A DNA stretch of 42,731 bases from Candidatus Omnitrophota bacterium (GTDB lineage Bacteria > Ratteibacteria > UBA8468 > MWAK01), in NCBI GenBank assembly GCA_026387085.1, contig JAPLMK010000091.1, positions 1-42,731 of the forward strand. Reading direction: 5' to 3'. Below are positions 1 through 42,731 of the stretch, one piece after another (the stretch's first letter is position 1; each line of letters starts with the position of its first letter). The position numbers and the translations under genes were made by a program. The notes below the pieces were generated by a model. That model saw only the letters and a list, made by a program, of their open reading frames with translations, had not been told where the DNA came from and made no database searches.

Positions 1-1
1 A

Positions 2-1551
<1,550 letters not shown>

Positions 1552-1594
1552 TAAGTAAGTTCAAAATAACAAATTATTAAACAAAGGAGAGGTT

Positions 1595-1684
1595 ATGAAA
1601 AAGAATTTTTTCTGGATTGTGGTTGTGCTGCTTTACACCGTAGTCCTTGCCGGCTGTTCCGCCAGCTGGTCTATCGGCAAGTAA
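1595..1684 (+). CDS. 29-aa putative lipoprotein
   Basis: MKKNFFWIVVVLLYTVVLAGCSASWSIGK*; good SD (aaaggagaggtt ATG), hydrophobic signal and lipobox LAGC; absent from the ORF track because of length. Confidence 0.6.
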   Translation: MKKNFFWIVVVLLYTVVLAGCSASWSIGK

Positions 1685-1701
1685 ATTTAACGCGGGAAAA
1701 A

Positions 1702-1998
1702 TTAAACTTCGTTAGCGGGGAAGTTAGGCCCGGGATTAAAAAACTCCCTGATATTGAACTGGCCGTGTTTAACCGAAGAGAAGACAAGGAAGGCAAGCAG
1801 GATCGCGGTCAAAGCAAAAAAGATTGATTTTACATCCGGCTTGGTATTCAACGCCGCAATTCCCAAGAAAATAAGCAGGACCGGCCAGAGCCGTGAAATT
1901 ATATCCCAGTTAAAATTCAGCGGGTAGAGGTTATCCAGAAAAAAAAGACCTCCGAGAAAAAGAAGGAAGAGGCCGAAGATAAGATGTTTGGGTTTCAT
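1702..1998 (-). CDS. Small membrane protein (DUF5668/LiaF-TM-like)
   Basis: GLFLLFLGGLFFLDNLYPLNFNWDIISRLWPVLLIFLG; overlaps the PspC gene. Confidence 0.65.
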   Translation of the reverse strand: MKPKHLIFGLFLLFLGGLFFLDNLYPLNFNWDIISRLWPVLLIFLGIAALNTKPDVKSIFFALTAILLAFLVFSSVKHGQFNIREFFNPGPNFPANEV

Positions 1999-2426
1999 CT
2001 TTTACCTGATTTCCAGAGGATGGCCAGTCCAAAAATAATCAAAAGCAGGGGCCAGAATTTGTTAAGCCGGTAAACCGGCAGAAAATTCTCCGCCAGAAAA
2101 ATAACGCCCAATCCGATCAGGATGATACCGCCAAAAAAATTGTGTTTTTTCCGTGTTCCGGTTGACTCCTCTGTTTTTGACGGTTCGCTCACCATCTCTT
2201 CCTGGCCGCTTGGCGTAATAATTTCAACCGTACCCGCCTCTTTTTCCCTTACCGGCAGTACCAGCCAGAAAATAATATAGACCAGCAAACCGATACCGCT
2301 CAAGAAAAAAAGAACGACAAAGATAACCCGCACCAGAACCGGGTCAACATTAAAATATTCGGCCAGGCCGCCGCAAATTCCGGCGATGCGGCGTTCCGCG
2401 GGAGAACGGTAGAGGCGTTTTTCCAT
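1995..2426 (-). CDS. PspC domain-containing membrane protein
   Basis: MEKRLYRSPAERRIAGICGGLAEYFNVDPVLVRVIFVVLFFLSGIG is a canonical PspC domain, followed by a C-terminal DUF5668-like region; start reassigned to 2426. Confidence 0.9.
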   Translation of the reverse strand: MEKRLYRSPAERRIAGICGGLAEYFNVDPVLVRVIFVVLFFLSGIGLLVYIIFWLVLPVREKEAGTVEIITPSGQEEMVSEPSKTEESTGTRKKHNFFGGIILIGLGVIFLAENFLPVYRLNKFWPLLLIIFGLAILWKSGKR

Positions 2427-2479
2427 AATTAATCTCACCCTAACTCTTCCCTCCCCTGGGAAGAAAGTACTTCCGGGGA

Positions 2480-3055
2480 TTAAAAATTTTCGGCGAGAAG
2501 CTCGTAATAAGCCTGCGGATGTTTGCAGGCGGGACATTCCTTGGGAGCTTGGGCGCCTTCAAAGACATAACCGCAATTGGAACAATGCCACTTTACCGGA
2601 ACTGATTTCTGAAAAACCTCGCTTTTTTCAATGTTGCTGATTAATTTACGGTAACGCGCTTCGTGAAACTTTTCCACTTTGGCGATTTCCGCGAAAGATT
2701 GCGCAACTTCCGGAAATCCCTCTTCCTTGGCAATCTTGCCGAAATCAGCGTAAAGCGTAGTCCATTCCAGTTTTTCGCCGGCCGCGGCCGCTTCTAAGTT
2801 TACCTTGGTATCTTCAATTATCCCGGCCGGATAGGTTGCGGTAATTTCAATATCGCCGCCTTCCAGATGTTTAAAGAATATCTTGGCGTGCTCTTTTTCG
2901 TTATTAGCCGTTTCAATTAATATGTTGGCTATCTGCTCGTATCCTTCCTTGCGCGCAACACCGGCAAAATAGGTATAACGATTACGCGCCTGGGATTCAC
3001 CGGCAAACGCCTTCAATAAATTCTTTTCCGTCTCCGTTCCTTTGAGTGATGCCAT
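2480..3055 (-). CDS. rbr: Rubrerythrin
   Basis: Ferritin-like diiron motifs (EsqARNRYtYFA, EkeHAkiF, EkFHEaRY) and C-terminal rubredoxin CSNCGYVFEG...CPACKHPQ. Confidence 0.95.
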   Translation of the reverse strand: MASLKGTETEKNLLKAFAGESQARNRYTYFAGVARKEGYEQIANILIETANNEKEHAKIFFKHLEGGDIEITATYPAGIIEDTKVNLEAAAAGEKLEWTTLYADFGKIAKEEGFPEVAQSFAEIAKVEKFHEARYRKLISNIEKSEVFQKSVPVKWHCSNCGYVFEGAQAPKECPACKHPQAYYELLAENF

Positions 3056-3120
3056 AAACGACCCCCTTTTATTTACAACGCCTGCTTATTTGATAATATT
3101 TTACCGTTATTCCGGCCGCA

Positions 3121-3150
3121 TTGCAAGTATAATTAGCGATAAGGTATAAT
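3121..3150 (+). promoter_or_regulatory. Candidate sigma70-type promoter for trpS
   Basis: TTGCAA-N18-TATAAT upstream of trpS. Confidence 0.45.
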
Positions 3151-3174
3151 ATAATACTATATATGGAAGAAAAA

Positions 3175-4158
3175 ATGAAGCGGGTTTTCAGCGGCATGCG
3201 GCCAACCGGGAAATTACACCTGGGACATCTGGCCGGCGCGCTTACCAACTGGATAAATCTCCAGGATAAGTACGAGTGTTTTTACGAAATGGCCGACCTG
3301 CACGCCCTGACAACCGATTACCAGAATCCGTTCGGCATCCGGGAAAACATTACCGAAATGCTCCTTGATTTCTTCGCCTTCGGCATAAACCCGAAAAAAG
3401 CAACCGTCTTTGTCCAGTCAAAAATACCGGAGATTTCCGAGCTTCACCTTTTACTGTCGATGTTTACACCGCTGGGCTGGCTGGAACGCTGCCCGACTTA
3501 CAAGGAACAGGTAACCCAGTTATCCGACAAGGATGTCACTAATTACGGCTTTCTGGGATACCCGGTCCTGATGACCGCCGACATCATCTCGGTAAAGGCG
3601 GAAAAAATACCGGTGGGCGAAGACCAAATCCCGCACCTGGAGCTGTCGCGGGAGATTGTCCGCCGTTTCAATCATCTTTACGGGCAACTTTTTCCGGAAC
3701 CGGAAGCAATCCTGACCACCACCCCGAAACTATTGGGAACCGACGGCCGGAAGATGAGCAAGTCGTACGGGAACGCCATCTTTCTCTCCGACACGCCGGA
3801 AGAGATCAAAAAAAAATTAGCGACGATGTTTACCGACCCTTTGCGGCCATACCGCAAGGACCCGGGGCATCCGGACGCCTGCCCGGTCTTCGGCATCAAT
3901 CTTCTCTATAATCAGGCAAACAGCCCGAGCATCAAAAATGAATGCCTGGCTGCAAAATTAGGTTGCACCGAATGTAAAAAAAACCTGACCGAGGTTCTGG
4001 TTCAATACATGGCTCCTTATCAAAAAGAGCGTGAAAAATTAGTAAAAAATACAGCGGGATTTGACCGGATTATCGAACAGGGAAACGAAAAAACCCGTCA
4101 GATAGTTTCCGAGGTTCTGTCGGAAGCAAAAAAGAAGATGGGACTTTATGGATATTAA
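3175..4158 (+). CDS. trpS: Tryptophanyl-tRNA synthetase
   Basis: MKRVFSGMRPTGKLHLGHLAGAL and KMSKSYGN motifs; start at 3175 preferred over 3163. Confidence 0.95.
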   Translation: MKRVFSGMRPTGKLHLGHLAGALTNWINLQDKYECFYEMADLHALTTDYQNPFGIRENITEMLLDFFAFGINPKKATVFVQSKIPEISELHLLLSMFTPLGWLERCPTYKEQVTQLSDKDVTNYGFLGYPVLMTADIISVKAEKIPVGEDQIPHLELSREIVRRFNHLYGQLFPEPEAILTTTPKLLGTDGRKMSKSYGNAIFLSDTPEEIKKKLATMFTDPLRPYRKDPGHPDACPVFGINLLYNQANSPSIKNECLAAKLGCTECKKNLTEVLVQYMAPYQKEREKLVKNTAGFDRIIEQGNEKTRQIVSEVLSEAKKKMGLYGY

Positions 4159-5251
4159 AAACCTCGTCAAACAGCAGGTAAGGGGAATTTGCCCTTACCG
4201 CCCCGGAAAACCGATTGCGGTTCTCTTGAAGGAAAAAGGGTTGGAACGGGCATTCAAACTTGCCTCAAATGAAAACCCGCTGGGCTCTTCCCCGCTGGCG
4301 CTGAAAGCAATCAAAGAGGGCCTTTCCCAGCTCAACCGCTACCCGGAAGGCAGCGGGCCGGCCCTGCGCGAAAAACTGGCGAAGGTATACGGCATCAAGC
4401 CCGAAGAAATCATACTGGGCAACGGCAGCAGCGAGGTTTTATCCTTATCGCTATTAACCTTCCTGAACCCGGGGGAAGAAGTAATCCTGCCGGAACCGAC
4501 TTTTACTATTTATGAAATTTTAGTTTTGATGTGTTGCGGGATACCGGTAAAAGTGCCGCTTAACCCTGATTTCAGTTACAACCCGAACCGGATAGCAAAA
4601 GCCATTACCGGAAAGACCAAGTTCCTCTTTCTGGCCAGCCCCAATAATCCGACCGGCACAATCATCAAAAAAAATGAGTTGACCAAGCTTTTAGATGAAC
4701 TGCCGAAGCAGGTAATCGTCGTTCTGGATGAAGCATACGCCGAATACGTTGAGAGCCCTGATTTTGTAGACGGAATCTCCCTCTTCTCCGGAAAACACCT
4801 GCTCGTAGCCCGAACTTTCTCCAAATTATACGGCCTGGCCGGACTGCGCATCGGATACGGTATCGCCTCCGCCGGCATCATCGAAGAGATGAATAAAATC
4901 CGGCCCCCGTTCAATACCACTATCCCCAGCCAGCTTGCCGCATCCGCAGCCCTGGAGGACCGGGAATTTGTGGCCCGCAGTCTGGAGAACAACCGAACCG
5001 GTAAAAAATACCTGTACCGGGGTCTTTCCGATCTAAAAATCGCTTACGTTCCGACCGAAGCAAACTTTATCCTGATTGACCTGGCGAAAAACGCGCCGAA
5101 AATATGCGGTCGACTTGAAGATAAAGGCGTCATCGTCCGGCCGGTTGACAACCCGATGATGAAAGAAAGATATATCCGGCTCACCATCGGTACGCCGGAA
5201 GAGAACACTTTATTCTTGAAATCCTTGGCAGAGATATTACGATATAAATAA
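4148..5251 (+). CDS. hisC: Histidinol-phosphate aminotransferase
   Basis: PLP aminotransferase class I/II: SNENPLGSSPLA, ASPNNPTGT, RTFSKLYGLAGLRIGYG. Confidence 0.92.
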   Translation: MDIKNLVKQQVRGICPYRPGKPIAVLLKEKGLERAFKLASNENPLGSSPLALKAIKEGLSQLNRYPEGSGPALREKLAKVYGIKPEEIILGNGSSEVLSLSLLTFLNPGEEVILPEPTFTIYEILVLMCCGIPVKVPLNPDFSYNPNRIAKAITGKTKFLFLASPNNPTGTIIKKNELTKLLDELPKQVIVVLDEAYAEYVESPDFVDGISLFSGKHLLVARTFSKLYGLAGLRIGYGIASAGIIEEMNKIRPPFNTTIPSQLAASAALEDREFVARSLENNRTGKKYLYRGLSDLKIAYVPTEANFILIDLAKNAPKICGRLEDKGVIVRPVDNPMMKERYIRLTIGTPEENTLFLKSLAEILRYK

Positions 5252-5256
5252 TATAA

Positions 5257-5346
5257 TTGCAAAATGCAAATTGCAGATTGCAAAATGAACAAATAGAAAA
5301 TCAATAATTTTGCATTTTACGCTTTGCATTTTGAAATTTGCAATAA
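5257..5346. repeat. A/T-rich palindromic intergenic repeat, family TGCAAA, copy 1
   Basis: ttgcaaaatgcaaattgcagattgcaaaatgaacaaatagaaaatcaataattttgcattttacgctttgcattttgaaatttgcaa; homologous to 9711-9806 and (inverted) 23667-23766. Confidence 0.85.
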
Positions 5347-5402
5347 ATACCCGAAAACCGTATTTGCGGTAATTAGCGTCCAGATAATAGATTTAAATTA
5401 TT

Positions 5403-6173
5403 ATGGGAAATACCGGGCTTGGCTTTGAATTTTACTGGCTTGACCTCCTGGATATCACGCTCCTTTCCGTCTTGTTTTATTATCTCTTCCTGATTATCCG
5501 GGGCACCAAAAGCGTCCAATTGCTGAAAGGTATGATTATTATTTTTCTGGCAACCTTTCTCTCGCGGATGCTGGACCTGCGCACCTTAAACTGGATCCTG
5601 GAAAAAGTTCTGGCCTTCGGCGCCCTGGCCCTCCTGGTTATCTTCCACCCGGAACTCCGGAACGCCCTGGTCAAGATCGGCGAAAGCGGCTCCTTCGAAA
5701 AAACCGCCGGTTTAAGCAAGGAAAAAGTAGACGAAATTGTCCGGGCAGTTTTTCAACTGGCCAAAGAGCGCCGCGGAGCGCTAATTGCGCTGGAAGGAAA
5801 GGTGGGACTGGCTGACTACGTTCCCTCCGGTAAAAAAATTGACGGGGAAATCAGCAAAGAATTGCTGCTCTCCATTTTCAACCCAACCAGTCCGTTGCAT
5901 GACGGCGCAGTCATTATTTCGCAAAACAAAATTCTGGCCGCCGGATGCATACTACCCCTCTCCGAAAAAATGACTTTCAACCCATTGGTAGGCACCAGGC
6001 ACCGGGCCGGCCTGGGTCTTTCCGAACAGACCGACAGCCTGGTCTTAATCGTCTCCGAAGAAAAAGGATTTATTTCTTGCGCCCGGAAAGGGATTATCTC
6101 CTACAACATCTCCGTGGAAGAGACAACCGTCATGTTGAATAAAGTGTTAGGAACCGCCGAAGAAAAACAATGA
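5403..6173 (+). CDS. cdaA: Diadenylate cyclase (c-di-AMP synthase), CdaA/DisA_N type
   Basis: Three N-terminal TM helices then DAC domain with HDGAVII and GTRHRAGLG motifs. Confidence 0.95.
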   Translation: MGNTGLGFEFYWLDLLDITLLSVLFYYLFLIIRGTKSVQLLKGMIIIFLATFLSRMLDLRTLNWILEKVLAFGALALLVIFHPELRNALVKIGESGSFEKTAGLSKEKVDEIVRAVFQLAKERRGALIALEGKVGLADYVPSGKKIDGEISKELLLSIFNPTSPLHDGAVIISQNKILAAGCILPLSEKMTFNPLVGTRHRAGLGLSEQTDSLVLIVSEEKGFISCARKGIISYNISVEETTVMLNKVLGTAEEKQ

Positions 6174-6206
6174 ATAACGAAAAATTACCGATTAAACGGA
6201 CCGAAA

Positions 6207-6368
6207 ATGAAAATAAACAGGCAGCGTCTTAAGAATTTAATCAGGAACAACCTGGAGTTGAAAATTCTGGCGGTGGTAGTTGCCATACTGGTCTGGCTTT
6301 ACGTCTATCATGTCGAAATATATCTGCCGCAGACGAGAAACAAGGCAACCCATGAATCAAGGAGATAA
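6207..6368 (+). CDS. 53-aa single-TM protein resembling the N-terminal anchor of CdaR/YbbR
   Basis: [53 protein letters not shown]; located directly after cdaA, [16 protein letters not shown] is YbbR-like; no YbbR repeats follow; not in ORF track. Confidence 0.55.
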
Positions 6369-7080
6369 ACTGAAATTAGGAATCAACATTGACCACGTTG
6401 CCACTTTAAGGCAACAGCGCCGCGGCAAAGAACCGGACCCAGTTTTAGCCGCATTGCTGGCCGAAACAGCCGGCGCCGACAGCATCGTTTGCCACCTGCG
6501 GGAAGACCGGCGTCACATCCAGGAGCAGGACCTCTCAAACTTGCGCCGCAACATCAAGACAAAACTCAACCTGGAAATGGCTGCCAGCCCCCGGATTATC
6601 AAAATCGCCTGTCAGGAAAAACCGGACTGGGTGACTCTGGTTCCGGAAAAAAGGTCTGAATTGACGACCGAAGGAGGTCTGGCCGTCAAAGAACAGGTAA
6701 ACCGCCTGAAAGATGTGGTCTCGGAATTCAAAAAGTTTAAGATACCGGTAAGCCTTTTTATTGACGCGGATACAAGCCAGATTAAAGCCGCTGTTAAAAC
6801 CGGCGCGGAAATCGTAGAACTCCATACCGGAAGATACGCCGACGCCGTAACTGAAAAAGAAAAAAGCTTTGAACTGAAGAAAATTATTGCCGGGTCCAGA
6901 ATAGCGAAAAATTTAGGTTTGAAGGTCGCGGCCGGACACGGCCTGGATTACCGCAACGTTCTGCCGATAACCCGGATACCGGAAATCGAAGAACTGAACA
7001 TCGGATATTCTATCATCGGCCGCGCTCTCTTCGTCGGCTTGGAAGAAGCGGTCCGGGAAATGATCAGATTAATCAGGTAA
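6352..7080 (+). CDS. pdxJ: Pyridoxine 5'-phosphate synthase
   Basis: [59 protein letters not shown]. Confidence 0.95.
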
Positions 7081-7085
7081 TTGCT

Positions 7086-7163
7086 TGTCGTTCCCGCAGA
7101 TAGTAAGCGGGAATCTAAACTTTATACTGTGTGGATTCCCGCCTAAAACATGCGGGAATGACG
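7086..7163. repeat. ATTCCCGC-type palindromic intergenic repeat, copy 1
   Basis: tgtcgttcccgcagatagtaagcgggaatctaaactttatactgtgtggattcccgcctaaaacatgcgggaatgacgg; homologous to 30745-30823. Confidence 0.8.
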
Positions 7164-7183
7164 GCGTAAATACGGAGGGAGAA

Positions 7184-7516
7184 ATGTTAACTGGACAGAA
7201 GGTGCGCTTAGTCTTATGGAGAACCGGCGCTGACGGTGACGGTTCTGTAATTGTAGTGCGGGGAATGGTAACCAGTGAGAGCGAAACGATTCTAAAAGTG
7301 GAAGGCCGGCTCTACCAGCAGGTTCCCGATGAATCCGGCGATACAATTGAACGGCCTATCGGCACCGAAAACAAGCCGCTTATAATTCCGCTGGCCACGG
7401 TACGATACGGTGAAGTAATTGAATCAGATTCCCCGGCCGAAGAATTAGACCGGAAGATTCGTCTCCTGAAGCCACTGGGCAAAGGGGAAATACGAAAAAT
7501 AGGGGGATTAACTTAA
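7184..7516 (+). CDS. Conserved-type hypothetical protein (~110 aa)
   Basis: SD ggagggaga then MLTGQKVRLVLWRTGADGDGSVIVVRG...; ORF-track start at 7085 lies in the intergenic repeat. Confidence 0.6.
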   Translation: MLTGQKVRLVLWRTGADGDGSVIVVRGMVTSESETILKVEGRLYQQVPDESGDTIERPIGTENKPLIIPLATVRYGEVIESDSPAEELDRKIRLLKPLGKGEIRKIGGLT

Positions 7517-7560
7517 ACTACGATGCATAGTGAACAGTAACTAATAACCATATAAAAACT

Positions 7561-8322
7561 ATGGAACTGAACAATAAGATAGCCATCGTCACCGGTGCGG
7601 CGCAGGGTTTGGGCGCGCACCTGGCCCAGCGCCTGGCAAAAGAAGGCGTTTCTGTAGCGCTCTGGGATATCAGCGACGCGGTGCTGGAGACCGCAAAAAA
7701 GATCGCCGCGGAATTTCCGGGCCGGGCCTCCGGTTACGTCGTAAACGTCACTAAAGAGAAAGAGGTTGACGACACCGCGCGAGAGGTCGTAAAAAAATAC
7801 GGACGGCTGGATATTATGGTAGCAAACGCCGGAATCGTAAGGGCACACGAAATAACCGACTTTCCGCTAGCCGAATGGCAGCAGACCATTGAGGTTAATC
7901 TTACCGGATACTTTCTCTGCGCCCGGGCGGCGGCCCGGATAATGAAAGAACAAAAATCCGGCGCCATTATTGAAATCAATTCCAAGAGCGGCAAAAAAGG
8001 CAGTTATAAAAATTGCGCCTACGCGGCCAGTAAATTCGGCGGCATCGGCCTGACCCAGTCCATTGCCCTGGACCTGGCCCCATACTGCCCGGGAAACCTG
8101 CTGGACTCCCCCTTATGGGTAAACAGCCTCTTCGACCAGTACGCCAAAAAATGGGGAATCAGCAAAGAGGAAGTGCGCAAAAAATATATTGACCAGGTCC
8201 CGCTGAAAAGGTCCTGCGCCTACGAAGACGTCGCCAACGTGGTTGTTTTCCTGGCCGGAAACCAATCTTCATATATGACGGGGCAGGCAATAAACGTGAC
8301 GGGCGGGCAGGAGATGCGGTGA
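7561..8322 (+). CDS. Short-chain dehydrogenase/reductase, sorbitol-6-phosphate dehydrogenase (SrlD)-like
   Basis: TGAAQGLGAHLA, NAG, INSKSGKKGSYKNCAYAASKFGGIGLTQSIALDLA, VPLKRSCAYEDVANVVVFLAGNQSSYMTGQAINVTGGQ. Confidence 0.85.
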   Translation: MELNNKIAIVTGAAQGLGAHLAQRLAKEGVSVALWDISDAVLETAKKIAAEFPGRASGYVVNVTKEKEVDDTAREVVKKYGRLDIMVANAGIVRAHEITDFPLAEWQQTIEVNLTGYFLCARAAARIMKEQKSGAIIEINSKSGKKGSYKNCAYAASKFGGIGLTQSIALDLAPYCPGNLLDSPLWVNSLFDQYAKKWGISKEEVRKKYIDQVPLKRSCAYEDVANVVVFLAGNQSSYMTGQAINVTGGQEMR

Positions 8323-8323
8323 C

Positions 8324-8496
8324 GCGAGGTTGTCTGTTTCGTAAAACGAGCTACGCGCCAGGCAAAAACTACGCAATTCAGGAACGAGCCTCGCCGTGTT
8401 CTCACCCACAAATCGGGCGAGCCCCGGCCACTCATTCCTTCATTTTGCTTGTTTTGCACCGTTGCTGCGCAAGTTTTACGAAACAGACAACCTCGC
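8324..8496. repeat. Large palindromic element with 24-bp perfect terminal inverted repeats
   Basis: Left arm 8324-8347 gcgaggttgtctgtttcgtaaaac, right arm 8473-8496 gttttacgaaacagacaacctcgc; imperfect pairing continues inward. Confidence 0.85.
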
Positions 8497-8569
8497 TTGA
8501 TAAAGTTAAAACAAACGACACTACGCGAAGTATATCAAAAGAGACAAACCTCGCTTGATAAAGTTAAAA
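8491..8569 (+). repeat. Short direct repeat overlapping the right arm of the palindrome
   Basis: cctcgcttgataaagttaaaa at 8491-8511 and exactly again at 8549-8569. Confidence 0.8.
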
Positions 8570-8583
8570 ATAAAGAGGAAAAA

Positions 8584-9699
8584 ATGAAAGTTACCAACGG
8601 AAATTTGGGGAAGCTGGAAAAGGAATACGCCGGGTATCTGGAAGGCGACACGGTCAGCCGGTTTTTCCATGATTTTGGAATCAAGTTCGCGGCCGGGCAC
8701 TGGTGCGCCGGAGACTTTCTGGACCGGTTTACCGGAGGCGGGTACAACCCGAACTTAAAGTCGGACATAGTCAGCCAGCTGAAAAGAATTAAAGCCGCCG
8801 GGATTGACGGCGTGGAATTCCACGAAAATATCTTCATCGATGAAAAAAGAAAAAAGATCAGCCGCCGGATAGCCGAAGTTAAGAAAACGCTGAAAGAATT
8901 AAAGATGACCCCAACTAACATGAACACCAACCTCTGGACCGATCCGTACTGGAAATTAGGCGGCTTGACCAACCCGGATAAAGCAATCCGGAAGGAAGCC
9001 CTGACTATCGCTTTCCAGGGCGCGGAAATTGCCGCGGAACTCGGCTGCGAATCAATCGCGCTCTGGCCCGGCGCCGATGGATGGGACTATAACTTTGAAG
9101 CAAACTACGGCACCCTGCTCTCCCGATTCGTGGAAGGATGCGTGTCAATTAACCGGAAAGCAAAATCGCTGGGCCTGCGGTTTGGAATCGAAGCCAAACC
9201 GAAAGAACCGCGGGAGGGCCATATGATTATTCCGAACACTCATTGCGCCATCCTGATGGCTAAAAAAGTAAACGAAGCCGCTCAAGGCAGCAACATGGGC
9301 GTAGCAGTTGATTACGGTCACGAGATGATGGCCGGCATTGAACCGGCGTTCAGCCTCTATCTCGCCCGGGAATTTAACGTACCGGTGATCAACTTCCACG
9401 TCAACGCCGCCAAATGGCGTTCCAACGATGAAGACCGGATTGCCGGCACATCAAACCTGTGGGAACTGGTTGACTTTTGTTACGCGGCCCTGGATACCAA
9501 CTACCAGGGCTGGTTCGGCGAAGACCAGTTCACCTACCGGATAGACCCGGTTCAGGCAATGTCCTTATCCCGGGAATTCTTCGCCAACACCATGAAAAAA
9601 GCGCTCCTGATCTGGAAAAACCGGAAAAAATTACTTGCGGCGCAGGAAACCGGAAACGCCGGCGCTACTCTGGAAGTGGTTAAAAAGGTAATGTTTTAA
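8584..9699 (+). CDS. Xylose-isomerase-like TIM-barrel sugar isomerase (divergent)
   Basis: NMNTNLWTDPYWKLGGLTNPD, IALWPGADGWD, IEAKPKEPREGHMIIP, VAVDYGHEMMAGIEPA resemble XylA motifs; start reassigned to 8584. Confidence 0.75.
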   Translation: MKVTNGNLGKLEKEYAGYLEGDTVSRFFHDFGIKFAAGHWCAGDFLDRFTGGGYNPNLKSDIVSQLKRIKAAGIDGVEFHENIFIDEKRKKISRRIAEVKKTLKELKMTPTNMNTNLWTDPYWKLGGLTNPDKAIRKEALTIAFQGAEIAAELGCESIALWPGADGWDYNFEANYGTLLSRFVEGCVSINRKAKSLGLRFGIEAKPKEPREGHMIIPNTHCAILMAKKVNEAAQGSNMGVAVDYGHEMMAGIEPAFSLYLAREFNVPVINFHVNAAKWRSNDEDRIAGTSNLWELVDFCYAALDTNYQGWFGEDQFTYRIDPVQAMSLSREFFANTMKKALLIWKNRKKLLAAQETGNAGATLEVVKKVMF

Positions 9700-9710
9700 T
9701 ACTCGATTTA

Positions 9711-9806
9711 TTGCAGAATGCAAATTGTAAATTTCAAATTGCAGAATGAACGGATAGGAAATCAATAATTTTACATTTTACACTTTGCATTTTGACTTTT
9801 GCATTG
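9711..9806. repeat. A/T-rich palindromic intergenic repeat, family TGCAAA, copy 2
   Basis: ttgcagaatgcaaattgtaaatttcaaattgcagaatgaacggataggaaatcaataattttacattttacactttgcattttgacttttgcat. Confidence 0.85.
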
Positions 9807-9813
9807 TAATTAT

Positions 9814-11511
9814 ATGAATAAACTATATAGCCTGGGGCTTGATTTCGGAACCAACTCAGTAAGGGCGCTCCTGGTTAATATTTCCGGAGGAGCAGAGACC
9901 GCAACCTCAATCTGGAACTATCAGTACGGAAAAAACGGAGTGGTTATCTCTGAAAATGACCCGCTTTTCGCCCGACAACACCCGGCCGATTATGTGAACG
10001 GCACCAGAAATGTCGTTAAAGACGTAATTGAAAAAGCCCGGAAAAACGACCCGGATTTTACGCCGGATAAGGTTATCGGCATCGGAGTTGACACAACCGG
10101 CAGCACGCCGATTCCGGTTGACAAATCCGGCCAGCCACTTGCTTTTAACCAAAAATTCCGCAATAACCCCAACAGTTACGCCTGGCTCTGGAAGGACCAT
10201 ACTTCGGCCGAAGAAGCCGAAGAGATTACCGCCAAAGCAAAAAAAAGCCATCCGGAATACTTACGGCGCTGCGGCGGTCGCTATTCTTCGGAATGGTTCT
10301 TCGCCAAAATCCTCCATCTGAGCCGGATTGACCGGAAAGTTTTTCAGGCGGCCGAGAGTTTCGTGGAACTGGAAGATTTTGTGCCGGCGCTCTTAACCGA
10401 CAACCTGGCGCCCCAGAAACTCAAGCGCGGCATTTGCGCCGCCGGACACAAAGCGCTTTATTGCAGCCAATGGAACGGACTACCTTCAGAGATATTTCTG
10501 ACTTCTCTCAGTCCGGATTTTAAAGGCCTGCGAAACCGGCTTTACGAAAAAGCATACCCGGCCGGAGACCAGGCCGGACGGCTCTCCTCAAAATGGGCGC
10601 GAGAACTCGGTCTAAAAGAAGGAATTGCCGTCAGCGTAGGCGCTTTTGACGCCCACCTAGGTGCAATCGGAGCCGGCATCAAAAAGAACGGGCTGGTCAA
10701 AGTAATCGGCACTTCAACCTGCGACCTGATGGTCTTTCCGTCCGGCAACGAACGCCGTCTGGAAAAAATAGACGGAATGTGCGGCCTGGCTGAAAGTTCC
10801 ATCATTCCCGGCTCAATCGGTCTGGAAGCAGGCCAATCGGCGGTGGGTGATATCTTCGCCTGGTTTGCGGAAAATTGCGTACCGGCCGATTATTCAGCTG
10901 CCGCAAACAAAAACAAGAAAAAAATTCAAGCGTACCTGAGCGAAAAGGCGGCCCGGTTGAATCCCGGCGAAAGCGGCCTGCTTGCCCTGGACTGGAACAA
11001 CGGAAACCGCTCCGTTTTAGTCGACCAGAAACTTTCCGGATTGATTCTGGGCCAGACACTGGCTACCAGGCCGGAAGAGATTTACCGGGCCCTGATTGAA
11101 GCCACCGGTTTCGGCGCCCGGACCATCATCGACCAAATTGAAAAATCCGGAGAAAAAATCAAGGAAGTAATCACCTGCGGCGGCATACCCAAGAAAAACC
11201 CGCTCCTGATGCAAATCTACAGCAATATCCTCAACCGGCCGCTTAAGATTGCCGCCTCGGAACAGACCTGCGCGCTGGGCGCGGCCCTGGTCGGCGCGGT
11301 TGCAGCCGGCAAGGAAGCCGGAGGTTTTTCCAGCGTCACGGAGGGACAGAAGATACTCTGCCGGTTTGAATCGAAAGAATACCGACCGGATAAAAAATCA
11401 GTTGCCGCCTACCAAAAACTCTACCGGCTTTACAGCCAATTACACGATGCGTTCGGACGGCCGGACGGCGCTCTCTTTTCCGTAATGAAAGAACTTTTAA
11501 AACATGGATAA
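9814..11511 (+). CDS. araB: FGGY-family carbohydrate kinase, ribulokinase-like
   Basis: LGLDFGTNSVRALLVN, IGIGVDTTGSTPIPVD, VGAFDAHLGAIGAG, IGTSTCDL, TCGGIPKKNPLLMQIYSNIL. Confidence 0.88.
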   Translation: MNKLYSLGLDFGTNSVRALLVNISGGAETATSIWNYQYGKNGVVISENDPLFARQHPADYVNGTRNVVKDVIEKARKNDPDFTPDKVIGIGVDTTGSTPIPVDKSGQPLAFNQKFRNNPNSYAWLWKDHTSAEEAEEITAKAKKSHPEYLRRCGGRYSSEWFFAKILHLSRIDRKVFQAAESFVELEDFVPALLTDNLAPQKLKRGICAAGHKALYCSQWNGLPSEIFLTSLSPDFKGLRNRLYEKAYPAGDQAGRLSSKWARELGLKEGIAVSVGAFDAHLGAIGAGIKKNGLVKVIGTSTCDLMVFPSGNERRLEKIDGMCGLAESSIIPGSIGLEAGQSAVGDIFAWFAENCVPADYSAAANKNKKKIQAYLSEKAARLNPGESGLLALDWNNGNRSVLVDQKLSGLILGQTLATRPEEIYRALIEATGFGARTIIDQIEKSGEKIKEVITCGGIPKKNPLLMQIYSNILNRPLKIAASEQTCALGAALVGAVAAGKEAGGFSSVTEGQKILCRFESKEYRPDKKSVAAYQKLYRLYSQLHDAFGRPDGALFSVMKELLKHG

Positions 11512-12175
11512 ATTAACCCGTCTCAGAAAAGAAGTGCTGAACGCAAATCTCCTTCTGCCGGAATGGGGACTGGTGGTCGGCACCCAGGGTAACGTCAGCG
11601 GTTTTGACCGGAAGAAAAAACTGGTCCTAATCAAACCAAGCGGAGTTTTCTATTCCAGCTTGAAATCATCAGACCTGGTAACATTAAACCTTGACGGCAA
11701 AAAAATTTCCGGCGCAAAAAAACCATCGGTGGACTGGCCGCACCACCTCTATCTTTACCGGAACATTCCGGGCATCGGCGGCGTCGTACACACCCACTCG
11801 CCTTACGCCACCGCTTTTGCCGCAGCCGGGATTCCGGTACCCTGCTTGACAACCGGACAGGCCGACATCTTCGGCGGCGAAATTCCGGTAACACCATATG
11901 CGGACAACCAAGCGGACAACATCGGAAAAGCAATTATTAAAGCGTATCGTCCGGGCTGCCCGGCAATCATCCTGGGACAGCACGGCATATTCGCTTTTGA
12001 CGAAAATCCGGAAAAAGCGGTCCGGGCGGCAAAATTAACCGAATACTTTGCCCAGATAAATCTCTTGGGCCTGCTGCTGGGAAAAGCATCCGGCCGAAAA
12101 GTCCTGCCGATGGCAGAAAAAGAGATTCAAAAATGGTACCGGCGCTACCACGGCGGGGGTTACGGACAGAAATAG
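11504..12175 (+). CDS. araD: Class II aldolase / L-ribulose-5-phosphate 4-epimerase-like
   Basis: GTQGNVSG, IKPSGV, VHTHSPYATAFAAAG, LGQHGIFAF, WYRRYHGGGYGQ tail typical of AraD. Confidence 0.88.
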   Translation: MDKLTRLRKEVLNANLLLPEWGLVVGTQGNVSGFDRKKKLVLIKPSGVFYSSLKSSDLVTLNLDGKKISGAKKPSVDWPHHLYLYRNIPGIGGVVHTHSPYATAFAAAGIPVPCLTTGQADIFGGEIPVTPYADNQADNIGKAIIKAYRPGCPAIILGQHGIFAFDENPEKAVRAAKLTEYFAQINLLGLLLGKASGRKVLPMAEKEIQKWYRRYHGGGYGQK

Positions 12176-12232
12176 CGTTCGGGGCCTGGAGAAAAACTTT
12201 AAAAAATACAGAAAACACGAAAGGTGGAAAAA

Positions 12233-13252
12233 ATGAAAAAAATAAGGGTGGGAATTATCGGCGGAGCCGGTTATGCCGGCGGGGAACTTTTACGTTTGCT
12301 GGTAAACCACCCCGGCGTTGAAATTACCTGCGTCACTTCCGAAACGTTCCCGGGTAAAAAAGTGATTGAACAGTATCCGAAACTAAACAAACTGAAAAAC
12401 TTCACCTTTCAATCTTACCAAAAACAGAAAATAGTTGAGGACTGCGATTTTGTCTTTCTGGCCAAACCGCACCCAAACTCATTCTCGCTGGTACGGGAAC
12501 TTTTCGGAAAAGTACGGATTATTGACCTTTCCGCCAACTTCCGTTTCCCGAAGGCCCGGGACTTTGAAAGCGCCTATCAGACCAAGCACCTGGCCCCGGA
12601 ATTCCTGAAGGAGAGCGTTTACGGTTTGCCGGAAATTTTCCCGAAACAAATAAAAAAAGCAAAATTAATAACCAATCCCGGTTGCTATCCCACCGGCGTT
12701 ATTCTCGGACTGTTTCCGCTCTTTAAAACCAACGCCGTGGAACCGGAAATCAACGTGAGCGCAATCTCTGGTTTTTCCGGAGCCGGCCGTTCACCCGCAC
12801 CCGGTAGCCCGGCTTATTCGGTTAGCGATAATATTCGTCCTTACAAAGTCGGCATCCACCCGCACGGCGCCGAGATGGAAGAGAAGATAAGATCAGCTAC
12901 CGGGAGAAAAATAAGCATTAACTTTATACCGCAGGTGGCCGGATTTGAAAGAGGCATTCTCAGCGTTACCTTCGCCCGCCTGAAGAAAAAAAATTCTCCG
13001 GAAACACTTATTTCTCTGTACCGGAAAACATACCGGAAAAATCCGTTTGTCCGAGTCCTTCCCCCGGGGCAATATCCGGAAATAAAGAACGTGGTCCTGA
13101 CCAATTTCTGCGACCTTGGCGTTCAACTACTCAAGGATAATAACCTGGTTATAATTACGGCGCTTGACAACCTGGTTAAGGGAGCAGCCGGACAAGCCGT
13201 TCAGAACCTCAACATCATGGCCGGATTTCCGGAGGGCGAGGCGCTCGGATGA
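12233..13252 (+). CDS. argC: N-acetyl-gamma-glutamyl-phosphate reductase
   Basis: VGIIGGAGYAGGELLRLL, TNPGCYPTGVILGL, SGFSGAGRSP, HPHGAEME. Confidence 0.95.
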   Translation: MKKIRVGIIGGAGYAGGELLRLLVNHPGVEITCVTSETFPGKKVIEQYPKLNKLKNFTFQSYQKQKIVEDCDFVFLAKPHPNSFSLVRELFGKVRIIDLSANFRFPKARDFESAYQTKHLAPEFLKESVYGLPEIFPKQIKKAKLITNPGCYPTGVILGLFPLFKTNAVEPEINVSAISGFSGAGRSPAPGSPAYSVSDNIRPYKVGIHPHGAEMEEKIRSATGRKISINFIPQVAGFERGILSVTFARLKKKNSPETLISLYRKTYRKNPFVRVLPPGQYPEIKNVVLTNFCDLGVQLLKDNNLVIITALDNLVKGAAGQAVQNLNIMAGFPEGEALG

Positions 13253-14100
13253 GAGAAAAATTACCGAAAAATAAACCGGAAACAACCTTAGTCGCTCTCT
13301 TTGGATTTCCGGTTAAACATACTCTTTCGCCCCTCTTCCAGAATGCCGCTTTTCAAGCCCTGGGGATGAATACATTTTACCTTGCCCTCGAGGTGCCGCC
13401 GGAAGAACTTCCCGACGCAATCAACGCCATCCGCTCCCGAAAATTTTTGGGCGCCAACCTGACCATTCCGCACAAAGAAACGGTGATTCCGTTTCTGGAT
13501 GAGGTTTCTTTACCGGCACAAAAATGCGGTTCGGTAAACACCGTCGTCAATCACAACGGGAAATTGAGAGGTGAAACAACCGATGGTCCCGGCTTTATCC
13601 GCTCCCTGAAAGAAGAAGCGGGCATAACGCCGAAAGGAAAAAGAATCTTTCTGATTGGCGCCGGCGGCGCGGCCCGGGCGTTGGCTTTCTCGCTCGCCGA
13701 AGCAAAAGCAAGCATCTGCTTAACCAACCGGACTGCGGTAAAAGGGGAAAAACTGGTCTCTGATTTGAAAAATTACTATCCGCAGAACACCATTACCTAC
13801 GTTCCTTTTTCGGAAAAATCTAAAACGCTGCGCCGGGAAAAGATTGACGTCCTCATCAACGCCACTTCATTAGGGCTGAAAAAAGAAGAAGAGTTATTCC
13901 GGCCGGCTGACCTGGCCGGCAAAATAGTCGTCTGCGATTTAATTTACAACCGCAAAACACTGCTCCTGCAGTCGGCGCAAGAACTGGGACTGAAAACAAT
14001 TAACGGGCTGGGAATGCTCATCCACCAGGGCGCGCTCTCCTTCCAACTCTGGACCGGAAAGACCGCTCCGATAAAAATAATGTTCGCTGCCGTAAAATAA
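13249..14100 (+). CDS. aroE: Shikimate dehydrogenase
   Basis: GFPVKHTLSPLFQNAAF, GANLTIPHKE, GAGGAARALAFSL, NGLGMLIHQGALSFQLWTG; ATGA overlap with argC. Confidence 0.95.
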   Translation: MREKLPKNKPETTLVALFGFPVKHTLSPLFQNAAFQALGMNTFYLALEVPPEELPDAINAIRSRKFLGANLTIPHKETVIPFLDEVSLPAQKCGSVNTVVNHNGKLRGETTDGPGFIRSLKEEAGITPKGKRIFLIGAGGAARALAFSLAEAKASICLTNRTAVKGEKLVSDLKNYYPQNTITYVPFSEKSKTLRREKIDVLINATSLGLKKEEELFRPADLAGKIVVCDLIYNRKTLLLQSAQELGLKTINGLGMLIHQGALSFQLWTGKTAPIKIMFAAVK

Positions 14101-14229
14101 GCCGCCGGATATATTGAAACAAAATTAAGAATGACAATATATTTGTGCCGACAGGTAAAAACATGATATGCTTTAATACGATACGCCTTTGTCGGAGCAA
14201 TAAAAAGTTAACTATTTTTAGCTGATAAA

Positions 14230-14970
14230 ATGTTGAAAAAGAAAATCAGGGTAACGGTTTGGAATGAATTCCGGCACGAAAAAAGTGACGCGGCAGTCAA
14301 AAAAATATATCCGGACGGAATACACGCGGTTATTGCGGCCCATCTGAATAAACAGGAGGGAATCATTGCCGGAACTGCGGTCCTTGACCAGCCGGAACAC
14401 GGCCTGACCCGGGAGACATTAACCGGCACCGACGTTTTAACCTGGTGGGGGCACATCGCTCACAGCGAGGTCTCAGACGAAATAGTCAACCGGGTGCAAG
14501 AACGGGTACTGGAAGGCATGGGACTAATCATCCTCCATTCCGGCCACCACTCCAAAATATTCAAACGGCTGATGGGCACCACCTGCAACCTGCGCTGGCG
14601 CGAAGCCAACGAAAAAGAACGGCTTTGGAACGTGGAGCCCGGCCACCCGGTAACCGATGGCCTCGGTGACTATTTCGAATTGCCGCACGAAGAGATGTAC
14701 GGGGAACGTTTTGACATCCCAAATCCGGATAAGCTGGTCTTTATCTCCTGGTTTGAAGGCGGGGAGGTTTTCCGCAGCGGCTGCTGTTATGAGCGGGGAC
14801 ACGGCCGCATCTTCTACTTCCAACCCGGTCACGAAACATATCCCATATATTACGATACCAACGTAATGCAGGTTATCACCAACGCAGTCCGGTGGGCGGC
14901 ACCCAGAATAATTAAAAAGATTGAAACACCAAATTCTCCGCCGATAGAAAATTTACCTTCCCCGGCTTGA
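14230..14970 (+). CDS. ThuA-like (trehalose utilization) domain protein
   Basis: [61 protein letters not shown]. Confidence 0.88.
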
Positions 14971-14991
14971 CTACGCTAAATTTCGTCTACC

Positions 14992-16212
14992 GTGAAATTT
15001 AACTCTTTCGCGTTTTCCGCGCTGCGCCACAGAAATTTCCGTATCTTCTGGCTCGGCCAGTTTCTTTCTCTCTGTGGTTCCTGGATGCAGAATGTGGCCC
15101 AGGGCTGGCTGGTTCTCAGCGTCACTAATTCTGTATTCCTGTTGGGATTGACCGGCGCCATCGCCGGCCTGCCTGTCCTCGTCTTTTCGCTGGTCGGCGG
15201 AGTAACAGCCGACCGCGTTAACAAACGTTCCTTTTTAATCCTTACCCAGGCACTGGCCGCGCTCCTGGCCCTTATCCTGGCCATACTCATCTCCCTGAAA
15301 ATAGTCACCTTCTGGCAAATTGCCTTGATTGCCGGGTTATCCGGATTGGTACTGGCTTTTGACGCCCCGGTCCGCCAATCGTTTTTTGCGGAACTTGTAC
15401 CGAAAAAAGACCTCTCCAACGCCATCGCTATAAACTCTACGGTTTTTAATATTACTCGAATCATCGGACCGGTCCTGGCCGCCTTCGCTATCGCCGGCCT
15501 GGGCATGTCCAGCGCCTTCTACCTGAACAGCCTCAGTTTTCTGCCGGCAATTATCGCGCTCTATTTTATCCGGGGCAATTTCCGGCCTCAGCACAAACCC
15601 GAACGGACAATTATCTCCTCTCTTTTTCAGGGCGCCGGTTACATCTGGAAAAATAGACGCATCCGTATCTTGATTATACATATATCATTCTTAAGTGTCT
15701 TTGGAATGTCCGGCCAGATATTGATGCCGGTCTTTGCCCGCGATATCCTGCATTTAGGGGTCCGCGGGTTGGGACATTTAATGGCCTTCTTTGGATTGGG
15801 CTCACTGATCGGCGCAATTTTTATGGTCCTCTCAAGCCACTTTCCGAGACGGGAAAGATTTGTTTTTATCGGCGGGCTGGTAATGTCCCTGTCTCTGATT
15901 TTATTTGCCTTATCCCAAAACACAACTCTTTCCTGTCTCCTGCTGATTCCGGCCGGCTGGGGTTTTATCACGCAGGCAGTAACCATTCAATCCCTGCTTC
16001 AAAACTATGCACCGGATGCTTTACGCGGAAGGGTAATGGGCTTCTTCACCTTTACCTTCATGGGAATGATGCCCATCGGCAGTTTTCAGGCCGGTCTGCT
16101 TGCCCACCTCTGGGGAACTCCGGCGGCCGTGGTAATCGGCGGGATAATCTGTCTCGGCGCCAGCCTCTACCTCCTGCTCAATTCCCGTCTACTTTCAGGG
16201 GTTGTCGAATAG
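14992..16212 (+). CDS. MFS transporter (EntS/enterobactin exporter-type)
   Basis: FAFSALRHRNFRIFWLGQFLSLCGSWMQNVAQGWLVLSVTNS; 12-TM hydrophobic profile. Confidence 0.88.
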   Translation: MKFNSFAFSALRHRNFRIFWLGQFLSLCGSWMQNVAQGWLVLSVTNSVFLLGLTGAIAGLPVLVFSLVGGVTADRVNKRSFLILTQALAALLALILAILISLKIVTFWQIALIAGLSGLVLAFDAPVRQSFFAELVPKKDLSNAIAINSTVFNITRIIGPVLAAFAIAGLGMSSAFYLNSLSFLPAIIALYFIRGNFRPQHKPERTIISSLFQGAGYIWKNRRIRILIIHISFLSVFGMSGQILMPVFARDILHLGVRGLGHLMAFFGLGSLIGAIFMVLSSHFPRRERFVFIGGLVMSLSLILFALSQNTTLSCLLLIPAGWGFITQAVTIQSLLQNYAPDALRGRVMGFFTFTFMGMMPIGSFQAGLLAHLWGTPAAVVIGGIICLGASLYLLLNSRLLSGVVE

Positions 16213-17244
16213 AGACCGGCACAGAAAAAGAAAAGCGCCCAGCAGAATGACGATTTGGGGCAGAAAAGCAGCCAGGGCCGGCGGAAGATAACCTTGATTT
16301 CCCAGGGCCAGCCCGAAAGAAAAAAGCCAATAGGTAAACATCGCCAGCAGAAATCCGAGCGTAACCAATGCCGGCCTGGAAAAACGCCGGCTGAACGCCA
16401 GGGGTAACGTCAGAAAGACCACAAAAATGTTGAGCAACGGATAACTTAAATGACTAAGCACGGCAGTCCGAATAGCAACCGGGTCCAAGCCGGCCTTGTT
16501 CAGTCTCGCCAAATAACCAACTAACTGACGCAGCGAAAGCGCCTGAACCGGTTCCAATAAAGGTTCCAGGTCTTCCCGGCTCATCTGAAAATCAAACGAC
16601 CGTCGAGTAAAAGATAGATCATCCAAAACCTCACCCTCAACTGAAAACATGACCCGCAGGCCGGATTCTATCACCCATTGGCCATCTTTTTCAATCAGGC
16701 ACCGTTCCCCCCGGTAAATCTCCTTCAAATTTCCTTCCGGGTAAAAAATAAGGATATTGGGTTTTTCAAAAAGGTTCTCGGCTGTCCGAAACTTCTCCGC
16801 GTAAAAGAAAAATTGCGGCAGGGCTAGCGTCGGGTTGGATATTTCAGCCCGGGGCTTAATCCGGCTGAAAGAAGCCGGAACTATCGTCTCGTTAACCAGA
16901 AAAACAAGCGGAATTAAGAGCCCGCCCAAAATAAAGAACGGAGCCAGAAAGCGGAGCGGGAAAAGCCCGGAACCTTCCAGAATCAGCATCTCCCGGTGTT
17001 TGCCCATCAACCCCAAAGTAACCAGAACCGAAATCAGCACCGCTAACGGCGAAAACTGGACAAAAACACCCGGAATCATCCAGAGAAATACGCGCGCTAC
17101 CGCAGCCGGGGAGTATCCGCCATGCAGATAATCGGCTAAATTATCCACGACGGCTCCGACCAGCCCGATGACAGATAGGGCAATGATTGCCAGCAGGTAA
17201 AGTTTAACAAATTCCCCGGCGAGGTATTTATCCAGTCGCTTCAT
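16195..17244 (-). CDS. lptG: LptF/LptG (YjgP/YjgQ) family permease, LptG-like
   Basis: MKRLDKYLAGEFVKLYLLAIIAL N-terminus and YjgP/YjgQ topology; convergent 18-bp overlap with MFS gene. Confidence 0.82.
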   Translation of the reverse strand: MKRLDKYLAGEFVKLYLLAIIALSVIGLVGAVVDNLADYLHGGYSPAAVARVFLWMIPGVFVQFSPLAVLISVLVTLGLMGKHREMLILEGSGLFPLRFLAPFFILGGLLIPLVFLVNETIVPASFSRIKPRAEISNPTLALPQFFFYAEKFRTAENLFEKPNILIFYPEGNLKEIYRGERCLIEKDGQWVIESGLRVMFSVEGEVLDDLSFTRRSFDFQMSREDLEPLLEPVQALSLRQLVGYLARLNKAGLDPVAIRTAVLSHLSYPLLNIFVVFLTLPLAFSRRFSRPALVTLGFLLAMFTYWLFSFGLALGNQGYLPPALAAFLPQIVILLGAFLFLCRSLFDNP

Positions 17245-17260
17245 AATTACATCTTTATTG

Positions 17261-17288
17261 AACGCAGATTACCGCAGAGAACGCGGAG
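17261..17288. repeat. Left flanking inverted repeat of GxxExxY cassette
   Basis: aacgcagattaccgcagagaacgcggag; imperfect reverse complement at 17706-17729. Confidence 0.7.
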
Positions 17289-17304
17289 CACACGGAGAAT
17301 TACT

Positions 17305-17692
17305 TCAAAGATTGTTAACCATTCTTACGATTCCATCTCTTAATACCCTAACATTGAAATTAATCAACAACCCGATTTTGTAATCAGACAGCTTCAAATA
17401 AGATATCAACTGGGCTTTATGAATTGGTAACAGTTTCTCAACCGATTTTATCTCCAAGATGATACTATCCCCCACAACCAAATCTAACCGATATGCACAA
17501 TCAAGATTTACTCCACGATATACAACATAAAGTGGTTTCTGTTGTTCCACCTTTAATCCTGTTTGTATAAGATCATACACCATACAGATTTCGTAGGCAG
17601 ATTCAAGAAGTCCCGGACCCAAAGCGCGATGAATATTTATCGCTACCCCTATAATTTGTTTCCGTTATCTTGTTAAGTTCTTCTTTTTCCAT
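17305..17692 (-). pseudogene. GxxExxY protein gene with N-terminal frameshift
   Basis: Frame 1 MEKEELNKITE... shifts at the AAA run (17659-17661, + strand TTT) into QIIGVAINIHRALGPGLLESAYEICMVYDLIQTGLKVEQQKPLYVVYRGVNLDCAYRLDLVVGDSIILEIKSVEKLLPIHKAQLISYLKL...; contains the GLLESAY signature. Confidence 0.8.
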
Positions 17693-17705
17693 ATCTCTTT
17701 GCGAT

Positions 17706-17729
17706 CTCTGCGTACTCTGCGGTTCATCT
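17706..17729. repeat. Right flanking inverted repeat of GxxExxY cassette
   Basis: ctctgcgtactctgcggttcatct. Confidence 0.7.
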
Positions 17730-17787
17730 TTTATCGTTTTGTTCTTGAGAATACCTTTTTTCGTTCATCTGCGTCCTGTTTACCATT

Positions 17788-18822
17788 TTATTCTATCCGC
17801 TCAAAAAAATAAATCCCCACCAGTAAAATAACTGCGTCCGGTAAAAAATAAAAGCCGGCTAAATGCGGCTTAACCCGCGTCAAGGCCTCAATCCCGGTCA
17901 GCGCGAAATAATAACTCAAGACCAGGCCGCAGGAAACCGTAATTCCCCAAAGACTGCGCGGCAAAGCGATACCCAAAGGTATGCCGATCAACAGGAAAAG
18001 AAGCGGCGCAAAAGCAAAAGAAAACCGGCGCAGTTGCTCTGACTTCGCTTTCGCCGTACCGGAACGGAGTAACTGAAAACTGCTCATTTCGTAAATCTTC
18101 GGCTCCGGCCGGCCTCCTCTCGCAACAATCTCGGGCAAGGGAAAAAGATAAGTTTGGAAAGAGAGCCGCTGGTATGTTTTTACTTTTTGGGATTGATAGG
18201 TCTGCATAACGCCTTCCTGAAGGTAAAGGCACGGCTTTCCGGAGCGGAAAACCAGTTTAACCTTACGGGCCGATATGGTGCGTATCGTCTGCCCGTCTTT
18301 CTGATACAAAGTAACCATTCCTTTTTTCCCTTTGCTGGGTATAAAGAGCACTAGATTGGGAAATTCGGTAACAACCGAACCGGGCCGAACCAGGTTAGCG
18401 GTTGGATTCACTTTGACGTCTAAAAAAACGATGCGGTTCTGATAAAATCCGTAAGGCTGAGCGAAACAAAGCAGACCAAGATTAGCCAGAGATAACAAAA
18501 GCCCCAGGAAGAGAAACGGCCAGACCGCGTTTTTCAGGGAAATCCCCAAACTCTTGATGGCCAGAAATTCCCGGTCCTGGCTGAAACGGCTGAAAGTAAG
18601 CGTGGAGCCGATCAGAACGGCCAGGGCCAGGCCATACGGCAAAAGGGAAAAGAGCAGCAGAAAAAAGTACCGGAACAACGTAAAACCGGACACCAGGTTC
18701 TTCACCAGGAGGTCAACAACCTGGAAAAGGGCGCTTAAGGAGAGCAGAAAAAGGATAAAAGCGAAAGAGATGAAAAACGGCGGGCCAAATTCCGTAATCA
18801 GGTAACGGCTGATGCGCTTCAT
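17788..18822 (-). CDS. lptF: LptF/LptG (YjgP/YjgQ) family permease, LptF-like
   Basis: MKRISRYLITEFGPPFFISFAFILFLLSLSALFQVVDLLVKN; start reassigned to ATG at 18822. Confidence 0.82.
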   Translation of the reverse strand: MKRISRYLITEFGPPFFISFAFILFLLSLSALFQVVDLLVKNLVSGFTLFRYFFLLLFSLLPYGLALAVLIGSTLTFSRFSQDREFLAIKSLGISLKNAVWPFLFLGLLLSLANLGLLCFAQPYGFYQNRIVFLDVKVNPTANLVRPGSVVTEFPNLVLFIPSKGKKGMVTLYQKDGQTIRTISARKVKLVFRSGKPCLYLQEGVMQTYQSQKVKTYQRLSFQTYLFPLPEIVARGGRPEPKIYEMSSFQLLRSGTAKAKSEQLRRFSFAFAPLLFLLIGIPLGIALPRSLWGITVSCGLVLSYYFALTGIEALTRVKPHLAGFYFLPDAVILLVGIYFFERIE

Positions 18823-18827
18823 ACTTA

Positions 18828-19101
18828 GGGGTTGCGAAAGAATAAAATCGCCTATTTGGAGTCCCAGATTTAAGGTCAGTGCAAGGCGCGACGAAGGTTC
18901 TGTGCCCCCTGCGGCACACAACCGAGGAGCAACGCCGCAATGACCTAAAAACTTCGACTCCCTGAAAAGCCAGGTTTCTTTTGGGCTGCGACTGCGTCGC
19001 TCATCGCTTGCGTACCACAGTGGGTACGTAAGCTTCTTCGCTCCTTGTCTCGCTCCAAAATCGCCTCTGGCAAATAGGCAATTTTATTCTTTCGCAGCCC
19101 C
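18828..19101. mobile_element. MITE-like non-autonomous element with 31-bp TIRs and 7-bp target-site duplication
   Basis: TIR-L 18828-18858 ggggttgcgaaagaataaaatcgcctatttg versus reverse complement of 19071-19101 ggggctgcgaaagaataaaattgcctatttg (29/31); flanked by ATACTTA at 18821-18827 and 19102-19108; nested internal hairpins. Confidence 0.85.
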
Positions 19102-19287
19102 ATACTTATTTTAACATAACCGCACAGAACGTGCTATTGCTAAAATTCCGTAAATTTTAATTGACCAAACAGGTGCATCGGAGTAAAATATAAAAAATCA
19201 GGTCGGCTGTCGGGCTAAAAATATTTCTGCTTCGATTTTGCTCAGTACGGCGAGTGAACCATTTTTTTGGCAAACAGGATATGTCGG

Positions 19288-20427
19288 ATGATGACTTCAA
19301 AAGAACGGCTGCTGGCCGCCATGCGGCGCGAAGAGGTGGATAAAATACCGCTTGCGCCCCGAATGACAAATGTTACCTTGCGGTATTATCGTTCCACCGA
19401 CCTTTGGGCGTATCAAAAGTTCAAGAAGGAATATTTTGACTGCGACCCTACCGTTGTGTATGAATTACCGGTAATCAATCCCTTTGCCGCCTGCATCGAA
19501 CCTTTAGATTATTTGAACGATGTCGACATTGCCCTGGAGTACACGGACAAAAAAGACCATTTCCTGATTAAACGGACCTTCCGCACCCCGGCAGGGACAA
19601 TTTCGGAAAAGGTTATTTTACCGAAACCCGGAACTATTCATTACGGCGCCAACCCGAATCCGCACCGCGTGGAACACCTGGTCAAGTCACCGGAAGACCT
19701 GGATAAAATACGATACCTTTTCCCTAAACTGGATGGCTTGAATTTCTCCAAATATCATCATGCCGTAGAAGAAATGGGCCTTGACGGTTTGACGCAAATA
19801 TATCTCCCCGGCCCGATGGACACGATGGGCGGCGAAGCATGCTCCACGGAACAAATGATGGTCGATTATTACGAACGCCCGGAGTTCTTCGATGCCATCC
19901 TGAAAATATTCGCCGAGTATTCTGTCGGCTTAGTCAAAACAGCGCTCGAAAACGGCGTACGGGATTTCTTTCTTGTCTATTTTTACACTTCGTTATCCGC
20001 CGGATGGTCTCCAAAAATCATTACCGAGAAATTTTACCCGATTATCAAGAAACAGACGGAGATGATACATTCCGGCGGCGGCCTGGTGGACTACTACGAT
20101 GACGGGCGTCTGATGGACAGCGTCGACATTTTCGTCAAAGCCGGCGTGGACGTTATTGAAACATGCTCTCCGGCGCCGGTAGGCGACTTCCGCCTTCCCG
20201 AAGCAAAAGAGCGGTGGGGGAACAACGTAACTTTCAAAGGTTTGATTGATATGATTAATGTAATCGCCCTGGGCACGCCGGCGGATATCGATAAACATGT
20301 ACAAGATATTGTTACTCAAAACGGAGATAAACGCGGAATGATACTGGGAACGATGGATGGTATCCGCCCCGAAACATCTGATGAAAATATTGCCGCTTAT
20401 TTCTCCGCGGCCAACAAGTACCGCTAA
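19288..20427 (+). CDS. Uroporphyrinogen decarboxylase (URO-D)-domain protein
   Basis: MTSKERLLAAMRREEVDKIPLAPR, PGPMDTMGG, VDYYDDGRLMD, GVDVIETCSPAPVGDF, TFKGLID. Confidence 0.8.
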   Translation: MMTSKERLLAAMRREEVDKIPLAPRMTNVTLRYYRSTDLWAYQKFKKEYFDCDPTVVYELPVINPFAACIEPLDYLNDVDIALEYTDKKDHFLIKRTFRTPAGTISEKVILPKPGTIHYGANPNPHRVEHLVKSPEDLDKIRYLFPKLDGLNFSKYHHAVEEMGLDGLTQIYLPGPMDTMGGEACSTEQMMVDYYERPEFFDAILKIFAEYSVGLVKTALENGVRDFFLVYFYTSLSAGWSPKIITEKFYPIIKKQTEMIHSGGGLVDYYDDGRLMDSVDIFVKAGVDVIETCSPAPVGDFRLPEAKERWGNNVTFKGLIDMINVIALGTPADIDKHVQDIVTQNGDKRGMILGTMDGIRPETSDENIAAYFSAANKYR

Positions 20428-20529
20428 CGCAGAAAAGAAATAAAAACAAAACTGCGGGGCTTAAAGGTATTGCCTTCCGGTCCAGGATACTTAGCACCGG
20501 CCCAACCAGCATTTGTATATAGACGGTGC

Positions 20530-20558
20530 TTGTCGCTAAGGTAAATAAATGTTATAAT
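20530..20558 (+). promoter_or_regulatory. Candidate promoter for nusA-infB operon
   Basis: TTGTCG-N17-TATAAT about 60 bp upstream of nusA ATG. Confidence 0.5.
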
Positions 20559-20618
20559 GTTTAATCACAGATAGGACAATAAAATAACTATCGGCCGTAA
20601 TTTGAAGGAAGGATAAAA

Positions 20619-21767
20619 ATGCAGCTGGATAAAGAATTAACCGCTATACTGGAATACCTGGAACGCGAACGCGGCCTGAACCGGCAAACGGTCCTGGCGG
20701 CAATCGAGGGTGGACTTCTGTCCGTTTACCGCAAAAAGATGAAGATGGAAACGGGGACCGAACTCCACATTGACCCCCAGACCACCGAGGTCTATATCGT
20801 CGACGCAGCCGGGAACAGGATTCCGGCGCCGGCGCTCCCGTCAGGCAGGATTGCCGCTGCCAGCGCCCGGCAGATGATTATGCAAAAAATCCGCGAGGCG
20901 GAAAAAGCCCAACTATTTGAGGAATATAAAAGCAAAGAAGGCACGATTGTTTCCGGCCTGGTCGACCATTACGAAAAAGGCAACTTGATTGTCAATTTGG
21001 GCCGGATTGAGGGCTTATTTCCCGCCTCGGAATTAACCCGGGCCGAGCGACACCGCCGGCAGGGAGGCGCCATAAAAGGCGTAATTATAGAAGTTGCCCG
21101 GGAACCCCAGGGTTTAAAAATTATTCTCTCCTCTTTACATCCGTCTCTGATCGCTGAATTATTCACCCAGGAAATACCGGAAATCAGGGATGGGCTGGTG
21201 GAAATAAAAAAGATTGCCCGGGTGGCCGGCGAAGCCACCAAGGTAGCGGTCAGTTCCAACGACAGCCGAATTGATCCGGTGGGAACCTGCATCGGTATCC
21301 GCGGCACCAGAATCCGGGCCATCATGAAAGAGGTGGAGGGGGAACGGGTCGACGTTATCCGCTGGCGGGAAGACCCGGCGGAAATGATCGCCGCCACCCT
21401 TTCTCCGGCAAAGGTTTTAAAAGTTGAAGTTTTCCCGGAACGAAGGTCCAGCCGGGTAATTGTGGCTGATGACCAGTTGGCTATCGCCATCGGTAAAAAA
21501 GGCATTAATGTCAAACTGGCCTCCCGAATGGCCGGTGTTACGGTTGACATCAAGAGCGAAAGTGAATTAAAATCGGAAGAGTTGCCGGCGTCCGCTGCGC
21601 TGCCGGGCGTAGACGAAATTTTAGCCAAAAAGTTAAAGGAGGCTGGATTTATTTCGTTAAACGATATCGCTTCCGCCCAGGTAGAAGACCTGGCCCAGGT
21701 TGAAGGCATTGACTCCGATAAAGCCAAGGAACTGATCGAAAGCGCACGCCTTACCATTGTACTGTAA
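20619..21767 (+). CDS. nusA: Transcription termination/antitermination protein NusA
   Basis: S1 domain LIVNLGRIEGLFPASE, DPVGTCIGIRGTRIRAIMKEVEGERVDVIRW, QLAIAIGKKGINVKLASRM; C-terminal HhH region. Confidence 0.95.
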   Translation: MQLDKELTAILEYLERERGLNRQTVLAAIEGGLLSVYRKKMKMETGTELHIDPQTTEVYIVDAAGNRIPAPALPSGRIAAASARQMIMQKIREAEKAQLFEEYKSKEGTIVSGLVDHYEKGNLIVNLGRIEGLFPASELTRAERHRRQGGAIKGVIIEVAREPQGLKIILSSLHPSLIAELFTQEIPEIRDGLVEIKKIARVAGEATKVAVSSNDSRIDPVGTCIGIRGTRIRAIMKEVEGERVDVIRWREDPAEMIAATLSPAKVLKVEVFPERRSSRVIVADDQLAIAIGKKGINVKLASRMAGVTVDIKSESELKSEELPASAALPGVDEILAKKLKEAGFISLNDIASAQVEDLAQVEGIDSDKAKELIESARLTIVL

Positions 21768-21782
21768 TACCAAAAATATCCG

Positions 21783-23297
21783 ATGAAAAAAAATATCCGG
21801 CCCCGTCCCCCGATTGTCACGTTGATGGGTCACGTTGACCACGGCAAAACCTCGCTCCTTGACGCGATTCGAAAAAGCAACGTCGCCGGCGGGGAACACG
21901 GCCAGATTACCCAGCACATCGGCGCCTATACCGTTGAAATCAAGGGTAAAAAGATTACTTTTCTGGATACGCCCGGTCACGAGGCTTTTACGGCGATGCG
22001 GGCGCGCGGCGCGCAAGTCACCGACATTGTCATCCTGGTAGTCGCCGTCAATGAAGGCCTGATGCCGCAAACAATTGAAGCGATTGACCACTGCCGGGCG
22101 GCCCAGGTGCCGATCATCGTGGCTCTAAGCAAGGTTGACAAGGGAAATGAAAATGCCCACCGCGTGAAAGCCCAGCTCGCCCAGCATGAACTTCTGTCTG
22201 AAGATCTGGGGGGTCAAACTCTTTTCGTGGAAACGGCCGCGCCCAAGGGAACCGGCATAGACAAACTGCTGGAGGCGATTGTTTTGCAGGCAGAGATACT
22301 CGAATTAAAAGCCGATTACAGCGTGCCGGCCGAAGGGGTGGTAATTGAAACAAAAATGGAACGCGGTACCGGGCCGAACACCACGCTCATTATTTTAAAA
22401 GGCACCCTGAAAGTTCGCCAGGCGTTTTGGACAGGCAATACCGACGGAAAAGTACGAGCCATCTTTAACGACCAGGGAAAAGCTATTCCGGAAGTTACGC
22501 CGGGCATGGCGGCCCGAATAATCGGGGCTGCGGGACTACCTTCGGTTGGCGCTAAATTCCAAGTCGTTTCTTCCGAAAAAGAAGCCCGGGAACTATCGAA
22601 AAATAGTGACATTCAGGCCTTAACAGCTCCGGCTTCCCAGATTACGCTGGAGGAATTTTACCAGCGTCTGCAGGAATCAACCATAAAAGAACTGAATGTT
22701 ATCTTAAAAGCGGACGTATCCGGTTCCGTTGAAGCCATAATCGAAAGCTTGGGGAAGATGGCCGGTACGGAAGTGAAGATAAAAATAATTCATTTCGGAG
22801 TAGGTCCGGTTTTAGAATCCGATATTCTTCTGGCCAAGGCATCAACCGGCATCGTTTTGGGTTTTAATGTCGGAATTGAACCGGCCGCAAAGGCAGCCAT
22901 CCAACACGAAAAAGTTCAAGTCAAGTCTTACCAGGTCATTTACGACCTGCTGGATGATATGCGTAAAGCGCTCTCCGGGCTGCTCGCTCCGGAAATCAAG
23001 GAAACGATAACAGGGAAAGCGCTGGTGAAAGAGGTCTTCAATCTTTCCAACGGGCAGATTGTTGCCGGTTGCAGCGTCGCCGAAGGGAAAATTACCCGGG
23101 GAAACAAGTCCCGCCTGTACCGGGGTGAAACTTTAGTGCTGGAAAGCAATATTACTTCATTGCGGCGTTTCAAGGAAAATGTGCGCGAGGTCCTGGCCGG
23201 CTATGAATGCGGCATCTCTTTGGGAGGAGCAAAAGAGATTCAACCAGGCGACACTATCGCTACTTTTCAGCTCGAAGAGGTAAATCGTTCGATATGA
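21783..23297 (+). CDS. infB: Translation initiation factor IF-2, compact form starting at the G domain
   Basis: [43 protein letters not shown], domains II-IV present; 504 aa. Confidence 0.95.
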
Positions 23298-23653
23298 ACA
23301 AGGGGTTACCAGGGGACTGTCTTTTCTGCCGCATCGTCCGGGGAGAAATTCCGTCCCAGAAAATTTTCGAAAATAAAGAACTGCTCGCATTTAAGGATAT
23401 TAGTCCCCGGGCGCCAATCCACATTATTGTCATACCTAAAAAACACATTAATTCTTTATCCGACGCCAAAAAGAAAGACAACGCTCTCTTAGGGCGCATC
23501 CAATTGGCCGTGCCCGAAATTGCAAAAAAACTGCTGGGGGAAAACAGCTCTTACCGGGTCGTAACCAACTGCGGAAAGGAAGCCGGACAATCGGTCCCTC
23601 ACCTGCATTACCATCTTTTAGCCGGACGAATATTTACCTGGCCGCCGGGATAA
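23294..23653 (+). CDS. HIT family (HINT-like) protein
   Basis: CLFCRIVRGEIPSQKIFE and HLHYHLLAGR; ATGA overlap with infB. Confidence 0.93.
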   Translation: MNKGLPGDCLFCRIVRGEIPSQKIFENKELLAFKDISPRAPIHIIVIPKKHINSLSDAKKKDNALLGRIQLAVPEIAKKLLGENSSYRVVTNCGKEAGQSVPHLHYHLLAGRIFTWPPG

Positions 23654-23666
23654 TTTAGAAACACTT

Positions 23667-23766
23667 ACAATGCAAAATTCAAAACGCAAAGTGTAAAATG
23701 TAAAATTATTGATTTCCTATCCGTTCATTTTGCAATTTGAAATTTGCAATTTGAAATTTGCAGTAA
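23667..23766. repeat. A/T-rich palindromic intergenic repeat, family TGCAAA, copy 3 (inverted)
   Basis: Reverse complement contains gcaaaatgaacggataggaaatcaataattttacattttacactttgc, nearly identical to copy 2. Confidence 0.85.
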
Positions 23767-23773
23767 CAATAAT

Positions 23774-24598
23774 ATGATTATCGAGATTAATAAAATACAG
23801 ATTGGCGAAAAAAACCCTTTCTGCCTCATCGCCGGCCCCTGTGTGGTTGAAAACGAAAAAATAACCGTGGCAATCGCAGAAAAACTAAAAAAAATCTGTG
23901 AACGCCTGTCTATTCCTTTAATTTTTAAGGCCTCTTACGATAAAGCCAACCGGACTTCGGCACGTTCTTTCCGGGGTCCCGGTCTTAAGGAGGGCCTAAA
24001 AATACTAAGCCGGGTAAAAGCGGAAACAGGACTTCCGCTTCTTTCTGATATCCACCAACCCTCGGAAGCCAAGCCGGCGGCCGAGGTGCTGGACGTAATT
24101 CAGATTCCGGCCTTTCTCTGCCGGCAGACCGACTTGCTGCTTGCCGCCGGGCACACCAACCGGGTAGTAAACATCAAGAAAGGGCAATTCGTAGCTCCGG
24201 AAGACACCGCTCGTTTCGTCGAGAAAATAAACAGCACCGGCAATTCCCGCGTATTGCTGACCGAAAGAGGCACCTTTTTCGGTTACCATAGCCTGGTGGT
24301 TGATTTCTGCGGATTTCAAATCATGTCCGCTTTCGCTCCGGTAATTTTTGACGCCACCCATTCCGTGCAGCAACCGGCCCTGGGTGAAGTAAGCGGTGGC
24401 CGCCGGGAATTCATACCCCTGCTGATACGCAGCGCCCTGGCCGCCGGTTGCGCCGGACTTTTCCTGGAAGTACACCCCAAGCCGGAAGAAGCGCTTTCCG
24501 ACGGGCCCAATATGGTCGGGCTGAACGACCTGCCTCTTTTACTGGAACAGGCAAAAGAGATAGACGAATTGGTAAAAACTAATAAGGTGTCACCCTGA
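23774..24598 (+). CDS. kdsA: 3-deoxy-8-phosphooctulonate synthase
   Basis: LIAGPCVVEN, FKASYDKANRTSARSFRGPGL, IQIPAFLCRQTDLLLAAG, ATHSVQQPALGEVSGGRREFIPLL. Confidence 0.95.
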   Translation: MIIEINKIQIGEKNPFCLIAGPCVVENEKITVAIAEKLKKICERLSIPLIFKASYDKANRTSARSFRGPGLKEGLKILSRVKAETGLPLLSDIHQPSEAKPAAEVLDVIQIPAFLCRQTDLLLAAGHTNRVVNIKKGQFVAPEDTARFVEKINSTGNSRVLLTERGTFFGYHSLVVDFCGFQIMSAFAPVIFDATHSVQQPALGEVSGGRREFIPLLIRSALAAGCAGLFLEVHPKPEEALSDGPNMVGLNDLPLLLEQAKEIDELVKTNKVSP

Positions 24599-24657
24599 AC
24601 GAAAGTGAAGGGTCTCGCATTAAAGAATGAGATTCTTCGCTATCGCCCAGAATGACA
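24589..24657. repeat. CACCCTGAACGAAxGTGAAGGGTCTC-type dispersed palindromic repeat
   Basis: gtcaccctgaacgaaagtgaagggtctcgcattaaagaatgagattcttcgctatcgcccagaatgaca; overlaps kdsA stop and kdsD start. Confidence 0.8.
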
Positions 24658-25640
24658 AAATATATGGATATCCTGAAACGCGCCGGAGAAATATTTAAAT
24701 CAGAAATTTCGGCCATTGAAGCCACCGGACTGGCTTTAAATGAAACGTTTAAAGAGGCAGTTGAAAAAATAGCCGCCTGCAACGGACGGGTGGTGGTCAC
24801 CGGGATGGGCAAAAGCGGAATTATCGGCCGTAAAATCGCAGCCACTTTAAGCAGCACCGGAACTCCCTCCCTCTTCCTCCATCCGGCGGAAGCGGTTCAC
24901 GGCGACCTGGGAATGATTGACCGGGAAGATATCGTCCTGGCAATTTCCAACAGCGGCAAAACGGAGGAAGTATTGCGGATACTTTCCGCAATCAAACAGA
25001 TCGGCGCCAGATTAATCGTTATCACCGGAAACAAGCAGTCGCCGATAGCGGCAGCCGCGGAACTGGTTCTCCAATTAAAAGTGGAGAACGAAGCTGATTC
25101 CTTTGGCTTAATCCCCACTTCCAGCGCCGCAGCGCTTCTGGTGTTAGGCGACGCCCTGGCCCTTTCGGTCCTGGAGCGAAAAGGATTCCAAAAAAAAGAC
25201 TATGTTTTTTTTCACCCGGGCGGGGAATTAGGCCGGCGCCTGAAACTGAGAGTTGACGAGGTGATGCGCTCCGGAAAAAAGATGCCGGTGATACAACGGG
25301 GCGCTCTTTTAAATCATGCGCTTGAAGTAATCAGCGCCGGGGACCTGGGAATGGTTGTCCCTCCGGTTTTCTGGACGGTGTATTGACCGATGGTGACCTA
25401 CGGCGTTTTCTGCTCAAAAACCCGTCAATTAAAAATATCCGGGTTGATGACCTGATGACTAAAAATCCAAAAACGATACCGGCCGGAAGCCTGACTGCTA
25501 CTGCTGTCAGTGAAATGGAGAAATACGAAATTATGTTTCTGGTCGTAATTAACGAAAAAAAGAAACCGGTAGGCGTGGTTCATCTCCACGGCGTGCTGGG
25601 CGGAAAGAACATATACGGCGCGGAAAATGAATCCCGTTAG
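24652..25640 (+). pseudogene. kdsD: Arabinose-5-phosphate isomerase (KdsD/KpsF) split by a frameshift
   Basis: ORF 24652-25386 (SIS domain plus start of CBS pair) ends VVPPVFWTVY*; ORF 25383-25640 continues TDGDLRRFLL...; the shifted frame reads GFLDGVLTDGDLRR across the junction. Confidence 0.85.
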
Positions 25641-25685
25641 ATCTTTTATTTCTAGCGGGTCAAGAAAGGACGGTCTAACGGGATG
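25630..25685. repeat. Inverted repeat between kdsD and the lptC-like remnant
   Basis: atcccgttaga ... tctaacgggat exact 11-bp inverted repeat, with an internal tttctagcggg. Confidence 0.7.
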
Positions 25686-26023
25686 AATAAAAAAATCTTT
25701 TTTGTCCTCGCCTCTTTGGCAATCGCTACCCTGTCCGTTAATTTGCTCTTCTTTTCTTTGCGGCAGCCAACGATTCCGCCGCCGGCCGGTCCGGATAGCG
25801 AGAAAATAACCGGCTTCAATTACGAGAAGATTGAATCCGGTTTAAAACTGGAGCCCTTTATCGATACGCCGCCCAGGAAAGGACCCTGACCGGAACCCCG
25901 GTAGTGCGCCAGGGAGAAAACGAATTCCGTGGCGAAACTATACGTTACCTGCTTAAAGATGGTAAAATACTCGTGGAAAGAAGCGCCTCCGGCAAGATCT
26001 TCTATGAAAATAAAAAACCTTAA
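25683..26023 (+). pseudogene. Apparent lptC'-'lptA collapse remnant
   Basis: Frame 1: MNKKIFFVLASLAIATLSVNLLFFSLRQ...ITGFNYEKIESGLK (LptC-like anchor); another frame then encodes ALYRYAAQERTLTGTPVVRQGENEFRGETIRYLLKDGKILVERSASGKIFYENKKP* (LptA/OstA-like C-terminus). Confidence 0.55.
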
Positions 26024-26891
26024 AGTACTTTTCATGGCGGCTCTTGCTTTACTGCCTATTTTCACTCTTACCAATTCTCTGTCCGCCCAAGAGATATGGG
26101 TGAAACTCCTGCGCCACGGCGCCGTAAATCAGATTAAGCTGGAAGAATATGTCTGCGGTGTCCTGGCCGGAGAAATCTCCCCGTCCTGGCCCCTGGAAGC
26201 GTTGAAAGCCATGGCCGTCTGTGCCCGAACTTTTGCCGCCAATAAAGTAATGGCTAACTTTAATAATTACTACCACATTACCAGCGAAGTCCGTGACCAG
26301 GTTTACCGTAACGGGTTCGGGCAAAACGAATCTTTTGCCCGGGCGGTCACCGAAACCCAGGGCGAAGTTTTAACCTATGCCGAAGACCTGGCCCAGGTCT
26401 ATTACTGCGCCAGCTCCGGCGGTTACACCGCAAGCTGCGCTTCGGTCTGGGGCAATGATTTTCCCTACCTGAAAGCTTTAGCCGATCCCTACAGCACGGA
26501 AGACCCTTACAATTCCTGGACGCTTATTTTAAATCCCAACGAATTTCTCCGGGCGCTGCATCTGTCCGGAACATTAAAAAACGTCGAAGTAATAAAGCGC
26601 GACGAAAGCAGCCGGGTGCAGGAATTGAAGATTTCAGTGCAAGGCAGGGATTATGTAAAAGCCGGGAAAATACTGCGCGATGCGCTCGGCAGTAACCAGC
26701 TTCGCAGCACCTTTTTCGAGGTACGGATGGAAAACGGAAGGGTTGTCTTTACCGGCAACGGCTGGGGGCACGGCGTAGGGCTTTCACAATGGGGCGCCAA
26801 AAAGATGGCGGAACAGGGCTACACCTACGACCAGATTTTAAAATTCTATTTCCCCGGTACAATTATGGGTGAAGTCGTTGCTTCGCCTTAG
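26004..26891 (+). CDS. SpoIID/LytB domain protein (secreted)
   Basis: Signal peptide, IKLEEYVCGVLAGEISPSWPLEALKAMAVCARTFA, GWGHGVGLSQWGAKKMAEQGYTYDQILKFYFPGT. Confidence 0.93.
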   Translation: MKIKNLKVLFMAALALLPIFTLTNSLSAQEIWVKLLRHGAVNQIKLEEYVCGVLAGEISPSWPLEALKAMAVCARTFAANKVMANFNNYYHITSEVRDQVYRNGFGQNESFARAVTETQGEVLTYAEDLAQVYYCASSGGYTASCASVWGNDFPYLKALADPYSTEDPYNSWTLILNPNEFLRALHLSGTLKNVEVIKRDESSRVQELKISVQGRDYVKAGKILRDALGSNQLRSTFFEVRMENGRVVFTGNGWGHGVGLSQWGAKKMAEQGYTYDQILKFYFPGTIMGEVVASP

Positions 26892-27029
26892 TAGCGGTGC
26901 GATTCATCGCACGTATTATCGTAACGTAGCGGTCGGATTCATCCGACGTAATTGTTTTCCAAAGTCCACCTTCGCAATTCGGATGCCTCGTTACCGGCGC
27001 CCCGAGGCGTCCTTGCTACGGCGGACACA
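26890..27029. repeat. Composite of short palindromic repeats (GTAGCGGTxxGATTCATCxxACG units plus larger hairpin)
   Basis: gtagcggtgcgattcatcgcacg and gtagcggtcggattcatccgacg, then gtccacc...gcctcg/ cgaggcgtcc...ggcggac. Confidence 0.75.
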
Positions 27030-27041
27030 GGAGGAAAAACC

Positions 27042-27350
27042 GTGAACTTGAAAATTGTCGCGCGCAACCATGTAAACCTTTCTCCGGTAATTGAAAATTA
27101 TCTGCGGGAAAAAGTAGCACGGTTGGAACATTTTAACAACCAGGAAGTATTTGACGTCGAAGCCATCCTTTCCGAGGAGGGTCACCAGAAAACCTGCGAA
27201 CTGCTTACCCACCTGAAAGGCAAGGAGCTGTTTGCCCGGGCAAACGCAACCGAATTCCCGGCAGCGATTGACGAGGCCCAACAGCGGTTAAAAGTACAGT
27301 TGGAGAAATATTTCAAAAAAAAGATTGATTTAAAAAGGAGGGGGTTATGA
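27042..27350 (+). CDS. hpf: Ribosome hibernation-promoting factor, HPF/YfiA (RaiA) short form
   Basis: NLKIVARNHVNLSPVIENYLREKVARLEHF...; GTG start with SD aggagg. Confidence 0.9.
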   Translation: MNLKIVARNHVNLSPVIENYLREKVARLEHFNNQEVFDVEAILSEEGHQKTCELLTHLKGKELFARANATEFPAAIDEAQQRLKVQLEKYFKKKIDLKRRGL

Positions 27351-27811
27351 AAATTACAGAATTTCTGGTGCCGGAGGCGATTGTACCGTCACTGCGAAGC
27401 ACCAACAAGGAAAGCGTGGTCAAAGAAATGGTTGAAGCACTGGTAAAAGCCGGCTCGGTCAAGAACGCGGCCCAGGCGGTAGAAGTACTTTTGGAACGGG
27501 AAAAACTGGGCAGCACCGGCATCGGCCAAAACATCGCGGTCCCCCACGCCAAAAGCGAGGAGGTTAAAAATTTAGCGCTTGGGGTCGGCATATCCGAAAA
27601 AGGCGTTGATTTTGAAGCCCTGGACGGAGACCCGGTCAACATAATATTCATGGTCATCGCGCCGATTGACGCCACCGGACTACACCTCAAGGTCCTGGCC
27701 CGGATCGCCCGTCTCCTGAAAGATAAGGTCTTCCGGAATTCCCTGCGCAGTTGCAAAACCGCAAAAGATATTTACGAAACGATTCGGGAAGAGGACGAAA
27801 GAGCGGCCTAA
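27347..27811 (+). CDS. ptsN: PTS IIA (fructose/nitrogen-regulatory type, PtsN-like)
   Basis: LLEREKLGSTGIGQNIAVPHAKSEEV; ATGA overlap with hpf. Confidence 0.92.
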   Translation: MKITEFLVPEAIVPSLRSTNKESVVKEMVEALVKAGSVKNAAQAVEVLLEREKLGSTGIGQNIAVPHAKSEEVKNLALGVGISEKGVDFEALDGDPVNIIFMVIAPIDATGLHLKVLARIARLLKDKVFRNSLRSCKTAKDIYETIREEDERAA

Positions 27812-27898
27812 CTCCCGTTCAACATCGGTTCTATGGGAACAATATTAAAACAACGTGTAAATAATGTTTAAAAAATCGTTTAAAAAACACCTGATAGT

Positions 27899-29638
27899 AT
27901 GCGCAAGTTAAAAGGAATCGGCGTCTCCCCCGGGATTACTATCGGAACCGCTTACCTGGTTCCGAAACTGCATCAATCCGTTTCCGAACACCGAATTCCG
28001 CCGGAAGAAATCGGTTCTGAAATACAGCGATTGGAAAAAGCCCTGTCGGAAACCAAGGAGGAGCTTGAAAAAATCCGGACGCAAACCGCCCGGAATTCAG
28101 GCGCAATTGAAGCCGACATCTTCAATGTGCACCTGTTATTGCTCCATGACCATGAATTAAAAAAAGAAATTGTCCGTCAGATTAAAGAAGGAGCCAACGC
28201 CGCCTGGTCCGTGCAAACAATCGTACACCAGCATCTGGAACGATTAGGCAAGGTAAACGACGCCTACCTGAACGAAAGACGGTACGACCTGGAAGACGTC
28301 GGAAAACGATTATTGCGTAACCTTTTGGGTATCAAGGGCTACCTCGCCGACCTCAAAGAAAAAGTAATACTGGTGGCGCACAATCTCACCCCATCAGAAA
28401 CCGCTTCGCTCAACCGAAAACTCGTCTCTGCCTTTGCCACCGATATCGGCGGACCCACTTCTCATACCGCCATTATGGCCCGGGCATTAGAAATACCGGC
28501 CGTCGTCGGCCTGAAAGAAATAACCGAAATTACCCGGGCCGGAGAAACGATCATCGTGGACGGACAACAAGGCGTGGTAATCATCGACCCGGACAAATCT
28601 ATCCTTAAGGAATACGCGAAACGGCAAGCCGACCTGCGCAAGAGCCACCGCGCTCTTTCACCGCTCAAGGACGTAATTGCCTGTACCCGGGATAAACACC
28701 GGGTCACCATCGGCGCCAACATAGAATTGCCGGTAGAGGTCTCCTCCGTTCTGGCATACGGCGCGGATGAAATCGGCCTCTTCCGCACCGAATTCATTTA
28801 TCTTAACCGGGAAGACCTGCCCTCCGAAGAGGAACAGTTCCGGGTATATCGCCACGTAGTTGAAAAAGTGAAACCGTGCCCCGTTACCATCCGAACACTG
28901 GACCTGGGCGGAGACAAGTTTGCTTCCGCGCTGAATATGCCGGAGGAAATGAACCCATTTTTAGGCTGGAGGGCAATCCGTTTCTGCCTGTCTCAACCCG
29001 ATATTTTCAAAGCACAGCTCCGCGCCATTTTGCGTGCCAGCGCTTTCGGTCCGGTGCGGATTATGTACCCTTTAATTTCTGATGTCGAAGAGATCAAGAC
29101 CGCACGCACTCTCATGGAAGAATCGATGGCTGAATTAAAACGGGAGAATAAGAACTTTGCCCCTTCCATCCCGGTGGGCGCGATGATTGAAGTGCCTTCC
29201 GCGGCCCTTACCGCCGGCACTATTTCCCGATACGTTGATTTTTTTAGCATCGGCACAAACGACTTGATTCAATATTCTATGGCGGTCGACCGGACCAATA
29301 TCCGGACCGCCCACCTTTATAACCCCGCGCATCCGGCAATTTTAAAACTAATTTCGGAAGTAATTGCCGCCGGCCGCAAGACCGGTATTCCGGTGGGATT
29401 ATGCGGAGAAATGGCCGCCAACCCGGCGCTGGCGTTTCTACTTATCGGAATGGGCATTAACGAGCTTTCCATGGCTCCCTTGGCAATCCCGGAAATAAAA
29501 CAAATGACACTACTCATCACCATGAAGGAAGCTATGGAATGCGCTCAAAAAGTAGCCGAGATGGATTCTGCTTCGGAAATCAGTTCCCTGTTAGAGAAAA
29601 AATGGGCGGAAATAATGAAACGAAAAATAAATAAATGA
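27899..29638 (+). CDS. ptsI: Phosphoenolpyruvate-protein phosphotransferase (PTS enzyme I)
   Basis: GIGVSPGITIGTAY, DIGGPTSHTAIMARALEIPAVVG, GLFRTEFIYL, FSIGTNDLIQYSMAVDR, GLCGEMAANP. Confidence 0.95.
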   Translation: MRKLKGIGVSPGITIGTAYLVPKLHQSVSEHRIPPEEIGSEIQRLEKALSETKEELEKIRTQTARNSGAIEADIFNVHLLLLHDHELKKEIVRQIKEGANAAWSVQTIVHQHLERLGKVNDAYLNERRYDLEDVGKRLLRNLLGIKGYLADLKEKVILVAHNLTPSETASLNRKLVSAFATDIGGPTSHTAIMARALEIPAVVGLKEITEITRAGETIIVDGQQGVVIIDPDKSILKEYAKRQADLRKSHRALSPLKDVIACTRDKHRVTIGANIELPVEVSSVLAYGADEIGLFRTEFIYLNREDLPSEEEQFRVYRHVVEKVKPCPVTIRTLDLGGDKFASALNMPEEMNPFLGWRAIRFCLSQPDIFKAQLRAILRASAFGPVRIMYPLISDVEEIKTARTLMEESMAELKRENKNFAPSIPVGAMIEVPSAALTAGTISRYVDFFSIGTNDLIQYSMAVDRTNIRTAHLYNPAHPAILKLISEVIAAGRKTGIPVGLCGEMAANPALAFLLIGMGINELSMAPLAIPEIKQMTLLITMKEAMECAQKVAEMDSASEISSLLEKKWAEIMKRKINK

Positions 29639-30732
29639 TTACTTTAACAACGGATTTTGTTCCGAAAAGTAATTTGCATGACAACCGGATGCTGAAAAAA
29701 GCAATCAAACAGTTTGATTCTTCCGGCATGCTTGGATTCCTGCGTGAATTCCCGGAACAGGTTATTACCGCCCGAAAGTTAAAAGAAAAACCGATTTTAA
29801 AAAATAAGGATGCCACCACCGGAATTATTTTTTCCGGGCTGGGTGGTTCCGCAATCTGCGGAGACCTATTCCGGGATGTATTTTCCGATCAGTTAGCGAT
29901 ACCGGTCCTGACCAACCGGGACTACTGTTTACCGGCCTGGGTCAACCAACAGACACTGGCAATTCTGATCAGTTATTCCGGAAACACCGAAGAGACCCTG
30001 TCAACATACCGGGAAGCCCGAAAACGAAAAGTAATGATTGGTGTCGTCTCCAGCGGAGGCAAACTCTCCGAAATGGCTCAAAAAGACCGGGTTCCGCTGG
30101 TTACGGTTCCGGCCGGTTATCCGCCCCGAACCGCCCTTGGATATCTCTTTTTCGGCGCCCTGTCTCTTTTGGAAAGCGCCGACATCCTGAAAATTTCGAA
30201 ACCGTGTTTTTCGGAACTGCTTCAGGCCATTCACAAAACCGCGGCAAACAACGACACGCAAACTAATTTCAACGAAAACCCCGCCCGCCGGTTAGCCGCC
30301 GCCCTCAAAGGCACAATACCAATAATTTACAGCGCGGCATTTCTTTCCGGAACCGCCACCCGCTGGAAAACTCAAATAGAAGAAAACAGTAAGAACCTTG
30401 CGTTTACCGGAATTATGCCGGAGATGAACCACAACGAAGTAGTCGGCTGGAGCTGTCCGGCTAAAACGCTGAAACAGCTAAGCGTCCTATTCCTGCGCGA
30501 CCGGGAAGACGAACCCCAAGTCAAAAAACGCTTCGAAATCACTCGCGGCCTGCTCCGACCGCGGCGCTTCTGCGCGGAAGTGGAGAGCAGGAGCAATAAC
30601 CGGCTTGTCCGTCTCTTTTCCACGATTGTCTTCGGAGATTGGGTCAGTTATTATCTGGCCCTGGAGAATAAAACTGACCCCACGCCGGTGGAACGCATCA
30701 CTCAACTCAAAAAGCAATTAGCAAACCAATAG
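29635..30732 (+). CDS. Bifunctional phosphoglucose/phosphomannose isomerase (SIS domain)
   Basis: FSGLGGSAICGDLFRD, ISYSGNTEETLSTYREA, PEMNHNEVVGW. Confidence 0.9.
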   Translation: MITLTTDFVPKSNLHDNRMLKKAIKQFDSSGMLGFLREFPEQVITARKLKEKPILKNKDATTGIIFSGLGGSAICGDLFRDVFSDQLAIPVLTNRDYCLPAWVNQQTLAILISYSGNTEETLSTYREARKRKVMIGVVSSGGKLSEMAQKDRVPLVTVPAGYPPRTALGYLFFGALSLLESADILKISKPCFSELLQAIHKTAANNDTQTNFNENPARRLAAALKGTIPIIYSAAFLSGTATRWKTQIEENSKNLAFTGIMPEMNHNEVVGWSCPAKTLKQLSVLFLRDREDEPQVKKRFEITRGLLRPRRFCAEVESRSNNRLVRLFSTIVFGDWVSYYLALENKTDPTPVERITQLKKQLANQ

Positions 30733-30744
30733 CCCAAATTTCTG

Positions 30745-30823
30745 TTGTCATTCCCGAACGTTTAAATCGGGAATCCATAATTTATAAGATATAGATTCCC
30801 GCCTACTACACGCGGGAATGACA
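30745..30823. repeat. ATTCCCGC-type palindromic intergenic repeat, copy 2
   Basis: tgtcattcccgaacgtttaaatcgggaatccataatttataagatatagattcccgcctactacacgcgggaatgaca. Confidence 0.85.
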
Positions 30824-30854
30824 AAAATATTTATATAACAATCAGGAGGAGCCC

Positions 30855-32003
30855 ATGCCGATAAAAACAGGCGATTTTCTTTTCACTTCCGAATCAGTCA
30901 CCGAGGGTCATCCGGATAAATTATGCGACCAGATTTCCGACAGCATTCTGGATGAAGTATTAAAACAGGATAAACACGGCCGGGTTGCCTGCGAAACGCT
31001 GGTAACGCGCGGGCTGGTTGTCGTAGCCGGTGAAATAACCACCCGGGGATACGTTGACATTCCCAACATCGCGCGCGGCCTGATTCGGGACGTCGGATAC
31101 ACCGACCCTCATTTTGGTTTCCACTGGGAGGCAAGTTCCGTAATCACCGCCGTCCAGGAACAATCTCCGGATATTGCCATGGGAGTTGATGTCGGCGGAG
31201 CCGGCGACCAGGGTTTAATGTTCGGGTACGCCTGCGATGAAACACCAAACCTGATGCCCCTGCCGATTACCCTGGCCCATCTCTTAGCCAAAAAAATGGC
31301 CGAAGTAAGAAGGAAGGGTCATCTCCCTTACTTAAGGCCGGACGGAAAGAGCCAGGTAACGGTGCACTACGAAAACGGGGTACCCCGGGAAGTTACCTGC
31401 GTCGTTCTGGCATCACAGCACAATCCAAACGTAAAACAAAAAAAGATTTGCGATGACCTGACAAAACTGGTGGTGGATAAAATCATTCCCCGCGAACAAC
31501 GCTCGCGTCATATGAAGATTTTCGTCAACCCCACCGGTAATTTTGTGATCGGCGGCCCACAGGGAGACACCGGCGTCACCGGGCGGAAAATTATTGTTGA
31601 CACTTACGGCGGTTTTGGCCGGCACGGCGGCGGAGCTTTTTCCGGCAAAGACCCGAGCAAGGTTGACCGTTCGGCCACCTACATGGCCCGTTACCTCGCC
31701 AAAAATATCGTGGCGGCCGGTCTCTGCCGGAAATGTGAGATCCAAGTTGCCTATGCCATCGGTGAAAAACAGCCGGTATCCCTGAGCCTTGAAACCTACG
31801 AATGCGGACTGGTGCCGGCAGAAAAGATTTTGGGCGCCATCCGGAAAAATTTCGACCTTTCTCCGGGAGGCATCATCAAAAAACTGGACCTCCTGAAACC
31901 GCGCTACCTGAAAACAGCATGCTACGGGCACTTCGGCCGGATCGAACCGGAATTTACCTGGGAAAAAACTGATTCGGCAAAAATCTTCCGGGCCCTGCTG
32001 TAA
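30855..32003 (+). CDS. metK: S-adenosylmethionine synthetase
   Basis: [58 protein letters not shown]. Confidence 0.97.
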
Positions 32004-32010
32004 AAAGAAT

Positions 32011-32137
32011 ACCACGGAAGCACGGAATAACCGCGTATTTAAAGTTTAAGATTAATAGATTAAATATTGTTTAAAGTTAAAAAGTGGTTGCAAATTGAAC
32101 TTTTCCGCGCTTCCGCAGTTTTCCGTGTTTCCGTGGT
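32011..32137. repeat. Palindromic repeat related in style to the GxxExxY-flanking repeats
   Basis: accacggaagcacggaa (32011-32027) versus ttccgtgtttccgtggt (32121-32137), 16/17 inverted match; followed by tctgcggtaatccgcgtcctg. Confidence 0.7.
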
Positions 32138-32207
32138 TAAGTCTGAGATTACTTGATCTTTAATCTGTGTCTGCGGTAATCCGCGTCCTGATAATTTATG
32201 TAAATTT

Positions 32208-32798
32208 ATGCTTATCGGACTGACTGGTACCTTTGGTTCCGGAAAAAGCAGCGTACTCCGTCTTTTTCAAAAAGAAGGCGCGGTTACTATCTCCGCCGAT
32301 CAAATCGTCCATTCTCTTTTGCGCCAAAAAACCGTAAAAGAAGCGGTGGAAAATATTTTTGGTCCGGCTGTTTTAAGAAAGGGCCGGGTCAACCGTCCGG
32401 CGCTGGCAAAGATTGTCTTTACCAATAAAGAGAAACGCCGAAAACTGGAAAAACTTCTGCACCCGATGGTGCGGGAAAAAATAAGGGAGTTTTCCCGGAC
32501 GAAAAATCTGGTCGTGGCCGAAGTGCCGCTTCTTTTTGAAAGCGGTTTTCGAAAAGATTTTGATTACATCGTCTGCGTTTGCGCGAACCCGGAGGTAATC
32601 CGGTTCCGGATGCAAAAAAAGAAAGTTGCCGCGGGAGAAGTTAAACGCCGTTCTTCCATCCAGTGGACGATTGCGGAAAAAGAAAAACAAAGCGATGCGA
32701 TCATCGACAATAATGAATCCCGGGAAAAAACCAAGCAACAGGTCAGAGCCTTAATTCGCAGATTAGAAATAATTTCCAAGCGCGTCGTCAAGCATTAA
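32208..32798 (+). CDS. coaE: Dephospho-CoA kinase
   Basis: IGLTGTFGSGKSSVLRLF, ISADQIVH, HPMVREKI, VAEVPLLFESGF. Confidence 0.92.
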   Translation: MLIGLTGTFGSGKSSVLRLFQKEGAVTISADQIVHSLLRQKTVKEAVENIFGPAVLRKGRVNRPALAKIVFTNKEKRRKLEKLLHPMVREKIREFSRTKNLVVAEVPLLFESGFRKDFDYIVCVCANPEVIRFRMQKKKVAAGEVKRRSSIQWTIAEKEKQSDAIIDNNESREKTKQQVRALIRRLEIISKRVVKH

Positions 32799-32844
32799 CG
32801 GTTAATTTTTAACAATAATTTTTCAAAAAAACGAGGTGACTAAA

Positions 32845-34182
32845 ATGGACGAGACAAAAGAAATAAAGGAAGTGAAAGAAACTAAGGAAAACAAGGAAAC
32901 AACCAGGCAGTTAAACATCTCGGAGTTGAAGATAATGCCTGTTTCCGGGCTGCAAAAGATGGCCCGGTCCATGGGCGTCAATAACATCTCGGGCGTAAAA
33001 AAACAAGACCTGATCTTTAAGATTTTGCAGGTGCAGACAGAAAAAAGCGGTCTCCTCTTCGGGGAAGGGGTGCTGGAAGTATTGATGCCGGAGGGTTTCG
33101 GGTTCCTGCGCAGCCCGAATTATAATTATTTTTCAAGCCCGGACGATATTTACGTTTCCCCGTCCCAGATTAAACGCTTCAACCTGATTACCGGCGATAC
33201 GGTCAGCGGCCAAATCCGGCCGCCCAAAGAAGGAGAGCGGTATTTCGCCCTGCTGCGCGTGGAAGCGGTCAACGGTGAAAACCCGGAAGATATCCGGGAC
33301 CGGGTCCCTTTCGAGAACTTGAAAGCGCTCTACCCTGACAAGCGTTTTATCCTGGAAACCAAGCCGGAGGAATTGTCCGCGCGGGTGCTGGATTTGATTA
33401 CACCGATCGGCAAAGGACAGCGCGCTTTAATTGTTTCGCCGCCCCGGGCCGGTAAAACAGTACTTTTACAGAAGATAGCCAACGGCATCACCACCAACAA
33501 CCCGGACTCGCACCTGATTGTGCTCCTGGTAGGCGAAAGACCGGAGGAAGTTACCGAGATGGAACGCACAGTCAAGGGAGAAGTAATCAGCGCCACCTTT
33601 GACGAACCGCCGGAGAGGCACGTGCAGGTTGCGGAGATGGTTCTGGAAAAAGCCAAACGAATGGTGGAGCACCGCCAGGATGTGGTAATTCTCCTGGACA
33701 GCATCACCCGGCTCGCCCGGGCTTACAACGCCATTGTGCCCCACACCGGCAAAGTAATGTCCGGCGGCCTGGAATCAAACGCCCTGGAAAAACCAAAACG
33801 GTTCTTCGGCGCGGCCCGAAACGTGGAAGACGGCGGAAGCCTGACTATCATCGGCACCGCCCTGGTCGATACCGGAAGCCGGATGGACGACGTCATTTTT
33901 GAAGAGTTTAAAGGCACTGGCAACTGCGAAGTCAACCTTGACCGGCATCTGGCCGAACGAAGAATCTGGCCGGCCATCGACATCAACAAAAGCGGAACCA
34001 GGCGTGAGGAACTTTTACTTGACCCGGAAGAACTGAAACGCGTCTGGGTTTTACATAAAATCCTGGCGCCGTTTCCGCCCGAAGAAGCGATGTCAATGCT
34101 TCTGGAAAAATTACGCAAAACCGGTTCCAACGCGGAATTTTTACTTTCCATCCCTTCCAGCGCCGCCGGTTCTTTGGTTTAG
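32845..34182 (+). CDS. rho: Transcription termination factor Rho
   Basis: RNA-binding cold-shock-like domain [21 protein letters not shown], Walker [26 protein letters not shown]. Confidence 0.97.
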
Positions 34183-34188
34183 ATTCAT

Positions 34189-35178
34189 ATGCAAAATGTT
34201 TTAGAGATTAAAGACCTGCACCTTTCCTTCGTAAGCAAAGGAAAAGAAAAAAAGGTACTCCGGGGTATTGACTTGGATATTTCCGAAGGCGAAACGCTCG
34301 GGCTGGCAGGCGAATCCGGAGCCGGAAAATCACTGCTTACTTTAAGTATCATGGGACTGCTGCCGGCAACCGCAGAGATAAAAAAAGGTGGGATTCAATT
34401 TCAGGGCGCGGAGATTCTGGACAACCCCGGAAAACAGGCATCCCTGCGCGGCCGAAAAATCGGAATTATCTTCCAGGACCCGTCCGCATCACTCGACCCC
34501 CTTTACCGGGTTGGTTCCCAGGTAGCCGAAACACTTTCCGACATCACCGGAAAAAGACCGGAGATGCCTCAAATCCTAAACCTCTTTTCCCGGGCGGAAT
34601 TCAAGGAACCGGAAAAGATAGTTTTCCGCTATCCGCATCAGCTTTCCGGCGGCGAAAAACAAAGGGTGATGATCGCCGTTGCCCTGGCGGGTAACCCCCG
34701 CCTGCTTCTGGCCGACGAACCAACCGCTTCGCTGGATGCCAACACCGGAGCGCAAATCATTTCGCTTCTTTCCAAGATCCAAAAGGAGACGGGTTTGTCT
34801 ATTCTCTTTATCAGCCACAACCTTCCGCTGGTGGAACAGATTGCCGATAAACTGGCTATCATTTACGCCGGCCGAATCTTAGAGACCGGACTCACAACAG
34901 AACTTGCCAAGCGATCACTCCATCCTTATACCCGCCTGCTCTTCTCCGCTTTACCGGACCCGGGCCGGAAAGGCAAGCCGCTGGCAACCATTCCCGGTTC
35001 TCCCGGTTCCGGACTTAATTCACGAATTTCGGATTTCCCGTCAACTGAAGAATCCGGCTGCGCCTTCTATCAGCGCTGCCCGGAAAAAAATTTAACCTGT
35101 TGCCGCCCGGAACCTCCGCTGATTGAAATCAGCCCGGGCCACCGGGTTGCCTGCTGGAGAATAAAAAATGAAAATTAA
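34189..35178 (+). CDS. Oligopeptide/dipeptide-type ABC transporter ATP-binding protein (DppD/OppD-like)
   Basis: LAGESGAGKSLLTLSIMGLLP, QLSGGEKQRVMIAVALAGNPRLLLADEPTASLD, C-terminal Cys-rich CAFYQRCPEKNLTCCRPEPP. Confidence 0.93.
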   Translation: MQNVLEIKDLHLSFVSKGKEKKVLRGIDLDISEGETLGLAGESGAGKSLLTLSIMGLLPATAEIKKGGIQFQGAEILDNPGKQASLRGRKIGIIFQDPSASLDPLYRVGSQVAETLSDITGKRPEMPQILNLFSRAEFKEPEKIVFRYPHQLSGGEKQRVMIAVALAGNPRLLLADEPTASLDANTGAQIISLLSKIQKETGLSILFISHNLPLVEQIADKLAIIYAGRILETGLTTELAKRSLHPYTRLLFSALPDPGRKGKPLATIPGSPGSGLNSRISDFPSTEESGCAFYQRCPEKNLTCCRPEPPLIEISPGHRVACWRIKNEN

Positions 35179-37072
35179 TCTCACGGAAGGATTGCTGGCT
35201 ATTTTTATACTATCGTTAAGTATCTTTACTTTCCGGTCCGCCTATGACTACACTCTTGTTCGATTGCTGATTGCAAATATCTTTGTTTTTCTCTGCGCTC
35301 TTTCCTTTTTCGGCCGGCGGCGTCTTTTCTCCGCTCCCCTGCCTATCCTCTTTTCGCTGGCCGGGTTTGTTCTCTTTGTATCAATCTCCGTTGCCTGTTC
35401 TGTTTTTCCGCCGGCAACCATGCGGGAACTTCCCCACTTCCTCACCTACATTCTCATTTTTATGATCGCCAGCCAGATTTATCCCACCCCTTTCGTCATC
35501 GGCTCCTGGATTTTAGCCGTAGTAATTATCTCCTGCACCGGCTGGTACGACCACGTCCAAACACAGGCGATCGTTACACCGTTGGGTAATAAAAATTTCT
35601 TTGCCGGTTACCTGATTATGGTCATTCCGATAACCATCATCACCCTCTGGCAAAAAATTGTAGCGCTGGGAAACAATTTAGCCGAAAAGGCGCCGCGCCC
35701 GCCCCTTAAAACCGGACGCAACCGACCGACAATTTCTGCCGTTACGAAACACCGTGCGCCGCGGCGATTCAATAACTACCTATCCTTGACTTTGGTTATC
35801 CCCCTTATCCTTGTCGTCATCCTCTTTTTAACTCTTTTGGTTCTGGCTGATTCCCAGGCATCTCAGGCAGGTCTGGCCGTTGGCTTGCTCTTCCTGGCTT
35901 TCGTTGCCTTCGGTAAATTCATAATGCCCCGGCTTAAGACCGTTTTACGCATTCTAACCCTTTCGCTGCTAATCATCGCTTTGGCGCTGACTGCTTTTAT
36001 CGGTGCCAAAAAGGGCACGCCTTACATCCTTAAGAACGTCCGCTACCCGCTCTGGAAAGGAAGCGCGGACATGGTCGCTCAGAAACCGATGACCGGTTTC
36101 GGGCCCGGCTCCTTCCTGGCTGTTTTTCAGCGTTTCCGCCCGGCCGATTATTACAACCGGCAGGAAGTGGCCCCGTTATCCGACCACAGCCACAATGAAT
36201 ATCTGGAACTGGCGTCCGAATCCGGCTTGCCGGCCCTCGTTTTTTTCCTGATCTTCCTGGCTTCCGTCCTAATCCTTTCCATCAGCAAAATGAAAAACAG
36301 CGGTTTTATTGCCAGCCAACCTGCTCCAGAGGCGCACTCGCCTCCGGCGAAAAAATCCGACATGGCAATCTCGCCGGAATGGTTTCTTTTAGCCGGTTTA
36401 CTCTCCGGTTTAATTGCCATCCTGGTTGACGGACTATTCTCCACAAACCTGCGCACTTTTTCGGTGGTCTCCGTCTTCTGGGTCCTGTTAGGGCTCTGCG
36501 CCGCGATAATAAATAAGGACTCAGACGTCAAACTTCAGACAGCCAACATAAAACCAAAGAAAAATCTAAAAACCTCTTCGGCTTCAAACAGCCTTGGTTT
36601 TTCGCCTCAATCTTCTTTAATTTGGATGGCAATTATGGTCTTCAGCGTCTTTTCCGCCGGACTGATCGCCCGGGAAATCAAAGGGCAGGTTTACTATCGG
36701 GAAGGCATCGCGGCGCGTAACGCGCAAAACTGGCCCGTCGCTATTGCCCAATACAAAAAAGCGATAGCCATTGACCCGGCTAACCTCCAGGCGGCCTACA
36801 AACTAAGCTTCGTATACGCCAACGCCAACCAGACCGAAGACGCAATCAAACTCTACCGGGAAATCCTGCGTATCAGCCCTAACTTCGCCAAAACCTATTA
36901 CAACCTGGCCCTGCTTTCTCTTAAACTGAACGATAAGGATTCGGCCGTTACTTATCTCAACCTTGGCTTGCGCTACGACCCATACGACAAGGAAACGCAG
37001 AAAATTCTCAATATGTTGATAAATCCGGACTCCCGTACCCAAATTACTCAAAACCAGTCATCCGCCAAGTAA
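35168..37072 (+). CDS. O-antigen ligase-like (Wzy_C) membrane protein with C-terminal TPR
   Basis: Polytopic; FGPGSFLAVFQRFRPADYY, DHSHNEYLELASESGLPALVFFL; TPRs AIAQYKKAIAIDPANLQAAYKLSFVYAN. Confidence 0.88.
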   Translation: MKINLTEGLLAIFILSLSIFTFRSAYDYTLVRLLIANIFVFLCALSFFGRRRLFSAPLPILFSLAGFVLFVSISVACSVFPPATMRELPHFLTYILIFMIASQIYPTPFVIGSWILAVVIISCTGWYDHVQTQAIVTPLGNKNFFAGYLIMVIPITIITLWQKIVALGNNLAEKAPRPPLKTGRNRPTISAVTKHRAPRRFNNYLSLTLVIPLILVVILFLTLLVLADSQASQAGLAVGLLFLAFVAFGKFIMPRLKTVLRILTLSLLIIALALTAFIGAKKGTPYILKNVRYPLWKGSADMVAQKPMTGFGPGSFLAVFQRFRPADYYNRQEVAPLSDHSHNEYLELASESGLPALVFFLIFLASVLILSISKMKNSGFIASQPAPEAHSPPAKKSDMAISPEWFLLAGLLSGLIAILVDGLFSTNLRTFSVVSVFWVLLGLCAAIINKDSDVKLQTANIKPKKNLKTSSASNSLGFSPQSSLIWMAIMVFSVFSAGLIAREIKGQVYYREGIAARNAQNWPVAIAQYKKAIAIDPANLQAAYKLSFVYANANQTEDAIKLYREILRISPNFAKTYYNLALLSLKLNDKDSAVTYLNLGLRYDPYDKETQKILNMLINPDSRTQITQNQSSAK

Positions 37073-37074
37073 AA

Positions 37075-37104
37075 TTGACAACTAAAGTTAAATAATGTTA
37101 TTAT
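37075..37104 (+). promoter_or_regulatory. Candidate promoter for rpmB
   Basis: TTGACA-N18-TATTAT, 10 bp upstream of the rpmB ATG. Confidence 0.5.
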
Positions 37105-37114
37105 TTTATAAATT

Positions 37115-37315
37115 ATGGGAAAGAAATGCGCTGTTTGCGGAAAATGCCGAAAACCCGGAATGCTGTTAAGCCATTCCCACCACCGGACTAAAAGATTTTT
37201 CGGGGCTAACCTTCAGAAAGTTCGGACCACGATTGGACGAATGCTGGTCTGCACCGGCTGCCTGAAAAGCGGTAAGATAACCAAACCAACCGCTTCTCTG
37301 GAAAAACCCGCCTGA
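37115..37315 (+). CDS. rpmB: 50S ribosomal protein L28
   Basis: MGKKCAVCGKCRKPGMLLSHSHHRTKRFFGANLQKVR; CxxC pairs. Confidence 0.92.
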   Translation: MGKKCAVCGKCRKPGMLLSHSHHRTKRFFGANLQKVRTTIGRMLVCTGCLKSGKITKPTASLEKPA

Positions 37316-37342
37316 AAATCAGGAACAAACTCCGCCGGAATC

Positions 37343-39076
37343 TTACCCTCCGGTCTGGCCGATGCTTTCCCGTAAACTCTTTATCTCCAATTCCACGCAA
37401 TTAATTCCATCCTCTCCGGACATTTTGGGAACATAAGCAACATCCACCAGAAAGCCGGCCGGTAAAGACGGTTGCAATTTAGCCATGCCGAAATAAATCG
37501 CCTGCCGAAAAACCTGGCCTTGCTTCAACCACAATTTTAAGTGATTCTTGCCCACCACCCGGCTATACCGCTGCACCTCCAGACCAAAACTGGCCAGAAT
37601 CGGAGCCGGATTCTCCTGTCCGTAAGGCGCAAGTGTCTCAATCTCCCGAATAAGATCCGGCGTCAGATCTGAAAGTTCAATCTGCGCGTCAATTTTGATA
37701 CGCGCCTCTAATTCCTCGACCTTTAAACTTTTTTCGGCCAACACTTCCATCGCGCATCGAAACTCATCGAGCCGTTCCGGTAAAACCCCAACGCCCACCG
37801 CTTTCTGATGCCCCCCGAAAGAGATCAGCAGAGCACGGCAGGATTGAACCGCTTCAAAAAGATGAAAACCCGGGATGGAACGGCCGCTTCCTTTGGCCAG
37901 GTGCGGCGTGATTCCAAAAATAATAGCCGGACGATGATAGCGGTCAACAATCTTTCCGGCAACAATACCAACCACTCCGGGATGCCAGTCCTCGTTCCCC
38001 ATGATAATTATAGAACGTTCATCCAGATTTTGTTCTTCAATTTCGCGACAGGCCGCTTCCAATGCTTTTTGTCCCAACCGTTGCCGTTTACGGTTGCCCT
38101 GCTCCAGCATTTCCGCGCTGGCCGCCCGCTCAGATTCACTCTCGGTCAAAAATAACTGGAGCGCCACATCGGCCGTAGAAAGACGTCCGGCCGCATTAAT
38201 CCTCGGGCCGAGAACCCACCCTACTGTCTGCGTATCAACACGACCGGGCTTGATTCCCGCCTGCCGGAAAATTTCCCGGAAGGCAGGACGCGGTGCACGG
38301 CGCAATATCTCTAAACCCTGGTGGGTAAGAATACGGCTTTCTCCCCGAAGCGGCGACAGATCGGCGATAGTGCCGGTCGCAACCAGGTCAAGGTAGTCTA
38401 TCCCAACCTGGTCCTCGGAGAAATTAGGCCTATTGCCCTTCTGCGACAGAGCAACTGCCCGGACCAGTTCAAAAGCCACCCCTACACCGGAAAGACTTTT
38501 GAACTTCTCTTCCCGGCCCAGGTGGGGATTTACCAGCGGCACACCCTGCGGAACCTGTCCGGAAGGCAAATGGTGGTCGGTGATGATCAAGTCAAGATTA
38601 ATTTCTTTCGCCTGCGCTACCACGTCCGCCGCGCCAATTCCGCAATCAACCGAAATCACCAGCCCCACTCCGCTATTTTTTTTAGCTTCGCGTAATGGGT
38701 TAAAGTGCAGGCCGTAACCTTCGTCAATTCGGTGGGGAATATAAGTAAAAACCGGCATGCCCGCTTCTCGCAGGAAAAGAGTCAATAACGCGGTGGCCGT
38801 TACACCGTCGGCATCGTAATCGCCGTAAACCAGAATCGGTTCCTTGTTCTTCAAGGCCTCCCCGACCCGCGCCGCCGCCGCTTCCATTCCGGGCAGGTCA
38901 AACGGATCGGAAAGATTGTTAAAAGTGGGGTTGAGGAAGGTTTCTCCTTCCCGGGCATTACCGATACCGCGGTTTATCAATAAAGCAGCTAAAAAAGGCG
39001 AGATGGCCAATTTTCCGGCCAAGTCTGACTTAAGGTCCTCGTCCTGCGAAATAAATTCCCAGACCTTATTGTCCAT
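37343..39076 (-). CDS. recJ: Single-stranded-DNA-specific exonuclease RecJ
   Basis: YGDYDADGVTATALL, SVDCGIG, TDHHLP, GHQKAVGV. Confidence 0.95.
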   Translation of the reverse strand: MDNKVWEFISQDEDLKSDLAGKLAISPFLAALLINRGIGNAREGETFLNPTFNNLSDPFDLPGMEAAAARVGEALKNKEPILVYGDYDADGVTATALLTLFLREAGMPVFTYIPHRIDEGYGLHFNPLREAKKNSGVGLVISVDCGIGAADVVAQAKEINLDLIITDHHLPSGQVPQGVPLVNPHLGREEKFKSLSGVGVAFELVRAVALSQKGNRPNFSEDQVGIDYLDLVATGTIADLSPLRGESRILTHQGLEILRRAPRPAFREIFRQAGIKPGRVDTQTVGWVLGPRINAAGRLSTADVALQLFLTESESERAASAEMLEQGNRKRQRLGQKALEAACREIEEQNLDERSIIIMGNEDWHPGVVGIVAGKIVDRYHRPAIIFGITPHLAKGSGRSIPGFHLFEAVQSCRALLISFGGHQKAVGVGVLPERLDEFRCAMEVLAEKSLKVEELEARIKIDAQIELSDLTPDLIREIETLAPYGQENPAPILASFGLEVQRYSRVVGKNHLKLWLKQGQVFRQAIYFGMAKLQPSLPAGFLVDVAYVPKMSGEDGINCVELEIKSLRESIGQTGG

Positions 39077-39363
39077 CAAACAGTTTCGGCCGGTCCGGAT
39101 TCATCGTCAGATTTCGTCGAAAGCTGACGAGCCAAGGCGAGCAGTTCTTCCGAGGTTACGTCCGCAGGGTTAATCTCCTCAAAGCGTTTTTCGCCGATCA
39201 GGAGCGCCGGGATACGGCCGATATTATGATAGGCCATTTCAACCATACCTTCGGTAACTCCGATATCATAATAAGTGAAAGGAATAGAAAGATGCGCGAG
39301 TTTCCGCTTCCATCCTTCACAGAGCGCGCAACCTTCTTTTCCGAATAAAATAATATTTTTCAT
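39076..39363 (-). CDS. Glutaredoxin/thioredoxin-like protein
   Basis: [33 protein letters not shown]. Confidence 0.7.
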
Positions 39364-39815
39364 GTTTTTTTCTTTTGCTCAATGGTTATTCCGGCTTCCG
39401 ACAATATGCTCCGGGCAAATTCGTCAGGGTAATCGCCGGCAATCACGATCCGGCTGACCTTGCAGTTGATAAGCATCTTGGCGCAAGTAACGCACGGCTG
39501 GCAGGTAACGTACAGTGTTGCTCCGGCAATCGGCAAACCGTAAAGAGCTGCCTGGATTATGGCGTTCTGCTCCGCGTGTAACCCCCGGCACAATTCCTGC
39601 CGCTCTCCGGACGGAATCCCGCGCTCCTCGCGCAAACACCCGATTTCAAGGCAATGCCTTAAATTAGCCGGAGCGCCGTTATAGCCGGTTGTCAGGATGC
39701 GTTTTTCGCGCACCAAAACTGCGCCTACCTGACGCCGCAGGCAGGTAGAACGCGTGGCAACCAAATCGGCAATCTCTAAAAAATAACTGTCCCAGTCCGG
39801 ACGTTTTTTCGTCAT
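39360..39815 (-). CDS. dCMP/cytidine deaminase (ComEB-like)
   Basis: [12 protein letters not shown] and [12 protein letters not shown] zinc motifs. Confidence 0.92.
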
Positions 39816-39876
39816 CAATTATCATTGCCGCGGCCGCCTTGTCGGCAACCGCGGCAATCGCATCTCCTGTTATTGT

Positions 39877-40545
39877 TTACTTTTTCGATTTCTGAAAATA
39901 TCCTTCAAGCCATCCCTTGATTAAATCCTTGGAACCAAGCGCAAAAGCCAGGGCTGCGCCAAAACAAAAAGCAGCCAAGATAATGTTGAAGGTGCTGCTG
40001 ATAAAAGAGGTGGCAATTCCGATTATCTGCAGAGCCAGCACGGTACCGAAGATAACAATTCCCGATTCGGCCACTTTCGCCAGAAAACCCGGATTATCAA
40101 TACCGGCATTAGCCACCGAAGTTTGAACCACTCCCTTAAAAAACCGGCCCAGGAACAGGGACAGGATGAAGATGATTATCCCCAGCACAAATCTCGGAAT
40201 AAATTCCAAAAGCTGCCCGATGACGATGGGGGGGATAGAAATATTGCCCACCATCAGCGCGATAAAAACCACCACCAGCAGCATTATCCAATAGACCGCG
40301 ATACCCAGTAGTTCCGAAACCGGTTTAGTGATGTTTCCTTTTTCCAGCAGACCCTTAAATCCGGAATCTTCCACCAACTTATCAATCTTTATTTCCTTAA
40401 ATAATCTGGTAATTAAAAAACATAAAATCTTGGCAATCAACCAACCGAGCAAAAAGACTATCAACGCCAGAATCAACGTTGACAAGCCGCCCCAAAGTTT
40501 TTGCAACATCTCCGTCGCCGGCATAAAAATATTTTCCGTTCCCAT
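39877..40545 (-). CDS. MscS-family-associated TM-helix membrane protein
   Basis: Repeated TM helices with LGRFFKGVVQTSVANAGIDNPGFLAKV; SD ggaggag; start reassigned to 40545. Confidence 0.75.
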   Translation of the reverse strand: MGTENIFMPATEMLQKLWGGLSTLILALIVFLLGWLIAKILCFLITRLFKEIKIDKLVEDSGFKGLLEKGNITKPVSELLGIAVYWIMLLVVVFIALMVGNISIPPIVIGQLLEFIPRFVLGIIIFILSLFLGRFFKGVVQTSVANAGIDNPGFLAKVAESGIVIFGTVLALQIIGIATSFISSTFNIILAAFCFGAALAFALGSKDLIKGWLEGYFQKSKK

Positions 40546-40571
40546 TCTCTCCTCCTTTGGTCGCCAAAACA

Positions 40572-40614
40572 CGGACGCCTGGAGCGGCAAAGCCGCCCTT
40601 CTAACGGGCGTCCG
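40572..40614. repeat. Nested-hairpin intergenic repeat
   Basis: cggacgcctggagcggcaaagccgcccttctaacgggcgtccg. Confidence 0.7.
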
Positions 40615-40804
40615 GATTGTGACGGTGACCTTTTCCCGCCGTAACTTCCGCCTGCGCCAAAGTTTAGCGGCTGCGGTTATGAAAGCGGGTTTTAGCCGCC
40701 GGCGTGTTATAAGCAGGCGACTTTACAAAGATCTCACATCTTTACTTGCAACAACCTTCAGGTTCTATTTTAGCAGGATAAAAAATGATAGTCAAATAAA
40801 ACAG

Positions 40805-40833
40805 TTGACAAAACGCTCAATAGTAACGATAAT
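40805..40833 (+). promoter_or_regulatory. Near-consensus sigma70 promoter
   Basis: TTGACA-N17-GATAAT. Confidence 0.6.
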
Positions 40834-40854
40834 ATTAAGAGTAAGGAGGCGGAT

Positions 40855-41550
40855 ATAGAAACAAAAATAGGCAAAAAGACGCTTGGCTTTGCGAAACCGC
40901 TCGTTTAAATTACCGCGCTTTTTTTATTTTTTGCCGTCTTTTCGGCGGGCCTGACGGGAATCGAAAAAAACGACGGCGATAATCTCACGGCAACCGGCAC
41001 GCAAAGTTACGTAATTAACACCCGTTACCTGATAGGTTGTGATTATTACAATCAGGGTGTTAAATATTCCAATAACCAACAGTACGAAAAATCACTGGTT
41101 TGCTTCCGCAAGGCAGTGGAATTGTTGCCCAAGGGCCACCCGGGATACGTCCTTTCCAAAATTGAAATCCAGCGCCTGACCGACCCGGAGATTCTGGAGG
41201 AAAAAAAGAGCAAATATGAAATATTGCTTACGGAGACAGTCATCCAGCAACTAAGCGAAATCGAAAAAGAAGCCCGGCAGATAGTCGGAGTTACGGTTGA
41301 AGAAGCACCGCAGCCCGCGGAAGAAAATCAGGAGGCGGAAAGGGAAAAACGGCTCAAGAAAGCCGCCCGGCAGGTTGCCCTGGAACTCGCAATTGAAAAC
41401 CTGAAAAAACAGATTGAACAGAAAAAAAATATAACCGAACCACTGAAATCTTCCGTAAGAAACCAAAAAACAGAGCCCGAAAATGAAGAAGGGCTGTTAA
41501 AAGAAAAGATCAGGTTATTGATAGACCAGGAATTCGCCACCAAGAAATAG
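40855..41550 (+). pseudogene. TPR-containing protein with degraded 5' end (intact ORF annotated from 41116)
   Basis: Frame from 40855 gives (ATA)ETKIGKKTLGFAKPLV*ITALFLFFAVFSAGLTGIEKNDGDNLTATGTQSYVINTRYLIGCDYYNQGVKYSNNQQYEKSLVCFRKAVELLPKGHPGY...; SD aaggagg 5 nt before ATA; in-frame TAA at 40906. Confidence 0.55.
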
Positions 41551-41560
41551 AGGTTTGATT

Positions 41561-42385
41561 ATGGCCTGGAAATGCCCTCATTGTAACAAAAAACTGGCGG
41601 AAAATGACGCCACCAGGGGTAACTGCCCTTTCTGCTTCCAGGTTTTTGACCTGCCCGAAGAACTTCAGGAAGAAGCGGTTTCGGACGAAGAACCCGCTCC
41701 AAATTTGCCGATTACCCGCAATCCCGACTCTGCCCTGCTCTGGTTATCGCTTACCACTCTGTGTTTATTATTAGTTTCGCTCTTTCTGGAAATCTGGCAC
41801 CCATCAGAAAAATATCAGCCGGCCTCAACTAAAATAGAAACGGGTAAAACAGACCCCGGTCAGGCAGAACCGCTTCCGCCGACAAAAGAGAGCGAAGAAG
41901 TAAAATCAATCCGGCTCAAAGAAAAGGAAATTGCCCAGACGGTTCTGTTTGAGTACGGAACAAAAACCTGCCAGAAAATTAAAGAGTCCCTAAAACAGGA
42001 ATATCTTCTGCAGCAAAAAGACGAGGCGAAATTCGGCAACTTATTTGGCAGTCCGATCGGCCTGGCGCATACCCAATTGCAATCAGTTTATACCCAATAC
42101 GGCCAGGCCTACCTTTTGTTGCTCGATGCAAACAAAAACTCGGACGGACTTAAAATCATCACTAATGATATTACGGTCAGCGACACCGATTTCGCAAAAG
42201 GGAAACTGGTTATCCAGTCGGTTACCCCTCTTTCGCTGGATGCCAAAAACAGCGCCCTGTTTAACGCGGTCCACTCCGAACCTTATCAGTTCCTTGTTTC
42301 CTGCACCCGCCCCGAAAAAGAATGGAAGGTAAAGGAATGGACTATTATCGGCACCGATTGGAATTTCCGGCCTTTGCCCCGCTGA
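41561..42385 (+). CDS. Zinc-ribbon membrane protein of unknown function
   Basis: MAWKCPHCNKKLAENDATRGNCPFCFQVFDLP followed by one TM helix and an extracytoplasmic domain. Confidence 0.65.
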   Translation: MAWKCPHCNKKLAENDATRGNCPFCFQVFDLPEELQEEAVSDEEPAPNLPITRNPDSALLWLSLTTLCLLLVSLFLEIWHPSEKYQPASTKIETGKTDPGQAEPLPPTKESEEVKSIRLKEKEIAQTVLFEYGTKTCQKIKESLKQEYLLQQKDEAKFGNLFGSPIGLAHTQLQSVYTQYGQAYLLLLDANKNSDGLKIITNDITVSDTDFAKGKLVIQSVTPLSLDAKNSALFNAVHSEPYQFLVSCTRPEKEWKVKEWTIIGTDWNFRPLPR

Positions 42386-42503
42386 TAACAAACCTGCCCT
42401 GCTTTGACTTGGCGTATAATTTTGTGCTAAAATTAAATGGTTTTTATTTTGGATATTTAAACCGAAACAACAACTTTCCTCAATACCAAAAGGAGCGAAA
42501 ACT

Positions 42504-42731
42504 ATGTTTAGTTTAATTATCTTCACCAGCCTGCTTGGTCTGTTAGTGGCTTACTTTCTCGCGCGGCACGTTCTCAGCCAGGAGATGGGCAATCTCCAGA
42601 TGCAGGAAATCTCCAACCACATCCGGGAAGGCGCCATGGCGTTTCTGAAACGCCAGTACGGCACGATTGCCGCCTTAACCGCGGTGCTGGCCGTCATCAT
42701 CTTCCTCATCTACGCGCTGAGCGGAAAGGTC
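42504..42731 (+). CDS. hppA: Membrane-bound proton/sodium-translocating pyrophosphatase (partial, runs off window)
   Basis: VAYFLARHVLSQEMGNLQMQEISNHIREGAMAFLKRQYGTIA; SD aaggagcg. Confidence 0.88.
   Translation, partial: MFSLIIFTSLLGLLVAYFLARHVLSQEMGNLQMQEISNHIREGAMAFLKRQYGTIAALTAVLAVIIFLIYALSGKV

Follow-up and report, generated by a model that had tools for sequence, protein, structure and literature searches.

The bcr1-bcr3 repeats of the Bacillus cereus group are short and non-coding, are MITE-like in both structure and function, and are often found in UTRs or in the gaps of operons (PMC3446304). In Coxiella, QMITE2 has 23-29-bp TIRs and 7-9-bp direct repeats, and the Correia elements of Neisseria are MITEs that lie mainly just upstream of genes and carry promoters (PMC10969869). 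The Omnitrophota element described here is, like bcr1-bcr3, short, non-coding and MITE-like, and it shares TIRs, a short core and folding transcripts with the Correia elements and QMITE2. Like the Omnitrophota family, bcr1 folds, shows compensatory changes and makes a short target-site duplication (TSD). However, no sequence relation to bcr1-bcr3 was seen (the phylum is unrelated and there is no Rfam match), the Omnitrophota TSD is 3 bp (TTA/TAA), the element is longer and its copy number is lower. Unlike the Correia elements, it has no predicted promoter inside. The IS1031 group of the IS5 superfamily makes a 3-bp TNA duplication, and the Omnitrophota element resembles it in its 3-bp TTA/TAA duplication and its G-rich ends, but no transposase was found for it. 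A foldback in a Simkania sp. MAG (L136 5049-5207, JAGXTH010000093.1) has a very similar end, GGGGCTGTGAAATAATAAARTAAACYATTTG, and the same foldback form, with CTA/TTA flanks; its interior, however, is unrelated, it is ~160 bp in all and it comes from a different phylum. No MITE family of Omnitrophota is described in the open-access literature searched. The kind of element is known already; what is unusual about this MITE, and testable, is the concerted evolution of its arms and its docking at start codons.

The window is the whole 42,731-nt stretch of DNA that was analysed, which is contig C14 of a 1.47-Mb, 126-contig Candidatus Omnitrophota MAG (G000, the host). The features around the start of lptF are:

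17788..18822, minus strand: lptF, 344 aa, intact (Pfam PF03739, E = 1.1e-51; best NCBIfam match LptF)
18821..18827, no strand: left ATACTTA direct repeat, overlapping the lptF start codon at its A and T
18828..19101, no strand: 274-bp non-autonomous foldback (MITE-like) element, from sequence reading, copies elsewhere and an empty site in the relative G001
18828..18858, plus strand: left TIR, the lptF-proximal end (repeat search; the ends align across all full copies)
18858..18962, no strand: internal hairpin 1, a long stem with an apical hairpin at ~18901-18918 (fold z = -5.9; compensatory changes across copies)
19006..19033, no strand: internal hairpin 2, GCTTGCGTACC / GGTACGTAAGC (fold z = -4.4)
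19071..19101, minus strand: right TIR, 29/31 complementary to the left TIR (repeat search and arm comparison)
19102..19108, no strand: right ATACTTA direct repeat, an exact match by reading
19108..19113, minus strand: -10-like TAAAAT on the lptF side; in the lptF sense it now precedes the first G of the element by 6 bp

A first-pass annotation of this DNA had placed a MITE-like element 5 bp upstream of lptF, and this reading is borne out by the TIRs, by the perfect ATACTTA on both sides and by multiple dispersed copies. The TIRs are 31 nt long and 94% complementary, and they are the sole inverted pair that a repeat search finds within 18700-19250. The element is short (274 bp), non-coding and bounded by TIRs. 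Both of the nested internal hairpins noted earlier are present. Hairpin 2 pairs 19006-19016 with 19023-19033 and shows two-sided changes at three of its five consensus pairs across copies; the entire element folds with z ~ -9 against shuffles on both strands. The interior has no coding capacity, as had been claimed. Copies range from 267 to 274 bp and differ by lengths that are not multiples of three, so no frame is conserved, and a conserved ORF on either strand was ruled out on these indels and on stops that vary. The claimed in-frame extension of lptF from a TTG at 18921 is there as an ORF in the mechanical sense, though nothing indicates that it is used. No outward promoter or terminator is predicted inside the element; the single promoter-like match, at 19161-19189 (+), lies outside it, and promoter and terminator counts equal those of shuffles. 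Rfam models gave no match in the window. The window also holds a gene for a GxxExxY / PDDEXK_3 protein between lptG and lptF (17305-17622), a second dispersed repeat family of ~150-220 bp at 8350-8570 with many copies in both genus genomes, and at 62-97 a ~36-bp repeat that recurs on several contigs of both and reads into the start of the first ORF.

The proposal that further copies should exist in the host genome was confirmed: besides the copy at lptF there are four more full copies at different places (C118, C90, C104 and C126), and the five share 80-86% identity. A genus relative, G001, has about eight full copies and several remnants. Among the 35 genomes of the phylum searched, three from another family of the same class (G031, G032 and G033) have copies at 78-80% identity, and G002, from the same family as the host, has none. 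The family comes to about 20 copies across five species, and all of the genomes are fragmented MAGs. The patchy spread fits horizontal movement, and loss is possible too. A short remnant lies before ftsK in the host (C101), and solo ends such as this one were taken as deletion remnants. In G001 the loop of one element (C44; L081 3052-3386) carries an inserted 61-nt hairpin repeat, part of which matches the host at C34:11883-11945 at 90%. A 38-bp element-end fragment lies in frame within a prmC-like gene of the same genome (C64; L066 3043-3080). In G032 a full copy lies inside a 1031-aa rtcB open frame with an intein-splicing domain, and the frame is uninterrupted (C157; L151 1488-1754).

The lptF site itself was found empty in the relative. 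G001 has no element there (sequence CATGCTTTAGATTTTAAC), and its allele, ..GTTAAAATCTAAAGC-ATG-AAGCG.., is close to the ..GTTAAAATAAGT-ATG-AAGCGC.. that was predicted from removing one copy of the direct repeat. In G002 the only match to the lptF region is 69% over 153 bp. Conversely, three G001 insertions (C49, C122 and C44) correspond to sites that are empty in the host. Empty sites in both directions support the MITE reading, as dispersed copies with the same ends occur together with insertion polymorphism between relatives. Could the flanking ATACTTA and the TIRs be a coincidence in ordinary lptF upstream sequence? About half of the copies have no clear TSD, as one would expect if so, but with multiple dispersed copies and an empty G001 site there is practically nothing left of this idea, and the empty sites already refute it. 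The first-pass annotation had taken copies lacking TSDs as evidence against a mobile element; such copies are common, but the empty sites rescue mobility.

The lptF start codon (complement of 18820-18822) stands 5 bp away from the element, with its A and T falling within the flanking ATACTTA. In the empty allele, which has almost no leader, the same -10-like box stands 7 bp before the ATG. The earlier reading that the insertion abuts the lptF start holds, whereas its replacement of the leader is better described as insertion between the -10-like box and the ATG. Judged by the two alleles, this insertion took place after the G001 species had split off, and it drove the -10-like box and the start codon apart; before the insertion this codon probably had little or no leader. 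It had also been called fairly recent. This is right for the lptF copy, which is younger than the split, but the family is old, as its copies are only 80-86% identical and remnants occur at shared sites. In G001 only GGGGTTGCGAAGAAACCCC is left (C71) at the site of the host C126 copy, and at that of the host C118 copy there is a remnant ending at a GGAG microhomology (C138); the insertions at these two sites therefore predate the split. A tree interleaves the copies of the two genomes (C14 with r122, C118 near r49, C126 with r239 and C104 with r103), which makes the subfamilies older than the species, though not every single insertion. At the G001 counterpart of the host C90 site, before recG, there is a different, ~150-bp repeat of the GCAGATT type (C104, L117).

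Across 18 element borders, 3 bp is the only length of exact direct repeat that is clearly in excess: 8 of the 18 copies have it, while shuffles average 3.2 and 47 of 20000 reach 8. The duplications are TTA, TAA and once TTG, most of the copies that are well preserved carry one, and the empty sites agree; the other copies, about half of the set, have no visible TSD. The 7-bp TSD reported at lptF is exact in the sequence but atypical, since it stands alone among the 18 copies. Other copies had been expected to show different 7-bp TSDs; those with a visible TSD have one of 3 bp. The 7-bp ATACTTA may be a 3-bp duplication with a later change. The TSD also bears on the view that the element is a REP/BIME-type palindrome, moved as single-stranded DNA by a TnpA-REP (Y1 HUH) transposase. 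REP/BIME units are 20-40-bp palindromes with a tetranucleotide tag, accompanied by TnpA-REP in the genome. The hairpin architecture and the conserved fold would suit such an origin, but the element is 274 bp in few copies rather than 20-40 bp in hundreds, and it has long TIRs and a 3-bp duplication at empty sites; HUH transposition is not known to make a target duplication. This origin is highly unlikely.

A trans-acting transposase had been proposed, and it is correct that none is visible in cis, but none was found with these ends. The expected transposase gene bounded by the element ends did not turn up in the host, and an end-pattern search of the host, G001 and G002 gave no autonomous partner. 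A profile search with PF01609, the one transposase family covered, found nothing in the host and four matches in G001 that do not have such ends. A TIR-pattern search of public genome, viral and plasmid collections gave no autonomous element, and no phages were found. The partner may lie in a gap, since the genomes are fragmented MAGs.

Pairing between the arms is conserved although their sequence varies. In an alignment of 13 copies covering the terminal stem and the internal hairpins, two-sided changes occur at 21 of 90 pairs. They fill 52 cells, where shuffles give 16 and sliding the partner gives 6 at most. At one terminal pair each of the four Watson-Crick types occurs, and none of the 13 copies has a mismatch there. 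Arm identity is 94% within a copy and 84% between copies, which none of 20000 permutations reaches, and the within-copy matching persists when distant copies are added and permutation is kept within clades. It may be asked whether the arms match through separate amplification of transposase-matched subfamilies, each with its own identical end pair. A transposase reads both ends of its element, and the copies of the other family have a distinct end, GGGGCTGTCTCAAAATAATGTTGAC, on both sides of a largely common interior, as this account would have it. However, internal hairpins far from the ends covary too (helices 4 and 8), and nearly each genus copy has its own arm variant, so that the number of transposases required would be close to the number of copies; the account is conceivable but rather doubtful. 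Template switching in inverted repeats is known to make their arms alike and to yield multi-base compensatory changes (PMC8794818, PMC8604942). The ratio of transitions to transversions is alike for concerted changes (10:5) and one-arm changes (11:5), as copying of arms would give. C118 and r49, which belong to the same clade, keep an inherited T/C arm mismatch at position 5 and differ at position 10 as a matched pair. From this static pattern, template switching would be a likelier cause of arm matching than selection for the fold.

The second unusual feature is position. Eleven of the 13 full genus copies stop 0-22 bp short of a start codon (lptF, pyrR, recG, ribE, pfkB, rpsN, a TPR protein, exbD, a POR subunit, carA and one unknown). 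Within the window, so short a distance applies to only 13% of non-coding positions and 16% of TTA/TAA sites. The gene is read outwards from the left end in 10 of these 11 (p = 0.012), and with the copies of the other family added (aspS, aroA and acpP on the left end, comEC on the right) the orientation is the same in 13 of 15. In 5 of 13 cases, that at lptF included, a -10-like box is found 3-6 bp upstream of the element, where 6-10% would be expected (p = 0.0006 to 0.008). These p-values serve as guides because the copies are related, and gene starts were assigned by reading the sequence. At copies r49 and r122 a Shine-Dalgarno-like stretch is present and the element lies upstream of it. The placement fits a preference for melted or AT-rich starts, or the survival of insertions that leave initiation intact. 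In the host, pfkB directly after the element is in two frames (C126, L016 2709-3721) and it is intact in G001 (L119 1156-2097), which may reflect assembly error or decay.

It could be suggested that the element is a functional structured 5' leader RNA, a cis-regulator that was spread by transposition and is kept for its fold before housekeeping genes. The placement, the orientation bias, the -10-like boxes and the strong covariation of pairs are all what such an RNA would show. However, two species of the same genus differ in where the element is present, remnants are frequent, there is no Rfam match, and lptF, pyrR, recG, ribE, pfkB, rpsN, exbD and carA have no common pathway. In the lptF sense, one-sided changes in the terminal stem give A-C more than G-U, which is the opposite of what selection on the RNA predicts, although the strand inference is weak; counted on the opposite strand they are G-U 11 and A-C 3. 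A regulatory leader is therefore unlikely. A related and still more doubtful suggestion is that the hairpin is a portable 5' leader, inserted where transcription begins in genes that have hardly any leader or none, whose end-to-end fold puts the mRNA 5' GGGG beside the start codon (CCCC-NNN-AUG). If so, the ribosome would still meet an mRNA much like a leaderless one, which would account for the close placement, for the orientation bias and for the pairing that is preserved.

Very probably, the element at lptF is one copy of a non-autonomous, foldback MITE-like family of Omnitrophota that is mobilised in trans by a putative DDE transposase and has its arms kept matching by hairpin-templated correction, by selection or by both. 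A DDE-type transposase encoded elsewhere would act on the ~30-bp GGGG...CCCC ends, and template switching during replication within the hairpin would use one arm as the template for the other (quasipalindrome correction). The arms may also be kept matched in part by selection for folding of the transcript. Most of the insertions that last would be those in the short stretch ahead of a start codon, with the gene reading out of the left end.

With ~20 copies in five species, the family is a compact natural set in which to ask how long inverted repeats stay matched, whether by template switching or by selection. Insertion near transcription starts can also be tested on it directly. How does a cell tolerate a 274-bp hairpin placed a few bases before the starts of lptF, rpsN, carA and aspS? 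This family allows that question to be asked.
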